A DNA stretch of 64,000 nt from Methanobrevibacter smithii ATCC 35061 (GTDB lineage: Archaea > Methanobacteriota > Methanobacteria > Methanobacteriales > Methanobacteriaceae), in assembly GCF_000016525.1 (NCBI RefSeq), contig NC_009515.1, positions 708,501 to 772,500 on the forward strand, read 5' to 3'. Below are positions 1-64,000 of this stretch, one piece after another. A program made the position numbers and the translations under genes. The notes beneath the pieces were generated by a model. It searched no databases and was not told the DNA's origin. It saw nothing but the letters and a program-made list of their open reading frames with translations. Each line of letters begins with the position of its first letter. Position 1 is the first letter of the stretch.

Positions 1-150
1 TAATTTATTAGCTATTGTAGTTATTAATGAAACAATGAATGCAATAACTAAAACAGTCAATGCTGGATTTTGAGGATTTGGATCTAAAGCAAGCAACGGA
101 CTGAATATTGCATTTAGTGCCTCAAATACCATGTTAAATATGTCAATCAT
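1..150 (-). CDS. DUF106 family membrane protein (EMC3/Oxa1-like), partial
   Basis: The first 50 codons of a gene that runs off the left edge. An ATG at 148-150 follows a GAGGAA Shine-Dalgarno motif, and the frame stays open to base 1. The visible part has an amphipathic N-terminus, a Pro/Asn-rich linker (ALDPNPQNPALT) and the start of a membrane helix. The family call rests mainly on position: in Methanobacteriales a DUF106 protein of the YidC/Oxa1/EMC3/Get1 superfamily follows secY and adkA. It would act as a membrane-protein insertase beside SecY. It is co-transcribed with adkA 9 bases upstream. Only the N-terminus can be judged. Confidence 0.7.
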   Translation of the reverse strand, partial: MIDIFNMVFEALNAIFSPLLALDPNPQNPALTVLVIAFIVSLITTIANKL

Positions 151-159
151 GAAATTCCT

Positions 160-720
160 CTATTTATTTAAAACATCCACTAATTTTGAAACTGTAGAAG
201 GTAAATGATTATCGTGATTTTCAATAATTTTTACAGTAGCACCAGTTAATGTAGCATAAGCCATAGATGCTGCCCTGTTCATTTCTTGATGTAATTGAAT
301 ATCTTTTGCTCTTTCAATATCTCTAGAACGAGTATCATCATTTAATCTTCTGTAAATAATTTCATCAGGATTAGCTTCAATCATAACAAAAAGATTAGGT
401 TGCAATTCATTTAAAACCCAAATTGGAAGACCTGGTAAAAATCCGGATGGAGTATTAATAGTACAATGAGTATCTACAATAACATTTTCACTTTCAGATC
501 TTTCTTTAATTCTTTTTGCTGCTTTTTCTTGAATTTCTTTTTGAACATCTGGAGATAATTTTCTTAAAGCATCCCTATCATCAACAATTTTTTCTTCAAT
601 TGCGATTTCAGTCATTATATCTCCATAATTTAAATGAACATAATCTACTTCTTCAAGTGCTTTATTAAGCAAAGTGGTACTTCCAGAACCTGGAATACCT
701 GTTAATACTACCAATTTCAA
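160..720 (-). CDS. adkA: Archaeal adenylate kinase AdkA
   Basis: Catalyses ATP + AMP = 2 ADP in the cytoplasm. The 186-aa protein opens with the archaeal P-loop variant GIPGSGSTT (residues 8-16), typical of the trimeric archaeal adenylate kinases rather than the bacterial Adk family. An Arg-rich LID-like region (RRLNDDTRSRD) follows around residues 125-135. Length matches the family (about 190 aa). The ATG lies behind a GGGGGAT Shine-Dalgarno site. It sits between secY and the DUF106 gene, the usual place at the end of the archaeal spc operon, which links nucleotide-pool maintenance to ribosome production. Confidence 0.95.
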   Translation of the reverse strand: MKLVVLTGIPGSGSTTLLNKALEEVDYVHLNYGDIMTEIAIEEKIVDDRDALRKLSPDVQKEIQEKAAKRIKERSESENVIVDTHCTINTPSGFLPGLPIWVLNELQPNLFVMIEANPDEIIYRRLNDDTRSRDIERAKDIQLHQEMNRAASMAYATLTGATVKIIENHDNHLPSTVSKLVDVLNK

Positions 721-760
721 TTTAATCCCCCATTTTAAAAAGATTAATGAAGAAGAATAA

Positions 761-2125
761 TTATTCTCCTCCTAAAAATTTCCTAAGTACTGGATTTGCT
801 GACATGAGTTGTTCTTCAGCCATTTCCTCATATATTTTATGTATAATACCAACAGTAAGCAATACACCAGTACCTCCACCTAATGCTCCAGTTAAGTCTG
901 CACAAAATGCAATTATACCAACATAAAGACCACTTATAATGGTAAGTGCCGGAATGTATTTTTTCAATATTTTATATAATTGACGTTTACTGCTTCTGAA
1001 ACCTGGTATCTGAATACCAGACTTGTAAAGTTGTTCTGAAATTTTCTTAGCATTTAATCCACTAATTTCAACCCAAAGATATGAGAATAAAACTGCACAA
1101 AGTAAGAAGAAAAATGCATAGACAATTACACGAACAGGATCAGTTACCAATAAACTAACATCATTCGGTGTAGATAAATATAATGCAATACCGCTTACAG
1201 CCTTACCGTTAACAATTTCACCCAAAATTGGGAAACCAATTTTTTGGAAGACACTTGCAAGAAGTGAAACGTTTACAAGCAATGCACTGGTTAAAATAAC
1301 AGGCATGTTACTTGCATATACAAATTTTAATGGATATTTACCAACAGAACCTCTAATTCTTCCATGTCCCCTTACTGAACCATGAGAAATAGGAATTTCC
1401 ACTCTCATAGATTCACCATATACAACAACAAAGAATACAGCTGCTGTTGCAATTAATGGAATTAATACTGAAAAGTCAATAGAACTTGACCAGAAGGATT
1501 GGATAAATGCAGGAATTGCTCCACCATAAACACCGCCAGGTCCAGGTATGAAACTGAATGTACCTACAATAATGGCTTCACAAACACCAGCTGCAATAAA
1601 TAAACCAATACCACTACCAAATCCCCATTTGGATATAACTTCATCAAGATAAATTATCAATATTGCTCCAATAACAAGTTGAAGGAATAATACACCAAGA
1701 TATGAATTATCAATTGGTACTAAACTACCTGTCAATACCAATACACCAGCTTCAAACATTGTGAAGACGATGGATAATATTTTTTGTGTGGCCTGATACT
1801 GTGACTTATCCTCAGGAGAAGACAAATCCAAATCTAACAACTTGGAACCAACTAATAATTGCAATACAATTGAAGCAGTTACAATAGGTCCAATTCCTAA
1901 TGTTAAAATTGAACCGAAACTTCCCGCCATAACTGCTCTTAACTGAGCAAACTGGTCCACTGCTGCAGAACTCAAACCATATAATGGTATTTCAGTTAAT
2001 ATAAAGTATAATACCAAAATAAGAGCAGTCCATTTAAGTTTTTCATTAAAATCTTCATGATGAACAGGAGATTTTACTTCTGGTAAAAACCTAAATAATG
2101 GCTCTAAAACTTTTAATGATGACAT
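761..2125 (-). CDS. secY: Protein translocase subunit SecY
   Basis: Central pore of the Sec translocon (SecYEG/Sec61) in the cytoplasmic membrane. The protein has 454 aa and about ten hydrophobic segments. The N-terminal part has the plug-region pattern (IPLYGLSS), and the cytosolic loops contain the basic tract RIRGSVGKYPLKF and the motif KKISEQLYKSGIQIPGFR ahead of the last helices. Length and topology fit archaeal SecY. It lies last but two in the ribosomal-protein operon, 37 bases downstream of rpl15, the conserved archaeal and bacterial order. Confidence 0.97.
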   Translation of the reverse strand: MSSLKVLEPLFRFLPEVKSPVHHEDFNEKLKWTALILVLYFILTEIPLYGLSSAAVDQFAQLRAVMAGSFGSILTLGIGPIVTASIVLQLLVGSKLLDLDLSSPEDKSQYQATQKILSIVFTMFEAGVLVLTGSLVPIDNSYLGVLFLQLVIGAILIIYLDEVISKWGFGSGIGLFIAAGVCEAIIVGTFSFIPGPGGVYGGAIPAFIQSFWSSSIDFSVLIPLIATAAVFFVVVYGESMRVEIPISHGSVRGHGRIRGSVGKYPLKFVYASNMPVILTSALLVNVSLLASVFQKIGFPILGEIVNGKAVSGIALYLSTPNDVSLLVTDPVRVIVYAFFFLLCAVLFSYLWVEISGLNAKKISEQLYKSGIQIPGFRSSKRQLYKILKKYIPALTIISGLYVGIIAFCADLTGALGGGTGVLLTVGIIHKIYEEMAEEQLMSANPVLRKFLGGE

Positions 2126-2162
2126 TTTATTCCTCTAATAAAAAAGAAAAGAAAAAAAGAAA

Positions 2163-2609
2163 CTATAATTCGATAGCTTCTCCTCCCATTTCTTCAATTT
2201 TTTCAATAGCTGAAGCAGAAAATTGAGGTGCTGAAATAATGAAAGATTTAGTTATTTTACCTTTAGCTAAAACTTTATCATAACCTAATTCAGTAACATC
2301 AATAACAATGGAATCTCCATCTTTAGATGCTTTACCGCTTTCAATTAAATTATCAGCTTGTTCTTCCAAGTAACTTAAATTAACTGGATTTACTTTTTTA
2401 ATCATTTTTTGAGGTCTTTTGAATCCATGTTTACCATAATGGTCTGGGTCAAATTTTGCAGTCCAAGTCCAATGTTGTTTGGAAGCTCCTGCATTACCTC
2501 TACCACCTTTGTTACCTGCACCTCTACGTTTTTTGGTACAGCCTCCACCGTTGGATCTAGAACCTCTGAGTTTATTAATTTTACGTTTTGATCTAATCAT
2601 CTTATACAC
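2163..2609 (-). CDS. rpl15: Ribosomal protein uL15 (L15)
   Basis: Large-subunit protein that contacts 23S rRNA near the central protuberance. 148 aa with the Gly/Arg-rich N-terminus typical of L15 (KKRRGAGNKGGRGNAGA) and a compact C-terminal domain ending in EEMGGEAIEL. It begins directly after the rpl30 stop codon with no spacer, so translation is probably coupled. A 60-aa open frame on the opposite strand inside it is not a gene. Confidence 0.96.
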   Translation of the reverse strand: MYKMIRSKRKINKLRGSRSNGGGCTKKRRGAGNKGGRGNAGASKQHWTWTAKFDPDHYGKHGFKRPQKMIKKVNPVNLSYLEEQADNLIESGKASKDGDSIVIDVTELGYDKVLAKGKITKSFIISAPQFSASAIEKIEEMGGEAIEL

Positions 2610-3068
2610 CTAAAGCATTCTTTCTGCAAGATCTTTAATATTTTCTCCCCTGTAACCTAAGGATCCTCCTTCTTTAACAGAAAGACGGATGTCTTCGTAT
2701 CCTTTTCTTGGAGGGTGTAAACGGAATACAGGTTTAATATCTAAGTCCATTAATTTAACTTCGCCAGCAATTACAGCTTTAGCTAATTCATCAATATTTT
2801 TGTAATCGGAATTTTCAGCTACATATTCATCAGTAACTTTGTTGTTACCAGTGAATTTACCTCTTTTAGCAATAATTTCAGCTAAAAGATCTGCATCAAT
2901 TTCACCCCAAGTGATGTAATCCTTAGCTTTTTGAAGCATACCGTTGTAACTTGGAGTATCTTCAACTAAAACTGCATGGCTAATTCTGTTAAGTCTTAAC
3001 ATGTCTAAAGTATCAGCGATGTTTTTAATAACACCAGTAGTTCCTCTAACTCTTATAACTAAAAACAT
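2610..3068 (-). CDS. rpl30: Ribosomal protein uL30 (L30)
   Basis: Large-subunit protein. The archaeal type is longer than bacterial L30 because of a C-terminal extension; here it has 152 aa. The N-terminal core [20 protein letters not shown] is the L30 signature, and the C-terminal part holds [11 protein letters not shown], common to archaeal and eukaryotic L7/L30 proteins. It sits between rps5 (13 bases upstream) and rpl15 (adjacent). Confidence 0.96.
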
Positions 3069-3081
3069 ATTTAATCACCGT

Positions 3082-3723
3082 CTAATATTTAACTCCCATT
3101 TTCTTAAGGTCAGCTTCACTAGCTTTAACAGCACTTAAAGTTTTTAAAGCATCGAATATAGCATTAGCAAAGTTTACAGTAGTTTGGGTTTGACCGAAAG
3201 ATTGAGACCATACATCTTTAATACCAGCAAGATTTAAGATAGTTTTACCGACGTCTCCAACTACTAAACCTACTCCAGCAGGTGCAGGCATAAGGGAAAC
3301 ACTTACACTACTTGCTTTACCTTGTACTTTGAAAGGTACAGTGTGTTCTTTACCACAAACACAACCCCAATCTCCACAACCTCTTCTTACTTTAATAAGG
3401 TTGTATTTAGCATTGTCAACAGCTTTTCTGATAGCTGGACCTACCTCTTTAGCTTTTCCTTGACCTAATCCAACATAACCGTTTTTGTTACCTACAGCAA
3501 CAATTACTCTGAAGTTAACTTTCCTACCAGATTTGTGCATTCTTTGAACTAAGTTAACATCCATTACTTCTTCTTCTAAATCTGGAACTAAAGCATCTAC
3601 AATTTCTAATTCCATTATAGGAAGACCTTTTTCAAAGATTTCATCAATATCTGTAATGGTTCCTTCTTTAACTAATTTACCCATTTTAGTTTTAGGTTCC
3701 CATTCATCTATATTAAAACTCAT
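3082..3723 (-). CDS. rps5: Ribosomal protein uS5 (S5)
   Basis: Small-subunit protein important for decoding accuracy and the mRNA entry channel. 213 aa, with a double-stranded-RNA-binding-like N-terminal domain ([20 protein letters not shown], about residues 66-85) and the C-terminal S5 fold. The central stretch [12 protein letters not shown] carries three cysteines, a feature of archaeal and eukaryotic S5/S2. It follows rpl18 by two bases. Confidence 0.97.
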
Positions 3724-3725
3724 AG

Positions 3726-4307
3726 TTATTCCTCTGCCTCATCGATATTCTTTTTGGTTTCTTCAAAGTTTTTAGGTAAATCTGCTGGTTGAAGACCTCT
3801 TTCTAAATACTTTGAGAATAATTTTGCAATTTCATCATCATCTAAAGACTCAGCATAGTTTGCTACATGTTCTCCATTAATACGGGATTCATCTGGTAAA
3901 ACAGCTTCACCATAAGGGATATCTAAACCTGCATCTACAGCACCTTTAAGAGCTGCAAATACTTTAGATCCTTTAATAGCAGATTTTAAACCAATGTCTA
4001 AAATTGCAGAGTCAACACCTTTAGCTAATGCTCTTTTAGCACAAAGGTAACCAGTTAAATATACTGCAGAAGTATTACTTGCCCCACCTAAGTAACCGTA
4101 ATTAGCTAATTGTTTACTTACTGCAGATGCTAAGGTAATATCTCCTTCAGGAGCATAATCAATAACTTGAACAGTTGCATGAGCATTAGAAAGTCTTACA
4201 ACTAAACGAGATTTGTCATAATCGACTAATTTCATCCTAGCTGCGTAATCAGTTTTTCCTTCTCTTCTCCTTCTAAATGGTACTTTATAATTTGATCCTT
4301 GAGCCAC
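3726..4307 (-). CDS. rpl18: Ribosomal protein uL18 (L18)
   Basis: Binds 5S rRNA in the central protuberance, working with uL5. 193 aa, the length of archaeal L18 (bacterial L18 is about 120 aa). The N-terminus has [19 protein letters not shown], the conserved 5S-binding segment of archaeal L18 and eukaryotic L5. The C-terminus is acidic. It lies in the spc part of the operon between rpl19e and rps5. Confidence 0.97.
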
Positions 4308-4318
4308 GTTTATTCCTC

Positions 4319-4765
4319 CTATTTAATTAAATCATGGTCACGAGCATATGTTTTCATGTAAGATTTACTTCTGAAAGCACCACCCTTAGCCATTTTATAT
4401 AATTTACGGTATGTAGTAGCATCAATTTCGTTTGCATCACGCATTTCTTTAAGGTCTTTTCTTAAAGCTCTAATTGTAGTCATCCATTCTTGTTTTTTAG
4501 GATTACGAGCTTTTTTAGCTCCTTTTACACTACCTCTACCTTTCCTTTTTCCTTTTTTCTTTTGTTCTGCTAATTTTTTAGACCTGTAGCTACTAATACC
4601 TTTTTGAGGTTTAGCTTTAATAGCTCCATTATTTATTAACTGCTTTACACCTTCCCTAGTAATTGCCATGGATACTTCTTCCATTCTTTCAGGATCAATC
4701 CATACACGATTGAGTCCTACTTTAAGTATACTAGCAGCTAATCTTTTTTGAGTTGTAAGATTCAT
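4319..4765 (-). CDS. rpl19e: Ribosomal protein eL19 (L19e)
   Basis: Archaeal/eukaryotic-specific large-subunit protein with no bacterial counterpart in this family. 148 aa. It starts MNLTTQKRLAASILKVGLNR, the L19e signature, followed by a very basic helix (RSKKLAEQKKKGKRKGRG, about residues 61-78) that threads through rRNA. A 126-base hairpin-rich spacer precedes it, the largest gap in this part of the operon. Confidence 0.96.
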   Translation of the reverse strand: MNLTTQKRLAASILKVGLNRVWIDPERMEEVSMAITREGVKQLINNGAIKAKPQKGISSYRSKKLAEQKKKGKRKGRGSVKGAKKARNPKKQEWMTTIRALRKDLKEMRDANEIDATTYRKLYKMAKGGAFRSKSYMKTYARDHDLIK

Positions 4766-4891
4766 ATATATAATCCTCCATTTTCAGCATAGCTGATAAA
4801 TTTAGATAAAAATCTAAATTCCCTTTAAATCAGAAAAATCAATTCAAAAAACCCGGAATTGATTCAACTTGAATAAATGTGAATATAATAT
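4766..4891 (-). promoter_or_regulatory. Hairpin-rich intra-operon spacer between rpl32e and rpl19e
   Basis: Most genes of this operon are separated by 0-20 bases; this gap is 126. It contains two strong inverted repeats: 9-bp arms at 4799-4807/4812-4820 with an AAAA loop, and 9-bp arms at 4837-4845/4856-4864 with a 10-base loop. A short TCAGC/GCTGA stem lies close to the rpl19e Shine-Dalgarno (GGAGGAT). The role is not known. Options are an RNA processing site, an attenuator, or a binding site for an operon product. The structure is seen in the sequence; the function is inference. Confidence 0.55.
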
Positions 4892-5221
4892 TTATTTATT
4901 TAAAACTTTAATACCTAATTCTGATGCTTTTTCTAACATCAAGTCTTTTTTCCTTTTACCGATAGAAGCGCTTATTCTTGCAGCGTCAGTAGCTGGGTTT
5001 AAGTCTTCTAATTCCGCCATATTATGAACAAGAACATCATTATAACCTGAAGGATGTAAGTCCCTAACAGCTCTAGGAGTTCTATAACCGATAGCAGGCA
5101 TATCAGGTTTTCCTGCTTCGTATCTTCTCATTTTACTGGTTTTACCCCTAGGACGTCTCCATTTGATTCCAAGTTTTTTATAACGAGCATATTCTTGTCT
5201 TTTAAATCTTTTATTAGCCAT
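4892..5221 (-). CDS. rpl32e: Ribosomal protein eL32 (L32e)
   Basis: Archaeal/eukaryotic large-subunit protein. 109 aa, strongly basic at the N-terminus (KRFKRQEYARYKKLGIKWRR), followed by the conserved core RGKTSKMRR and GYRTPRAVRDLHPSGY. Shorter than some archaeal L32e proteins, which carry an extra N-terminal part. It lies between rpl6 and the rpl32e-rpl19e hairpin spacer. Confidence 0.95.
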   Translation of the reverse strand: MANKRFKRQEYARYKKLGIKWRRPRGKTSKMRRYEAGKPDMPAIGYRTPRAVRDLHPSGYNDVLVHNMAELEDLNPATDAARISASIGKRKKDLMLEKASELGIKVLNK

Positions 5222-5236
5222 TTAATCACCAATTCC

Positions 5237-5773
5237 CTATTCTTTGCTAATTAAATATATTCCATCTTGGAATACTCTAGGATCTCTTCCTTTAATTTTA
5301 GTTGCTTGTTCCAAGTTAGCCATGGTTTGACCAACATGTTCCTTATTGATACCAGTAATTGTTACCTCATCACCTTTAACTACTACTTTAGCACTACCTA
5401 CTACTTTAGCAGTTCTTGGATGTCTTTCCCCGAGGAAATTGTCAATTACTACAACGTCTTTGTTTACTTTCACAGTCATTGGAAAGTGAGCAAATACGAT
5501 TTTCATATGATATTCAAAACCGTCAGTAACACCAGTAATCATATTACTAATGTGAGCTTTTGTGGTTCCAATCATTGCTTTATCTTTTTTTCTTGGGAAT
5601 GAAGTTTCTAAAACAACATTGTTTTCAACTTCAGTAATATCCACGTTAGGATATGTAAATTTTCTGGAGTCTTCTCCATTAGGTCCTTTTACAGTGACCT
5701 CATTATTATTAATTATAACTTCAACGCCTTCAGGGATTTCAATTTCTTCCCTTATAGCTGCAGCTACTACCAT
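5237..5773 (-). CDS. rpl6: Ribosomal protein uL6 (L6)
   Basis: Large-subunit protein near the GTPase-associated centre. 178 aa with the two tandem beta-rich L6 domains. The first has VEVIINNNEVTVKGPNGE, the second FLGERHPRTAKVVG. The end EQATKIKGRDPRVFQDGIY is the archaeal/eukaryotic L9-type C-terminus. It follows rps8 after 8 bases. Open frames on the opposite strand here are shadows. Confidence 0.97.
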   Translation of the reverse strand: MVVAAAIREEIEIPEGVEVIINNNEVTVKGPNGEDSRKFTYPNVDITEVENNVVLETSFPRKKDKAMIGTTKAHISNMITGVTDGFEYHMKIVFAHFPMTVKVNKDVVVIDNFLGERHPRTAKVVGSAKVVVKGDEVTITGINKEHVGQTMANLEQATKIKGRDPRVFQDGIYLISKE

Positions 5774-5781
5774 TTTATCAC

Positions 5782-6174
5782 CTAATACATGTAAGCCAAC
5801 AAACGTCCGCCAATTCCTCTTTCTTTTGCCTCATAATGAGTCATAATTCCTTCAGGAGTTGTAACGATTAAAATACCAAAGTTTTTTGCTGGCAAATATC
5901 TTTTTTCAAATTTCTCAAATTCATCTTTTTTAACAGCGTGACGAGGTTTGATAACACCACACTTGTTAATGTTACCTTCTAATTCTACTTTGAATTGACC
6001 TGCTCTGTTATCATCAATATATTCAAAATTACCAATGTAATTTTCTTTTTGCATTGTGCTTAAAACTTCTCCAATTAATTTGGATGCAGGTGAAATAACA
6101 CAAGAGTCTTTTACTTGTAATTCGTTATTTCTAATATTAGTTAAAGCATCAGCAAGTGGATCCATGAGACTCAT
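5782..6174 (-). CDS. rps8: Ribosomal protein uS8 (S8)
   Basis: Primary 16S rRNA-binding protein of the small-subunit platform. 130 aa starting [16 protein letters not shown], the S8 signature, and ending in the conserved loop [20 protein letters not shown]. In bacteria S8 also represses the spc operon; no such site is evident here. It follows the short rps14 gene by 12 bases. Confidence 0.97.
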
Positions 6175-6186
6175 ATTAAAACACCT

Positions 6187-6330
6187 CTAATTATATTTTT
6201 TAAAACCTATTTTAGGAGCTATTTCCCTAAAACATTGTCTGCATAAGCTAAGACCGTACCTGCTAATCATAGCAGAGTGGTCTCCACAACGAGTACATTT
6301 TTTTGCAGCTTTTCCATATTTTCTTGGCAA
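6187..6330 (-). CDS. rps14: Ribosomal protein uS14 (S14, zinc-binding type)
   Basis: A 47-aa protein read directly from the minus strand. It begins [12 protein letters not shown] and ends KIGFKKYN. Four cysteines in two CxxC pairs (CTRC near residue 12, CRQC near residue 30) form the zinc knuckle of type-Z S14, which sits in the 30S head. It lies exactly between rpl5 and rps8, where archaeal operons carry rps14. The only sensible start is a TTG (6328-6330) four bases after an AGGTGA Shine-Dalgarno site, so gene finders that need ATG, or a length above 60 codons, will miss it. Confidence 0.95.
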
Positions 6331-6346
6331 AATATCACCTTAACAT

Positions 6347-6859
6347 TTATTCAGTCACGTAATTGACATTAAAATTATCTTCCATGTATTTCATAGTTTC
6401 TTCTTTAGAAATTCTATGTTTTGCTGGAACTTTCTTTTGTTGGATTCTTCTTTTAGCAATCCTGTAACCTGGTTTTTCAAAAGTAACAGATACATTCATA
6501 CCAAAAATACCAATATCAGGATTATATTTCATACCTGGAATATCAATATGTTCTTTAATACCGAAGGAAAGATTTCCTTGAGCATCAAATTGAGTAGGTT
6601 TGATATTTTTATTAATTCCTTCTAAAACCATTTCAATAGCTTTATCAGCTTTTTCCCCACGTAAAGTTAATTTACATGCGATTGGTTGACGTTTTCTAAT
6701 ACCAAATTCAGGGTTGGTAACTTTAGAAAATGTTTTAACTGGAGTTTGATCGAACATTTGTTCTAAAAGGGTAATAGCACGGGATAATTTTTCACCTGCT
6801 TCACCGACACCAATGCTGACAGTAGCTTTAGAAATTTGTACTTCGTTCATTGGGTTCAT
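6347..6859 (-). CDS. rpl5: Ribosomal protein uL5 (L5)
   Basis: Binds 5S rRNA and touches the P-site tRNA. 170 aa, with [18 protein letters not shown] near the N-terminus and [20 protein letters not shown] in the C-terminal half, both L5 hallmarks. The start overlaps the rps4e stop by four bases, so translation is coupled. It is followed by the TTG-started rps14. Confidence 0.97.
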
Positions 6860-7584
6860 TTATTAACCTCCAATAAAGATATTGCTGGTGCATCTTCACC
6901 AACTACAAATGCATAATCTTTTAAAGTTAAAAATTCATCTTTAGCACTATTTTCAATAATAATAGTGTTCGGATTAGAAGATTCGTTTACAATAATTTCA
7001 GAAACTGTACCTAATTCACCAGTGTGTTTACCACCAGTAATGAGTACACAAGCACCTTCTTTTAATTCGAAAACTTCATTGATTTCGTGATCAGGTACTT
7101 TTAAGTCAATAACATCTCCTACATTGTAATCATTTTCATCAATAATTACGTTTTTACCATCATGAAGGTTTACTTGGATTTTTCCACCTTTAATAGTAGA
7201 TTTATTAACTATTTTACATAATTTAGAATCGTTTTCTTCAATTTTATTTAATTGTAATCTTCCTTTTTTATCTAAAAGCACTCTATAAACTTCACCAGTT
7301 TTTGGGATTTCAATAATATCCATGAAACCAACTGGGAATTTATAATCTTTAATTACTCTTCCATCTACAAGAACATTACCTGAGTTGATGATTCTTTTAG
7401 CTTCCCTAGAATTATCAGCTAATTTTAAAATATCTCTAATAACTAAAGTTAAAGATAAAGAATTCTCAATAGAATGTGAACCTGCTGAAGGTTTGACAGT
7501 CCAGGTATCTTCTTTAGGATGAATAGGCCAAGTTTTTGGTGCTTTGTATGTTTTTAAATGTTTTCTAGATCCCATTTTAGCCAT
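6856..7584 (-). CDS. rps4e: Ribosomal protein eS4 (S4e)
   Basis: Archaeal/eukaryotic small-subunit protein, unrelated to bacterial S4. 242 aa starting [20 protein letters not shown], followed by an S4-type RNA-binding segment ([20 protein letters not shown], about residues 59-78), a central domain, and a KOW-like motif near the end ([16 protein letters not shown]). It lies between rpl24 (1-base gap) and rpl5 (4-base overlap). Confidence 0.97.
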
Positions 7585-7585
7585 T

Positions 7586-7939
7586 TTAATTGTCTCCTGT
7601 TACATTTTTAATTCTTCTATCGTCATCCATATCTGCATCAATAATCATTACGTTAGATGGATCTACTGGAAGGAAAACTGCAGTTCCGTCAGGTTTTGAT
7701 AAAGTTACTTCTTCAATAGTTATTTTGTATGAACCATAGTCCACACCTAAAACTGCACCTTCATGTCCTTTAAAATCTCCACGGAGAACTTGAACTTTGT
7801 CTCCTTTCCTAATAGGTAAAGACCTTTTACCAATATCTGCTCTTAAGTCTTTACTTAAAGTAGCGCTCATGTGTTTTCCACGTGCATGAGCAGGAGCATT
7901 GTAAAGAGCTTTTCTTTGTTTTCTTGGTTGTTTTGACAT
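7586..7939 (-). CDS. rpl24: Ribosomal protein uL24 (L24)
   Basis: Assembly-initiating large-subunit protein. 117 aa with the N-terminus [20 protein letters not shown] of archaeal L24/eukaryotic L26 and a KOW motif ([20 protein letters not shown], residues 44-63). It lies eight bases after rpl14 and just before rps4e. Confidence 0.97.
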
Positions 7940-7947
7940 TTTTTCAC

Positions 7948-8346
7948 CTATACTAAAATACTTGCTGCACTACCTACACTAGGCCATCTGTCAGCTGCTT
8001 CTTTAGCAACAGGACCTCTTACTTCAGATCCTTTTAAGATTCCTTCCGGAGTGATGATAACTGCTGCATTATCTTCAAATTTAACACGAAGTCCGTCAGC
8101 ACGCATGTATTCCTTTTTTTGTCTGATTACAACAGCGTTTACAACTTCTCTTCTCATGTCAGCAGTTCCTTTTTTAACAGAAGCAACAACTAAATCTCCA
8201 ACACCAGCAACATCTAATCTCCTTCTTACACCTTTGAAACCTTTTACAGATATAATTTGGATTTCACGTGCACCAGTATTGTCCACACATTGGAGAGTAG
8301 CTCCAATTGGTAATGCTTTAGATACATTTGATGTTAATGCTTTCAT
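7948..8346 (-). CDS. rpl14: Ribosomal protein uL14 (L14)
   Basis: Large-subunit protein at the subunit interface that also contacts translational GTPases. 132 aa. The segment [20 protein letters not shown] is the L14 signature and [14 protein letters not shown] follows. Archaeal length. It follows rps17 by five bases. A 112-aa open frame on the plus strand is a shadow. Confidence 0.97.
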
Positions 8347-8351
8347 AACAA

Positions 8352-8669
8352 TTACTCTCCTTTTACTTCAACTAAAACAAAATGTTTAGTTTTACTTAAT
8401 GGTCTGCATTCTGCAACTTTTACAGAATCTCCAACATTCACACTTAAACAATCTGGTTTGTGAACGTTAATTTTGGATTTCCTTTTTTCATATCTTTCAT
8501 ATTTTTTTATGAATTTATAGTAACTACGTTCGACACTAATGGTCCTTTCTGCTTTGTTACTCACTACAATTCCTTCAAGAACTTGACCTCTTAAAGGTAA
8601 AGTTCCATGAAATGGGCAGTTAGGATCATCGCATGTAGTTTCTGGTTCTTGAACATTAAGCCCAACCAT
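8352..8669 (-). CDS. rps17: Ribosomal protein uS17 (S17)
   Basis: Primary 16S-binding protein of the small-subunit body. 105 aa with the archaeal N-terminal segment containing [17 protein letters not shown] and the OB-fold core ([20 protein letters not shown]). The CxxxxC in the N-terminal part is common in archaeal S17. It lies between rnp1 and rpl14, the archaeal arrangement. Confidence 0.96.
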
Positions 8670-8682
8670 ATTATCACCGTAT

Positions 8683-8961
8683 TTATATTTTTTTAAATCT
8701 TTTTTTTATTCTATCTTCAGGACGAATTGACAAAATATTACCATTAATTTCAACTTTCTCTCCAGTTGGAAGTTCGAATACAAATATTGAACCCTTTTTT
8801 GGAATTATTTTTTCAACATTATCGTCAACTTCAATTTTAATGGTATTCTTTGTCTCATCAATAACAGTTCCTTTTAATCTAAGAGACTCGTTAGATACAC
8901 TAGTAACACTTACACTTAATCCTATAAACTCATGATGGACTAAATTATTTACCGTAATCAT
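8683..8961 (-). CDS. rnp1: Ribonuclease P protein component 1 (Rpp29/Pop4)
   Basis: Protein subunit of archaeal RNase P, which matures the 5' ends of tRNAs. 92 aa with the Sm-like beta-barrel pattern of Rpp29: [20 protein letters not shown], then [14 protein letters not shown] and [17 protein letters not shown]. The position between the aIF1 gene and rps17 is conserved in Euryarchaeota and supports the call strongly, since the family diverges fast. A 73-base gap separates it from aIF1. Confidence 0.93.
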
Positions 8962-9034
8962 ATTTGCATCTCTTAAAAAACTGTAATCAGCAAAAAATTA
9001 TAAAATTTTTATTGAAATGTATCGAAGAGATGAA

Positions 9035-9376
9035 TTACCTTCTTCTTTTTTTATTATTTTTTTTAGATTCACGAATTTCTATTGTATCTGATGAAAAACC
9101 CATGTCAGATAAAACTTCTTTGACTCTTACTTTATGACCCCCTTGAAGTTCTATTTGACCGTTTTTAGAAGTACCTCCACAAGCACATTTTGCCTTGAGA
9201 GTTTTTGTAAGTTCTTTAATATCAATATCGTGTTCATCTATACCTTCGATAATAGTCATGAGTTTTCCGAATCTTCTCCTTACTGTAAATACTTTAACAG
9301 TTTGAACTTCACGTGCAATTTCTTCACACACACAAAGTTCTTCCGGAAGCCCACAGACATCACAGATTTTTGACAT
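9035..9376 (-). CDS. Translation initiation factor aIF1 (SUI1 family)
   Basis: Start-codon selection factor on the small subunit, homologous to eIF1/Sui1 and bacterial YciH. 113 aa. It carries an N-terminal zinc-knuckle-like CDVCGLPEELCVC (residues 5-17) seen in many euryarchaeal members. The SUI1 core follows: RRFGKLMTIIEGIDEHDIDI, CACGGTSKNGQIELQG and DMGFSSDTIEI. The tail is basic (KKNNKKRRR). It starts one base after the rpl29 stop. The position within the S10 cluster is typical of Methanobacteriales. Confidence 0.94.
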   Translation of the reverse strand: MSKICDVCGLPEELCVCEEIAREVQTVKVFTVRRRFGKLMTIIEGIDEHDIDIKELTKTLKAKCACGGTSKNGQIELQGGHKVRVKEVLSDMGFSSDTIEIRESKKNNKKRRR

Positions 9377-9583
9377 TTAATTCTCCTTCTGTTTTTCATT
9401 CAATATTGTAAGAACACGAGCAATTGTTCTTTTCAATTCTCTAATTTTTCCTGGGTTTTCAATTACCCCAGCAGCTGCACTTTTAGAAACATTTTTGGAT
9501 AATTCAGCTCTGAGTTCAACTAATTTATCTTGAATCTCATCAACTTCCATGTCCCAAATTTCTTTACTTCTTAAAATCGCCAT
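9377..9583 (-). CDS. rpl29: Ribosomal protein uL29 (L29)
   Basis: Small helical large-subunit protein next to the polypeptide exit tunnel, part of the docking site for SRP and other nascent-chain factors. 68 aa, two helices, with the C-terminal signature NPGKIRELKRTIARVLTI. It lies between rps3 (38-base gap) and the aIF1 gene. Confidence 0.95.
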   Translation of the reverse strand: MAILRSKEIWDMEVDEIQDKLVELRAELSKNVSKSAAAGVIENPGKIRELKRTIARVLTILNEKQKEN

Positions 9584-9621
9584 TGTTCCAACTCTTTTGA
9601 AATAATTAAATTTTTAATAAT

Positions 9622-10374
9622 TTAACTATCCTCTTTTGCTTCTTCAGCAGATTCCTCTTCAACAATCTCTTCTAATTCATCGAGGTCTTCTACTTCTTCC
9701 ACAATTTCTTCTTCCACGATTTCTTCGCTGTCGTCAAGTTCTTCAACTTCAACTACTTCATCGTCTTCAATAATTTCCATTTTTGGAGGAAGAATCTCAA
9801 CTGAATCAGGTAATACAGTTTCTGGAGGCATGATTCTTACATATATACCAAGTACACCTGGTTTTAATTGAACTGTAGCAAATCCTTCTTCAACTAATCT
9901 GATTGATGGTTCACCACATTTTTTGATGTAACCTTCAACAAATTTAGCTACAGCAGATCTTGAACCTCTGATTTTACCAGAAATAGTAACTTCTACACCT
10001 TGAGCTCCAGCGCCCATGATTCTACGAATGGTAGAGTAAGCAACTCTTCTGAAATGCATACCTCTTTGTAACATGTTAGCTATTTTATAAGCCATGATTT
10101 TTGGGTTGAGTTCAGGAACACTTACTTCTTTAACTTCAATTTGAGGATTGTCTAAACCGAAGTCATTTTTAAGAGTGTTGGTAATAGCCCTTACGTTTTT
10201 TCCACCTCTACCAATTACCATACCAGGCCTTTCTGCATAAACAACAACCATAGTACCTAAAGGTGTAATTTGAACATCCATACCACCGTATCCTGCTCTT
10301 TCAAGTTCTTTTTCTAAGTATTCATCAATTCTGGTTCTTTTAAGGCCCTCAGTGACGAAATCTTTTTCTATCAT
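9622..10374 (-). CDS. rps3: Ribosomal protein uS3 (S3) with acidic C-terminal tail
   Basis: Small-subunit head protein at the mRNA entry site. 250 aa. The KH domain (MVVVYAERPGMVIGRGGKNV, about residues 43-62) and the S3 C-terminal domain (GAGAQGVEVTISGKIRGSR) are complete by about residue 195. The last 50 residues are a repetitive Glu/Asp/Val tail (EEIVEEEIVEEVEDLDELEE), a low-complexity acidic extension seen in some Methanobacteriales S3 proteins. The start overlaps the rpl22 stop by one base. Confidence 0.96.
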   Translation of the reverse strand: MIEKDFVTEGLKRTRIDEYLEKELERAGYGGMDVQITPLGTMVVVYAERPGMVIGRGGKNVRAITNTLKNDFGLDNPQIEVKEVSVPELNPKIMAYKIANMLQRGMHFRRVAYSTIRRIMGAGAQGVEVTISGKIRGSRSAVAKFVEGYIKKCGEPSIRLVEEGFATVQLKPGVLGIYVRIMPPETVLPDSVEILPPKMEIIEDDEVVEVEELDDSEEIVEEEIVEEVEDLDELEEIVEEESAEEAKEDS

Positions 10375-10838
10375 TAGTTAGCCTCCTGTAATACTATTTG
10401 GATATGAGTAGTTGGAGTGTTGAATGGGGTCATCCTACCGAATGCTCTTGGAATAACTCCAGGAAGTACAACTCCTCTGTGACTGGAGATATGTTCAATG
10501 AATAAGTTTTCAGTGTCCATACCTTTGTATTCAGCATTAGCTTCAGCATTTTCTAAAACTTTTAATACTTGTTCTGCTGCTTTTACAGGGTATCTACCTG
10601 CTGCCCATCCTTCTTGTCCTTTTCTGTGACCAACTTGTCTGTTGTGTCTTTTGAAAGGAACAGATTTTTTCATATCAATAACATCTTCCAAATAATTTTT
10701 AGCTTTAGTTACTTCCATTCCTCTTATTGCATTGCAAATTTCAACACAGTGTTTTGGAGAAATCTTAAGAGATTTTGCCATAGCACGTGCAGTTTTTGCT
10801 TCATTAGTTTCTTTATTATAAGCATATTTATTAGCCAT
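10374..10838 (-). CDS. rpl22: Ribosomal protein uL22 (L22)
   Basis: Lines the exit tunnel of the large subunit. 154 aa, archaeal length. The motif [20 protein letters not shown] starts the fold, and the long tunnel hairpin ends near [20 protein letters not shown]. It lies between rps19 (12-base gap) and rps3 (1-base overlap). Confidence 0.96.
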
Positions 10839-10850
10839 GATCTAATCTCC

Positions 10851-11261
10851 CTATTTAAGTGGTACAAACATAGATGATCTTGTAGCTCCCATACCTGGGT
10901 CTCCATGTTGAACTTTTTGTCTTGTTGGTGCAAATTCACCAAAGTAACAACCGATCATTTCCGGTTCGATTGTAACTTCAACAAAGTTTTGACCATTGTA
11001 AATTCCGAAAGTTGTTCCGACCATTTCAGGTAAAACAATCATATCTCTACAATGGGTCCTGATTACAACAGGCCTGCCATCTTTGCTGCCTTCTTTATTT
11101 AACTTTCTCATTTTATCCAAAACAATTTGTTGTCTTGGTAAAAATCCTCTTTTTAAAGACCTTCTTTGTCTTGCAGGGAATAATTCCATTACTTCCTCTA
11201 AAGACATGTCTTGTAATTCTTCAAGAGTATAACCTTTATATTTAAATATTTTTCTTGCCAA
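10851..11261 (-). CDS. rps19: Ribosomal protein uS19 (S19)
   Basis: Head protein of the small subunit that contacts uS13 and A-site tRNA. 136 aa. The C-terminal half carries the S19 core: [20 protein letters not shown] and [17 protein letters not shown]. The N-terminal half ([20 protein letters not shown]) is the archaeal/eukaryotic S15-type extension. It follows rpl2 by 15 bases. Confidence 0.97.
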
Positions 11262-11276
11262 TGAAACACCCTCTAT

Positions 11277-12002
11277 CTATCTTTTTAATCCTGTTCTTTT
11301 AGCTGCAATTGAACCAACTTTTCTTCCTGGTGGTGCATGTCTTGAAACAGTAGTTGGACGACCAGGATGTTGCCTGTTACCTCCCCCGTGAGGGTGATCA
11401 ACAGCGTTCATAGCTACTCCTCTTACGGTCATGAACTTCTTACCTTTAGCTTTGTAAGCATGCCATCTGTTACCAGCTTTAAGGAATGGTTTTTCTTTTC
11501 TTCCTCCTCCAGCTACAACACCGATACTTGCACGGCATCTTGGGTTGAGGTATTTTAATTCACCAGATGGTAATTCTACAACAGATTGATTAGCATCATG
11601 AGTAATTAAAGAAGCATAAGTTCCAGATGATCTTACAAAACGACCTCCGTCTCCAGGAGTATTTTCAATATCATAAATAGGAGTTCCTTCTGGAATTTCA
11701 GCAAGAGGTAAAGTATTACCAAATTTAATAGGAGCAGAAATACCACATTCAATTTCATCATCGATTTGAATGCTTTCAGGTGCTAAGATAAATTTCTTTT
11801 CACCATTTTCAAATTTCACTTCTGCAATTGGAGCAGTTCTTGCTGGGTCATGTACAATATCAGTAACGATTCCTTTAATACTACCTTCTTTTTCTAATGC
11901 ATCGTAAGATCTGTATCTGATTTTATCTTTAAAACGATGAGAAGCAACACGGTGAGCAGGAGTTCCTCTTCCTCTTCTTTGAATTATTAATCGTTTTCCC
12001 AT
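11277..12002 (-). CDS. rpl2: Ribosomal protein uL2 (L2)
   Basis: Needed for subunit association and peptidyl-transferase function. 241 aa. The C-terminal signature MNAVDHPHGGGNRQHPGRPT includes the histidine region near the peptidyl-transferase centre. The N-terminus MGKRLIIQRRGRGTPAHRVA is archaeal type. It lies between rpl23 and rps19 in standard order. Confidence 0.98.
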   Translation of the reverse strand: MGKRLIIQRRGRGTPAHRVASHRFKDKIRYRSYDALEKEGSIKGIVTDIVHDPARTAPIAEVKFENGEKKFILAPESIQIDDEIECGISAPIKFGNTLPLAEIPEGTPIYDIENTPGDGGRFVRSSGTYASLITHDANQSVVELPSGELKYLNPRCRASIGVVAGGGRKEKPFLKAGNRWHAYKAKGKKFMTVRGVAMNAVDHPHGGGNRQHPGRPTTVSRHAPPGRKVGSIAAKRTGLKR

Positions 12003-12014
12003 TATAATTCCTCC

Positions 12015-12275
12015 TTAGAATACTCCTATTTTGACAGCAAGTTCTTCTGCCATTTCTTCTTCAACAAGTTTAATAAATGCTACTTTATTACCACGAGGAG
12101 TGATATGAGTAGTTACTCTAGCTACTTTTTCTTCGTATAACTCTTCAAAAGCCCTTTTAATTTGACCTTTGTTAGCGTCACGTTTTACAACAAAAGTAAT
12201 CTCATTGTTTTTATCGATTAAATTCATGGTTTTTTCAGTAACATGAGGTTTAATAATAATTGAGTATGAATCCAT
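12015..12275 (-). CDS. rpl23: Ribosomal protein uL23 (L23)
   Basis: Exit-tunnel protein and docking point for SRP. 86 aa from the ATG at 12275, which sits after an AAGGTGAT Shine-Dalgarno site; a GTG nine bases upstream overlaps that site and is less likely. The L23 motif DSYSIIIKPHVTEKTMNLID opens the protein, and KGQIKRAFEELYEEKVARV follows. It lies between rpl4 and rpl2. Confidence 0.95.
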   Translation of the reverse strand: MDSYSIIIKPHVTEKTMNLIDKNNEITFVVKRDANKGQIKRAFEELYEEKVARVTTHITPRGNKVAFIKLVEEEMAEELAVKIGVF

Positions 12276-12299
12276 AATAATCACCTTATTTATCCAAAA

Positions 12300-13064
12300 T
12301 TATTGGAATAAACCTCCTAATTTTTCAACAGCTGATTTAGTGAAAATAGTGAGTCTTCCTGGGTGAGTACCTGGTGCTAATAATTCTGCATTTAAGTTTT
12401 CAACAGTTACTACATCTACACCAGCATGGTTTCTTGCACCTAATTTGATACCGTTATCTTCACCGACTACTAAAAGAGGTCCTTTTACTTTTTTGTATTT
12501 TCTTCCTCTAGTTTTACCCCTACCCGCTCTTATTCTTTTACCTTCTTTAGCACGGGTAATGTCGTCGTAAACTCCTAAGTTTTGGAAAATTTCACGAGTT
12601 TGTTTAGTAGTTTTTACAGAACAAATATCATCTTCAACAATAATAGGTACTTGTTCAAGGTCTCCTAATCTGTGACCTCTGTTTTCAACAAGTTCTTTAT
12701 TTGCAGTAGCTGCTACAGCAGACCTGATTGCAAATCTTCTTTCTTTTATGTTGATTTTTTCGTGATGATTTTTTTCAGCTCTTGTAGGATGTGCACGTCT
12801 ACCACCAACAGCCATTGGTACGAATGCTGCTTTGGAACCGTTTTTGATCCTAGGTACTCTAGCTGTACCTCTACCAGATCCCCAACCTTTTGCAGAAGTT
12901 CTTTTACCTGCTTCAGGGTCATTACCCCATGGTTGTACTCTAGCGGTTTGTGCTGAAATAACAGCCCTTTTTATTAAATCAGGCCTGTATTCTTCATTAA
13001 AAATAGCTGGAAGTTCAATTTCTTCTTTAACTTCCCCTTCCATTGAATAAACATTTGCTTTCAT
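12300..13064 (-). CDS. rpl4: Ribosomal protein uL4 (L4, archaeal L1e type)
   Basis: Lines the exit tunnel with uL22. 254 aa, archaeal/eukaryotic length. The motif [20 protein letters not shown] and the Gly/Arg tunnel loop [16 protein letters not shown] are characteristic, and the end has [20 protein letters not shown]. In some bacteria L4 regulates this operon; nothing here shows that for the archaeon. It is two bases downstream of rpl3. Confidence 0.97.
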
Positions 13065-13066
13065 GA

Positions 13067-14077
13067 TTAGACCCCTTGTTTAGATTTTGTACTTATGTAG
13101 TTTATTTGAGGCATGTCCTCAGATTTGTTATTAGGCCTAATAGGTTGTCTTAAAATAACCAATCTTTTAGATGGACCTGGTAATGAACCTTTTACTAAAA
13201 CATAGTCGTTTTTAACAAGACCATATTTTACAAATCCACCGTCCGGATTAATTTGATCAACTTCATCAGCAGATGCGATTTTTAAGATTTTTTTATTGAA
13301 CTCAGTTCTTTTATGGTATCCCATTTGACCTGCTTGTGCTACGGTCCACATGGTTCTTGATGGAGTCCAAGGTCCAATAGAACCTACGTGTCTTCCTTTA
13401 CCTGCTCTTACAGCTTTACCATATTGAATTCTGATTCCCCATCTTTTAACTACACCTTGGAATCCTTTTCCTTTAGTAGTTGCAATTGCATCTACAAATT
13501 GACCTTCGTTTAAGATGTCACTAGCTTTTACTTCATTACCTAATAATTCTAATGCAGTATTTAATTTTTCTTCAGGATTTGCTCCTCCAATACCACATTC
13601 AAATATGTCTGGTTTTTTCTTAGGTACGCTAGTTACTTTTGGATTAGTATGGACTAAAACTTTAATATCTTCAGTTTTGTCTAATACACCTTGTATTTTT
13701 GCAATAGCTTCAGATTTATTGTATTCTTTAGGAAGAGAAATTTTCCTTGAGAGTTCTTCATCTAAATTATCTGCAAGTACTTCGGTGATCACTTTTAATC
13801 CACGAGAAGTTTTTTCGTATGCTCTAATTCCCATTACTACGACTGGAGGTACTTCCAATACGGTTACTGGAGTGAAAACATCCATACCATTAGTTGGAGA
13901 GTTTTTGTCAGAATCAGTCACTAAAGCGTGAGTCATACCGACTTTATAACCTGCGAGGCCGAGTAATTTTGGTTCGTCATTTTGTGGCCAAGATTTTATC
14001 CTAGGGGTTTCTTTAGCTGCTCTTTTCCTTGGACTAAAAGCAACAGACCCTTTTCTTGGCTGGTGATGTCTTACCAT
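13067..14077 (-). CDS. rpl3: Ribosomal protein uL3 (L3)
   Basis: First gene of the operon. It starts large-subunit assembly and sits near the peptidyl-transferase centre. 336 aa, archaeal/eukaryotic length. The N-terminus [19 protein letters not shown] is the archaeal L3 start, and the core has [15 protein letters not shown] with [20 protein letters not shown]. The ATG follows a strong AAGGAGGT Shine-Dalgarno site and a long structured leader. Confidence 0.98.
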
Positions 14078-14135
14078 TTATTTTACCTCCTTAACTAATA
14101 TTTTCCTTTATTTTATTATATTCAAATTTTTAAAC

Positions 14136-14155
14136 AATAGCTATAAATAGCTATT
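14136..14155. repeat. 20-bp palindrome in the rpl3 leader
   Basis: Two 9-bp arms (AATAGCTAT and its complement) around a 2-base centre, ending 58 bases before the rpl3 start codon. Its centre resembles a TATA element (TATTTATA on the minus strand). It could be an operator overlapping a second promoter, or simply an RNA stem in the leader. Confidence 0.5.
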
Positions 14156-14164
14156 TTCAGATTT

Positions 14165-14195
14165 GGACAATATTACACCAAGTATAATATTATCC
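14165..14195 (-). promoter_or_regulatory. Leader hairpin upstream of rpl3
   Basis: Arms of 11 bases flank a 9-base loop. In the minus-strand RNA all positions pair if one U-G wobble is allowed (GGATAATATTA with TAATATTGTCC). In the plus-strand RNA the same position is an A-C mismatch. This asymmetry suggests a structure that works in the leader RNA of the ribosomal operon. Function unknown. Confidence 0.5.
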
Positions 14196-14323
14196 GAGTA
14201 ATAAATAACCGCAATAATATCACAGTTAAATAAACATTAAAGTTTAATATATTCTTTTGAGCGAAATTAATTGAAACATAATTAAGCGCTCGTTTAATGT
14301 ATAAACTATTCTGCGCTAAGTAA

Positions 14324-14344
14324 TTTTTAGGAGAGTCCTAAAAA
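14324..14344 (-). terminator. Hairpin after the SPOUT methyltransferase gene
   Basis: Perfect 9-bp inverted repeat (TTTTTAGGA and its complement) with a 3-base loop, about 70 bases past the stop codon of the SPOUT gene. The stem ends in a run of A/U pairs. It could end that transcript, or form part of the rpl3 leader if transcription starts further upstream. Confidence 0.45.
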
Positions 14345-14414
14345 CATCAATGTATAAAAAGTTGAGCAAATTATCTATTAGCCATGTATAAAAACTAATA
14401 ATATATAAAGAGAA

Positions 14415-15242
14415 TTAAAATCTCAAAATGTTGAATAAAGAAAGTGTAGCGACAACTGCCTCTTCAGTTCTGACAGTTTCAGTTCCTTGGTTAGGTACAG
14501 TATTTAATTTAATATGTTCCCAATTACCACTAGAAACATCTTCCGGAATTGAAGAATATGGGCCACCAAACAAAATAGCAATATTTTTAAATTCATCTAC
14601 TTTAAGTTTTAATTCATCAAAAATAGAATCAATATAATCCCCATATCTTGTAGTTTCAACAATAAAATCTGGTTTAATTAATTTTAAGCTATTTTTAAGA
14701 CTCTTATTAGAAGATATTACATTATATCCCCAGTAAATGTCATCTGGTTTATCAGGTGTGACTATTACTTCTTTCTTAGCAATTTTTGTAATCTTAAAGT
14801 TAAAAATTTTCTTAACAGTAAGTTGCTCTTTGCAGAATGCAAGTTTATCCATACCTATATCCACAAAAGTTCCTTTCTTATTTCTTTTAACAGTAAATCC
14901 CTGTCTATAGTCGCCCACGTCTGGTTGACTATTTACTGGATGATGAGGAGCTCTAAGTGGTGGAAGAATACCTACATGCTTAAGTTCAGGTCTTATAGGA
15001 AATGCACTTTTCCTCAAATACTGAGGAGTGTTCATATAATTTAAAACTTCAGCAATGAATTCTCCATCTTCTTCCCCATTTTCATTTTTAATATAGTCAT
15101 CATTATAAATAACAACATTATCAATCTGAAATACTGCTAAAGCTCTGCCTAAAATTCCCACTTTAAAAGTACGAACTTTAAGATCTTTAGATTCAGACAG
15201 AAAAGAATTCGGAATAAATACAGATAGCTCATCTTTATACAT
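14415..15242 (-). CDS. SPOUT-superfamily RNA methyltransferase (DUF171, MTH1 family)
   Basis: Putative SAM-dependent RNA methyltransferase, the archaeal relative of human SPOUT1/C9orf114. 275 aa. The C-terminal trefoil-knot region shows LFGGPYSSIPEDV (about 227-239) and NQGTETVRTEEAVVATLSLF, the SAM-binding knot typical of the family. A central insertion (about 100-170) likely forms a beta-barrel RNA-binding domain. From memory, the Methanothermobacter homologue also lies just upstream of rpl3, which fits a role in ribosome biogenesis. The RNA target is not known here. A TATA box (CTTTATATAC, 15267-15276) lies so close to the ATG that the mRNA may be nearly leaderless. Confidence 0.85.
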   Translation of the reverse strand: MYKDELSVFIPNSFLSESKDLKVRTFKVGILGRALAVFQIDNVVIYNDDYIKNENGEEDGEFIAEVLNYMNTPQYLRKSAFPIRPELKHVGILPPLRAPHHPVNSQPDVGDYRQGFTVKRNKKGTFVDIGMDKLAFCKEQLTVKKIFNFKITKIAKKEVIVTPDKPDDIYWGYNVISSNKSLKNSLKLIKPDFIVETTRYGDYIDSIFDELKLKVDEFKNIAILFGGPYSSIPEDVSSGNWEHIKLNTVPNQGTETVRTEEAVVATLSLFNILRF

Positions 15243-15460
15243 TATTTTAATATTAGTAAAATAAAGTATATAAAGATTTCCCTACATTTACATAGCTATC
15301 ACTAATAGACTTATACATTTTATAAATATTATATCAATTATAATATCCGTAGCCATCTTATTATGCTACCAACTTTTATACTCATAAGGAATATATTAAT
15401 ATAATATATAGATTATGTAGTATATAAAGGTATTGTTTTTCTATTTAAAATAAGTAAAAT

Positions 15461-16075
15461 TTAAAGAAAAGCTCGAATTACTATTACTTCAACATTTGCA
15501 GATTCCCTTGTATGAAATTCATAAATTTTAGGAATAGGAAAATTATATCTGAAAATATGAGTAATTTCCAAATCATTTTTTTCAAAATAGCTAATTAAAA
15601 ACTCTTCAGTTGACGCCATGTGAAATGAATACAAAACTTTTGGAGACAGTTCAATAGCCTTACTGATAAATTTTAAATCAGCACCTTTTTTTGCATTTTT
15701 TTGTGATCCGAATGGAGGATTTTGAAAAATAGTATCAACATCAAAGTCATTTTCCAAATCACAAATATCACTGCATATAAAATTAACATCCCCGCAATAA
15801 CTGCTGGCCAGATCAGTTGAATCCTTATCAATATCCACACCAATAGCTGAAGCTGCACCTAATAATTTAGATGCAATTGCAAATATTCCTGTTCCGCAGC
15901 CTAAATCCATTACTTTTTTATCTGCGATATCCCCTAAAGAATATGCATTCCACAGCAAATCTGCTGCAATAATGGCAGGTGTAGAATACTGTTCCAGGTC
16001 TACTTTCGGATTTGGATGCTTTGGAACCTTTTGTATGGCCATTTCCAAATGTTTCTTTTTAGTAATTTTCTTCAT
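15461..16075 (-). CDS. METTL5-like N6-adenine rRNA methyltransferase
   Basis: Class I SAM-dependent methyltransferase. 204 aa. Motif I is VMDLGCGTGIFAIAS (about residues 54-68) and the catalytic motif IV is NPPF (FQNPPFGSQ, about 117-125), which marks N6-adenine methyltransferases. The N-terminus KKHLEMAIQKVPKHPNPKVD resembles the METTL5/COG2263 group, which methylates a decoding-site adenine of small-subunit rRNA in eukaryotes. The exact target in archaea is inference. Single gene on the minus strand, divergent from pycA. Confidence 0.8.
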   Translation of the reverse strand: MKKITKKKHLEMAIQKVPKHPNPKVDLEQYSTPAIIAADLLWNAYSLGDIADKKVMDLGCGTGIFAIASKLLGAASAIGVDIDKDSTDLASSYCGDVNFICSDICDLENDFDVDTIFQNPPFGSQKNAKKGADLKFISKAIELSPKVLYSFHMASTEEFLISYFEKNDLEITHIFRYNFPIPKIYEFHTRESANVEVIVIRAFL

Positions 16076-16145
16076 CTAAACAACATATTTAATTATTATT
16101 TCTTATATAATTATATTATTAATAAAAATTAAAAAGAGGTTTCGA

Positions 16146-17639
16146 ATGTTTGAAAAGATATTAATTGCAAATAGAGGAGAAATTGCAATAAGAGTTATGC
16201 GTGCCTGTCGTGAGCTTGATATCCAAAGCGTAGCTATATACTCTGATGCAGATACAACATCTCTTTATACAAACTATGCTGATGAAAGCTATCCTTTAGG
16301 TAACCCTTCTCCAGCCAAGTCTTATTTAAATATAGAAAAAATCATAGATATTGCACTTGAATCCGGATCAGATGCTATTCACCCAGGATATGGATTTTTA
16401 GCTGAAAACCCTAAATTTGGTGAAGCATGTGAAAAAAATGGAATTAAACTTATAGGACCTACAGGTGATGTAATCCATCAAATGGGAGATAAAATAACTT
16501 CAAAAGCTCTTATGAAAAAAGCTGGAGTTCCTGTTATTGAAGGTACTCCTGAAGGAGTTAGTGACATTGAGGAAGCTAAAGAAATAGCCAGACAAATTGG
16601 ATATCCTGTAATTGTAAAAGCTTCTGCAGGTGGTGGGGGAATTGGTATGCGTGCTGTTTATGAAGAAGATGAATTAGTACGTGCAATTGAATCTACCCAG
16701 TCTGTTGCTTCTACAAACTTTGGAGACTCAACTGTATTTATTGAAAAATACCTTGAAAAACCTAGACACATCGAATTTCAGTTATTGGCTGATGAACATG
16801 GAAATGTTATTCATGTAGCAGACAGGGAATGTTCCATCCAAAGAAGACATCAAAAGTTACTTGAAGAAGCTCCTTCTCCAATTATGACTGAAGAGCTTAG
16901 GGCTGAAATGGGAGCAAGTGCAGTAAAAGCTGCAGAATATATCGGCTATACCAGTGCAGGTACTGTTGAATTCCTGTACGACAACGGCCAATATTACTTC
17001 CTTGAAATGAACACACGTATTCAGGTAGAACACCCAATTACAGAACTTGTTACCAATACTGATTTGATTAAAGAACAAATAAAAATAGCTAATGGTGATG
17101 AACTCAGTTACGAACAAAAGGACATACAAGTATCAGGTCATGCAATAGAATGTCGTATTAATGCAGAAGACCCGTTAAATGACTTTGCACCTAACCCTGG
17201 TAAAATTACCGGTTACAGGTCTCCTGGAGGACCTGGTGTACGTTTAGACAGTGGAGTTTATATGAATTATACCATTCCTACTTTCTATGATTCAATGATT
17301 TCAAAATTAGTAACCTGGGGAAGAACCAGAGACGACTCCATAGCCAGAATGAAAAGAGCATTAAGCGAATACATTATTTTAGGAGTTAAAACTACAATTC
17401 CATTCCATAAAGCTATCTTAAGAAATCCTAACTTTATCAGCGGTGACTTAAACACTCACTTTATTGACCAATACAAAAACGGTATTGAAAGTGAAATGGT
17501 TAATGTAATTGCAGAAGATTTGGAAAATGTAAATAAAATGAAATCCACTTTCATGCCAAGTAAAAAAATAGCTGCAATTTCTGCTGCTGTTGGATCTTAC
17601 TTAAATACTGCTAAAAACCAACAAATGAATAAAAAATAA
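16146..17639 (+). CDS. pycA: Pyruvate carboxylase subunit A (biotin carboxylase)
   Basis: ATP-dependent carboxylation of the biotin carried by PycB, the first half-reaction of pyruvate to oxaloacetate. That oxaloacetate feeds the incomplete reductive TCA branch of methanogens. 497 aa. The N-terminal fold begins [20 protein letters not shown], the ATP-grasp has [11 protein letters not shown], and the active-site segment is [17 protein letters not shown]. The closely related acetyl-CoA carboxylase subunit cannot be excluded from motifs alone. The neighbouring biotin ligase and the absence of a fatty-acid pathway in methanogens favour PycA. The Shine-Dalgarno is AGAGGT. Confidence 0.93.
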
Positions 17640-17655
17640 ATTTGGGGATTTACAA

Positions 17656-18573
17656 ATGCAAAATGAAATAGTAAAGCTATTAAAAAAAGAGGGAAAATTA
17701 TCTGAAAAAACTATTGATGAATTAAGCAATATTGAAATTAGTGATTTTTCCGATTTAGTTAGAGAACTTGGAAAAGAAGAAACTAAGTATATTAAAAGGG
17801 ACAAAATCTCAAAAAATCTAAATACCAAATACATTGGTAAAGATATGTATATATTTAATGAAGTAATGTCCACAAACACAATAGCTAAATTTTTATCAAT
17901 GAACGGCGTTGGAAACGGGGCAGTTGTAATTTCTGAAAAGCAAACAAAAGCTAGAGGACGATCAGGTAAAAATTGGGAATCTCCTCTTGGTGGTGTTTGG
18001 TTGTCAATTATATTGAATCCAAATGTAACCCACTCAAAAATCCCATTAATTACCCTTGCAACTGGTGTAGCTGTTGAAAATACATTAAAAAGAATAGGCA
18101 TTGAAAATGCTGAAATAAAATGGCCTAATGACATTTTAATTCAGGATAAAAAAGTGTGCGGAATACTAACCGAAGCTATAACCAGCTTTAACACTATTGA
18201 AAGTGTCATCATTGGTGTTGGAATTGATGCAAACATAAATACTGAAAACTTCCCTCAGGAATTGCAGGAAAACATGACAACATTAAATGAGGAAATAGGT
18301 GAAAAAGTTGATGAAAACCTTCTAATTAGGTTATTCTTAGAAGAATTTGAAAAAATCAGCGAACAGTTCATAAATGAAGAATACGAAACTATCTTAAAAG
18401 AATGGAGAAAAAACTCCTATACCATCGGAAAAATCGTAGAAGTGCATGAACCATTTAGCAAACCTTATGACGGTTATGTTTTAGGCATCAGCAGAGACGG
18501 ATCATTAGTTGTGGAAAAAATTGACGGAACTTTAGAAAAAGTAATATCTGGAGAATGTATAATTAAGAAGTAA
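17656..18573 (+). CDS. birA: Biotin--[biotin carboxyl-carrier protein] ligase
   Basis: Attaches biotin to the carrier domain of PycB. 305 aa. The biotin/AMP site is KQTKARGRSGKNWESPLGG (residues 95-113), followed by IKWPNDILIQDKKVCGILTE. A C-terminal SH3-like domain follows (GYVLGISRDGSLVVEK). The first 65 residues may be a degenerate winged helix, so autoregulation is possible but not shown. It lies 16 bases after pycA, so the pair forms an operon that couples apoenzyme and modification. Its 3' end overlaps the convergent PLP-enzyme gene by 11 bases. Confidence 0.93.
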   Translation: MQNEIVKLLKKEGKLSEKTIDELSNIEISDFSDLVRELGKEETKYIKRDKISKNLNTKYIGKDMYIFNEVMSTNTIAKFLSMNGVGNGAVVISEKQTKARGRSGKNWESPLGGVWLSIILNPNVTHSKIPLITLATGVAVENTLKRIGIENAEIKWPNDILIQDKKVCGILTEAITSFNTIESVIIGVGIDANINTENFPQELQENMTTLNEEIGEKVDENLLIRLFLEEFEKISEQFINEEYETILKEWRKNSYTIGKIVEVHEPFSKPYDGYVLGISRDGSLVVEKIDGTLEKVISGECIIKK

Positions 18574-19717
18574 ATACAATCTCCCTGCATTTATCTTCAT
18601 TTGTAACTACTTCCTGTAGCTTATTAAATGAAGATTCTATTTTTTTATTTAAATCATTTAAATCTAAATTAAATGCATCTTTTGTAGACAAATCAAATCT
18701 TATTGTTGTAGATGCACCAGGCATTGAAACTGGGGGAATTGTAATAATTCCATGCTCTTTTAATAATATAAATGCAAAAATAAATGCCAAATCATCATCA
18801 GATAAATTATGTGAAACTTTGATTTCATTAGCTAAATCATGAGATGAAATCATGACCCCTGTCGGAGTTTCACTAAAAGCATTAAAATTCTTATTTAATA
18901 ATTTAAACAGCTCTTCTTTTCTTGAAAATCCTCTAATTAAATTTTCACCATTGAAATTTTTAATACCATTAACCATAGCTAAAATAGCTGGCGGTTGTGC
19001 TTCAAGACCAAACTGGTTAGCTTTAACTTTAATTTTATCAACTAAATCTTTACGACCAGCCATCAATCCTCCTCTAGGACCTGGCATTAATTTATCAGTA
19101 CTTGTAATTGTAATATCTGCACCTAAATCACAGGCTTTTTTCTGGTTAAATACAACAGTTCTAAGTCTGGCTCCTGATGCATCATCGACCATGACCGGAA
19201 TATTTTGTTCGTGAGCCATTTCAATGACTTTTTTGAAAATATCTTCATCAATTACTTTATGGTCCATTGTTGAGCCTGTTACAACAACTAAAGAAGTATT
19301 TTCAGGTATTTCAAATTTATCAAAATCATCAGTTTCAAAATAATTAGCTTTAACTAATTCACAACTTCTTGGAATAGACGGATGAGCCGGCAATTGGGCA
19401 AGGTAGTGAACTACATTGGAACCTTCATCAACTAATGAAAGAATAGTGGCCAATATACCTGAAGAAGTTCTGTTAAGTGGAAGAATTTTTTCTCCACCTA
19501 AATGTTTTTTTCCAACTTCCTGAATTTCATCCTCAAAAATAGCCGGTCCGACATAAGTTTCAAGTAAGCTTAATTGGGATGATGAAGCAATAAATCCTCC
19601 AGATAAACCTGTTAAATCATATAATTCATTACGACCTTTAGTTTCAATGATGTTTTTTATAATAGATAAAGCATTTTCTCTTTTTTTAACTTCATCTAAA
19701 GAATTGTTAACTATCAT
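18563..19717 (-). CDS. MJ0158-family pyridoxal-phosphate enzyme (SelA-like, UPF0425)
   Basis: PLP-dependent fold-type I protein of unknown reaction, related to bacterial selenocysteine synthase SelA. 384 aa. The likely PLP lysine is in TSTDKLMPGPRGGLMAGR (about residues 209-226) and the cofactor-binding Asp is in VMVDDASGARL. The family occurs in methanogens whether or not they make selenocysteine, and the M. jannaschii member was reported not to act as SelA. It is likely co-transcribed with the 108-aa gene upstream, with no gap between them. Confidence 0.8.
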   Translation of the reverse strand: MIVNNSLDEVKKRENALSIIKNIIETKGRNELYDLTGLSGGFIASSSQLSLLETYVGPAIFEDEIQEVGKKHLGGEKILPLNRTSSGILATILSLVDEGSNVVHYLAQLPAHPSIPRSCELVKANYFETDDFDKFEIPENTSLVVVTGSTMDHKVIDEDIFKKVIEMAHEQNIPVMVDDASGARLRTVVFNQKKACDLGADITITSTDKLMPGPRGGLMAGRKDLVDKIKVKANQFGLEAQPPAILAMVNGIKNFNGENLIRGFSRKEELFKLLNKNFNAFSETPTGVMISSHDLANEIKVSHNLSDDDLAFIFAFILLKEHGIITIPPVSMPGASTTIRFDLSTKDAFNLDLNDLNKKIESSFNKLQEVVTNEDKCREIVFTS

Positions 19718-20044
19718 CTAATCAGAGTCGAATTCTAATGTAAAGTCTTTGAAAGCTTCAACAAATGCTTTTAAATCTTTTTCAGGTACTGGCATTTGAA
19801 CAAACTGTTCGTTTTCAGGTTCCTCATAGGAATATTCCGCATCAGTAATTTTACCTTCAGGTGTTGTCCACAAAATTAAGCTGTCACTTAATTCTTCAGG
19901 TTTTTTGTTAGGGAAAAATATTTCTACAGAAGCTCCTAACTGTACAAAAAACTTTTCTTTTTCTTCATCACTTTTATTTACTTTTTTGATTTTTCTTACT
20001 CTTGATTTCAATTTTTTTTCAGCAAGTTCATTTATATCTGGCAT
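19718..20044 (-). CDS. Conserved hypothetical protein, 108 aa
   Basis: Not recognised. A small soluble acidic protein with a basic N-terminus (KKLKSRVRKIKKVNKSDEEK) and an acidic C-terminus (AFVEAFKDFTLEFDSD). There are no membrane segments and no cysteines. The segment LGASVEIFFPNKKPEELSD followed by LILWTTPEGKI suggests a compact alpha/beta fold. It ends exactly where the MJ0158-family gene begins, so a joint function is possible but unproven. Confidence 0.75.
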   Translation of the reverse strand: MPDINELAEKKLKSRVRKIKKVNKSDEEKEKFFVQLGASVEIFFPNKKPEELSDSLILWTTPEGKITDAEYSYEEPENEQFVQMPVPEKDLKAFVEAFKDFTLEFDSD

Positions 20045-20134
20045 TTATAACACATCCTGAAACTTTATTTATATATAATCTAAATTATAGTTAAAATTCA
20101 CATATTATATAAGCATTCTTATTTGATTTAAAAA

Positions 20135-20656
20135 TCAGTCATATAAACTGTTGCCTTCACTATCCATAGCTACTATAAGCGGTCCAAAATCTTTAACTTT
20201 CAAATTCCACATAGCTTCCGGCATTCCTAAATCCAGCCAGTCAACACTTTCAATTTCTTCAACTGCATCAACATAAAGTGCTGCACATCCACCAGTAGCT
20301 ACAACATACAATGCATTGTTTTTAACTAAAGCTTTCCTTACTGTATCATCCATTCCTCCCTTACCTATTACTATTTTAGGCCCCATATCAATAACATCAC
20401 TTTGATAAGGATTCATTCTCATGGAAGTGGTTGGACCTACAGCTACCATTTTATATCCGTTTTCATCTTCAGATATAATTGGTCCTGCATGAAATATTGC
20501 TGCACCTTCAATATCCAACGGAGCACCCTGTTCCAGAATTCTTTTATGTGCTTGGTCTCTTGCAGTGATAATATTTCCAGTTAATGTAATTACATCTCCA
20601 ATTTTTAAGTCAGTTAAATCTTCGTTTTTAACCGGCACTTTAATATTTTTTTCCAT
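20135..20656 (-). CDS. fumB: Fumarate hydratase class I, beta subunit
   Basis: Interconverts fumarate and malate together with a separate alpha subunit that carries the [4Fe-4S] cluster. That subunit is not in this window. 173 aa, the C-terminal half of class I fumarase/tartrate dehydratase. Typical motifs are [16 protein letters not shown] (residues 27-42), [12 protein letters not shown] and ATGGCAALY. It is part of the same oxaloacetate-to-2-oxoglutarate branch that pycA feeds. The ATG follows an AAGGTGACC Shine-Dalgarno site. Confidence 0.92.
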
Positions 20657-20842
20657 TTGGTCACCTTGTAAATTATTATAAATATATAAAATTTTTAGCT
20701 TTTATAAATTTAATGGGTAGACACCAATGCTCTTTTCAAAACTTTGGTGATTTAAAATTTTCTGATAAAAATTAGTTTAAAATTTTTAATCCTGTTTAAA
20801 AAACTTAAAATAATCGGAATTAATGACTTATTATGTTTCGAA

Positions 20843-22300
20843 TCAGTTTTTTAAGAAAAAATTTTCTAGTTTTTCTTCATTTATTTTATAATTATCAATA
20901 ATTTTTCCATCTTCCATATGCAAAATATGGGAACACACTTCCATTATTAATTCAAAATCATGGGTGATGATAAATGAAGTAACACCTAATTTTTGAAGAT
21001 AAACTAAATTTTCGCTAACTTTCATCATATTCTTCAAATCAAGCCCACTTGTCGGTTCATCAAAAATCAGAAATTCCTTACCTGAAGCAATAGCAGATGC
21101 AATGGCAACTCTTTGCTTTTCACCGCCGGACAATGCCATAGGGTGCATTTCTTTTAGATGAATCAGATTTAAGTTTGTTAAAATTTCCTCAGCAACACAG
21201 ATATTTTCATCATCCATACTCAGCAATACTTCATCCAGTACACTTTCAGTGAATAATTGATGATTAACATCCTGCATCACCATATATGTCTTTTTAAGCA
21301 GGTCCTTTCTTTTCAAATGATTATCTCCCCAAATAATTTCCCCTTTGCAGGACTTTTTAAGTCCACATAGACAATTTGCAAAAGTAGATTTTCCAGCACC
21401 ATTTTTTCCAATGACTGCAATTATTTCATTTTTTGGGATTTTAACTTCATCAATATTTAATACCTGATTTTTGCCATATTTAAAATTAAAATTTTTAAGT
21501 TCAATCATTTCATGATTATTTGAATAATACTCACTATGATTAACAACCAATTTTTTCAAATTTAATTGTCTTAAACCGTAATCCCTATGGTCAATATGTC
21601 TGAACTGGTCCATAGACCATTCATTAGTAATTTGCCCTTTTTCCATAAATATAACTCTATCAACAACATTACTTAAAAAGAACAGTTTATGTTCAGCTAC
21701 AATAACCGTTTTTCCGGATTCTTTCCATTTCTTAATAATATCTTCCAAATCCCAACTAGATTCCGAATCTAAATTTGATGAAGGTTCATCAAGAACAAAT
21801 ATGTCGGGAAAAACTGCAGATACTGATGCTCCGGCAATTTTTTGTTTTTCGCCACCAGACAGTTTAAAAATGTTTTTATCAAGAAGATGCTGTAATTTAA
21901 AGTCGTTTACAACATAATTCAATCTATTTTTTATTTCATCAGTATTCATTGCAAGATTTTCGCACCCGAAAACTATTTCACTTGTTGTATCCACATTGAA
22001 GAATTGTGTTTTTGGATTTTGAAAAACAGAACCTACATATCTTGATATTTCATAAATTGGCATTTCACTTATTAAATTACCATCCAAATATACATTTCCC
22101 TGTCTTGTTCCATCGAAAAAGTTGGGAATAATTCCATTTATCATACGCGTTAATGTTGTTTTTCCGCAACCGGATTCACCACAAAGCAGAATGACTTCAC
22201 CTTTTTCAATATTCTGATTAATATCTGCCAGATTACAGTTATTCTTACTGTTGTCATATGAAAATGAAACATTATCTATTTTAAGCAAAAAAGACACCAC
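20843..22300 (-). CDS. Energy-coupling factor ABC ATPase, two ATPase domains fused
   Basis: Powers an ECF-type importer. 485 aa with two complete ABC ATPase domains. The first has Walker A GESGCGKTT (about 41-49), signature LSGGEKQK and Walker B IFVLDEPSS. The second has Walker A GKNGAGKST, signature LSGGEKQR and Walker B FLIFDEPTS. Most ECF systems use separate EcfA and EcfA' proteins; here both are one chain. The start overlaps the end of the EcfT gene by 20 bases. Last gene of the five-gene uptake operon. Confidence 0.9.
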   Translation of the reverse strand: MVSFLLKIDNVSFSYDNSKNNCNLADINQNIEKGEVILLCGESGCGKTTLTRMINGIIPNFFDGTRQGNVYLDGNLISEMPIYEISRYVGSVFQNPKTQFFNVDTTSEIVFGCENLAMNTDEIKNRLNYVVNDFKLQHLLDKNIFKLSGGEKQKIAGASVSAVFPDIFVLDEPSSNLDSESSWDLEDIIKKWKESGKTVIVAEHKLFFLSNVVDRVIFMEKGQITNEWSMDQFRHIDHRDYGLRQLNLKKLVVNHSEYYSNNHEMIELKNFNFKYGKNQVLNIDEVKIPKNEIIAVIGKNGAGKSTFANCLCGLKKSCKGEIIWGDNHLKRKDLLKKTYMVMQDVNHQLFTESVLDEVLLSMDDENICVAEEILTNLNLIHLKEMHPMALSGGEKQRVAIASAIASGKEFLIFDEPTSGLDLKNMMKVSENLVYLQKLGVTSFIITHDFELIMEVCSHILHMEDGKIIDNYKINEEKLENFFLKN

Positions 22301-23000
22301 CTAAAAAATAATATACATAAACTCCCAAACCGATTAATGAAACTGTCAGTAATGTATAATCTATTTTATTTAATTTAACTTCCATAAAATGAGTTCTGGG
22401 TTCAGGATTACTTAATCCCCTTGTTAAAGAAGCTGCAGAAAGTTCATCTGCTGTTTTAATAGCGCTGACCAGAATAGGAATCATATAAAATTCCACCAGT
22501 TTTAAAGGATTTTTCAATGATTTAACATTCAAACCAAAACCTCTCATTTTCATTGCATTAGTTATTGATTTAATTTCTTCATAAACTGACGGAATATACC
22601 TAAAGATAACTGAAAGCGGAATAGTAACCTCTTTTGGAATATTACTTTTTTCCATGGACACTATAAATTCACTCACTTTTGTTGTTGTGACTGTATAATA
22701 CCCCATCATCAAAACAGGCAACATTCTAGTGGTCGTATAACTAAACATTATCATCAATATTGCAATTATGCCTGTTGCAGTTGGAAGAAGATAAATCTGA
22801 ATATATTTTGCAACAATATACATTAAAATATAACTTAAAGCAATACCAATACGATTTGAAAAAAATAAACAAATAAATGGAATTAAAACTAAAATTCCAC
22901 TAATGTATAACGGCACTTCATTAAAAACCATGAAACTTATCAAAACCAAAATTATAATTTTAGTTCTTGGATCCAATTTAAAATTTAGTTTTAATCCCAT
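22281..23000 (-). CDS. Energy-coupling factor transmembrane protein EcfT
   Basis: Membrane coupling subunit of an ECF importer that joins the ATPases to the substrate-binding S component. 239 aa with five to six hydrophobic segments. The two coupling-helix motifs are NAMKMRGFGLNVKSL and ELSAASLTRGLSNP, matching the Ala-Arg-Gly pattern of EcfT/CbiQ. It is 9 bases downstream of the S-component gene and overlaps the fused ATPase gene. Confidence 0.9.
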   Translation of the reverse strand: MGLKLNFKLDPRTKIIILVLISFMVFNEVPLYISGILVLIPFICLFFSNRIGIALSYILMYIVAKYIQIYLLPTATGIIAILMIMFSYTTTRMLPVLMMGYYTVTTTKVSEFIVSMEKSNIPKEVTIPLSVIFRYIPSVYEEIKSITNAMKMRGFGLNVKSLKNPLKLVEFYMIPILVSAIKTADELSAASLTRGLSNPEPRTHFMEVKLNKIDYTLLTVSLIGLGVYVYYFLGGVFFA

Positions 23001-23009
23001 AATATCACC

Positions 23010-23591
23010 TTAGGCAATACCTGCTTTTTCAAAATGTTTTTTCAAAACAATTTTTCCAATATATGCACCGATTAAAGCAACAACAAATGTAGCAATTATC
23101 AAAATAATCAGCATTTCATTTGTTAAAAACGGTAAAATTACATTTACATAGTCAGTTCCCATTGACGCACGAATTGATTCAACAAAATAATCTCTTAAAA
23201 TGTAAAACGGTAGCATATTACCAAATATTCCCAATGAGAAAAATCCATAACTGATAATTGAATTTTTAATAGAGGAATAATCTCCAATTTTTAAAACTAC
23301 ATCAGCCACCAATCCACAAAGCGTATAGACTACAATTGGAATCCATGTGTGACCGCTTAAAAACATTACAATTCCCAAAACCAAACCCAACAATGAAGTC
23401 ATTCCAAATTTATCAACTCTTGTTAAAAACAGCATATATGGAATTCCTGCAATTAATGCTACAATGACCGGCAATGCAATCATCAGTATTGGGATATATC
23501 CCAGCATTCCAAAAATAAAAATTGAAACTGTCAGTATCACTGCAAAAATACCTACAGTGATTAAATCTTTTACATTTAACATTTTACTCAT
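23010..23591 (-). CDS. Putative ECF S component, MptD/Trep_Strep family
   Basis: Probable substrate-capture membrane protein of the ECF importer. 193 aa, almost entirely hydrophobic with about six helices. It begins KMLNVKDLITVGIFAVILTV and contains GIPYMLFLTRVDKFG. This resembles the Trep_Strep/MptD integral membrane family that in bacteria lies beside EcfT, EcfA and exporter-type ABC pairs. The substrate is unknown; a metal chelate is suggested by context only. The Shine-Dalgarno is GGAGGTAAT. Confidence 0.8.
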   Translation of the reverse strand: MSKMLNVKDLITVGIFAVILTVSIFIFGMLGYIPILMIALPVIVALIAGIPYMLFLTRVDKFGMTSLLGLVLGIVMFLSGHTWIPIVVYTLCGLVADVVLKIGDYSSIKNSIISYGFFSLGIFGNMLPFYILRDYFVESIRASMGTDYVNVILPFLTNEMLIILIIATFVVALIGAYIGKIVLKKHFEKAGIA

Positions 23592-23641
23592 TAATATTAC
23601 CTCCTATTTTATATTATACTAATGAAAATAATCCGGAGAAT

Positions 23642-25390
23642 CTAAATTTGCCATTCTCCACTTAAGCTCTGTAAATCAACCATCTTTTTAAACAAACCAT
23701 TATCTGCAATTAGTTCTTCAGGCATTCCCTGCTCCACAATTTTGCCGTCATCTAAAACAACAATTCTATCAGCATTAGCTATTGTTCTCATCCTATGAGC
23801 AATGATGATGACTGTCTTGTTTTTAATCAACTCAGACAATGCCTTTTGGATTTTAGATTCATTTTCAACATCTAAAAATGAAGTTGCTTCATCCAATAAA
23901 ATTACATTTGCATCTTTTAGAAGTGCCCTTGCAATTGAAATTCTTTGTCTTTGACCGCCTGAGAGCAACTCACCATTTTCACCAATTACAGTATCATATC
24001 CATTTGGAAGTTTAAAGACAAACTCTTCACATTCTGCAAGACGGGCAGCTTCAATCACTTCTTCATCAGTTGCATCTTTTCTTCCAACACGAATATTTTC
24101 CAAAATTGAATTGTTGAACAATATTACATCCTGAAAAACAATTGAAAAGTTTTCCAGAAGCTTTTCTGAGTCCAATTTTGATAAATCCTGACCTCCAAGT
24201 GATACTGTACCTGATACAGGATCCCAAAATCTTGCGGCAAGCTTTGAAACTGTACTTTTACCTCCGCCAGACGGCCCTACAAGAGCTGTAACTTCACCCT
24301 GCTTTGCAGTAAATGAAATATCAGTTAAAACATCCTTCAAATCATCGTAATTAAAACTGACATTTTCAAATTCGACATCATAACTGTCCAAAGAATAATC
24401 AGCCAAACCTCCTTCAACTACAAGACTTTCAATTTCCTGAGCCCTTGTAATTTTATTGTCCATCATAAATATTTCTGCCAAAAATATCAATCCGTTTTCC
24501 AGTGGAGAATAAACTGTTGCAGATGCTATCAAGAATATTAAAAAGGTAAAAATTGATATTTGCGAATTTATTATTAGATATGAACCTAAAAGGATTACAG
24601 ATACAATTCCTAAATTTAATACAACTTTTCCAACTATTACTCCCGAAGTAGCCATTAATTCAGCATTAATTCTTGATTTTTCAATTGTTGAAGTTAAACT
24701 GCCAATTTTTCCATAATATTCCTCTTCACAATTGTAGGATTTCAAATCCCCAATTGATTCAATGCATTCTTGCACAGCATCTCCACAATTAAGCAAATCA
24801 GCCATTATTCTATCCCCACCAATATAAATAAGTCTTTTGGAGATAAATAAGAATATAAATGCAACAGGGACTACCCATAAAAGCGCAATAGCCAATCTCC
24901 AGTCAAATAGAAACATTCCCACTGAAACAATACATAGTGAAATGATTGAACCCATCAATTGCGGAACCGCATGTGAGAAAACATGCTCCAAATCAGTACA
25001 ATCATTCATTATTGTTGCAGTCAGATCAGCCAAATCCCTATTTTCAAAAAAGGATAATGGAAGTTTCCTTAAATTCTCACCAAGGTTGATTCTTCTGTTT
25101 CCACTTTCAACATATGTTGTATTGAATACAAAGTGATACTGCTTCCATGCAAAGGCAAAAATAATTCCTAAAATAATCAGTATCAATAAAATAAATATTC
25201 CAAGATTTGGATCAATTATTTCACCCACTGTTAATTGCTCCACCCACAGATAAATAAGTAATGCATATAAACCAACGGGAAACATAAATGATATGTTCAA
25301 AAGTGCAGTATAGAAAATTCCTTTAATCAAGTTGTCAGAACCCTCTTTTGTAAGTCCAAATCTTTTAGTAAAAAACTTAGATAACATCAT
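23642..25390 (-). CDS. ABC transporter, fused permease/ATPase (IrtB/YbtQ-like)
   Basis: Half of a heterodimeric exporter-fold ABC protein. 582 aa. Six N-terminal membrane helices (about 25-310) are followed by an ATPase with Walker A GPSGGGKST, signature LSGGQRQR, Walker B VILLDEATS and a His-switch in IIAHRMRTI. The start overlaps the stop of the partner gene by 4 bases, so the two are translated together. Exporter-fold pairs next to an AraC regulator and an ECF-type module often serve siderophore or metal-chelate import in bacteria. That role is inferred. Confidence 0.85.
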   Translation of the reverse strand: MMLSKFFTKRFGLTKEGSDNLIKGIFYTALLNISFMFPVGLYALLIYLWVEQLTVGEIIDPNLGIFILLILIILGIIFAFAWKQYHFVFNTTYVESGNRRINLGENLRKLPLSFFENRDLADLTATIMNDCTDLEHVFSHAVPQLMGSIISLCIVSVGMFLFDWRLAIALLWVVPVAFIFLFISKRLIYIGGDRIMADLLNCGDAVQECIESIGDLKSYNCEEEYYGKIGSLTSTIEKSRINAELMATSGVIVGKVVLNLGIVSVILLGSYLIINSQISIFTFLIFLIASATVYSPLENGLIFLAEIFMMDNKITRAQEIESLVVEGGLADYSLDSYDVEFENVSFNYDDLKDVLTDISFTAKQGEVTALVGPSGGGKSTVSKLAARFWDPVSGTVSLGGQDLSKLDSEKLLENFSIVFQDVILFNNSILENIRVGRKDATDEEVIEAARLAECEEFVFKLPNGYDTVIGENGELLSGGQRQRISIARALLKDANVILLDEATSFLDVENESKIQKALSELIKNKTVIIIAHRMRTIANADRIVVLDDGKIVEQGMPEELIADNGLFKKMVDLQSLSGEWQI

Positions 25391-27177
25391 ATCACCTCGC
25401 TTTTAACTTTCCACTGGATTGATTGGTTAAATTCATCCCACATTCTAGAGTAAATGCCCCCACTATCAATCAGAGTATGGTGGTTGCCTTCTTCAACAAT
25501 TCGTCCATTTTCAACCACATAAATTTTGTCTACATTTTTAACTGAGGACAACCTGTGCGCAATCATAATGACTGTTTTGTCTTTAGTAATTTCTGAAATT
25601 GCTTTTTGAATCAGATATTCATTTTCCGGGTCTGCAAGTGCAGTTGCTTCATCCAAAATAATTATTGGAGCATCCTTAAGAACCGCTCTTGCAAGTGCAA
25701 TCCTTTGCTGTTGACCTCCTGAAAGATAGGTTCCTTCACTTCCTATTACAGTATTTATTCCGTCCGGAAGCTCATCAATAATATCGTCACATTGGGTTAA
25801 ACTCAATGCTTTTTTAACATCATCTCTTGATGCACCCTTACGACCAATTGCAACATTATTGTAAATTGAATCTTTAAATAATGTCGTATTCTGGAATACG
25901 AAAGAAATATTTTTCATCAATTCCTTTGTTGAAATATCTCTTACATCAACATCCCCAACTTTAATTGAACCCTGATTAACATCCCAAAATCTTGGAATCA
26001 ATGATGCAATTGTGGTTTTGCCCCCTCCAGAAGGGCCAACTAATGCAACAGTTTCATTTTCATTAATTTTTAAATTCACATCATTTAAAATATGTTCATC
26101 ACCATCGGCATTTTCATAATCAAAATAAACTCCTTCAAACTCTATTGAATGATTTTTAGGTTTTTGAGGATTGATTGGGTCAACTAAAGGGTTTTCATTT
26201 AGAATAGCTTCTATACTGTCTAAAGCACAACTTGCCAACATCCAATCTTGTGAAACTGTCATTATTTTCATCATCATTACAGCACAGATTGGTGTGAAAA
26301 TAATGTAAAACATGAAGTTTGCAAAGAATTTTACATCTACAACTGATCCTGCAAGAAGTATTCCTGCTGGAATCAACAATGCAAAAAATCCGTTGATGGA
26401 TACTGTAAATGCAGTCATAGGAATGTGAGTTGACATAGAATATTCAGCCGAAAATTTTCCGTAGTTTTTGATGGCATTGATAAAGTTTTTAAATGAGTAA
26501 ATACTTTGTTGAAATGCTTTTGTAACTGGAATTCCTCTTACATATTCTACTGCTTCTCCATTCATTTCCTCCAAATATTTCTCATATTTCTCCATGCTAT
26601 TTCTGGATTCTTTTGAAAACATAGGATACATAAATACAAAACATAATATGATTGGAATCAGACAGATTAACCCTAAACGCCAATCAAAACTAAATAACAA
26701 AATTAAAAATATTATTGGAGTCACAATAGCTCCTGTCAAATCAAACAATTGATGAGCGAGGAATATTTCAGTTTTTGCAGTGCTGTAATCAATTATCTTT
26801 CTAAGACCCCCACTTGTATGGTTTGAAAAATAACCTAAAGGCAACTTAAGTAAATGCTTTATAGCTGCATCTTTCATGTTTTTCTCATTTTTAAATGCGG
26901 ACAAATGTGTACCCATCAGACCAAAAAAGTTTAAAATTATTCCCAGTACTGCAAATGTAAACGCATTTATCGCATAAACATCCAAGTTTTGGGCTTTTGT
27001 AAAATCAGGGGCAACCGCCAATAGGGCATTGACCACATCCCATATATAAACAAATGGAACCAATAAACATATTGCACTTAAAGCTGATAAAAACATACCT
27101 ACAATTGTCAAATATTTATAATTACCCGAGTAATTCAATAATCTAATAAATTTATTTTTATTTTGAGTTTCTGGCAT
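25387..27177 (-). CDS. ABC transporter, fused permease/ATPase (IrtA/YbtP-like)
   Basis: Partner of the preceding ABC protein. 596 aa. The membrane domain spans about residues 20-320. The ATPase has Walker A GPSGGGKTT (about 383-391), signature LSGGQQQR, Walker B IIILDEATA and IMIAHRLSSV. First structural gene of the uptake operon. Its 5' region carries a DtxR-like palindrome 22 bases before the ATG and 20-bp-phased direct repeats further upstream. The closest relatives are probably bacterial (gut Firmicutes), but this needs a tree. Confidence 0.85.
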   Translation of the reverse strand: MPETQNKNKFIRLLNYSGNYKYLTIVGMFLSALSAICLLVPFVYIWDVVNALLAVAPDFTKAQNLDVYAINAFTFAVLGIILNFFGLMGTHLSAFKNEKNMKDAAIKHLLKLPLGYFSNHTSGGLRKIIDYSTAKTEIFLAHQLFDLTGAIVTPIIFLILLFSFDWRLGLICLIPIILCFVFMYPMFSKESRNSMEKYEKYLEEMNGEAVEYVRGIPVTKAFQQSIYSFKNFINAIKNYGKFSAEYSMSTHIPMTAFTVSINGFFALLIPAGILLAGSVVDVKFFANFMFYIIFTPICAVMMMKIMTVSQDWMLASCALDSIEAILNENPLVDPINPQKPKNHSIEFEGVYFDYENADGDEHILNDVNLKINENETVALVGPSGGGKTTIASLIPRFWDVNQGSIKVGDVDVRDISTKELMKNISFVFQNTTLFKDSIYNNVAIGRKGASRDDVKKALSLTQCDDIIDELPDGINTVIGSEGTYLSGGQQQRIALARAVLKDAPIIILDEATALADPENEYLIQKAISEITKDKTVIMIAHRLSSVKNVDKIYVVENGRIVEEGNHHTLIDSGGIYSRMWDEFNQSIQWKVKSEVI

Positions 27178-27198
27178 TATTATCGCCTCAAATAATAA

Positions 27199-27214
27199 TT
27201 TAGGTTTACCTAAA
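27199..27214. promoter_or_regulatory. DtxR/IdeR-like palindromic operator
   Basis: TTTAGGTTTACCTAAA, a perfect 7-bp inverted repeat with a 2-base centre, 22 bases upstream of the first ABC gene. The half-site TTAGGT matches the core recognised by iron- and manganese-responsive DtxR-family repressors. A weaker half-match lies at 27304-27316. It implies repression by metal, which fits a metal-uptake operon. No DtxR gene is in this window. Confidence 0.55.
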
Positions 27215-27365
27215 AATTTAAAATTAATCTAAAAGGACAAAACACTAAAAATATTCTAAAAAAACAATTAAGAAATAATTTAATGTATTTTAATTAAAAA
27301 TAACTAGATAACCTAATATTTACTATAAAGTATTATTTAATTAAATATATAAATATTTTTGAACT

Positions 27366-27395
27366 AAAAAGACAATAAATATACCAAAAAGACAA
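27366..27395 (-). promoter_or_regulatory. 20-bp-phased direct repeats, candidate AraC binding site
   Basis: Two exact copies of TTGTCTTTTT (minus strand) start 20 bases apart, about two helical turns. They lie between the AraC gene and the ABC operon it precedes, roughly 190-220 bases upstream of the first ABC start. A third near-copy (TTGTCCTTTT) lies at 27231-27240. AraC-family activators typically bind direct repeats with this phasing. Confidence 0.45.
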
Positions 27396-27398
27396 AAT

Positions 27399-28340
27399 CT
27401 ATTTTTTATACTCCGACGGAGTGCAACCGATATATTCTTTAAATGCCTGAGTGAATTTTGAAGGTGATGAATAACCTACCATTTTTGATATTTCAGAAAT
27501 TGTATAGGAACCTCCTTCGATTAGTTTGCAGGCATATTCCAATTTATATTCCTTTCTCCATTTAAAAATAGGTTTGCCGTGAACTTTTTTAAAACACTTT
27601 TTTAAAGTCGTTTTGCTGATGCCATAATTATCTGCAAGTTCATCTATAGTAATTTTACTTTCCAAGTCATTAATCAGCTCATTTTTTACATCATCAACAA
27701 TTTTAACCTGCTGTTTGGTAAGGGAAATATTTTCATGAACATCAAAGTTTGTAATCGAGAAAAACAATAATAATTCAAGACATTTTAATTTAAAATAAGA
27801 TAATTTAATTCTATTGTCAACATGGTACAATTCACCAATAACATGGTCAATTTTATTATTTGAACGAAGCAATACATATCCGTGAGATTTTTTCAGAAGT
27901 TCATAAAATTCAATCAAGTCAAAATCAGGAATATACTGCTTGACATAATCATTAGCCATATCAACATCAATGAAAATCTCTAAACCATTATAAAATCCTA
28001 ATGGAAAGTCAGAACATGTTTTTGTCATATCATAAATATTAATGCACAAATCCCCTTTTCCAAAATAAATTATTTCATCATCACCAACACTATAAGCATA
28101 CCTGCCGTCCAAACAATGATTTATCATAAGCAATCTTGAAGAAAGTTTTTCTTCAACATATACATTTTCATGATTTTGCAAATTGATGTCAATAAATGCT
28201 AAGACTATTCCGGGGAATAGAGAATATGTTTCAAACTGACCGTATTCACCCAAATCAATGATTTTTTTATAGTCATCTCCAGTTATGGAAAAGTCAGTGA
28301 CAAACACCTCCCCAAATAATTCAAAAAGATTTTCATTCAT
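27399..28340 (-). CDS. AraC-family transcriptional regulator
   Basis: Probable activator of the downstream ABC/ECF operon. The C-terminal 90 residues hold the double helix-turn-helix: TIDELADNYGISKTTLKKCF (first) and YTISEISKMVGYSSPSKFTQ (second), then FKEYIGCTPSEYKK. The N-terminal 200 residues form a sensor domain of the YbtA/siderophore-regulator type with no membrane segment. The chosen start is the ATG at 28340 (MNENLFELFGE, 313 aa); a GTG at 28385 would add 15 residues with no clear Shine-Dalgarno. AraC regulators are bacterial proteins and rare in archaea, so transfer is likely. Confidence 0.88.
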   Translation of the reverse strand: MNENLFELFGEVFVTDFSITGDDYKKIIDLGEYGQFETYSLFPGIVLAFIDINLQNHENVYVEEKLSSRLLMINHCLDGRYAYSVGDDEIIYFGKGDLCINIYDMTKTCSDFPLGFYNGLEIFIDVDMANDYVKQYIPDFDLIEFYELLKKSHGYVLLRSNNKIDHVIGELYHVDNRIKLSYFKLKCLELLLFFSITNFDVHENISLTKQQVKIVDDVKNELINDLESKITIDELADNYGISKTTLKKCFKKVHGKPIFKWRKEYKLEYACKLIEGGSYTISEISKMVGYSSPSKFTQAFKEYIGCTPSEYKK

Positions 28341-28554
28341 GCCTTTAATTATATCCACTCTGATATAAAACATTTCAACATACACCGCATTAACTAATCA
28401 ATGTTAAATTTAATATACTTCTGTGACCAAATTTTTAATTAAATAAAGTATGCTCTGGTCAATTAGGAAAATGTTTTCTATTTTGACAAATTTAATATAT
28501 CTGTTAGGACCAACTTTTATATGAGTATAAAACAAAAAATTAGGATAAAATACC

Positions 28555-30375
28555 ATGTCAAGTATGAGTAGTGTTGCAGGACTATCTAAATATATTACAA
28601 CCTTGCCCAAAACTGAAAAATCAATAACCGCCATGTTTATTATAAGCTTCATATCAGGAGCAGTCTACTTTATAATTAATCCAAGCCCCGAACTTGGTAT
28701 GGTAGAAAATATTATTTTAGGAGGATTATTCAGCTTAATAATACTTGGAATCAGTTCAATAATTGGTGGAGGAGTCAATCAACAGATTGTAAGTGGTCTA
28801 CATGGTATTAACTTAAAAATCAAACATTCCATGTTTTTATCTGCACTTTCAATGACTATTGTCTGTATTCTTTTAATAATCGGCGGAATTCTTACACACT
28901 TTTTTGAAACAGACTTCTTTTTGAATTCCTTACTGTTCGGATGTGTTTTAATTTACGGAGTCAATACGCTGGTATTTTGGACAACCTCCAAAATCAGTTT
29001 TACAAAAGCTGCAACTGTTGGAATAATCCAGCCATTAATCATGCTGGCCATGTATGTGCTGATTACTTTTTTAGTAACTGACACAAGCTTTTTAGGTTCT
29101 GATTTAATCCAAATGACAATAAAAGTAATAATAGCAAGTATCATTTTTATATTGGCTATTTACTCATTTATTACAATAGCAGGATCTCCTTTAAAGAAAA
29201 ATCTCGGTATCGGAATGCTTGATTTGCTCAGTCTGTTTATTGCTCATATGAATGAAGGATCAAACTCCCTCGAATCATTGTTTGAAAACATGAGTGAAAC
29301 TGTTGAAACAATGGTTACATTTATTAGTTTCAAAGGAAAAAATGGGATAAAATCTTTATTTATTTCACCATTTGTCCATCCCGGACCTTTGGGGGATTTA
29401 GGCGGTTCCAATATGCCGACAATACTTGCAAATAAGTTTGACCATTTTACCATGGTGGCTCACGGACCTTCAACCCATGACTTCAATCCTGTCAGAACAA
29501 CTGAAATTGACAAAATAGAAAATGCTGTAAAAGAAGGTTTGGAAGAAATTGAATACTCAAAAGATGCAAGTATTTTTACCAGATACAATTCAGAAAAAGC
29601 AAACATTGGAGTGCAGTTCTTTAATAAAGGTATGGTTATTTTAAGTACATTTGCACCAAATGACAGTGATGACATTGAATTTGGGGTAGGTCTTACAATG
29701 ATGACTCAAAGTAAAAGTAAATGTGATGTTAAAGACTCCGTCATTGTAGACTGTCACAATTCATTTGCTCCTGAAAGTGGAGAAGTTTTACCTGGAAATG
29801 AAGAGGTATTCCAATTAATTGATGTTATTGATAAAATCCAATGCAATCATCAAAGAGATACTCTAAAAATAGGATGTTATGAAAACATAATGCAGGATTT
29901 AAATAAAAATGAAGGTGTCGGTGAAAGCGGTATTAAAACCATGGTTGTAGAAGTAGCTAATCAGAGAACTGCATATGTCCTGTTTGATTCAAACAATATG
30001 GAAATCGGATTTAGACAAGAAATTATTGATGCTACAAAAGATTTGGATATTGATGAAATAGAAGTGATGACAACTGATACTCATACAGTCAACACAATAT
30101 CCAGAGGATACAACCCGATTGGAATTGTAAAAAGAGACGAAATTATTGAATATGTTAAAATCAGTATTAATGAAGCTATAAAAGATTTAGAAGAAGTTGA
30201 AGTTGGAACTGGAACAAAAAGAATTAAAAACCTTCATACATTCGGTCCTAATAACTCAACAGAATTAATATCAACAATCAGTTCAATTGTTGCAGTTAGT
30301 AAAATTATAGCTCCAGTTTTATTAATTACTGCATTAGTAATTGTATTTATTTGGATATTTTATGGTGGTTTATAA
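28555..30375 (+). CDS. DUF2070 membrane protein (predicted lipid hydrolase-like)
   Basis: Archaeal membrane protein of unknown activity. 606 aa: about seven hydrophobic helices in residues 25-225, a large soluble domain (about 235-570) and one C-terminal helix. The soluble domain has conserved His/Asp-rich motifs: FVHPGPLGDLGGSNMP, VAHGPSTHDFNP, IVDCHNSF and MTTDTHTVN. Their layout resembles the neutral-ceramidase superfamily to which COG3356 has been linked. A TATA box (CTTTTATAT, 28514-28522) lies about 40 bases upstream. It is divergent from the AraC gene and not obviously linked to it. Confidence 0.8.
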   Translation: MSSMSSVAGLSKYITTLPKTEKSITAMFIISFISGAVYFIINPSPELGMVENIILGGLFSLIILGISSIIGGGVNQQIVSGLHGINLKIKHSMFLSALSMTIVCILLIIGGILTHFFETDFFLNSLLFGCVLIYGVNTLVFWTTSKISFTKAATVGIIQPLIMLAMYVLITFLVTDTSFLGSDLIQMTIKVIIASIIFILAIYSFITIAGSPLKKNLGIGMLDLLSLFIAHMNEGSNSLESLFENMSETVETMVTFISFKGKNGIKSLFISPFVHPGPLGDLGGSNMPTILANKFDHFTMVAHGPSTHDFNPVRTTEIDKIENAVKEGLEEIEYSKDASIFTRYNSEKANIGVQFFNKGMVILSTFAPNDSDDIEFGVGLTMMTQSKSKCDVKDSVIVDCHNSFAPESGEVLPGNEEVFQLIDVIDKIQCNHQRDTLKIGCYENIMQDLNKNEGVGESGIKTMVVEVANQRTAYVLFDSNNMEIGFRQEIIDATKDLDIDEIEVMTTDTHTVNTISRGYNPIGIVKRDEIIEYVKISINEAIKDLEEVEVGTGTKRIKNLHTFGPNNSTELISTISSIVAVSKIIAPVLLITALVIVFIWIFYGGL

Positions 30376-30642
30376 ATATGCCACCAATAAAGTATATGTA
30401 ATAACCCATCCAACAAGGAACGGCATTATTCCATCCCATAACCATTGGGAAAATCCGGAGATTTCATCTCCAAATTGTTTTTGAGCAAGTTGCCCAACAA
30501 AATATAGTATAATAAATGCAAGTGCGGTTGCAAAAACATCGTTTTTAATTCCAAACCAGCTTAATGTGAATCCAGTAGAAATAATACCTGTAATGATACC
30601 AACTACTAAATGAAGACTTGTTATTTTAATTGTAGTGTCCAT
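30370..30642 (-). CDS. Small membrane protein, 90 aa
   Basis: Three predicted membrane helices (about 8-27, 36-53 and 70-88) joined by short loops, with AQKQFGDEISGFSQWLWDG between the second and third. It resembles small membrane proteins restricted to Methanobacteria (possibly the DUF5379 group), with no assigned function. The 3' end overlaps the convergent DUF2070 gene by 6 bases. No signal peptide or catalytic motif is visible. Confidence 0.75.
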   Translation of the reverse strand: MDTTIKITSLHLVVGIITGIISTGFTLSWFGIKNDVFATALAFIILYFVGQLAQKQFGDEISGFSQWLWDGIMPFLVGWVITYTLLVAYL

Positions 30643-30730
30643 TTATTTCCTCCAAAAAATTAAATAAATATAATTATTATTAATTATACTATATTAAACT
30701 ATTGATATTTATAATAAAAAGGTGTAAACA

Positions 30731-32737
30731 ATGAAACCTATGTCTAATGTAGACATTTTTACAATAACTGATGAATTAAATAATTTATTAACCGGTGCAA
30801 GAGTAGACAAATCATTTCAACCAACAAAAGATATTGTTGTAATGAGATTTCATGTAGCTGGAACCGGAAGGATTGATTTAGTAATGGAATGCGGTAAAAG
30901 AATCCACACCAGCAAATATCCTCTTGAAAATCCTATTAATCCTCCTGTTTTTCCAATGCTTTTAAGAAAAAGGATAAAAGGTGCCAATGTAGTTAGTATA
31001 ACCCAGCATAATTTTGATAGGATTATTGAAATTAAAGTTAAAAAAGACAAATACTACACTATTGTTGTTGAACTGTTCGATAAAGGAAATATTATCCTTT
31101 TAGATGAAGACAACAACATAATATTGCCTCTTAAAAGGAAACGTTTTAGTGATAGGGACATTAGTTCTAAAAAAGAATACCAGTTTCCAGAAGAAAGGGG
31201 AATTGATCCTATCAGCATAAGTGAAACTGAACTAAAAGAACTGTTTGCCAGTTCAGATAAGGATTTGGTTAGAACATTGGCTATGAATAATTTGGGAAGC
31301 TTATATGCTGAAGAAATTATTAAAAGAGCTAACGAATTTGAAGAAATTGACAAACATACTCCTTCAGCTGATTTAAGTGAAAGTCAAATAGCTAACCTAA
31401 ATAAGGCTATCCATTTGCTGTTTGATAACCTGCAAGAAGAACATTTCAAACCTCAAATTGTTAAAAAAGACAGCAAAGAAGATGTTGTTGCTTTTGATTT
31501 AGTAAAATATGACGGATTTGAAAAAACATATTTTGATAACTTCAATGAGGCCTGTGATGAATTTTATTCCAAAAAGGTAAACACTGACATTAAAAATATT
31601 AAAGAAGCTGCATGGAATAAAAAAGTAAACAAGTTCGAAAAAAGATTAAAGCTACAGGAAGAAACACTTGATAATTTTCATAAAACAATTGAAACTAGCC
31701 AACATAAAGGAGAAGTAATTTATTCTAATTACACCACCATAGAAAATTTGGTAAAAGTAGTAAACAACGCTATAAGTAAAGATTATTCTTACAAAGAAAT
31801 TGGAAAAACACTGAAAGAAGCTAAAAAGAACTGTCTAAAAGAAGCTGAAATCTTTGAATCCATTGATAAAATGGGCGTTTTAACACTTAAACTAAATGAA
31901 ACTTCAATAAACATTAATCCAAAATTGACTATTCCTGAAAATGCTGAGATTTACTATGAAAAAGCTAAAAAAGCTAAAAAGAAAACAAAAGGTGCTACAA
32001 TAGCTATTGAAAATACTAAAAAGCAACTTGAAAAAATCAAAGCTAAAAAAGAAGTGGCTATGGAACACATTTCAGTTCCTAAAAAGAGAGTTAAGAAAAA
32101 TCTTAAATGGTACGAGAAATTAAGATGGTTTGTAACTTCAGACAATGTTTTAGTAATTGGGGGAAGAGATGCCGGTACCAATGAAGCTGTTGTAAAAAAA
32201 TATATGGACAATAATGATATTTATTTACATGCAGATATACATGGAGCAACATCAACTGTGATAAAACTAGAAGGCAATAAAGTAAATGATAGTATCCTTA
32301 AAGAATCCGGAGAGTTTGCAGCATCATTTTCAACTGCTTGGTCCAAAGGTTTCACAACACAGGATGTATTTTGGGTCAACCCTGAGCAGGTTACAAAAAC
32401 ACCTGAAGCCGGAGAATTCCTGCCAAAAGGATCATTTGTAATAAGAGGTAACCGTAATTACATCCGCAGTGCAAAAGTCAGAATTGCTATTGGAATTGTT
32501 GATTATGAAGGAAAAAGGTTAATGGCCGGTCCTGTTGATGCTTTAGAAACACATTGTGACAATTTTATTGTGTTGAAACCCGGATATACTAAAAAAACAG
32601 CAATAGCTAAAAAAATACTTCATGAAATAAATGAAGACGACTTAATAACTTTAGATGATATAATCAGAGTTTTACCATCTGGAAAATGTGATGTTGATGA
32701 AGAATATCACTTAAGAAAAAAATATGAAAAGAATTAA
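30731..32737 (+). CDS. rqcH: Ribosome quality-control factor RqcH/NEMF (NFACT family)
   Basis: Binds stalled large ribosomal subunits carrying peptidyl-tRNA and, in bacteria and eukaryotes, adds C-terminal tails. 668 aa. NFACT-N begins MSNVDIFTITDELNNLLTGA. HhH and coiled-coil regions (about 295-460) follow, then NFACT-R with DNVLVIGGRDAGTNEAVVKK and DIYLHADIHGATSTVIK. It follows an AAGGTG Shine-Dalgarno site. The 3' end overlaps the convergent MBL hydrolase gene by 4 bases. Whether this archaeal protein elongates tails is not shown. Confidence 0.92.
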   Translation: MKPMSNVDIFTITDELNNLLTGARVDKSFQPTKDIVVMRFHVAGTGRIDLVMECGKRIHTSKYPLENPINPPVFPMLLRKRIKGANVVSITQHNFDRIIEIKVKKDKYYTIVVELFDKGNIILLDEDNNIILPLKRKRFSDRDISSKKEYQFPEERGIDPISISETELKELFASSDKDLVRTLAMNNLGSLYAEEIIKRANEFEEIDKHTPSADLSESQIANLNKAIHLLFDNLQEEHFKPQIVKKDSKEDVVAFDLVKYDGFEKTYFDNFNEACDEFYSKKVNTDIKNIKEAAWNKKVNKFEKRLKLQEETLDNFHKTIETSQHKGEVIYSNYTTIENLVKVVNNAISKDYSYKEIGKTLKEAKKNCLKEAEIFESIDKMGVLTLKLNETSININPKLTIPENAEIYYEKAKKAKKKTKGATIAIENTKKQLEKIKAKKEVAMEHISVPKKRVKKNLKWYEKLRWFVTSDNVLVIGGRDAGTNEAVVKKYMDNNDIYLHADIHGATSTVIKLEGNKVNDSILKESGEFAASFSTAWSKGFTTQDVFWVNPEQVTKTPEAGEFLPKGSFVIRGNRNYIRSAKVRIAIGIVDYEGKRLMAGPVDALETHCDNFIVLKPGYTKKTAIAKKILHEINEDDLITLDDIIRVLPSGKCDVDEEYHLRKKYEKN

Positions 32738-33453
32738 TCCTGATAATTTTCAGGATTATATTCAAAATATTCACCGGGATTTAAAATAACCACATCAATA
32801 TTCGGATTTAACTGACTGACAAAGTTAGCATAAATAGAAGGGTCCTGTTCAATTGGCGGAAATGTATTGTAATGCATTGGAATAGCTACTTTTGAATCAA
32901 TCCACCTTGTAGCCAGTGCTGCTTCAAAAGGACCCATTGTAAACTTATCTCCAATAGGAAGCAATGCAATATCCGGTTTATATATTTCCCCAATAATTGT
33001 TTTCATATCCCCAAATAATCCAGTATCACCAGCATGGAACAGTTTAGTTCCGTCTTCAAGTGTTATTAAAAAACTGGCTGCATCTCCAGCAGGAAGTGGC
33101 TCTTCAACAATATCTAATACTGAAGAATGTTTAGCATCAAGCATTGTAAATTTAACTCCACGGTATATGAATGAGCCGCCGATATTTACACCAATATTGT
33201 TAATTCCCTGTTTTGATAAAAATAAAGAAATCTCATGAATTGCTGCTACAGGAACATTATTTTTATTGGACAGTTCCATTGCATCTCCCAAATGATCGGA
33301 ATGTCCGTGAGTAACCAATATGATATCCGGATTAAATTCTTCAACAGGAATTTGACAAGCCGGATTATTGCTAATAAAAGGGTCAATTAAAATATTTAAA
33401 CCCTCATCAGTTATTATTTCAAAAGCTGAATGACCTAACCATCTAATTTCCAT
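32734..33453 (-). CDS. Metallo-beta-lactamase-fold hydrolase (UPF0173)
   Basis: Metal-dependent hydrolase of unknown substrate. 239 aa. The metal-binding motif is THGHSDHLGD (about 49-58), with further ligands in MLDAKHSSV, LFHAGDTGLFGD and PMHYNT near the C-terminus. The family is common in archaea and bacteria. It lies 11 bases after the 375-aa membrane protein gene and probably shares its transcript. The ATG follows AAGGTGAT. Confidence 0.88.
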   Translation of the reverse strand: MEIRWLGHSAFEIITDEGLNILIDPFISNNPACQIPVEEFNPDIILVTHGHSDHLGDAMELSNKNNVPVAAIHEISLFLSKQGINNIGVNIGGSFIYRGVKFTMLDAKHSSVLDIVEEPLPAGDAASFLITLEDGTKLFHAGDTGLFGDMKTIIGEIYKPDIALLPIGDKFTMGPFEAALATRWIDSKVAIPMHYNTFPPIEQDPSIYANFVSQLNPNIDVVILNPGEYFEYNPENYQD

Positions 33454-33464
33454 TTAAATCACCT

Positions 33465-34592
33465 TTACTGTATATAATTTGCAACTAAATTTTCATCCAA
33501 GTTTGCTGCAATATCCCAAGTTTTCTCAAAGCTAGTTCTGATTTCAGAAATAGATTTCCTATCTTCATAAATAGCTCCATATTCCACATCACTGTTATTG
33601 CTACCTTTAGAAATAATCATAGCATTAGAATCATCTGTGATTAAGTTAATTGAATGTACTTGAGGAACTGTTTTAATTTGTACTCCCTGTTTAAGAAGTG
33701 AAGAAACTAAAATCATGTAAGACATATCAGATACATCAAAATCATTGATAATTACCCTTGAATATACTGTCGGAACATGTGATAAAAACCTGTCAGACAA
33801 ATCATTTAATGATGGAATTTCCAGCATTATCTCTTTATGTACATCATTAGCCAGTTTATCAAATGCTTCACTGGAAGTTATTAAACCTCCATCATAAACA
33901 ACAAAGCTTCTAAGCAACTTAGGAACAGGCAAACTTTCAGGATGATTAACATCTATTTGGATATCTCTTGGTTCGCCTATTTTTCTAGGTTTAGGCGGTT
34001 CAAAGGTATCATTTTTTATATAATCTTCATCTTGGCGTAGTGCCCTTTTAATTTCTTCAGATTTATCATATTCAGATTGAGCATAGCTGTGGGAACGTTT
34101 TTTAGGTTTTCTAGTGATCTTTAAAGGTTTGTCGTAATTTGGAGTGAACTTAAGATTATTTCCAAAATTGGTTGTAGATTTGTCATTGCTAACTCTTAAA
34201 ACTGATTTAGAATCATCTTCCTGATTAAAATCAAAAAATTCACTTGGAGATGTTTCATAATACTCTTCTTCAACATATTCTGGAAGATCATCTTCATAAT
34301 AATTGTCAAAAGTATCTCTAATTTTTAAAGGACCATTAGAATTATCAGAATGTTTATTAAATGATGGAGCTTTAATATCATTAGATTCTAAAAATTCTTT
34401 AAAAATAGAAGATGTTTTATCGGCATTAGCATCAACAAAATAGCTGATAATCATAATTATACCAACTATTGCAATAATAAATCCAACAACCAGCAAAAGG
34501 TCTATCAAATTATAAACATTTGCCTCATATATTATGAGAACCCCAACTACAAATAAAATAAAACCTGAAATTAATTTCAATGTGTTTCCCAC
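33465..34592 (-). CDS. Membrane-anchored hypothetical protein with PLD-like C-terminal domain
   Basis: 375 aa. Two adjacent N-terminal membrane helices (about 5-50) are followed by a charged, probably disordered linker (about 55-210) with acidic and Pro/Lys-rich parts. A C-terminal domain begins near LPVPKLLRSFVVYDGGLITS and continues with DVHKEIMLEIPS and VIINDFDVSDMSYM. Its layout recalls phospholipase-D-like domains but without an HKD motif, so any role may be regulatory. The start is a GTG after GGTGA. No function is assigned. Confidence 0.6.
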   Translation of the reverse strand: MGNTLKLISGFILFVVGVLIIYEANVYNLIDLLLVVGFIIAIVGIIMIISYFVDANADKTSSIFKEFLESNDIKAPSFNKHSDNSNGPLKIRDTFDNYYEDDLPEYVEEEYYETSPSEFFDFNQEDDSKSVLRVSNDKSTTNFGNNLKFTPNYDKPLKITRKPKKRSHSYAQSEYDKSEEIKRALRQDEDYIKNDTFEPPKPRKIGEPRDIQIDVNHPESLPVPKLLRSFVVYDGGLITSSEAFDKLANDVHKEIMLEIPSLNDLSDRFLSHVPTVYSRVIINDFDVSDMSYMILVSSLLKQGVQIKTVPQVHSINLITDDSNAMIISKGSNNSDVEYGAIYEDRKSISEIRTSFEKTWDIAANLDENLVANYIQ

Positions 34593-34775
34593 TATCTCAC
34601 CTGTTAATAATTATAATCACTCTATTAATTAAATTTTGTATAATACACTTAATAAATATGTTGATAAAAACGCTATTTTTCAAGAGAAATTTAGAAAAAA
34701 AGACATGATAATAAATTTTATAAAAATAGTAATATTAATATAATATGAAAAATAATTATTACTACCGGTGATAAT

Positions 34776-34985
34776 ATGAAAATTTTAGAAAAAATCAGCA
34801 ATGACAAATCAGGACAAGGCGCAGCAGAATACATATTATTGTTTGGAGGAGTAATAGTTATAGCCATTTTCGCTTTAACCATCTACAAATCATATATGCA
34901 AACAAGCGACAGCAATTTAAAAGTAAAAGATGATATATCAGAGGTTAGAACCACTGTTCGTGAAAACAACAGCATATTAGGATAA
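34776..34985 (+). CDS. Class III signal peptide (type IV pilin-like) protein
   Basis: 69 aa. The N-terminus [19 protein letters not shown] is a class III signal peptide: a short charged leader, a likely cleavage site between Gly and Gln, then Glu at position +5 or +6 and one hydrophobic helix. Such proteins are cleaved by an EppA/PibD-type peptidase and assemble into archaeal pili. The mature protein is tiny (about 54 aa), so it may be a minor pilin or adapter. The Shine-Dalgarno is GGTGAT. A second pilin-like gene follows after one base. Confidence 0.85.
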
Positions 34986-34986
34986 A

Positions 34987-35160
34987 ATGAAAACAGACAA
35001 CAAAGGACAAAGCAGTGCTGAACTAATTTTAATAATTGGAGGTCTAATTGTAATAATTCTATTCATTGGAACATATATCTCCAACATAACAGACACTACT
35101 CAAAACAAATTAAAAACAGCAATAACAAAAGAAAGAAATTTTTTAATAAATAAAATTTAG
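34987..35160 (+). CDS. Second small class III signal peptide (pilin-like) protein
   Basis: 57 aa read directly: starts MKTDNKGQSSAELILIIGG and ends KERNFLINKI. The KGQSSAEL segment is a class III cleavage site followed by a hydrophobic helix of about 22 residues. The gene starts one base after the stop of the first pilin-like gene, so the two are translationally coupled and may act as a pair. Too short for most gene finders. The stop codon lies inside a terminator-like hairpin. Confidence 0.85.
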   Translation: MKTDNKGQSSAELILIIGGLIVIILFIGTYISNITDTTQNKLKTAITKERNFLINKI

Positions 35161-35189
35161 AAAGAAGAGCGTAAAATCTCTCTTTCTAA
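35157..35189. terminator. Bidirectional terminator hairpin spanning two stop codons
   Basis: TTAGAAAG(A)AGAG and CTCTCTTTCTAA pair with one bulged base around an 8-base loop. The stop codon of the plus-strand pilin-like gene (35158-35160) and that of the minus-strand polyferredoxin gene (35186-35188) both fall inside the stem. It sits between two convergent genes only 25 bases apart. Confidence 0.6.
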
Positions 35190-36205
35190 CTTAAAAGATT
35201 AGAAGTTAAAATATCTCTCCAGGATTCGGAGTTGATATTATTTAATTTCATTGAAGTTCTTGTGACTTCCCTAATGTTTTGTGGACATGCATTGACACAG
35301 GCACCACATAAATTACAGTAATCTAAATTAATAGTTGCCTTATTGTCAATAATTTCTACTGCATCACATGGACAAACATCTTGACATGCGTGGCAGGCGT
35401 CCCCTTTACATGTTGATTCATCTGTTTCAACCAGTTTTAAAGTTCCTTCAAACGGTTTGGTTACATTAATTGTATCAACAGGACAAACTTCTTTACACCA
35501 AGAACAGTTTACACAGCCATCCTTAAGAATGGATGCAGTACCATTAATTTCAGGAGCTTTAATTTGATCTTGAAGCATACATGTTGAACATACTGCTTTA
35601 ATTGCATCTTGAGGACAAGCCCTCTTACAAACACCACAATAAATACATTTGGAAGTATCTACTTCAATAGTATTATTAAGATTGTCATTAGAGAACTCAG
35701 GATTATTAGTTAAACTAATAGCTCCTGCAGGACACATTTCTGAACAGATACTACAGTAAACACATTTATCCTCATCGACACTGATTTCACCAATAACCAA
35801 ATCTTCTCTAGACGGTAACTCTCTTTTAAATAAGATAGTGTCTCTAGGACAAACAGAATAACATCTTCCACAGTATATACAATCATCATCATTAATTTCT
35901 GATTCAACTTCCCATACGGGATAATTTCCTGTTTCTTTAATATCATTACCGTTAATGGTTAATGATAAAGCATCAAATGGACATGCAACAGAACATAATC
36001 CGCATAAAACACAAGTATTAGAAGTTACAGAAACTAAATCCATTTCAATTAAACCACGTGCAATCGGTACAATAGGTCCTAATCTCAAAGAAGATGTAGG
36101 ACATACATCAGTACAAATTCCACAACCTACACACCTATCATTGTTATGTGATAACTTACGGGTTTCTTCCCCGCTCCTCTCAACATTAAACATAAAATCC
36201 CTCAT
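35186..36205 (-). CDS. fwdF: Polyferredoxin with eight [4Fe-4S] motifs, FwdF-like
   Basis: Electron wire protein. 339 aa with eight cysteine motifs of ferredoxin type, starting CVGCGICTDVCP (near residue 25), then CVLCGLCSVACP, CIYCGRCYSVCP, CVYCSICSEMCP, CIYCGVCKRACP, CVNCSWCKEVCP, CKGDACHACQDVCP and CNLCGACVNACP. Length and cluster number match FwdF of formylmethanofuran dehydrogenase, the first enzyme of CO2 reduction to methane. The catalytic Fwd genes are not adjacent, so another hydrogenase-linked polyferredoxin remains possible. Its start overlaps the stop of the small ferredoxin gene by 4 bases. Confidence 0.75.
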   Translation of the reverse strand: MRDFMFNVERSGEETRKLSHNNDRCVGCGICTDVCPTSSLRLGPIVPIARGLIEMDLVSVTSNTCVLCGLCSVACPFDALSLTINGNDIKETGNYPVWEVESEINDDDCIYCGRCYSVCPRDTILFKRELPSREDLVIGEISVDEDKCVYCSICSEMCPAGAISLTNNPEFSNDNLNNTIEVDTSKCIYCGVCKRACPQDAIKAVCSTCMLQDQIKAPEINGTASILKDGCVNCSWCKEVCPVDTINVTKPFEGTLKLVETDESTCKGDACHACQDVCPCDAVEIIDNKATINLDYCNLCGACVNACPQNIREVTRTSMKLNNINSESWRDILTSNLLS

Positions 36206-36393
36206 GCTTTAGATATAGCTTGATTAGGACAGTTTTGGATACAAAGGTCACAGTCATCGCATTTTTCAGGGACAATAGTTACATCGCCATCTTCTTCAAT
36301 GAGAGCGCCTTGTTCACAAATCTTTACACATAAACCTTGTACTGGACAATTTTCAATGTGACCGCAAAGATCTGAATCTATTTTTACTGCCAT
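36202..36393 (-). CDS. Small two-cluster ferredoxin, FwdG-like
   Basis: 63 aa with two probable [4Fe-4S] sites. The second is a standard CDDCDLCIQNCP. The first is atypical, spaced CGHIENCPVQGLCVKIC. This irregular first motif is found in small ferredoxin subunits of methanogen oxidoreductases such as FwdG. It is translated together with the downstream polyferredoxin (4-base overlap), so the pair probably forms one electron-transfer unit. Confidence 0.75.
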   Translation of the reverse strand: MAVKIDSDLCGHIENCPVQGLCVKICEQGALIEEDGDVTIVPEKCDDCDLCIQNCPNQAISKA

Positions 36394-36510
36394 ATAACCA
36401 CCTCAAATTTGATATGAAAATTATTTTATGAAAAAATAATATTTTAATATCAATTAATACATTGTCGAACTGCATATATAAACATGTCGATTTAATTCGA
36501 TAATAAAATA

Positions 36511-36969
36511 CTATTTTAAAATATTTCCTTTTTTATTAATTTCACCACTCCTAATTCGTGTAGACGAAATAGGATGACCATCATCTGCTAAAACAAAGCT
36601 AACAACAACAATATCTAATGGAGACATTCCTTTAGAATCTCTAATTTCATTAATTTCAACTGCTACAGGTTCAGTTTCTTCACTAACAACAATTGCATCA
36701 AATTCATCATCGAATACAGTTGTCCCATATGCATCATCTAAAACCATAACAGTGTAATTTAATCTGTCCTTAAAAAATTCCTTAAGACATCTCATCCTAT
36801 CTTCACAGGAATCAATATCTCCCTTAAGACCACCAAAAGCATTAGAAGTTACTCCGATTTCAACCTCTTCACCTAATTCAAAAGCAGTTGCAAGTAACTT
36901 TTTATGACCATCATGGAACTTATCAAAAGTTCCCCCAACAGCTATTTTCTTATATTTTTTATGATCCAT
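36511..36969 (-). CDS. coaD: Phosphopantetheine adenylyltransferase, archaeal type
   Basis: Penultimate step of coenzyme A synthesis: 4'-phosphopantetheine + ATP to dephospho-CoA. 152 aa nucleotidyltransferase fold. The HxGH-type motif is VGGTFDKFHDGHKKLL (residues 11-26) and the C-terminal motif is ISSTRIRSGEI. Archaeal PPAT differs from bacterial CoaD but uses the same fold. Single gene between the polyferredoxin pair and the surface protein. Confidence 0.92.
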   Translation of the reverse strand: MDHKKYKKIAVGGTFDKFHDGHKKLLATAFELGEEVEIGVTSNAFGGLKGDIDSCEDRMRCLKEFFKDRLNYTVMVLDDAYGTTVFDDEFDAIVVSEETEPVAVEINEIRDSKGMSPLDIVVVSFVLADDGHPISSTRIRSGEINKKGNILK

Positions 36970-37095
36970 AATATTGTCCTATAATTAGTTTGCTAATATA
37001 AATTTATATAAACTATTATAAAATATTAGCGATTAAAAAAAATCATTTTATGGATAAAAAAGAATTAAAAAAAAATAAAAATAGAGTAATAAAAA

Positions 37096-40000
37096 TTAGA
37101 ATGGTAAAGATGTATAATAACTCTTAAAAGTAAATGTATTAATATTCCAATTCTTTATTACACCTAATGAGTTTCTAGAACTTACTGGATCAGCAACTAC
37201 CCATGTATCACCAATTAATACCTGAGCCCATACATGACCAATTGTACCACTTGAAAAAGTACAGCTTCCATGAACATATCTTGCTGGAAGATCTGCTGCT
37301 CTAAATAATGCTATAACCAAATGAGCCTGGTCACAGCAGTTACCTCTTTTATCAGTTAAAGTTTTTTTAGCACCACGACTAGTATCATAATAACTAGCAT
37401 AAGCTATATTATCAATAACATAATCAAGTATTGCACTAGCTTTTTGTGTTGGTGTTGATAGTCCCGCAGTTAATCTCTGAGCTAAAGCAACAATTGTAGG
37501 GTCATTAACTTGACAATTAGCAGTAGGCTGCAAATATGTGTTAATATTAGCCAATTCACTTTCAGTAGCTTTTACATTGACCCTATTGATTACAAATTGA
37601 GAAGATTCAGAATCTATTGACTTAATAGTAACATAAGCAGGCAGCTGTTGATTATTACCATAAAATGCAACAACACGAGCAAATGCATATACCAAACCGT
37701 CAAAAGTTATAGTTCCTACATTAGAGGGTACTGATCCTGGAGCTTTTCCATTAGCATTTACATAATCTATAATAGATTGTGCAACACTAATATAATCTGC
37801 CAGATTACCTAAATTACCGCACTTATTGTAGTTATCAGGATTAGCAGCATCTTTAGAATCCAAATCGCTGAAATCACCATTATTTATATTTATAGTTGCT
37901 ATAGCTGCAAGATATAAGAATTGTGCTAAAGTATAACTTTCACCATTTATTAAAACGGAATCTGGCAATTTGCCCTCTGATTCAATAAATGATTTTACAA
38001 CTTTAGATGCATCAATTATATTTGCAATTGAGATAGTGCCAGATACATGAATATATGACTGTCCGCTGTTTGAGTAATTACCGCCAATTGTAGGATAATA
38101 ATAATAAGCTATCGGATAGTCTCCTTTTCCTAAAGAATCAACAGTTATTGTAGCTATACCCTCAGCATTAGTAATTGCATTTTTAGTAATGCCCTCATAA
38201 TAGAACTTAATAGATGCTCCACTAATTGGATTGCCTTTAGCATCGGTTAATTTAACTGAAAAAGTTCCATTAGTTCCTGCATTTATGTTAATATCCTCTG
38301 CAATGATTATGGTTCCATTAACCAAAATCATATTTGATCCGGAACCCTGACAAAATGTATCATTAATTGCATATGAAATATCATAATAACCTACATTAAG
38401 ATGAATATTTAATTTAGCAACACCTGACTGATCAGTATATTTAGTATAAGTAATTCCAGAGACTGTAAATAGAACAGCAATGCCACTAACAGGTTTCTTA
38501 TCTTTATCAGTAACTGTGACTTCAAAAGCAGAACCGTCATTTGGCAACATTACTAAATCTTTTCCTTCAATATTTAAAGTTTGTTTAGCAACGACCACAT
38601 TGTTTGATCCATTATTATAATCTAAAGAGCCTTTATTGGAATAATAATATGAAACTAAATAAGTTCCAGGATGCAATCTAATATTTATACTTGCTACACC
38701 ATTGGAATCTGTTGTACGATTATAAGCAATACCATTAATCACGAAAGTAATAATCTTATTAGCTAAAGGTTTACCATATAAATCAGTTAATTTAACTTTA
38801 AATTCAGAACCATCATTATAAACCATGGTTAAATCATTACCTGTCAAAATAGTAGTTGAATTTACAACATGCAAGATACTGCTTGAACTGGAAGAACAAT
38901 AACCCTCAACTCCATCAAAACCATAAGTTATATTATAGTCACCATTTTTCAAACCAGAAATAGTGATGGTAGCATTACCATTTTTATCAGTAGTTGCAGT
39001 TACCTGTTTATTATCATATCTGAAGTAAACAGTTTTATTCCCAATCGGATTTCCTTTCACATCAACTAATGTTACAGTATAATTACTATTAATACTATCC
39101 ATAATAACATATGCATCTTTACCAATTATAGTGGTATTTGAACTACTAACATTAATTCTATTAGATACCTCAAGACCATTATAACTACTTGTAATAATAT
39201 AGTTATTTGGATAAAGTCTAATACCTAACTTTGCAATACCATTTTCATCAGTAATCTTATCATAGAATACACCATTAACATTAAACCTAACAGCAGCATT
39301 TGCTAAAGGTTTACCTTGACCATCAAGAACAGTAATGGCAAATGCAGTACCGTCCCTATAATACATATTAATATCTTTATTATCTATTAATGTAGTTAAT
39401 ACACTAATATTATAACCCTTAGCTTCACCATTAGGATGATAAGCAGTCAATATATAATTACCAGGATAAAGTGAAATAGTTAAATTTGCAGTACCTTTAT
39501 CATTTGTTCTTTTTTCATAGATAACACCATTAATATTAAACCTAACAGTTTCATTAATTAATGGATTACCCATACCATCATAAAAAGTTGCATAATATTG
39601 AGTACCATTCCTGAAGTATTTAATTATATCACTACTATTAATAGTAGATAAAACAGTGATATTATAACCCTTAGCTTCACCATTAGGATGATAAGCAGTC
39701 AATATATACTTATCAGGATATAAAGCAATATTTAATTTAGCTATACCACTACCATTAGTATTGCGAGTATAGAAAACACCATTAATATTGAATCTAACTT
39801 CTGCATTAACTAATGGGTTTCCATTTCCATCAACAAATTTTGCATAATATTGAGTACCGTTTTTATAGAATTTCACAACATCATTTGCAGATATTGTAGA
39901 CAATACTTCAACTAAATTTGTAACTGAAGAACTTCCATACAATGAAGAACCTGCATAACTTGCTGTAATCTTATATTTTCCAACAACCAAGTTAATATTC

Positions 40001-40467
40001 ATAGATGCAACACCGTCACTACCAGTAGTACGATTATAAAGTTTACCATTTATTAAAAATGATACAGTTTGATTAGATAATGCTTTACCAGTAATATCAG
40101 TTAATTTTACATCATAAGTAGTGCCATTTTTAAAATACAAAGTTGTATCATTACCACTTAAAACAGTGTTTGAAACAGAACTTTGAGGTTCAGAAATAAC
40201 ATCATTGTTTGAAATCTGTTGTGATCCTATAACATTATTATTCTCATAATTAGATTTGATTACTCCGCTGCCGGAATATTCACCATTAAAATTATAAGAA
40301 TAATTGTCTGAGATAGATCCATTACTAGAAACTTCTAAATTTTGATAAGATAATTGATTATCATCTTGTATCAAGTTTGAATTTTCGATATCAGAAACAT
40401 TATTTAAATCCGCTGCACATACAGACCCTAACATTAGGAAGAATGCACATATAATTGAAATGAACAA
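37096..40467 (-). CDS. Secreted Ig-repeat protein with pseudomurein-binding repeats and C71/transglutaminase-like domain
   Basis: 1123 aa surface protein. A hydrophobic signal segment (ISIICAFFLMLGSVCAAD) is followed by an Asn/Ser-rich stretch. About eight Ig-like repeats of 80-90 residues (about 95-830) share a pattern of NGT..Y, PL.N..V.F.INGV and a Gly-Tyr end. Two pseudomurein-binding repeats follow (GKLPDSVLINGESYTLAQFL and a copy near AYVTIKSID). The C-terminal domain has Cys in RGNCCDQAH (1044/1045), His in IGHVWAQV (1078) and Asp in VADPVSSRNS (1093), the triad layout of PeiW/PeiP-type pseudomurein endoisopeptidases. It may remodel or anchor to the cell wall. The listed TTG start lies 27 bases after a good Shine-Dalgarno; see findings. 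Confidence 0.85.
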   Translation of the reverse strand: MFISIICAFFLMLGSVCAADLNNVSDIENSNLIQDDNQLSYQNLEVSSNGSISDNYSYNFNGEYSGSGVIKSNYENNNVIGSQQISNNDVISEPQSSVSNTVLSGNDTTLYFKNGTTYDVKLTDITGKALSNQTVSFLINGKLYNRTTGSDGVASMNINLVVGKYKITASYAGSSLYGSSSVTNLVEVLSTISANDVVKFYKNGTQYYAKFVDGNGNPLVNAEVRFNINGVFYTRNTNGSGIAKLNIALYPDKYILTAYHPNGEAKGYNITVLSTINSSDIIKYFRNGTQYYATFYDGMGNPLINETVRFNINGVIYEKRTNDKGTANLTISLYPGNYILTAYHPNGEAKGYNISVLTTLIDNKDINMYYRDGTAFAITVLDGQGKPLANAAVRFNVNGVFYDKITDENGIAKLGIRLYPNNYIITSSYNGLEVSNRINVSSSNTTIIGKDAYVIMDSINSNYTVTLVDVKGNPIGNKTVYFRYDNKQVTATTDKNGNATITISGLKNGDYNITYGFDGVEGYCSSSSSSILHVVNSTTILTGNDLTMVYNDGSEFKVKLTDLYGKPLANKIITFVINGIAYNRTTDSNGVASINIRLHPGTYLVSYYYSNKGSLDYNNGSNNVVVAKQTLNIEGKDLVMLPNDGSAFEVTVTDKDKKPVSGIAVLFTVSGITYTKYTDQSGVAKLNIHLNVGYYDISYAINDTFCQGSGSNMILVNGTIIIAEDININAGTNGTFSVKLTDAKGNPISGASIKFYYEGITKNAITNAEGIATITVDSLGKGDYPIAYYYYPTIGGNYSNSGQSYIHVSGTISIANIIDASKVVKSFIESEGKLPDSVLINGESYTLAQFLYLAAIATININNGDFSDLDSKDAANPDNYNKCGNLGNLADYISVAQSIIDYVNANGKAPGSVPSNVGTITFDGLVYAFARVVAFYGNNQQLPAYVTIKSIDSESSQFVINRVNVKATESELANINTYLQPTANCQVNDPTIVALAQRLTAGLSTPTQKASAILDYVIDNIAYASYYDTSRGAKKTLTDKRGNCCDQAHLVIALFRAADLPARYVHGSCTFSSGTIGHVWAQVLIGDTWVVADPVSSRNSLGVIKNWNINTFTFKSYYTSLPF
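39407..39708. repeat. Near-recent tandem duplication inside the surface-protein gene
   Basis: Fifty bases are identical at 39407-39456 and 39659-39708, exactly 252 bases (84 codons) apart, one Ig-like repeat unit. They encode the shared segment YILTAYHPNGEAKGYNI. Identity at DNA level points to a recent unit duplication or gene conversion. Confidence 0.85.
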
Positions 40468-40510
40468 TGCTTTATTTATCTTTGAAATTTTTCCACCTCT
40501 TAGTTCTCAT

Positions 40511-40967
40511 TACGAAAATTTTAATAAAAATATTATATTATACTAACATATAGTATTCATAATGAGTAATTAAGTATTTAGGATTTATTATTATATAAAT
40601 GTTTTTACAAGTTTATTGATAAAAAAACCCATTTAAATTAGCTAAATCAGTAAGAAAATGATTAAAACTTTTATAAAATTTAAATTAAAAACAAATAACA
40701 TTGAAATAGGTAAAAAAAGGATAAACTATCTTCAATTCAAATTCAAAAATTAAACACACAATGAAAAATAAATCTTACATATAACCAATTAGCATATTTA
40801 AAATCTAATTATAAGGAAGTTTTAAATACAAAATACATTGAAAATTTATTTTTATAATAAAAAATAACATGATAGAACTCAAGAATTAGAAAATAATGAA
40901 TTTAAGTTAAATATTCTAAAAACAAGTAAATTTTTCAAAAAAACCTAAAAATTTCATAGTTGATTCC
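40511..40967. other. Gene-free divergent promoter region
   Basis: 457 bases between the minus-strand surface-protein gene and the plus-strand radical SAM gene. Very AT-rich with many A and T tracts. A TATA-like stretch on the minus strand (40530-40560) could serve the surface protein. The region next to 40968 shows only a weak TATA-like stretch at 40848-40860. No open frame, RNA fold or repeat could be supported. Confidence 0.5.
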
Positions 40968-42512
40968 ATGATTTACGAGAAAAATATTTTCCAGAAAAAC
41001 CATAAAAATATAGATTTAAGATTTGGGCTTGCATATCCAAATATCTATAAAACAGCTATGTCATCATTAGGTTATAATATATTATATAATTTAATTAATG
41101 AAAGGCAAGACACATGGTGTGAGCGAATCGTTTATCCCCATACCACTTCTATTGAGTCAAATAATCCTATGAAAAACTTTGATATAATCAGCTTTTCTCT
41201 ACAATTTGAAGAAGATTATTTTAATGTTTTGGAAATGATTAAACAATCAGGAATCCCCCTTAAAAGAAAAGACAGAAGTGAAAATGATCCTTTAATAATA
41301 GCTGGAGGACCATGTGCAACTGCAAACCCAATGCCATTATCTGACTATATTGATGTGTTTGTAATCGGTGAAGGAGAATTTACTATAAATAAATTTTTAG
41401 ACAGATACCTTGAAAATAAAAATTTGGATAATTTTTTAGATATGGATGGAATATACATTCCTGAATTCAACAATAATGCAAAAATAGCTCTCATAGATGA
41501 TATGAAAAATGCATACCATATAACACAGCCAATCATTACCAAAACTGACAAGGAAGATTATAAAACTGTGTTCAGTGATTCAATTATGCTAAATGTTTCA
41601 AGAGGATGTACAAGAGGTTGTAGATTCTGCATGTCCAGCTATCTTTACAGACCTTTAAGAGAAACTACAATAAAAGAATTAGTTAACATAGCACTTAAAA
41701 CACGAGAAAATACTAATTTAAACAAAATAACATTAATCGGAGCAGCTGTTGGAGATTATTATGATTTGGAGGGCCTTACAAAAGCTCTTGAAAGTGAAGG
41801 TTTTCAAATAGCCACACCATCTCTACGTATAGATTCACTTAGCCGGGAAACTTTAGAAACCTTAAAAAAAAGTGGTTTGAAAAGCATTACAATTGCTCCG
41901 GAGTCTATTTCAACACTACGTGAAAGAATTAATAAAAGCATTTCAGATGAAAAAATATTTTCTGTAATAAAAAATGCAGTTGACCTTGATTTCAATATTA
42001 AATTATACTTTTTAATTGGAATTCCCTATGAAAGTAAAGAAGATATAGAAGAGTTAGCTAACTATATTGAAAAAATAGCAAATATGCATAAAAACAGAAA
42101 CTATATAAAATTCAGTATCAATCCAGTTATCCCAAAACCTCAAACACCCTTACAATGGGAAGTTTATAATTTTAAAGAGATTAAATCAAAAACAAGATAT
42201 TTGAAAAAGAAATTAAGGAAATATAATGTTAAATTCGAAAGTCCGAAAAAAGGGTTGATTCAATATATATTATCTTGTGGAAATAGGGAAGTTGGTGCAG
42301 TTATTGAAAAATCTTTAACAGAAGAGGTAACATTGAAAGAATGGCAGAGTTACTTGCCAAATTATAATATCAATGATGAACTACCTTGGTCTAAAATTGA
42401 TATTGGAATTAAATCTAATTTTTTAAAAACAGAAAACAGAAGATTAAAAACAAAAAAGCAAACTCCATGGTGTGGAGATTCCCCATGTTATAACTGTGGG
42501 CCATGCAACTAG
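40968..42512 (+). CDS. Radical SAM protein with B12-binding-like N-terminal domain
   Basis: 514 aa. The N-terminal half (about 15-160) has the Rossmann-like layout of B12-binding radical SAM proteins (LRFGLAYPNIYKTAMSSLGY; IAGGPCATANPMPLSDYID). The radical SAM cluster motif is SRGCTRGCRFC (about 206-216). The TIM-barrel core follows with ITLIGAAVGDYYDLEGL and IKLYFLIGIPYES. The C-terminus is cysteine-rich: WCGDSPCYNCGPCN, which may hold a further cluster or metal. The reaction is unknown. Methylation or methylthiolation are options for this class. Confidence 0.8.
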   Translation: MIYEKNIFQKNHKNIDLRFGLAYPNIYKTAMSSLGYNILYNLINERQDTWCERIVYPHTTSIESNNPMKNFDIISFSLQFEEDYFNVLEMIKQSGIPLKRKDRSENDPLIIAGGPCATANPMPLSDYIDVFVIGEGEFTINKFLDRYLENKNLDNFLDMDGIYIPEFNNNAKIALIDDMKNAYHITQPIITKTDKEDYKTVFSDSIMLNVSRGCTRGCRFCMSSYLYRPLRETTIKELVNIALKTRENTNLNKITLIGAAVGDYYDLEGLTKALESEGFQIATPSLRIDSLSRETLETLKKSGLKSITIAPESISTLRERINKSISDEKIFSVIKNAVDLDFNIKLYFLIGIPYESKEDIEELANYIEKIANMHKNRNYIKFSINPVIPKPQTPLQWEVYNFKEIKSKTRYLKKKLRKYNVKFESPKKGLIQYILSCGNREVGAVIEKSLTEEVTLKEWQSYLPNYNINDELPWSKIDIGIKSNFLKTENRRLKTKKQTPWCGDSPCYNCGPCN

Positions 42513-42570
42513 AAAAAATTTTTAAATTAAAAATAATATAATAAATAATAATACTTAGTGAGGAAAAAAT

Positions 42571-43683
42571 ATGATAAATCCCGCAAAAAGAACCAGTACA
42601 ATTGAATTATCCCAGATAAGAAAAATGTTTGAAGTTACAAATCCTAATGCTATAAACTTAGGAATCGGAGAACCTGACTTTGATGTTCCTGAAAACATTA
42701 AATTAGCTATGGAACAATCAATAAAAAATAATGAAACACATTATACACCAAACAAAGGTTATATTGAATTAAGAGAAGCAATTACTCAAAAATTCAAAAA
42801 GGACAACAATATAAACACAAATCCCGAAAACATAATAGTTACTGCCGGAGCCAGTGAAGCATTATATATGTGTGCACAGGCATTTATTGAGAAAAATGAT
42901 GAGGTAATTTTACCAGATCCAAGTTTCCTTTCATATGAAGCATGTATAAAGTTAGCTGACGGAAAAGTTGTTGGAGTTAACTGTGAAATGGAAAATGAAT
43001 TTAAATTAAAGGCAGAAGATGTTCAGGAAAAAATAAACAAAAATACCAAAGCTGTAATCTTAAATTCACCGTCAAACCCAACTGGAGCAGTGATGGATAA
43101 AGAAGATATTAAAGCTATTGCAGATTTATCTATGGATCATGATTTCTTAATCATATCTGATGAAATATATGAAAAAATCATTTATGATAAAAAACATTAC
43201 TCCCCTGCAGCATATAGTGACAATGTAATAACAATCAACGGATTTTCAAAAACATATGCAATGACTGGCCTTAGAATAGGTTATTTAAATGCCAAAGAGG
43301 AATATTTGGAAGAACTGCTTAAAATCCATCAATACAATATAGCATGTGCTAACTCAACAGCCCAAAGAGGAGCTTATGAAGCATTAACAGGGCCTCAAGA
43401 TACAGTTAACAAAATGGTTAATGAATTTAAAAAGAGAAGAGACCTGATTGTATCAAGATTAAATGAAATGGGATATGAAACCGTAAATGCACAGGGTGCT
43501 TTTTACGTATTTCCAAAAATTGAAAATCCTGAAGAATTTGTTAAAAAATCAGCTGAAGAGGGAGTCATAACCGTTCCTGGTGCTGCATTTGGACAAAATG
43601 GTAAAAATCACGTAAGAATGTCTTATGCAAACTCCTATGAAAATATAGCTAAAGCTATGGATATTCTAGAAAAAGGTGAGTAA
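42571..43683 (+). CDS. Class I aminotransferase (aspartate aminotransferase family)
   Basis: PLP-dependent transaminase, fold type I, 370 aa. Substrate-binding N-terminus INLGIGEPDFDVPENI, cofactor site TAGASEALYMCAQAFI, the Asp/Tyr pair in IISDEIYEKIIY, and the catalytic lysine in INGFSKTYAMTGLRIGY (about residue 228). The amino donor (aspartate, alanine or aromatic) cannot be decided from sequence. It is followed after three bases by the CDF transporter gene. Confidence 0.9.
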   Translation: MINPAKRTSTIELSQIRKMFEVTNPNAINLGIGEPDFDVPENIKLAMEQSIKNNETHYTPNKGYIELREAITQKFKKDNNINTNPENIIVTAGASEALYMCAQAFIEKNDEVILPDPSFLSYEACIKLADGKVVGVNCEMENEFKLKAEDVQEKINKNTKAVILNSPSNPTGAVMDKEDIKAIADLSMDHDFLIISDEIYEKIIYDKKHYSPAAYSDNVITINGFSKTYAMTGLRIGYLNAKEEYLEELLKIHQYNIACANSTAQRGAYEALTGPQDTVNKMVNEFKKRRDLIVSRLNEMGYETVNAQGAFYVFPKIENPEEFVKKSAEEGVITVPGAAFGQNGKNHVRMSYANSYENIAKAMDILEKGE

Positions 43684-43686
43684 TAT

Positions 43687-44592
43687 ATGGATGAATTTAG
43701 AACCAAAGGCGGAACAAAAGCAGCAATTGTTGGAATAGGTTCAAATACTTTCCTTACTATTTTTAATATTGGAATTGGGATCATATCCGGAAGTTATGCA
43801 TTAATCTCTGAAGGAGCTCATACTTTATCAGATGTTGCAACTTCCATAATTGCATATCTTGGATTTAGAATAGGTCAAAAACCTGCTGATGAAGAACATC
43901 CTTTGGGACATGGCCGTGCTGAAGCTATTGCCGGACTTATAATCGTATTATTTTTAACTATGGTAGCTTATGAAATCATGACTGGAGCTATAAACAAAAT
44001 AGTCCATCCCGAACTTATAACAACCCCAAGTTATCTTGCTGCAGTTATGGCATTAATTGGAATAGGCGTTAATCTTTGTATAAGCAGATATATTATTGCA
44101 CTTGGAAAAAAAATAAGAAGTCCTGCTATTGTAGCAGACGGAAATCATCAGAAAGTAGATATTTTCTCATCAGTAGCTATATTGGTTGGAGTTTTTGCAT
44201 CAAATAGTGGATACTCTATAATTGATCCTGTCATAGGTCTTATTATTGGATTATTTGTTTTAAAAACTGCATATACTATTGGAAAAGAAAATATAGATAA
44301 TATTATGGGAAAAATACCTTCTAAAGAATTGATTAAAGATATTGAAAAAGCAGCTACCAAAACTCCTCAGGTACTGGGAGCACATAATATTAAAGTGGAA
44401 TATTTGGGGTCTTATTCCGTTGTTTCACTGCATATTGAACTTGATGAAAATATGACTTTAAAAGAATCACATAAAATAGTTCATAGAGCTCAAAATAATG
44501 TGCTTAAAAAAGTTCCATTAGTAAAATCAGTAACAATACATGCTTGTCCAGCAGGAATAGAATATGACCATAAACAAGAAATAGATAAATAA
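43687..44592 (+). CDS. Cation diffusion facilitator (CDF) metal transporter
   Basis: Exports divalent metals (Zn, Mn, Fe, Co or Cd) in exchange for protons. 301 aa with six membrane helices. The two metal-binding helices show the HxxxD pattern in EGAHTLSDVATS (about 38-49) and DGNHQKVDIFSS (about 154-165). HPLGHGRAEAIAGL follows helix 2. A cytosolic C-terminal metal-sensing domain ends the protein. It probably shares a transcript with the aminotransferase; a functional link is not evident. Confidence 0.9.
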   Translation: MDEFRTKGGTKAAIVGIGSNTFLTIFNIGIGIISGSYALISEGAHTLSDVATSIIAYLGFRIGQKPADEEHPLGHGRAEAIAGLIIVLFLTMVAYEIMTGAINKIVHPELITTPSYLAAVMALIGIGVNLCISRYIIALGKKIRSPAIVADGNHQKVDIFSSVAILVGVFASNSGYSIIDPVIGLIIGLFVLKTAYTIGKENIDNIMGKIPSKELIKDIEKAATKTPQVLGAHNIKVEYLGSYSVVSLHIELDENMTLKESHKIVHRAQNNVLKKVPLVKSVTIHACPAGIEYDHKQEIDK

Positions 44593-44601
44593 ATTAAAAA
44601 A

Positions 44602-44685
44602 CGCCGGGAACGGGATTTGAACCCGTGTGATCATAAGATCATCGGATTAGCAGTCCGACGCCGTACCAGGCTGGGCCATCCCGAC
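44602..44685 (-). tRNA. tRNA-Ser (anticodon GCT)
   Basis: 84-base tRNA. Acceptor GTCGGGA pairs with TCCCGGC (one T-G wobble) and the discriminator is G, as expected for tRNA-Ser. The anticodon loop reads ACTGCTAAT with anticodon GCT, decoding AGC/AGU. A long variable arm (GATCTTATGATC) makes it type II. The T loop GGTTCAAATCCC is standard. CCA is not encoded and no intron is seen. A TATA box lies about 25 bases upstream. Confidence 0.96.
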
Positions 44686-44705
44686 AATACATAAAAAAAC
44701 AAAGT

Positions 44706-44715
44706 AATATATAAT
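44706..44715 (-). promoter_or_regulatory. TATA box of the tRNA-Ser gene
   Basis: ATTATATATT on the minus strand, centred about 25 bases upstream of the tRNA 5' end, the normal archaeal distance. It indicates that the tRNA can be transcribed on its own rather than only from the SRP RNA promoter. Confidence 0.6.
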
Positions 44716-44807
44716 CTGTTTAAACTTATTAATAAAGTTAATTGTTTTTTATAAAAATGGCATGTTCAAAAGTGGACTAATCTCAAAACTACAAGTTATC
44801 TAAAAAA

Positions 44808-45064
44808 CCCAACTCCACCCCGTGGTTCTACAAGCATCAACTGTTAATGGTAGAGCTGCTCCCTTCCGGGCCTGACACATTCCCATATTTAAGATAATTA
44901 ACTTTTACCCTCCAGTAAAAGTCCCATCACCATCAATCCTGTAGGACGAAGTTTCTATGTCGTTTTTCTTAGGCTCATAATTCCTTAAAAAGCCGCCTTT
45001 TGAACTTCAACTGCACCAAAGGGGGTGTGTGCTTACAGAGGACCCCTAACCCTCCAGTCTAGCC
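44808..45064 (-). ncRNA. Signal recognition particle 7S RNA
   Basis: The minus strand contains GTCAGGCCCGGAAGGGAGCA (about 44859-44878), the helix 8 core that binds SRP54. The ends can pair: GGAGGGTTAGGGGTCC near the 5' end with the pyrimidine-rich 3' part ending at GGAGTTGGG. A run of six T follows at 44802-44807, a likely terminator. The exact ends are estimates. SRP RNA targets ribosomes making membrane and secreted proteins to SecY. Confidence 0.92.
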
Positions 45065-45085
45065 ATATACATATATGAAATTAAT

Positions 45086-45096
45086 ATTATATAAAT
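45086..45096 (-). promoter_or_regulatory. TATA box of the SRP RNA gene
   Basis: ATTTATATAAT on the minus strand, about 25 bases upstream of the inferred 5' end of the 7S RNA at about 45064. It closely matches the methanogen box A consensus. Confidence 0.6.
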
Positions 45097-45117
45097 GTTA
45101 GGTAAAAAATTTCAATT

Positions 45118-45327
45118 CTGGAAAAAAAACTTATTACTGAAACTAAAATATAATCCAATTTATCCAACAAGAACCTATGTAAATCCCACATATATAAAAA
45201 CAGAAGTTTAAAATTCAATAACCCCAAATAAAAGATATTTTAAATAAACAAACTTCAAAATCAAAAAATCACGTTATTTTTAAAAATATAGCTTAGAAAA
45301 TAAAATACTGGAAAAAAAACTTATTAC
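45118..45327. repeat. 20-bp direct repeat pair in the SRP RNA-CBS spacer
   Basis: CTGGAAAAAAAACTTATTAC occurs at 45118-45137 and again at 45308-45327, with exactly 190 bases between the starts. The spacer from 45097 to 45382 is otherwise AT-rich with no supported gene. The origin is unclear: recombination scar, remnant of a small element, or a binding site. Confidence 0.7.
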
Positions 45328-45382
45328 AGTAAACCAATAAAATTTATTAAAATAAGAAAAAAATAGAAATTATAAAAGGATT

Positions 45383-45775
45383 TTATAATATTAACTTAAT
45401 TATGTCTCCATCGGAAATAATTCCTACTAATTTGCCATTTTCAACAACAGGCAACTGATTTAATATGTTTGAATCAGGAGCGTGAGACTGCATGATTTCA
45501 ATAGCTTCCTGAATAGTATTTTCAGGTGAAACAGTTACAACATCTTTAATCATAATAGATTTAACATCAGTTCCTAATTCATATTTATCCAATATTAAAT
45601 TATGACCCAAATCAGTTGCAGTGATAATACCTACCAGTTCACCATCATCAACAACCGGCATTGCACTTATTTTATGTTCCATAAGTTCTTCAAATGCATT
45701 AACCACATCTACATTAGAAGGTGTAGTAATTACATCAGTTGTCATTATTTCCTTTACTTTCTTGTCTAACATCAT
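45383..45775 (-). CDS. CBS-domain protein
   Basis: 131 aa from the ATG at 45775, which has a GGAGG Shine-Dalgarno six bases upstream; the open frame extends ten codons further but lacks that support. Two CBS domains: VKEIMTTDVITTPSNVDVVN... and VKSIMIKDVVTVSPENTIQE..., each ending with a GIITATD or GIISDGD motif. Such pairs bind adenine nucleotides or SAM and act as sensors. The start lies inside the end of the 2-phosphoglycerate kinase gene (41-base overlap), so the two are translationally coupled. Confidence 0.88.
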   Translation of the reverse strand: MMLDKKVKEIMTTDVITTPSNVDVVNAFEELMEHKISAMPVVDDGELVGIITATDLGHNLILDKYELGTDVKSIMIKDVVTVSPENTIQEAIEIMQSHAPDSNILNQLPVVENGKLVGIISDGDIIKLIL

Positions 45776-46667
45776 AACTTCCTCCATATTTTTCAATAAT
45801 GTCATTAACCATTATATCAATAGTATATTTAACATCAACATTATCAATAATTTTTGAATTATGTTTTATTGCCTGATCAATCATAAAAGACTGGGTTTTC
45901 CTGATTAAATGAAAATTACTCAAATAATTATCAAGTGAACGTTTAACCCATGGCTGTCTGCATCTTGAATAAAACCGGGATTTGTGTGTATCTTCATCCC
46001 TAACAATCAAGGTAAATAAAATCACATTGCTTTTACGGATAAGGTCCTCTTTTATGAATCCCGGTACTATATGAACTCCCTCAATAATGATACTTATTCC
46101 TTCTTTTAATGCTCTTTCAATAACAGCTTCCACACCTACATTCACAACATCCACATGACTAATAAAACCTTCAACAACAGGATCAGGACCTAAAAGCGGT
46201 GTTCTAATACTCTCATATGCATTAAAACTAGATTTATGAATAACAGGACTTAATTCTTTAGAAACTATTTTACGCATAACCTCACGTATCATATCTGTAC
46301 TGATTAAGTTTTTTAATCCTAAACGACTGGCCAATTCAAATGCCATAGATGAAGTTCCAACTCCTGAAGCTCCACCAATTAAAATAATAAGGGGCTCTTT
46401 TGATTTTCTAACATTTCTCCACTTGATATATTTCTCTGCAAGAACAGGGTCCACATAATTTTTCAAATAATTAGTTACAAAGATAGCCAAATCTTCAATA
46501 GAAATTTCAGAAATATTTTCTTCAAGAAGTTTATTTTCAATACATGAAGCTATTTCATAAGCTTCATCATGTCCCAAATCAGTGATGTGTAAAGAACGAG
46601 CCATTATACCTTTCGAAAAAGGTTCTTTGTACTCCTTTTTACCAACAGCACCCTTAATCATAATCAT
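45735..46667 (-). CDS. pgk2: 2-phosphoglycerate kinase with ATP-cone domain
   Basis: Makes 2,3-bisphosphoglycerate from 2-phosphoglycerate, the first step to cyclic 2,3-diphosphoglycerate, a potassium-salt solute and phosphate reserve of Methanobacteriales. About 310 aa. The N-terminal 90 residues form an ATP-cone (FSKGIMARSLHITDLGHDEA), typical for allosteric ATP/ADP control. The kinase part has P-loop IGGASGVGTSSMAFELA and IIEGVHIVPGF. Start codons GTG 46676, ATG 46667 and ATG 46661 are all possible. The GTGAT Shine-Dalgarno favours 46667. It is coupled to the downstream CBS protein, a possible nucleotide sensor. Confidence 0.88.
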   Translation of the reverse strand: MIMIKGAVGKKEYKEPFSKGIMARSLHITDLGHDEAYEIASCIENKLLEENISEISIEDLAIFVTNYLKNYVDPVLAEKYIKWRNVRKSKEPLIILIGGASGVGTSSMAFELASRLGLKNLISTDMIREVMRKIVSKELSPVIHKSSFNAYESIRTPLLGPDPVVEGFISHVDVVNVGVEAVIERALKEGISIIIEGVHIVPGFIKEDLIRKSNVILFTLIVRDEDTHKSRFYSRCRQPWVKRSLDNYLSNFHLIRKTQSFMIDQAIKHNSKIIDNVDVKYTIDIMVNDIIEKYGGSYDVRQESKGNNDN

Positions 46668-46790
46668 AATAATCACAAACTAATTATTTAATTTTAGAAA
46701 TATAAATAGATATCTTAAATTAATATTAAATAAAATTTGTGATTTGATTTTAGCCACTAAAAAAAATAATAAAAAAGATAAGTAAGATAT

Positions 46791-47480
46791 TTACTCATCT
46801 AAAGAGATTATATTAATTGTATAATCCGCACCTTCACCAACATCAATTAAAACTGCACCATTATCCTTAAGCATTCCAGGATTAGCTACATCTGTAGTAT
46901 TTCCAATTTTACTAATGGATTTTGCTTCATGAATATGACCGCAGATATTAATTTGAGGCTGGAACTCGTGAATAGATTTTAAAATTCCCTGACTGCCGAC
47001 GTGATCTCCGCTTTCAGTTAAATCGGCACCAGTATTATAAGGAGGAGCATGAGTAACCAATATTTTTACTTTAGGTACTTCATCATTAGCTACAAAATCA
47101 TAATTAGCTAATAATTCATAAACATCCCCATAGATTTTATTATCTTGAATCTCACCAGGAGTATCAAATGGTGTAGGATTGGAACCACCGTATCCGAATA
47201 AAACAACATTATCAAAAGATAAAATGTTATTGTGTAAACAGATTGCATCTGATTCTCTAATTGCATTGCATATTCCTGCAGGATCACAGTTACCTGGAAC
47301 AGCCATCACTTCACAGTCACAATCAAGTATTTTGCCAATAAATTCATCAACAAACTCCAATGGGCCAAAATTAGTAATATCTCCAGTGATAATGACAATA
47401 TCAATGTCATTATTATTAAGATATTTGTATAAATTCTCGTTGTCTTCTCCGTGAACGTCACTTATTGCTAAAATTTTCAT
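46791..47480 (-). CDS. Calcineurin-like metallophosphoesterase
   Basis: 229 aa from the ATG at 47480 (MKILAISDVHGEDNENLYKY); a GTG three codons earlier overlaps the GTGAT Shine-Dalgarno. Metal-binding motifs run in order: DVHGE, ITGDITNFG, VPGNCD, THAPPYNTG and CGHIHEAKS. These are the five phosphoesterase motifs. The substrate is unknown and the small archaeal members are often phosphodiesterases. It lies five bases from the stop of the 174-aa gene and forms an operon with it. Confidence 0.88.
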   Translation of the reverse strand: MKILAISDVHGEDNENLYKYLNNNDIDIVIITGDITNFGPLEFVDEFIGKILDCDCEVMAVPGNCDPAGICNAIRESDAICLHNNILSFDNVVLFGYGGSNPTPFDTPGEIQDNKIYGDVYELLANYDFVANDEVPKVKILVTHAPPYNTGADLTESGDHVGSQGILKSIHEFQPQINICGHIHEAKSISKIGNTTDVANPGMLKDNGAVLIDVGEGADYTINIISLDE

Positions 47481-47493
47481 AAATATCACTTAC

Positions 47494-48018
47494 TTATTCT
47501 AAAAAGAAAGATCCCATTTCTTTCAAACCTGTTTTAAGGTCTTCTTTATCTCCATGAAGATCGACAGTAACATCATCTTCAAATTCAATTATTAGACCAT
47601 TCCATTCAGCTATTTCTTGAACTCTTTCTTCAGCCAATGCTTTTTTCAATGTTATTCTCCCTGTTGTTAATCCCGGAGGAGTGTTAACAATGAATGTTGA
47701 ACGGGATTTAGGAAATTCAAAAACTTCTTTACCATGCATTGCATCTTTGAATAAACCTAACCATTTGTCAACATATTCTTCACCTTCTTGTGAAGCTAAT
47801 TCCAAGAGTGTTTCTTGAATACTGTTTAAAGACATTTCAGCTTTAGCTAAACTATTAATTAAATCAGGATGAGATGGGTCTTTTTTATATGAGCTTATTG
47901 AAGATCTGATTAAACCTAATTCCGGATTAATTCCTTTAGGAATATCATAACCTTTTTTATTTAAATCGGTTAAAAGATTAAAAACAATTAACCAATTTTG
48001 CTCAGAAGGTAAACTCAT
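47494..48018 (-). CDS. Archaeal conserved protein (possibly DUF2096)
   Basis: 174 aa soluble protein of unknown function. A helical N-terminal half (QNWLIVFNLLTDLNKKGYDI) precedes a beta-rich C-terminal part (STFIVNTPPGLTTGRITLKK, then LIIEFEDDVTVDLHGDKEDL). It resembles a family confined to methanogenic archaea, likely DUF2096. The start overlaps the stop of the 88-aa gene by 4 bases, so it is coupled with it and with the phosphoesterase. Confidence 0.72.
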   Translation of the reverse strand: MSLPSEQNWLIVFNLLTDLNKKGYDIPKGINPELGLIRSSISSYKKDPSHPDLINSLAKAEMSLNSIQETLLELASQEGEEYVDKWLGLFKDAMHGKEVFEFPKSRSTFIVNTPPGLTTGRITLKKALAEERVQEIAEWNGLIIEFEDDVTVDLHGDKEDLKTGLKEMGSFFLE

Positions 48019-48281
48019 AAATGTCCACCTATGATTTTTAAGGTTGTGTGATTAATTTTAGCATCAGCATCTTTTAATTCTTTTTCAATTTCTCTAATGT
48101 TATTATAAGAATCTAAAAATAATACATGGTGGCTATCAGTACCGGAAATACTTAATATAGCTAAATCATCACCATCTTTTACTTCTCTTTTTTCAATAGT
48201 TGCTTTGAATTGTACGTATGGTTCGTACTCTTCAGGAATATCTGGATATTTAAATATACCATCTAATGTTGCTACAAACAT
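48015..48281 (-). CDS. Archaeal conserved small protein (possibly DUF749)
   Basis: 88 aa, soluble, with no metal motifs. It begins MFVATLDGIFKYPDIPEEYE and ends KINHTTLKIIGGHL. The layout fits small euryarchaeal proteins of the DUF749 kind, but the assignment is from memory. First gene of a three-gene operon with the 174-aa protein and the phosphoesterase. The ATG follows AAGGTGAT. Confidence 0.7.
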   Translation of the reverse strand: MFVATLDGIFKYPDIPEEYEPYVQFKATIEKREVKDGDDLAILSISGTDSHHVLFLDSYNNIREIEKELKDADAKINHTTLKIIGGHL

Positions 48282-48549
48282 ATTATCACCTTAAATATAC
48301 TTAATTTAAATCATTGAATTTTAACAATCATATCTTTTATACTAATAATATATAAAGTTAATTACGAATTATTCGTAAAATATAAAACTAAAATTTAAAA
48401 TCGCAAATATGCAGGATAAAAAAATAATAAAATTAAAAAAAAATCTGTAAAAAATGAATGAAAAAATAATTTCATTCAATGATTAAAACCAAAGTGTGTT
48501 TTCAGTGCCTAAAAAAATGAAAAAATTGAAAGGAAATTAATCCTTACAA

Positions 48550-49446
48550 TTATTTAGCGTTTTCACCTAATGCTTTAGCTAAAGCAGGAGCTGCATCAAT
48601 AGCTTGTGCATCTAAAGTTAAATCATCAGCTGTTAATCCCATAGCTAATCCATATAATTGAGCTAAGTGGAAAACAGGTAATGCGTAGTCGGTTCCGTAT
48701 TTATCATTTACTTCAGTTTGACCTTGGTCAAATTGTAAGTGACAGAACGGACATACATTAACGATAGCATCTACACCAGCTTCAGTCATGTGTTCGAGTT
48801 TTTCTTTAGTGTAGCTTAAAGTTACATCTAAATCTCTGGATCTTAATCCTCCACCTGCACCACAGCACATCATTTTGTCTTCGTAAGGTACAGATTTAGC
48901 ACCAGTGATTTCTACTAAATCATCTAAGATAGATGGGTCTTCTGCTTGTTCTTCAATACCGATTTCAGCAGTTGGTTTTAAGAAGTGGCATCCGTAGTGA
49001 ACAGCAACATTTAAGTCTAAAGGTTTTTCAATGAGGGATGCTAATTTTTCGTATCCTACATCGTCTCTTAAGATTTGTGCAAAGTGTTTTACTTCAGTAG
49101 TTCCTTTGAATTCTTTACCAACTTCAGATAAAACTTCATTAATTTCTGCTTTTTTGTCTTCACTTTCTTTTAACATGTGATTACATTCAGTTAAAGAACC
49201 GAAACAACCATTACATTCAGTCATAATATCCATTCCCATATCTTCTGCAATGGATAAGTTACGAGCTGCAATGGAAGCCCATGTTTTTTCATCAAAAGAA
49301 CCAAATACACCAGGAGCAGGACAACAAGATGCTCCTTCCATGTCTTTTAATTCAATATCTAATGCGTCAAATAATTGTCTGGTTGCTTTTTCAATACCAG
49401 GGTAACGGTTGTTCATAATACAACCTAAGAAGTATGCAATTTCCAT
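48550..49446 (-). CDS. hdrB: CoB--CoM heterodisulfide reductase subunit B
   Basis: Carries the active site that reduces the CoM-S-S-CoB heterodisulfide, the last redox step of methanogenesis, within the soluble HdrABC-MvhADG electron-bifurcating complex. 298 aa. Two cysteine-rich CCG domains: GASCCPAPGVFGS then TECNGCFGSLTEC, and HYGCHFLKP then KMMCCGAGGGLRSRD with NVCPFCHLQFD. These bind the two non-cubane [4Fe-4S] clusters. It follows hdrC by 22 bases with an AGGAG Shine-Dalgarno. Confidence 0.97.
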   Translation of the reverse strand: MEIAYFLGCIMNNRYPGIEKATRQLFDALDIELKDMEGASCCPAPGVFGSFDEKTWASIAARNLSIAEDMGMDIMTECNGCFGSLTECNHMLKESEDKKAEINEVLSEVGKEFKGTTEVKHFAQILRDDVGYEKLASLIEKPLDLNVAVHYGCHFLKPTAEIGIEEQAEDPSILDDLVEITGAKSVPYEDKMMCCGAGGGLRSRDLDVTLSYTKEKLEHMTEAGVDAIVNVCPFCHLQFDQGQTEVNDKYGTDYALPVFHLAQLYGLAMGLTADDLTLDAQAIDAAPALAKALGENAK

Positions 49447-49468
49447 ATTAATACTCTCCTCAATTAAA

Positions 49469-50494
49469 TTATTCTTTTAAATCTCCGGTTGCTTTATCAT
49501 AACCAATTAATTCATCAAAAGCAGTGATTTCACATATTTTTTGTACTTCTTCTAAAGCTTCTGGGAATGAATGAGTGGTTGCAGGTAATTCTGAAAGACC
49601 GATTTTGGATCTTAAAGCTTTAGTTGCATCATTAATAGGTACTCCGTGACCGGTTTTAATTACAAATAAACCAGTTTTTTTGTGAGCAAGAGCCATGTAA
49701 CCAGCATGAGCAGCAACGTTACGTGCTTTTTTAATGATTTCAACGATTTTAACACTTCTAGGACATCTTTCTTGACAGGTGTAACAAGTAGTACACATCC
49801 ATAAAGCATCATCGGAAATTACTTCTTCTTTTAAACCAAGTAAACATTTCCTTACTATTTGTCTTACTTTATAAGGAGTTCTTCTTCCAGAAGGACAACT
49901 TCCACCACAGGTACCACATTGGAAACAATGTTTAACTGTTTCGATTCCAGCATCAATGAATTCTGCTGTAAATTCTTTATCACGATTTGCATCGGTTAAT
50001 AATTCTTTATCAGTCAATAAAGTCATATTATCTCTCTTTTTATCATTATCTTTTGAAACTTCGTTTTCAACTTTTTCGTCGTTAACTACTTCTTCAGACT
50101 CATCAATTGACTCGTCTTCAGTTTCAGTGGTGTTATTTTCATCTTCAGAAACTTCATCATCCTCATTTGAATCATCAGTTAAAATATCTAGTTCGTCAAG
50201 AACTTCAGTTTTTTCCTCTGCATCATCAATTTCCGGAGCAATTTCTTCGTTTTCTTCAACATCACTAGTTTCAGAAGTCTTAACGTCTTTTTTAAAAGTC
50301 ATATCCTCAGTGTCATCTGAACTAATTTTAATCTTAACCATAGGTTCAGTAGTTTTAGTTCCTGAAACAATACTTTCATCAAGATTGTTGGAAGATGTAA
50401 CTTTGGTATCTTCAGATTTTAAATCATCAATACCTTTTTCTTCATTATCTTTACCTCTTTTAAATAAAGATTTTAGATTATCAATAATAGACAT
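49469..50494 (-). CDS. hdrC: CoB--CoM heterodisulfide reductase subunit C with long acidic N-terminal extension
   Basis: Passes electrons from HdrA to HdrB through two [4Fe-4S] clusters. The last 185 residues, from MTLLTDKELLTDANRDKEF, match normal HdrC in length and motifs: CFQCGTCGGSCPSG and CTTCYTCQERCPRS. The frame continues 156 residues upstream as an Asp/Glu-rich low-complexity region after a short basic start (MSIIDNLKSLFKRGKD). The ATG at 50494 has a clear GAGGTG Shine-Dalgarno eight bases upstream. The internal ATG at 50026 has only a weak one. Extended protein, alternative starts and dual products are all possible. Confidence 0.93.
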   Translation of the reverse strand: MSIIDNLKSLFKRGKDNEEKGIDDLKSEDTKVTSSNNLDESIVSGTKTTEPMVKIKISSDDTEDMTFKKDVKTSETSDVEENEEIAPEIDDAEEKTEVLDELDILTDDSNEDDEVSEDENNTTETEDESIDESEEVVNDEKVENEVSKDNDKKRDNMTLLTDKELLTDANRDKEFTAEFIDAGIETVKHCFQCGTCGGSCPSGRRTPYKVRQIVRKCLLGLKEEVISDDALWMCTTCYTCQERCPRSVKIVEIIKKARNVAAHAGYMALAHKKTGLFVIKTGHGVPINDATKALRSKIGLSELPATTHSFPEALEEVQKICEITAFDELIGYDKATGDLKE

Positions 50495-50519
50495 TGAAAA
50501 CACACCTCGGATAATCATC

Positions 50520-50531
50520 GGAATATATTCC
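50520..50531. promoter_or_regulatory. 12-bp palindrome in the hdrC leader
   Basis: GGAATATATTCC, a perfect palindrome 25 bases upstream of the hdrC start codon, between the start codon and the TATA box. It resembles the nitrogen-regulator NrpR operator (GGAA-N6-TTCC), but with a 4-base centre instead of 6, so NrpR control is doubtful. Confidence 0.35.
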
Positions 50532-50561
50532 TCAAATCCATACTAATATTCTGTCAAAAAA

Positions 50562-50573
50562 CCATATATAAAG
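50562..50573 (-). promoter_or_regulatory. TATA box of the hdrCB operon
   Basis: CTTTATATATGG on the minus strand, a strong archaeal TATA element. Transcription would start near 50540, giving a leader of about 45 bases before the ATG at 50494. This supports initiation at the extended hdrC start. Confidence 0.6.
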
Positions 50574-50591
50574 GTTACTAAATTTTTCAAA

Positions 50592-50614
50592 AGTGTAAGC
50601 TAAAAGATTACACT
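50592..50614. promoter_or_regulatory. Inverted repeat between divergent hdrC and TGT-like promoters
   Basis: AGTGTAA and TTACACT, perfect 7-bp arms 9 bases apart, about 20 bases upstream of the hdrC TATA box and 69 bases before the divergent TGT-like gene. A candidate operator for either gene. No matching regulator is known here. Confidence 0.35.
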
Positions 50615-50682
50615 ACCAGTTATATTTTGGATAACCTTAAAATAGAAAGTAAAACCAATATAATGTTAAGAAAATAAATGGA

Positions 50683-51435
50683 ATGTTTAAATTGATTGAA
50701 AAATTTGAAATAAAATCACATGATGGACCTGGAAGAGTTGGAAAAATAAACGATGCAGCTACCCCCAAATTATTTTTTAAAAATGATATTAAAATAGCAC
50801 CTTCTGAAGGGTCTGCATATAATATTGACCGTGAAATTGCCCAATTCAATGTTAAAGAAACTTTAAAACTAGCTAAAGAAAATGTAGATAAATGCAATGT
50901 AGCTGTAATTCAAGGTTCAAAATATATTGATTTAAGAATTGATTGTCTAAAACAGTTAGAAGAAATAGGTTATAACGGATTTATAATAGCTAACAGTGAT
51001 GAATTATTATTACATCCGAAAGATCTAAGCAATATGATTGTTAATTTAAGAAAAAATATGCACCCGACCAGCTATTTAATATTTTCATTTGCTGAACCAT
51101 CATTTATGCCTCTTTTAGCTTACATAGGTGTTGATGGATTTTTAGCGGATTCCAGCAATTATTATAGTTATTTAAATGTTCTGTTAACTCCAACTAAAAC
51201 ATATGACCTGGAAACTTACCCCATTTATGAAAACATAACAAGAGAAGAACTTGAAGAAAAAAATATTGAAGCTCTTAATTTTGTAATTAAAGAAATCCAA
51301 ACTCATATGAAAAACAGTTCATTGAGAAATTTAGTTGAAGAAAGGTCACTTACCAGTCCTCAAAATGTTTCTGCTTTAAAAATATTAGATAAACAACATA
51401 AAGATTATCTTTTAGAATACAGTCAATTATTTTAA
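50683..51435 (+). CDS. tRNA-guanine transglycosylase/archaeosine synthase-like protein
   Basis: 250 aa. The start FEIKSHDGPGRVGKINDAAT resembles the opening of archaeosine synthase ArcS and TGT-like proteins. The C-terminal part has NSSLRNLVEERSLTSPQNVS and ALKILDKQHKDYLLEYSQLF, also TGT/ArcS-like. It is far shorter than full ArcS (over 500 aa) and no PUA domain or catalytic Asp motif is clear. It may be a split ArcS subunit or a partner protein in archaeosine (G+ at tRNA position 15) synthesis. Function inferred only. Confidence 0.6.
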   Translation: MFKLIEKFEIKSHDGPGRVGKINDAATPKLFFKNDIKIAPSEGSAYNIDREIAQFNVKETLKLAKENVDKCNVAVIQGSKYIDLRIDCLKQLEEIGYNGFIIANSDELLLHPKDLSNMIVNLRKNMHPTSYLIFSFAEPSFMPLLAYIGVDGFLADSSNYYSYLNVLLTPTKTYDLETYPIYENITREELEEKNIEALNFVIKEIQTHMKNSSLRNLVEERSLTSPQNVSALKILDKQHKDYLLEYSQLF

Positions 51436-51852
51436 TACTAAAGTATTAATCATATCTTTAAATTCTGTAACTGGTTCCAAAGAAGCTTCAACAGTTCTCA
51501 ATTCAAAGATATAAATATTTCCATTTTCTATAAACACATAATTGTGAATGTCAAAGTTGATATCTGGAGTATCCATATTTGCATGTGTTTTAATAGCATG
51601 TTTTCCGGCGATTTCAACAAAATCGGATTCTAAAATAACACCACCATCATCACTGATAGCATCCTCCATAAATAACTTATAATCTTCAATATTTGTTCTT
51701 GTTGGAAACATTACAACATTAAGTAAATTTTCTTCCCCTTTAGACAATGTAGCTACACAATCAGGATTATTATAAGTGTCTGCTTTTTCTTTTTCCCAGG
51801 TTACAGGATATTTGAATGTTAAATTAGAAGTATTGACGTTTCTAAATTCCAT
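51427..51852 (-). CDS. PsbP-like small protein
   Basis: 141 aa soluble protein. The pattern NLTFKYPVTWEKEKADTYNN at the start and HAIKTHANMD and YIFELRTVEA later fit the Mog1/PsbP-like fold common in Methanobacteriales as short proteins of unknown role. No signal peptide or cysteine cluster. Three bases after the coiled-coil gene and convergent with the TGT-like gene (9-base overlap). Confidence 0.7.
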   Translation of the reverse strand: MEFRNVNTSNLTFKYPVTWEKEKADTYNNPDCVATLSKGEENLLNVVMFPTRTNIEDYKLFMEDAISDDGGVILESDFVEIAGKHAIKTHANMDTPDINFDIHNYVFIENGNIYIFELRTVEASLEPVTEFKDMINTLVLK

Positions 51853-51855
51853 AAT

Positions 51856-52779
51856 CTAATCTCCCTTTTTGTGTTTAACATCAATAGGTGCTGTTTCATA
51901 TTCATCATCATCTAATGTGTCAATATATTTGGAAAATGGTTCAGGAAGTTTAGGCATTACTTCCTTTAAAATTTCAGACGCATCAAGTTCTAATGCCTGA
52001 CCTGACAAAAACTGTTCGACACTGAAATCAAACTCAAAAGGTTTAAGCAAATCCTCAGTAGGTACTTTTAAATTAATCTTGTTTTTATTTAATAGCATTT
52101 TAATCATGCTTGTCTCACGAATTTGTTCATTCATGTCATCAATAGTACTATTTATCTCAAATGCTATAGCTTTATTCTTCTCATTTACATCATGTTTAGC
52201 TTTAGATATGGATTTTTCTAAATCTTCAACTAACTGAGCATTTCTCTTATTAATATTGTCTCTTGCTTCATCAATGACAACATTAATTGCATTAAGAATA
52301 GACTTGTTTAATTCCACATTGTAAGCTAAAATCATCTTATTTTTATAATCAAGCTCTTTAAAAATAGCTACTCTTTCTTCATCTACTTTATTAAGTTTTT
52401 TATTAAGTTCCTGAATTTCATCCTTAGCTTTAATCAGTTCATCCTTATCATTAATCTGTTCTTTTAAATCGTCCACATTATCAAAAAATGAATTTTTAAG
52501 TATATTTATCTGATTATTTAAATCGGCAATCTGATTGTCTTTTTTATTAATAATTTCTTCATACTCGTTTAATTTATCCTGAGAAAACTGATTGCCAACC
52601 AATTCCTCATATTCTTCACTTGAAAGAACACGAACAAGATCATTATCTTCAAAAGGGTCTTCTTTTTTGAGACTAACCTGTTTTTGTTTTGATTCCTTTT
52701 CAATAGCATTACCGTCTTTGTCTTTGCTAGTGTACTTTTTAGTATAGACTCTGACAGTTCTATAATCATCATTTTCCAT
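51856..52779 (-). CDS. Coiled-coil protein of unknown function
   Basis: 307 aa from the ATG at 52779, which follows an AGGTG Shine-Dalgarno (the open frame runs three codons further). The first 60 residues are charged (VRVYTKKYTSKDKDGNAIEK). Long heptad-rich helices fill about residues 65-225 (EIINKKDNQIADLNNQINIL, ELNKKLNKVDEERVAIFKEL). The last 80 are acidic and non-helical. No membrane segment. It could be a scaffold or structural protein. Forms an operon with the PsbP-like gene. Confidence 0.7.
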   Translation of the reverse strand: MENDDYRTVRVYTKKYTSKDKDGNAIEKESKQKQVSLKKEDPFEDNDLVRVLSSEEYEELVGNQFSQDKLNEYEEIINKKDNQIADLNNQINILKNSFFDNVDDLKEQINDKDELIKAKDEIQELNKKLNKVDEERVAIFKELDYKNKMILAYNVELNKSILNAINVVIDEARDNINKRNAQLVEDLEKSISKAKHDVNEKNKAIAFEINSTIDDMNEQIRETSMIKMLLNKNKINLKVPTEDLLKPFEFDFSVEQFLSGQALELDASEILKEVMPKLPEPFSKYIDTLDDDEYETAPIDVKHKKGD

Positions 52780-52860
52780 TTTGAACACCTATTAATAATA
52801 AATACAACTTATTAATTTAAATAGTTTATCCAAAAAAGTAAGAAATTAATTAAAATCCAT

Positions 52861-52941
52861 TTAAGCAGTTACAATTTTGTTTCCAATTTGCAAATCATTT
52901 AACTTACTACCATATATTTTAGCCACAGCCAAACGGATCAA
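52861..52941 (-). pseudogene. Possible gene remnant between the coiled-coil and RHH genes
   Basis: A short open stretch (about 26 codons, ending at the TAA at 52861-52863) reads LAVAKIYGSKLNDLQIGNKI. It has protein-like composition unlike the flanking A/T tracts and is in the same frame as the RHH gene upstream, separated from it by a stop codon and a T-rich tract. It could be the eroded end of a former gene, or chance. Confidence 0.2.
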
Positions 52942-52965
52942 AAAAAAAAATAAAAAAATAAAAAT

Positions 52966-53121
52966 TTAAAGACTTTCATTTTCAATCCACAGCTCCATTG
53001 CTTCTTCAACAGCTTTAGAATACCACCCCGTTTCAAAAAGCATCTTGGAAGAAGCCAGTTTACGAAAATGCAAGTCCAAATCATTATTGATAGTAATGGT
53101 TACACGTTTGTTTTTTGTCAT
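52966..53121 (-). CDS. Small ribbon-helix-helix (CopG-like) protein
   Basis: 51 aa: starts MTKNKRVTITINNDLDLHF and ends MELWIENESL. The beta strand KRVTITINN followed by two helices (DLHFRKLASSKMLF and SKAVEEAMELWIE) is the RHH DNA-binding pattern of small dimeric repressors, often antitoxin or plasmid-type regulators. No toxin gene is adjacent. A near-palindromic A/T-rich element lies directly upstream, so self-repression is plausible. Too short for most gene finders. Confidence 0.7.
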   Translation of the reverse strand: MTKNKRVTITINNDLDLHFRKLASSKMLFETGWYSKAVEEAMELWIENESL

Positions 53122-53122
53122 G

Positions 53123-53147
53123 TATAATAGTACTGTAACTTATTATA
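53123..53147. promoter_or_regulatory. Palindromic element upstream of the RHH gene
   Basis: TATAATA and TATTATA, 7-bp arms 11 bases apart, immediately upstream of the RHH start codon. They overlap where a promoter or the 5' end would lie. RHH repressors commonly bind such repeats to control their own gene. Confidence 0.35.
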
Positions 53148-53354
53148 CATAAATTAGTAAGTGTTTTTTCACATAAATTCACTAAACAAAAAACAAAAAT
53201 TACATCACTTTCCTAAAAAAACAAATAAAAACATTTATATGTGATGAAAATAAAGTATAATACGATGTGAAGTAAAATTCATGTCAGACAATGAACATCA
53301 GTCAACCATTTTATAATCTCCAAAAATATATTAGGATATGTTTCATTGAATTTA

Positions 53355-53389
53355 AGAAGTAGAAAATCCAAAAAACACGTTCTACTTCT
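53355..53389. terminator. Hairpin downstream of dphB
   Basis: 10-bp perfect inverted repeat (AGAAGTAGAA and its complement) with a 15-base loop, 17 bases past the dphB stop codon. The minus-strand RNA has T-rich tracts on both sides of the loop. It probably ends or stabilises the dphB transcript. Confidence 0.5.
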
Positions 53390-53405
53390 CTCCCCTTATT
53401 TTAAT

Positions 53406-54197
53406 TTAAATTTCATCAAGAATTTCACTGTCAGCTCCAGCTATCTCAACCAGATATTCTGCTTCAACAATATGAAGTTTGGAAGGAATAACAATACAGT
53501 GAAGAGGTCCTCCAAAATCATAATCAATCAACTGACTAATTTTACCGGCTTTTACAACAACATCTTTAGAGCCTACCCTTGCAATACCAACAGCAAGAGT
53601 ATCTTCAGTAACTGCCCCATCATAATCTAAAGTATTTTTAATATTCATCAGATATTCCAAACCCTGATTAACAGTCATGTAACGGTCTTTATGAGCTTGA
53701 ATATCAAGTAAAACTAAAGTATGTAACTCCATAGCCAAGTTCTCTTCAATAGCTGTATATGGAGATTTTGGATAGAAATTATGATCAGGGAAAGGAATGG
53801 TTGTAACCTTACCGAACTTATAGCCTTGAAGTCCGGAAATAGCCGGTGCAGAAGATAAAATAGATGATCCGTGAATCACTTCGTAATCAATGCCTTTTTT
53901 AGAACATTGAACTAAAAAATCACTGTGGGTAGTAGCTATTAAAGGATCCCCTCCAGTAATTAAAGCTACATCCAAATCAATAGCTTCATCTAAAAATTTA
54001 CTTTCTTCTTCAACTTCATTTCTAACTAAAACTTCAATTTTTTTACCTATCTGAGATTCAATCTCATCAAAGCTAGAACCAAATAATCTGGAAGTGAAAA
54101 ATTCCGCATAAATTTTATCGACACTTTTTAAACATTTCAAACCTTTAAGACTGATATCGCCTGCATCAAATAATCCTAATCCAACTAAATAAAACAT
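53406..54197 (-). CDS. dphB: Diphthine synthase (diphthamide methyltransferase)
   Basis: Methylates the modified histidine of elongation factor 2 during diphthamide synthesis, using SAM. 263 aa from the ATG at 54197 (MFYLVGLGLFDAGDISLKG); an upstream ATG at 54218 adds seven odd residues. Tetrapyrrole-methylase fold with GGDPLIATTHSDF and TTIPFPDHNFYP. No Shine-Dalgarno is visible, and a TATA-like TTTTATACT lies about 25 bases before the ATG, so the mRNA may be leaderless. Confidence 0.95.
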   Translation of the reverse strand: MFYLVGLGLFDAGDISLKGLKCLKSVDKIYAEFFTSRLFGSSFDEIESQIGKKIEVLVRNEVEEESKFLDEAIDLDVALITGGDPLIATTHSDFLVQCSKKGIDYEVIHGSSILSSAPAISGLQGYKFGKVTTIPFPDHNFYPKSPYTAIEENLAMELHTLVLLDIQAHKDRYMTVNQGLEYLMNIKNTLDYDGAVTEDTLAVGIARVGSKDVVVKAGKISQLIDYDFGGPLHCIVIPSKLHIVEAEYLVEIAGADSEILDEI

Positions 54198-54289
54198 AGT
54201 ATAAGATTTTAAAAACATAGTATAAAAGTGTTTTTTTAGAAAATATTATAATAAAACTAAAACAAAGATTAGTATTAGAGGTATTTAGT

Positions 54290-55297
54290 ATGAAATCAGT
54301 TAAAGTTCCATTAAAAGAATTAAATAACACAAGAAAAAAGCTGATGGAAAAACAGTTAATGAATATGGATTACAAAATAAAAACAGAAGATGAATACGGT
54401 TTCATACCAATAAATACTGATGCTGATTTTAAGTGCAATTATGAAATTGTTGATGTCGAATTAGAAGCCATGAAAAGATATCCTAAAAACATAAGTGAAC
54501 TGCTTAAAGATGATTTAACTTCTAAAGAAATTGAAGATTTAAAAACATCATTTGATATAATCGGAGACATTGTAATTGTAGAAATTCCAGAGAATTTGGA
54601 AGAAAAAAAATCAAAAATCGGAAAAGCTACCCTTGAATTTACCAAAAGAAAATCAGTTTACATGAAAAAAAGCGCAATACACGGAACAATAAGAATTAGG
54701 GATTTGGAACTTATTGCAGGTAAAAACAATCCTGTAACCATCCATAAAGAACATGGAACACGCTTAAAGCTAAATGTTGAAGAAGTTTATTTCTCACCAA
54801 GACTAGCTACTGAACGAAAAAGAGTAAGTGACAGTGTAGAAGAAAATGAAAATATTCTGGATATGTTCTGTGGAATCGGCCCTTTTCCTGTAGTAATAGC
54901 TAAAAACAATAATGTAAACATTACTGCTGTTGACATTAATAAAAATGCAATAAAATACTTAAATGAAAATATCCGCTTAAACAAACTACATAATATTGAA
55001 GCTATCTGCGGCGACATTAATGAAGTTAGTAAAAATCTAAATAAAAAATATGACCGGATTATAATGAATCTGCCTGGGCTTGCTTATGAGTTTTTGGATT
55101 TGGCCATGACATTAACAGCGAATAACGGAATTATAAATTATTATGAGTTTTCTGATTCCTACGGACAGGGAATAGAACGCCTGCAAAAAGCTGCAAAAAA
55201 AGAAAATAAAAAAGTCGAGATTTTAAATACCCGCAAAGTTAAATCCAGCAGTCCCGGAATGTGGCATGTTGCAATTGACGCTAAAGTAATTTCTTAG
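54290..55297 (+). CDS. trm5: tRNA (guanine37-N1)-methyltransferase Trm5
   Basis: Methylates G37 next to the anticodon to prevent frameshifting. 335 aa, archaeal Trm5b type. The D1-D2 region (IHGTIRIRDLELIAG; GTRLKLNVEEVYFSPRLATE) precedes the Rossmann SAM site LDMFCGIGPFPVVIAK (about 189-204). The motif NLPGLAYEFLD contains the catalytic NLP. The ATG follows AGAGGT. The 3' end overlaps the convergent CPBP gene by 17 bases. Confidence 0.95.
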   Translation: MKSVKVPLKELNNTRKKLMEKQLMNMDYKIKTEDEYGFIPINTDADFKCNYEIVDVELEAMKRYPKNISELLKDDLTSKEIEDLKTSFDIIGDIVIVEIPENLEEKKSKIGKATLEFTKRKSVYMKKSAIHGTIRIRDLELIAGKNNPVTIHKEHGTRLKLNVEEVYFSPRLATERKRVSDSVEENENILDMFCGIGPFPVVIAKNNNVNITAVDINKNAIKYLNENIRLNKLHNIEAICGDINEVSKNLNKKYDRIIMNLPGLAYEFLDLAMTLTANNGIINYYEFSDSYGQGIERLQKAAKKENKKVEILNTRKVKSSSPGMWHVAIDAKVIS

Positions 55298-56096
55298 TTA
55301 TATCATCAATCAAAACATAAGTTTCAATAACCCAAAGACAAACAAATCCAAATATTGACAATATAAATGTTACCGGATTCATAGCTTGGAAATTTGGCAT
55401 CACATAAGGCATTGTATAGGCAGTTAAATTCAATATGAAATGAAGAACAATAGTGGAAGCTAAACTTTCTGTTTTGATATAAATAACACCAAATAATAAT
55501 CCCATAAATGATGCATAAACTATTTGAATAGCTGTATTAGTCCAGTCTCCGCCAAAACCTGTGATAATATGAGCACATCCAAATATGAATGCAGATAATA
55601 TCACTGCCTTAACAATACCTCCTTTAGAGTTACCCCATTTTTTAAGCATATTTGTAAGAATAACTCCACGGCAAAGAAATTCTTCCCACAAAGCTATTGC
55701 CGCACAGTAAATTAAAGCAGCTACCACACCAAATACATTAACTACAATACTGCAATCATAGGTTGCCTCTAAGATTCCGGATAGCTGAACTAAACAGAAC
55801 AATAAAACCGGAATTCCCAAAAGCAATCCTTTAGAAATCCCCCTAACATTCCATGGAATGTCCTCAAATAACCCTAGTTTTTTAGCTATAATTATTAAAA
55901 TAACAAAAGCAAAAAGATTATTAATTGAAGATAAAACATAATCCATTGCGGGCAAACTAAGTATTTCCGGAGGCAGTATAAATATTAAACCAATTGTTAC
56001 TGCCCCAAATCCAAAAATTACAACAAAAGCCAATGCTAAAAGTATGCTGAACAAAATAACATGCTTTTGTGAAAATTTTTCATTAATATCAATCAC
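55281..56096 (-). CDS. CPBP-family intramembrane metalloprotease
   Basis: 271 aa with about eight membrane helices. The Abi/CAAX-protease motifs are present: IALWEEFLCRGVI (EExxxR, about 136-148), FGCAHIITGF (FxxxH, about 171-180) and a later His in VLHFILN. The family processes prenylated proteins or acts in bacteriocin immunity; the target here is unknown. The GTG start directly abuts the mtnA stop codon (TAG-GTG), a tight translational coupling. Confidence 0.85.
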   Translation of the reverse strand: MIDINEKFSQKHVILFSILLALAFVVIFGFGAVTIGLIFILPPEILSLPAMDYVLSSINNLFAFVILIIIAKKLGLFEDIPWNVRGISKGLLLGIPVLLFCLVQLSGILEATYDCSIVVNVFGVVAALIYCAAIALWEEFLCRGVILTNMLKKWGNSKGGIVKAVILSAFIFGCAHIITGFGGDWTNTAIQIVYASFMGLLFGVIYIKTESLASTIVLHFILNLTAYTMPYVMPNFQAMNPVTFILSIFGFVCLWVIETYVLIDDITKKLL

Positions 56097-57026
56097 CTAA
56101 ATTGGATCAATAATTCCATTTTCAGTTATAATACCAGTAATAAGCTCCTTTGGCACAATATCAAATGCAGGATTAATAACTTCAGTTCCCTTAGGACAAA
56201 TCCTACATCCGCCATAATATCTTACCTCATCGCCGTCTCTTTCTTCAATTTCAGTGTCAAATACAGAAGCATCCATGTCAAAAGTAGATAATGGAGCAGC
56301 TACATAAAATGGAACATGGAAATGTTTAGCTGCTAAAGCAACCATTAAAGAGCCTATTTTATTTACAACACCACCTTTAGCTATCCTATCTGCACCAATT
56401 ACAACTTTATTAATTTTGTATTGAGACATCAAATAACCTGAAGCCACATCAGGAATTAATTTGACTGGAATGTTTTCCTGCTGCATTTCCCAAACACTTA
56501 ATCTGGCTCCTTGACCTCTTGGACGTGTTTCATCACATATTACATTAATATTTTTTCCCTGATGGAATGCAGAACGAATAACACCTAAAGCAGTACCATA
56601 ATCAACACAGGCCAGTGCTCCAGCATTACAATGTGTTAAAACAGTATCTCCATCCTCAATTATTTCGGCACCATATCTCCCAATAGCTAAATTAGTATCA
56701 ATATCTTCTTTATACATGGTTAAAGCTTCTTCCAATGGGTCATCACTATTTAAAACCCTGTCAACTGCCCAAAATAAATTGATAGCTGTTGGTCTTGCTG
56801 CTTTAATTTCATCTGCAGCATTATCTAAATCTTCACCATGCAAATCAGCCAATGCCATTCCAAAAGCTGCTGCAACTCCAATAGCTGGAGCTCCCCTAAC
56901 AATCATGTCCTTAATAGCTACAATAACTTCCTTATAATCATTACAATAAACATAAGTCAATTCATCTGGAAGTTTTGTTTGATCAATAAGCTTTAATTTA
57001 TTATCTTCCCATTCAAGTGTTTTCAT
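56097..57026 (-). CDS. mtnA: S-methyl-5-thioribose-1-phosphate isomerase
   Basis: Converts methylthioribose-1-phosphate to methylthioribulose-1-phosphate in methionine salvage. 309 aa, eIF2B-like fold. Motifs: MIVRGAPAIGVAAAFGM (about 42-58), the catalytic Cys in LTHCNAGALACVDYG, and the Asp in VIGADRIAKGGVVNKIG. In archaea a related isomerase handles ribose-1,5-bisphosphate; these motifs fit MtnA better. The Shine-Dalgarno is AGAAGGTA. Preceded by a hairpin-rich non-coding stretch. Confidence 0.9.
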   Translation of the reverse strand: MKTLEWEDNKLKLIDQTKLPDELTYVYCNDYKEVIVAIKDMIVRGAPAIGVAAAFGMALADLHGEDLDNAADEIKAARPTAINLFWAVDRVLNSDDPLEEALTMYKEDIDTNLAIGRYGAEIIEDGDTVLTHCNAGALACVDYGTALGVIRSAFHQGKNINVICDETRPRGQGARLSVWEMQQENIPVKLIPDVASGYLMSQYKINKVVIGADRIAKGGVVNKIGSLMVALAAKHFHVPFYVAAPLSTFDMDASVFDTEIEERDGDEVRYYGGCRICPKGTEVINPAFDIVPKELITGIITENGIIDPI

Positions 57027-57072
57027 AAATAATACCTTCTGTTAATTAGAAATAATAAATCTTTAAAAAAAG

Positions 57073-57161
57073 GAAAAGCATAATTCCCCGTTAGTTTCTA
57101 ATTTAAATCCATTAATTAAAAATATAATTAATAGTTTTTTAATTTTAAAATTATGCTTTTC
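57073..57161. repeat. 13-bp inverted repeat spanning 89 bases
   Basis: GAAAAGCATAATT at 57073-57085 and its exact complement at 57149-57161. On the minus strand the second arm is followed by CTTTTTTTAAAG, so the unit also looks like a long hairpin ending in a T-run. It could be a small RNA with a terminator, an mtnA leader element, or a remnant of a miniature mobile element. No clear target duplication was seen. Confidence 0.5.
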
Positions 57162-57334
57162 TTCCTAATGAAATATCCATTATATTGGAAATTGATTAGA
57201 GATGTAAAAATACATCTACTTATATTTTATATTTGAAATATTATATATATTTTAAGATTTTATTGAAGAAAAATAAAAAAATACCAAAAAATATTAGTGA
57301 ATTAATTTAATTAATCCTAAATTTTATAAAAATT

Positions 57335-57365
57335 AAAAAAAAGATACAAGATAAAATCTTGTATA
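57335..57365 (-). terminator. Intrinsic terminator after glnQ
   Basis: Perfect 9-bp stem (ATACAAGAT and ATCTTGTAT) with a 3-base loop, starting 6 bases past the glnQ stop codon. It is followed on the minus strand by C and eight T. This bacterial-style hairpin plus U-run is a strong terminator signal. Confidence 0.7.
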
Positions 57366-57369
57366 TCAA

Positions 57370-58053
57370 TTAATCATAGAATTTTCCTAAGAATTCTTTC
57401 ATTCTTGGATTATCAGAAGCAAATACTTCTTCAGGACTTCCATTTTCAACTATAAAACCGTCATCCATAAATATAACTGTATCTGCAACCTTTTTAGCAA
57501 AGCTCATCTCATGTGTAACAATAACCATAGTCATCTTTTCAGTTGCTAAATCCTTTATTACCCTTAAAATTTCACCAGTTAGCTCCGGATCAAGGGCAGA
57601 TGTTGGTTCATCAAAGAATAAAATATTAGGATTCATTGCTAAAGCTCTTGCAATAGAAACCCTTTGCTGTTGACCACCAGATAATTCACATGGATAAGAA
57701 TCTTCCTTATCAGTTAAATCTAACTTTTTAAGTAAATTTCTGGCATCCCTGTAAACATCATCTTTATTTCTTTTTTGAACTTTAATAGGTGCATTAGTAA
57801 TGTTTTTCATAACTGAATGATGAGGGAATAAATTGAAATCCTGGAAAACCAATCCAAATGTTCCGTCAAAATCAATGATTCCACTATCTTTGGTTTCTAA
57901 ACCAGTTATGCATCTGAGTAATGTAGATTTACCTGAACCAGACGGTCCAATTATACATAAAACTTCACCTTTATCCACTTTAAGAGAAATATCCTTCAAT
58001 ACTTCATTTTTACCGAAACTTTTTTTAAGATTTTTAATTTCTAATAAACTCAT
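57370..58053 (-). CDS. glnQ: Polar amino-acid ABC transporter, ATP-binding protein
   Basis: Energises amino-acid import. 227 aa. Walker [10 protein letters not shown] (about 34-42), Q-loop [14 protein letters not shown], signature LSGGQQQR, Walker [14 protein letters not shown] and switch His in IVTHEMSFA. The HisP/GlnQ subfamily is indicated by [18 protein letters not shown]. Last gene of a three-gene operon with the permease and binding protein. Confidence 0.92.
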
Positions 58054-58064
58054 GATATTTCCCC

Positions 58065-58715
58065 CTAATCATAATAATCCAATTTTTCTTCAATGTATTC
58101 CATTACAAATGCAACAATTACATTGAATATGTAATAAAATACACCCGCTATAAGTAATGCCATAATTGAAGCTTCTGCAGCAGCAATTTGCTTAGCTACT
58201 GTGAACATTTCTGGAATAGCTATTACAAAGGACAAAGATGTATCTTTTACAAGAGTAATTACTTCGTTTGTTATTGAAGGAAGGACTATTTTAATGACCT
58301 GAGGCAAAATAATTATAAAAAATGTTTCTAATTTGTTATAACCTAATACCTGTGCAGCTTCATACTGTCCTTTAGGAATAGCTTCAATTCCCCCTCTGTA
58401 AATTTCAGCAAAGTACGCAGAATAATTAATTGAAAAAGCAATGATTACAGATATCATCCTATAATCAGGAGATAATGAAGCACCAAAAACATAATACGGT
58501 GCAAAGAACACTACAATTAATTGTAACATTAATGGTGTACCTCTCATAATTGAGATATACACTTTCATTAACCATCTTAACGGTTTGAACTTACTCATTC
58601 TTCCCCAAGCTACTACAAGACCTAGAGGAAGTGAAAATAATAAAGTGAGTAAAAAAATTTCTATGGAGGTAATCATACCTCCACATAATTCTGTTATTAC
58701 AGTACTTAATAACAT
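58065..58715 (-). CDS. Polar amino-acid ABC transporter, permease
   Basis: 216 aa, five membrane helices. The His/Glu/Gln-type permease motif includes [16 protein letters not shown] and the coupling EAA loop [21 protein letters not shown] single permease in this operon implies a homodimer. It lies 11 bases upstream of glnQ and 16 bases after the binding-protein gene. The specificity (glutamine, cystine or other) is not decidable from sequence. Confidence 0.9.
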
Positions 58716-58731
58716 ATATTATTCGCCTAAT

Positions 58732-59553
58732 TTATTTCCTTATAAGAGAATCTTTAATATCATAATCACTGTATTTGTCAGCAATTTTATCAATAGTACC
58801 GTCTTTAAACATTTCATCTAAAGTGGATTGTACTTGGTCTCTTAATTCAGTGTTACCATTTTTAAATCCAATAGCATATTGTTCTGATGATATATTGTCA
58901 TTTAATATTACAAAATCGCCATCATTATCTTTTGAATTTATTTGGTAATGTGCAACACCAATATCAACTGCAATAGCATCACATGCTCCAGATTCTAAGT
59001 CCATAAATGCAGTATTATAATCAGCTACTTCAACTAAGTTTCCAAATGTATCTGCTAATGCTTTTTGATCACCTTGAAGTGCAGCTAATGCAGAGGAATC
59101 TTTTTGAGTTTCTACATTTTTACCTTTTAAGTCACTTAAAGAATCAATACCTGAACCGTTTTTAACAACAATAACCTGTTTGTTATCAAAGTAAGGATCA
59201 GACCAGGTGTATTGGTCTTCTCTGCCATTCATAGTAAATCCATTCCAGATACAATCAATACTTCCGGAATTTAATTCACTGTCTTTAGCATCCCAGTCAA
59301 TAGGTTGTTTAACTAAAGTCCAATTGTTTCTGTCACAAACTTCCTGTGCTACATCTAAATCAAAACCTACATACTCCCCATTGTCATCTTTGTAACCATA
59401 TGGAGGAAATTCTGCATCAAATCCAACAACTAATGTCTTATCATCGTTAACTACTTTACTTTCCCCATCAAATACGCCAGAATATGCCGCCACACCAACA
59501 ATTAAAGCTATTATGACGATTATACAAGCGATAATTCCAATTTTCTTATCCAT
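58732..59553 (-). CDS. Polar amino-acid ABC transporter, substrate-binding protein
   Basis: 273 aa. The N-terminal hydrophobic segment (IGIIACIIVIIALIVGVAAY) has no lipobox cysteine near its end, so it probably acts as a membrane anchor. The mature part is a family 3 solute-binding protein: LVVGFDAEFPPYGYKDDNGE, then VGFDLDVAQEVCDR and DCIWNGFTMNGRE. The conserved Arg in the binding site appears in NGREDQYTWSDPYFD. First gene of the operon. Confidence 0.9.
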   Translation of the reverse strand: MDKKIGIIACIIVIIALIVGVAAYSGVFDGESKVVNDDKTLVVGFDAEFPPYGYKDDNGEYVGFDLDVAQEVCDRNNWTLVKQPIDWDAKDSELNSGSIDCIWNGFTMNGREDQYTWSDPYFDNKQVIVVKNGSGIDSLSDLKGKNVETQKDSSALAALQGDQKALADTFGNLVEVADYNTAFMDLESGACDAIAVDIGVAHYQINSKDNDGDFVILNDNISSEQYAIGFKNGNTELRDQVQSTLDEMFKDGTIDKIADKYSDYDIKDSLIRK

Positions 59554-59731
59554 ATTTTAACACCAAAATATCTATTAAACATATCTTAAATTCTTAAATT
59601 AAGTAAAAAATCTAAGCTATACAATAAGTTTTATTTCTTTAAATATTTATTATTTTATACTATTAATTGCTGAAAAAATGAATGGATGCAATAATAAAAA
59701 AAATGAAAAAAATTAATTAAAAAAAGAAAAA

Positions 59732-60598
59732 TTAGTAATGACTTTGAGGAGTCATTCCTAAATGATGGTCTTCGCTTTTTTTACCTGGAATACCATAAGC
59801 ATCTGCCCTACATTGAGTACATGCTCTAAATACAGGAATAATTTCTTCAACTTCTTCACGAACCTTTTCCATCATGGAACATCCCGGACGTTCATAAATT
59901 TTCATTTTATTTAATGGAATAAGTGGTAAAACATTCATTAAAGAAGCTCCTCGTTTTTTAACTTCCTTAGCTATTTCAACAATATGTTCATCATTTAATC
60001 CTGGAATTAAAACAGAATTAACTTTAACAACCATACCATTTTTAGCCGCTTTTTCAACACCATCCAACTGATTTTTAATTAATATTTCAGCGGCTTCGTA
60101 TCCTTTGTAAACTTTCCCTTCATATTTAATAAATGAGTAAATATCCATTGCTATATCAGGATCAACTGCATTAATTGTCACAGTAACAGAATTTACTCCA
60201 AGTTCAGCCAATCTGTCTGCATATTTAGGAAGTAAAAGACCGTTAGTACTCATACATTTTATTAAATCAGGATGAGTTTTACCTAGCTTTTCAAAAAACT
60301 CAAAAGTTTCCTCATTCGCTAATGAGTCTCCAGGTCCAGCTACACCAACTACAGAAATTGGTCCTTCTGCAGTTACATCATCAACATGGCTGATAGCATC
60401 ATCTGGTTTCATTATACAGCTAGTAACCCCCGGTCTATTTTCCTCATCATTTATATTCCTAGTACAGAAATTACAGTAAATATTACATTTTGGTGCTACA
60501 GGCACATGAGCTCTACCTACCTTATCATGCATTTTTTCATTAAAACATGGATGTGCTTTAGTTATGTGTGCAAACCTGGAACCGTTATGTTCATTCAT
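59732..60598 (-). CDS. nifB: NifB-type radical SAM cofactor-cluster synthase
   Basis: In nitrogen fixers NifB builds the [8Fe-9S-C] cluster (NifB-co, L-cluster) that matures into FeMo-co. 288 aa, without the NifX domain of many bacterial NifB. Radical SAM motif: APKCNIYCNFCTRN (about 36-49). The accessory-cluster region has HPCFNEKMHDKVGRAHVPVA near the start and FRACTQCRADAYGIPG near the end. No nitrogenase structural gene is in this window. It lies 62 bases downstream of mmp17, with a possible own promoter in that gap (TATA-like ATTATATAC). Confidence 0.92.
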   Translation of the reverse strand: MNEHNGSRFAHITKAHPCFNEKMHDKVGRAHVPVAPKCNIYCNFCTRNINDEENRPGVTSCIMKPDDAISHVDDVTAEGPISVVGVAGPGDSLANEETFEFFEKLGKTHPDLIKCMSTNGLLLPKYADRLAELGVNSVTVTINAVDPDIAMDIYSFIKYEGKVYKGYEAAEILIKNQLDGVEKAAKNGMVVKVNSVLIPGLNDEHIVEIAKEVKKRGASLMNVLPLIPLNKMKIYERPGCSMMEKVREEVEEIIPVFRACTQCRADAYGIPGKKSEDHHLGMTPQSHY

Positions 60599-60660
60599 AT
60601 AACATCACTCCCCTACTTGTAATTATGTTTGTATATAATCGAACTATATTATAAAGTTAT

Positions 60661-61221
60661 CTACAAACCCCTATTCAACTCTGCAATATAGTCATTAGCT
60701 TTGTCAATCCAATCATCCTTAATTAATTCATCAGTAGCTATTACTGCCACAATATCTCCAACAGAAACATCTTTAATTATTTTAAATCCTTCAGGCAAAA
60801 TTCTAAAGATTGCATCATAAATTCTTCTTTGAAGATTTGAATGAGGATCATCAACAACCAAATCTTCCAATTCCATCTGATTTCCGTCAAGATCAATATT
60901 GTATCTGGTCGGCTGATAAAGTTCATCTCTAGAATATCTTCTCCACAATAACTTTAAAATATTTGGAAGATAATTCTCATTTTCAATAAATATTTTAGTA
61001 ACATTATTATTTTTATCATAAGTGAAGTTAGCCACATCACCAAATTTAATAACTCCAGAAGTCTTTTTCATTTTAATAGCTAAAATAAAAACTGCTTCAT
61101 CAGGGTTAGCAAAAGCTTTTAAATCTTCAACAGCAGGACCAAGAACCAAATCCTGAAAAATCTGTTTAATAATCATTTCATAGACTTCTGCGCCTTTTTC
61201 ATCATAGCATTCTACTAACAT
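60661..61221 (-). CDS. Methanogenesis marker protein 17
   Basis: 186 aa from the ATG at 61221 (MLVECYDEKGAEVYEMIIKQ). The call rests on gene order (mmp3-6-5-15-17) and on general resemblance: a soluble alpha/beta protein with WRRYSRDELYQPTRYNIDLD in the middle. Mmp17 occurs only in organisms with methyl-coenzyme M reductase. From memory, recent structural work places it in the ATP-dependent MCR activation complex. It is 15 bases after mmp15 and upstream of nifB. Confidence 0.88.
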   Translation of the reverse strand: MLVECYDEKGAEVYEMIIKQIFQDLVLGPAVEDLKAFANPDEAVFILAIKMKKTSGVIKFGDVANFTYDKNNNVTKIFIENENYLPNILKLLWRRYSRDELYQPTRYNIDLDGNQMELEDLVVDDPHSNLQRRIYDAIFRILPEGFKIIKDVSVGDIVAVIATDELIKDDWIDKANDYIAELNRGL

Positions 61222-61236
61222 CAAATCAACTCTTGA

Positions 61237-62478
61237 CTATTTATTATCTTGCCTGTGACCCATTCCAGATACTAAAAGAGCAGCACCTACTGCTCCAATG
61301 TGTTGAGAATACGGAGGTACAATAACATCAATACCACCTAACATTTCACTAACAGCTTCAACAAGTCCGGAAATTAATGATGTTCCCCCTACCTGTATAA
61401 GAGGTTCTCTTAAATCAATTTCCTGAAGTTGTTGTTCATAAACTTGTTCAGCTACAGAATGACAGGTTGCAGCCGCTGCATCAGCTTTAGAACCTCCAGC
61501 TGCAAGAGTAGTAACTAAATCCTGAATACCGAAAACAATACAATAACTGTTAAGTAATGCATTTCTATAATCCCCCTGTAAAGCAAGAGGACCTAATTCT
61601 TCAATAGAAACATCTAAACGGCGGGAAGCCAAATCTAAAAATCTTCCAGATGCACCAGCACAAATTCCCCCCATAGTAAAGTTGTCAGGAATACCGTCAT
61701 TAACAGTAATTACCTTATTGTCCATACCACCAATATCCAATACAGTGGCTTCTCCTTTTTGATGACCTGCCAAATATACTGCACCTTTTGCATTAACAGA
61801 TAATTCCTCTTGGATTAATTCAGCATTTAACTGTTTACCAATATTTATACGACCATAACCAGTAGTACCAATTCCATCAACATCATCAATTGTGTATTCA
61901 GTATCTGCAAAAGCTTCTTCAACACCTTTGTAAACAGAACCCATAATATCTTTTGTTTCTGTCCAGCCAGTACCAATAACCTTATTATTTTCCATAGCTA
62001 CAACTTTTGTAGTTGTTGAACCTGAATCAATACCTAAAGTAAGGCCTTCCTGTTTTTCACGGGCAAGAATACTTCTACGTGTTACAGTAGTAGCTAGTGC
62101 TTCCATACGAATAAACAATTCATCCGCTTTTGTTCTTTCTGTAAATGAATATGTAACTACCGGAATACGGGTATTATCCTGCAGGAATTTACGTACTGCA
62201 TTTCTTACAAGAGCTCCTTCTGCACATCTGAAACAGGAAGCAATAAATACTGCATCAGGTTTGCATCTTCCTTCAACAATTGCCATTGCTCTTGCAATCA
62301 TTAATTTTAAACTTGAACTTTGAGCAGAAAATCCAAATTTAGCATATGATTCATCAATATAATCCAAATCAATTTCCGGAAGAATAATTTCTGCACCAAA
62401 AGTATTAGCTGCTTTTTCAATTTCTTTTTGAATTCCACTATATTCAGTTCCGCATGAAACTAAAGCAATTTTAACCAT
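61237..62478 (-). CDS. Methanogenesis marker protein 15 (HgdC/BadF-type ATPase)
   Basis: 413 aa. The first 140 residues are a separate domain with [15 protein letters not shown]. The ASKHA ATPase starts at [14 protein letters not shown] (about 145-158) and has [10 protein letters not shown] and [14 protein letters not shown]. Cysteines 273 ([13 protein letters not shown]) and 313 ([11 protein letters not shown]) lie 40 residues apart, as do the bridging-cluster ligands of 2-hydroxyacyl-CoA dehydratase activators (HgdC). An ATP-driven electron-transfer role is therefore likely. It is three bases from mmp5. Confidence 0.9.
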
Positions 62479-62480
62479 TA

Positions 62481-62924
62481 TTATTCCTCCTTAAGAGAGT
62501 CTAAAAACTCATTAATTTGATTTACCATTAAAAATGTTCCATCCCTATTTTTTGGATATGTAATTTCAAGTATAGGAATATTCCTTTGCCTAAGCAGGAA
62601 TATTGACAATTCATTTGTTCTAGCACAACCTACACAACCAAAACCAAATGGAGCACCATCAACTAAAATAGCTGCTTCAGCTTCATCTATCAAAGGACCT
62701 ATAATGGACATTCTTCCACGAACACCTGAAGGAACTTCAATAGCCGCGTATTTAAGACCTTTAATCGGGTCTTCTTCAGTAATATTCATTGGAGGAGAAT
62801 CAATTTCCGGATCTTTAATTTTTTGCCTTATTTGTTTTTGAAGAACTAAAGGAGTGTGACCTTTCCTTTCAATTAAATCTGCTAAGATTAATGAATTTGG
62901 AGGATAAATAGCTACTTTCACCAT
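62481..62924 (-). CDS. Methanogenesis marker protein 5
   Basis: 147 aa from the ATG at 62924 ([20 protein letters not shown]), which follows AGGTG. The characteristic cysteine segment is [13 protein letters not shown] (about 99-111), with CxxC that could bind a cluster or metal. Small soluble protein restricted to methanogens and related MCR organisms. The function is not established. It lies between mmp6 (4-base gap) and mmp15. Confidence 0.88.
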
Positions 62925-62928
62925 GTTT

Positions 62929-63405
62929 TCACCTATCATTATTATTTTCTAAACATTCATTCATAATTTTTTTAAATTCATCAACATCAATCGGTTTTTC
63001 AACCTCAACTTCTACATCACGAGGATTTTCCAAAGCATCTGCCACATCACCAAGTAATCTGTATTCATCTTCCATTTGGTGGAAACCTTCTCTTGGTCCA
63101 AATCTGTGGCCTCTGCATCTTCTAGGATCTCCAGGAGCAAAACCTCTTTCTTTTGTGAAAATGTGATTCGGATCCAATTTTCTTATTTCGCGAATCGCTT
63201 CAAAAACATCCTTTGTTTTTCCACTTACCATAGAACCGTAACAGGTATTTTTTATTGTAAGAGGCAAATCAAGCATATGCAACTCATTAACAATTTCACT
63301 TTCACTAACATGAGCTCCAGGAGCAATTATAATCATACGGGTAATTACATCAGGGTCCCAATCTTCCTTATCCAATTCCGGACTAATCGTTAGATTCCTT
63401 AACAT
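62929..63405 (-). CDS. Methanogenesis marker protein 6
   Basis: 158 aa. It contains [20 protein letters not shown] (about 21-40) and the conserved Arg/His-rich segment [20 protein letters not shown] (about 91-110). The end is acidic. The protein is confined to methanogens. Its exact role is unknown; the position in the marker cluster suggests a part in MCR maturation. The start overlaps the mmp3 stop by 23 bases. Confidence 0.88.
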
Positions 63406-64000
63406 AAACTATCTCTCCATCTTTAAATTTTTCAAGTTTAGAATAATCAGAGACAACTTTACCTAAAATGTTTGTTGAACTAAATGATTCTGCAGTCGGC
63501 CCGAATTCTTTATTATCTTCAAATCTTACTCCGATTAAACCAACATTCTTTGCAGCCATATTAGTTATACCAATTTCGCATGCTTTTACAATATTTTCAG
63601 GAGTATTTTCCGGAACAAGACCTTTTGAAGTATTTGAATCACCTTCAAATATTAATATGTGCATTCCAGGTACTGAAAAATGAACTTTAATTTTACCAAT
63701 CGGCTCTTCCAAAAGACCGGATACTAATTTAAAGTATTTGACCGTTCTTGGAGCATTATCAGTAAAGTTAATTTCACATAAATCATCTTTATGGATGGAT
63801 TTAGTTGTCACTTTTCCCTCATTTAAAATATCAATAGTATATTTTGGAGTCTGCTCTACAATTAAAGCATCCTCGCCAGTTACTCCCTCTTTAATATGTT
63901 CAATGTTTAAACTAGCTAATTTTTCATCAATTTCATTTTGATTATGACCAAGCAACATTAATCTGTCCTGATTAGATTTAATAGTTATAAAATCTCCTTT
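63383..64000 (-). CDS. Methanogenesis marker protein 3 (UPF0288), C-terminal part
   Basis: The frame stays open to the window edge (its first visible residues read [14 protein letters not shown]), so this is the C-terminal 205 residues of a gene of about 500 codons. Features include [40 protein letters not shown] and [20 protein letters not shown]. Mmp3 is universal in methanogens and was found (from memory) in the MCR activation complex with Mmp7 and Mmp17. First gene of the visible marker cluster. Confidence 0.88.

Follow-up and report, generated by a model that had tools for sequence, protein, structure and literature searches.

What does a large surface protein of a methanogen do with a catalytic domain behind a row of Ig-like repeats? 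The protein is encoded on the minus strand of a window of Methanobrevibacter smithii ATCC 35061 DNA (the whole stretch analysed, 64,000 nucleotides). It may merely stick to cells, or it may cut, or make, the peptide cross-links of pseudomurein.

The gene, its start and its conserved residues

The features of the locus, in window coordinates, are as follows.

37096..40488, minus strand: whole gene, which probably starts at ATT 40488, while the listed ORF starts at TTG 40467
40494..40499, minus strand: Shine-Dalgarno-like GAGGTG, read from the sequence
40411..40488, minus strand: signal peptide or N-terminal membrane helix, ISKINKALFISIICAFFLMLGSVCA-AD, seen in the translation by eye
38053..40170, minus strand: array of about eight Big_1 Ig-like repeats, residues ~100-805 (Pfam Big_1, E=9.8e-52, 8 stretches)
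37948..38043, minus strand: pseudomurein-binding repeat (PMBR) 1, residues 809-840 (PF09373, 28.6 bits)
37624..37716, minus strand: PMBR 2, residues 918-948 (PF09373, 32.6 bits)
37186..37488, minus strand: Transglut_core catalytic domain, residues 994-1094 (PF01841, E=1.5e-24)
37336..37338, minus strand: catalytic Cys1044, the first Cys of NCCD (70/70 relatives)
37234..37236, minus strand: catalytic His1078, in GHVW (70/70 relatives)
37189..37191, minus strand: catalytic Asp1093 (70/70 relatives)
37099..37185, minus strand: family-specific C-terminal extension SSRNSLGVIKNWN...LPF, the protein ending on Phe (conservation in 70 relatives)

In the ORF list, the frame at 37096-40467 (minus strand) has 1123 codons counted from the TTG. 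The true start is probably not this codon but the ATT at 40488, which lies seven codons upstream of the TTG and 5 nt after the GAGGTG sequence. The frame is open upstream of the TTG, where the residues KISKINKAL make up the missing part of a normal signal peptide. The 5′ region with the ATT and the GAGGTG shows 100% identity between the gene and its orthologue in a sister species (genome G037); the two proteins are 86% identical, and both flanks are syntenic. Automatic annotation would place the start at the TTG, inside the signal peptide. The neighbouring genes, identified by reading only, encode a CoaD-like adenylyltransferase, a 4Fe-4S protein, a radical SAM protein, and an aminotransferase, and their order is kept in G037. 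No wall-related function was seen by eye among them.

The earlier note had described about eight Ig-like repeats and two PMBRs in the ORF 37096-40467, and the Pfam search found the same: eight stretches of Big_1 and two PF09373 repeats, both above the cut-off. Its numbering of C1044, C1045, H1078, and D1093 is also correct. The Cys-His-Asp order of Transglut_core is present as C1044, H1078, and D1093 in the alignment with the bacterial structure 3ISR, where Cys1044 aligns with the Cys of GVCRD. C1044 is taken as the nucleophile because position 1045 is usually Val in the 70 related domains. Each triad residue is invariant in these relatives, which is not due to chance; thus, catalysis is under selection. 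The C-terminal extension is nearly as constant, with N1099 in 69/70, G1102 in 68/70, W1107 in 68/70, and the terminal Phe in 60/70. Nearly all relatives stop exactly at a Phe (LPF or ISF) right behind the transglutaminase-type (TG) domain, at 37099-37110 in the window.

Is the protein an adhesin, or an enzyme, that is aimed elsewhere? It could act on bacterial murein or on host proteins, or it could only bind. The gut habitat would suit such a role, and an enrichment of adhesin-like proteins has been described for vesicles (PMC12134236). However, the selection on the triad speaks for catalysis, the same family is found across the order, small genomes of thermophile size included, and PMBRs target pseudomurein, not murein. 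I regard this explanation as improbable.

Transglut_core or Peptidase_C71

The catalytic domain had been called C71-like, after the endoisopeptidases PeiW and PeiP. The kinship part of this description holds, while the family membership does not. The domain scores 86.7-91.4 bits for Transglut_core (PF01841; curated cut-off 23 bits). Peptidase_C71 (PF12386; curated cut-off 22 bits) gave no match at E<=1 in the Pfam search. PeiP and PeiW show the reverse, with 296-319 bits for PF12386 and no PF01841 match. With profiles built for the two families, the M. smithii domain reaches 183 bits for its own and 7.1 bits for the one seeded with PeiP, PeiW, and MSTV1. These three score 27-28 bits against the TG profile, compared with 42-61 bits for six transglutaminases of bacterial or bacterial-like type. 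A tree built from 51 domains unites all 11 C71 rows in a single clade (100/99) and places the M. smithii domain with the archaeal TG rows. The C71 branch is long (1.47 changes per column), and a sister position of the TG domain to C71 is not rejected (p-AU 0.57, in an AU test that rejects nothing).

The likeness to PeiW and PeiP is nevertheless real, if distant, with a profile-profile E of 3.4e-6 and 21% identity across 98 columns. N1043 before the nucleophile is present in 33/33 archaeal TG and 11/11 C71 domains, and G1077 before the His is present in 32/33 and 11/11, respectively; both are absent from the six bacterial transglutaminases. The residue after the nucleophile separates the two types, being V or C in all 33 TG-type domains and Thr in all 11 C71 domains. 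The M. smithii protein has Cys there, so that its motif is NCCD rather than the NCTD of C71. From these comparisons, the archaeal TG type and C71 are distant kin within one superfamily. This kinship has been noted in the literature (PMC10318531), and also in Makarova 1999 as cited by a later paper.

Could the protein still be a true C71 endoisopeptidase of the PeiW/PeiP kind? The triad order and the NCxD...GH signature are common to both, and some TG relatives weakly reach the C71 cut-off (E about 1e-5 to 1e-8). Nevertheless, the missing PF12386 match, the 7 versus 183 bits, the position outside the 100/99 clade, and the Cys in place of Thr after the nucleophile make this very improbable indeed.

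The comparison with the Pei enzymes by structure prediction, which the earlier note had proposed, gave a divided answer. The AF2 model of residues 815-1123 (pLDDT 83.5) has full-length PeiP (8Z4F) as its top PDB match (E=1.4e-10), followed by 3ISR; its low TM-score against PeiP was attributed to the orientation of the predicted domains. In contrast, the catalytic domain alone (AF2 model, pTM 0.81) has the transglutaminase fold and is nearest to 3ISR (TM 0.68), followed by TglA and TgpA (TM 0.60), and by PeiP 8Z4F at TM 0.48-0.49. Since PeiP, 3ISR, TgpA, and transglutaminase 2 all match, the fold cannot separate a hydrolase from a ligase.

Cutting or tying the wall

The evidence that leans towards cutting comes from viral copies of the TG domain and from its fusions with a glycosyl-hydrolase-like (GH) domain. 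Their positions are listed below.

MH674343.1 33520-34422 (L130:5437-6339): Drs3 gp35 (AXN53416.1), 300 aa
L150:4428-5309, L151:4416-5306, L131:3299-4366, and L057:1100-4339: C-terminal TG domains of tail-module proteins in methanogen viruses or probable methanogen viruses
G000:C1:204964-209475 (L148:1465-5976), minus strand: M. smithii paralogue, 1503 aa, with Ig-like repeats, a DUF4015 putative glycosyl hydrolase, PMBRs, and the same TG domain
L152 (G151:C1:1029827-1030291): TG-family protein of genome G151, glycosyl-hydrolase-like + 5 PMBR + TG
G000:C1:1730723-1730956 (L010:1081-1899): only C71 protein of the M. smithii genome, 272 aa, without a PMBR match

Drs3 is a lytic virus of Methanobacterium formicicum. 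Its gp35 combines PMBR with the same TG type (39.5% identity, E=3e-20). No other gene of the Drs3 genome has a PMBR. The gp35 gene sits just after the tail genes, and its best PHROG bears the name pseudomurein endoisopeptidase. The position fits an endolysin, and gp35 is presumed to be one, of the PMBR and TG type and not of the C71 type. No further copies of gp35 were found in the scan of viral contigs. Related TG domains also end tail-module proteins near Baseplate_J in two IMG/VR contigs and the methanogen virus vir080; in a third IMG/VR contig, such a domain ends a tail-like protein. These tail copies have diverged, with about 38% identity. The tail-module proteins may possibly serve as tail lysins.

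The M. smithii genome has exactly two Transglut_core proteins, the second being the paralogue at 204964-209475, a candidate bifunctional wall enzyme judging from its domains. A Cys-rich insert (NYCPNCGYYG...CAYCDCDYCG) lies between the PMBRs of this paralogue. In G151 (1,243,342 bases), the sole TG-family member joins a DUF4015/GH18-like domain to 5 PMBRs and the TG domain. Such GH-PMBR-TG fusions were found in at least about 45 Methanobacteriales genomes among the matches listed, counted by hand from shared contig and frame length across the match lists. A glycan-cutting domain beside a peptide-bridge enzyme is the usual plan of bacterial autolysins. Thus, the joining of a GH-like domain to PMBR and TG follows a plan typical of autolysins.

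Because of Drs3 gp35, the viral tail domains, and the fusions, the reading that I favour is a wall-bound isopeptidase acting to remodel pseudomurein cross-links, and I give it about an even chance. The resemblance to the presumed lysis enzyme of a virus suggests that the protein cuts peptide cross-links rather than merely sticks to cells. The protein would be secreted or membrane-anchored, with the Ig array as a stalk and the two PMBRs holding the tip to pseudomurein. Cys1044, activated by His1078 and Asp1093, would attack the isopeptide bond that a Lys forms within the peptide bridges, and the resulting acyl-enzyme would be resolved mainly by water. Such an enzyme may act as an autolysin-like isopeptidase in growth, division, or turnover. 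The substrate, hydrolysis over transpeptidation, the localisation, and the physiological role are what I infer.

Some observations count against cutting. The catalytic domain alone is nearer to 3ISR than to PeiP or PeiW in sequence as well as in fold, and a virus could recruit an enzyme of ligase fold and alter its chemistry. MTH719 is reported to need three PMBR motifs for binding (PMC3124540), whereas two were detected in the M. smithii protein. PeiR has two PMBRs and lyses cells.

Is the protein instead a transglutaminase that cross-links pseudomurein? The acyl-enzyme formed with the donor peptide would then react with a Lys amine on a neighbouring peptide, yielding a gamma-Glu-epsilon-Lys cross-link. 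This is the main rival. Genomes of pseudomurein archaea are without transpeptidases resembling penicillin-binding proteins. Exported transglutaminases have been put forward as the likeliest enzymes for cross-linking (Leahy 2010, PMC2812497; OG0000044, PMC11915815). The fold, the triad, and the bond chemistry all fit. Transglut_core is near-universal in Methanobacteriales (112/114 genomes) and the family is single-copy in G151, as expected of an essential step. In contrast, Drs3 presumably uses the same module as its lysin, related domains occur in viral tails, the module is fused to a GH-like domain, and the number of Transglut_core matches varies from 1 to 18 per genome with varied architectures. 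I consider cross-linking rather unlikely on balance, although the Drs3, tail, and fusion evidence would be compatible with transpeptidation too.

A different, sortase-like role would make the protein a self-tying adhesin, its TG domain coupling adhesins, or itself, to wall peptides via isopeptide bonds. An Ig stalk is typical of adhesin-like proteins, with which the group has been classed (PMC11532034); a TG fold can make isopeptides, and the PMBRs would place it beside the wall. However, members without a stalk exist, such as Drs3 gp35 with its 300 aa and the GH-fused forms, and there seems little chance that this explanation is right.

Returning to the isopeptidase, the earlier suggestion that the protein may cut or remodel pseudomurein is plausible and somewhat strengthened by the homologue in endolysin position, the viral tails, and the fusions, while the published proposal for such proteins is cross-linking (PMC11915815). 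The specific TG type was found in 111/115 genomes of the phylum sample, and PMBR in 134/139 genomes of the family. C71 is less even (82/114 genomes at E<=0.001, many of them weak cross-matches to TG proteins). The C71 gene of M. smithii adjoins a gene with collagen-like GPxG repeats. Its protein agrees in frame length, profile span, and score with the Pei of Methanobrevibacter smithii tailed virus 1. The gene at 1730723 appears to match the Pei gene of this virus, which was recorded from ATCC 35061.

A tentative history, possible but short of probable, is as follows. PMBR and TG proteins would be resident autolysins, and an ancient GH-PMBR-TG ancestor would have cut glycan and peptide bridges. 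The Ig-stalked forms would be derived. Viruses would have captured the module at least once, as an endolysin in Drs3 and in tails, and C71 would be a further diverged branch.

In the literature surveyed, no characterised pseudomurein cross-linking enzyme and no chromosomal (non-viral) autolysin was found. The TG family, which nearly all wall-bearing methanogens of the order possess, is among the few obvious candidates for either, and comparison with Drs3 offers a direct way to test autolysin against cross-linker. A resident wall-cutting enzyme, if true, would help in preparing methanogen protoplasts and in controlling methane producers.

Comparison with known systems

The view that such proteins are usually annotated only as adhesin-like is outdated, as a TG-type group of adhesin-like proteins (Group III) has been described from M. 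smithii and Methanosphaera stadtmanae (PMC11532034). The M. smithii protein has the same architecture without difference: an N-terminal helix, Ig-like repeats, PMBR, and a C-terminal TG domain, with no beta-helix domain. Since the two Transglut_core proteins of the genome equal the number in the published table, it is very likely one of them. For Group III, that study considers adhesion or the tethering of vesicles, without a catalytic function. Thus, the architecture is already catalogued, and what is new is the evidence leaning towards cutting. The OG0000044 proteins (PMC11915815; idea in PMC2812497), compared by description, are likewise exported TG proteins of pseudomurein archaea. Their authors propose bond formation, whereas the evidence from the M. 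smithii protein leans to cleavage.

PeiW and PeiP (C71, PF12386; PDB 8JX4, 8Z4F) likewise have PMBR and a C-terminal Cys-His-Asp enzyme of transglutaminase/papain-like fold. They share NCxD...GH, with NCTD in C71 and NC[VC]D in the M. smithii family. C71 is a small phage lysin, whereas the M. smithii protein has its own C-terminal extension ending in Phe, an Ig stalk, and a signal peptide. Drs3 gp35 shares the NCQVNDP motif and the C-terminal LPF, but its 300 aa include neither a signal peptide nor an Ig stalk. The Cytophaga hutchinsonii protein 3ISR and bacterial proteins of the TgpA type have the same Transglut_core fold and triad, and among solved structures the catalytic domain of 3ISR is the closest (TM 0.68, 30% identity). 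No PMBR is known from these bacterial proteins. In contrast to the M. smithii protein, the bacterial transglutaminase rows carry V or D, not N, in front of the Cys, and they have neither the GH motif nor such a C-terminal extension.
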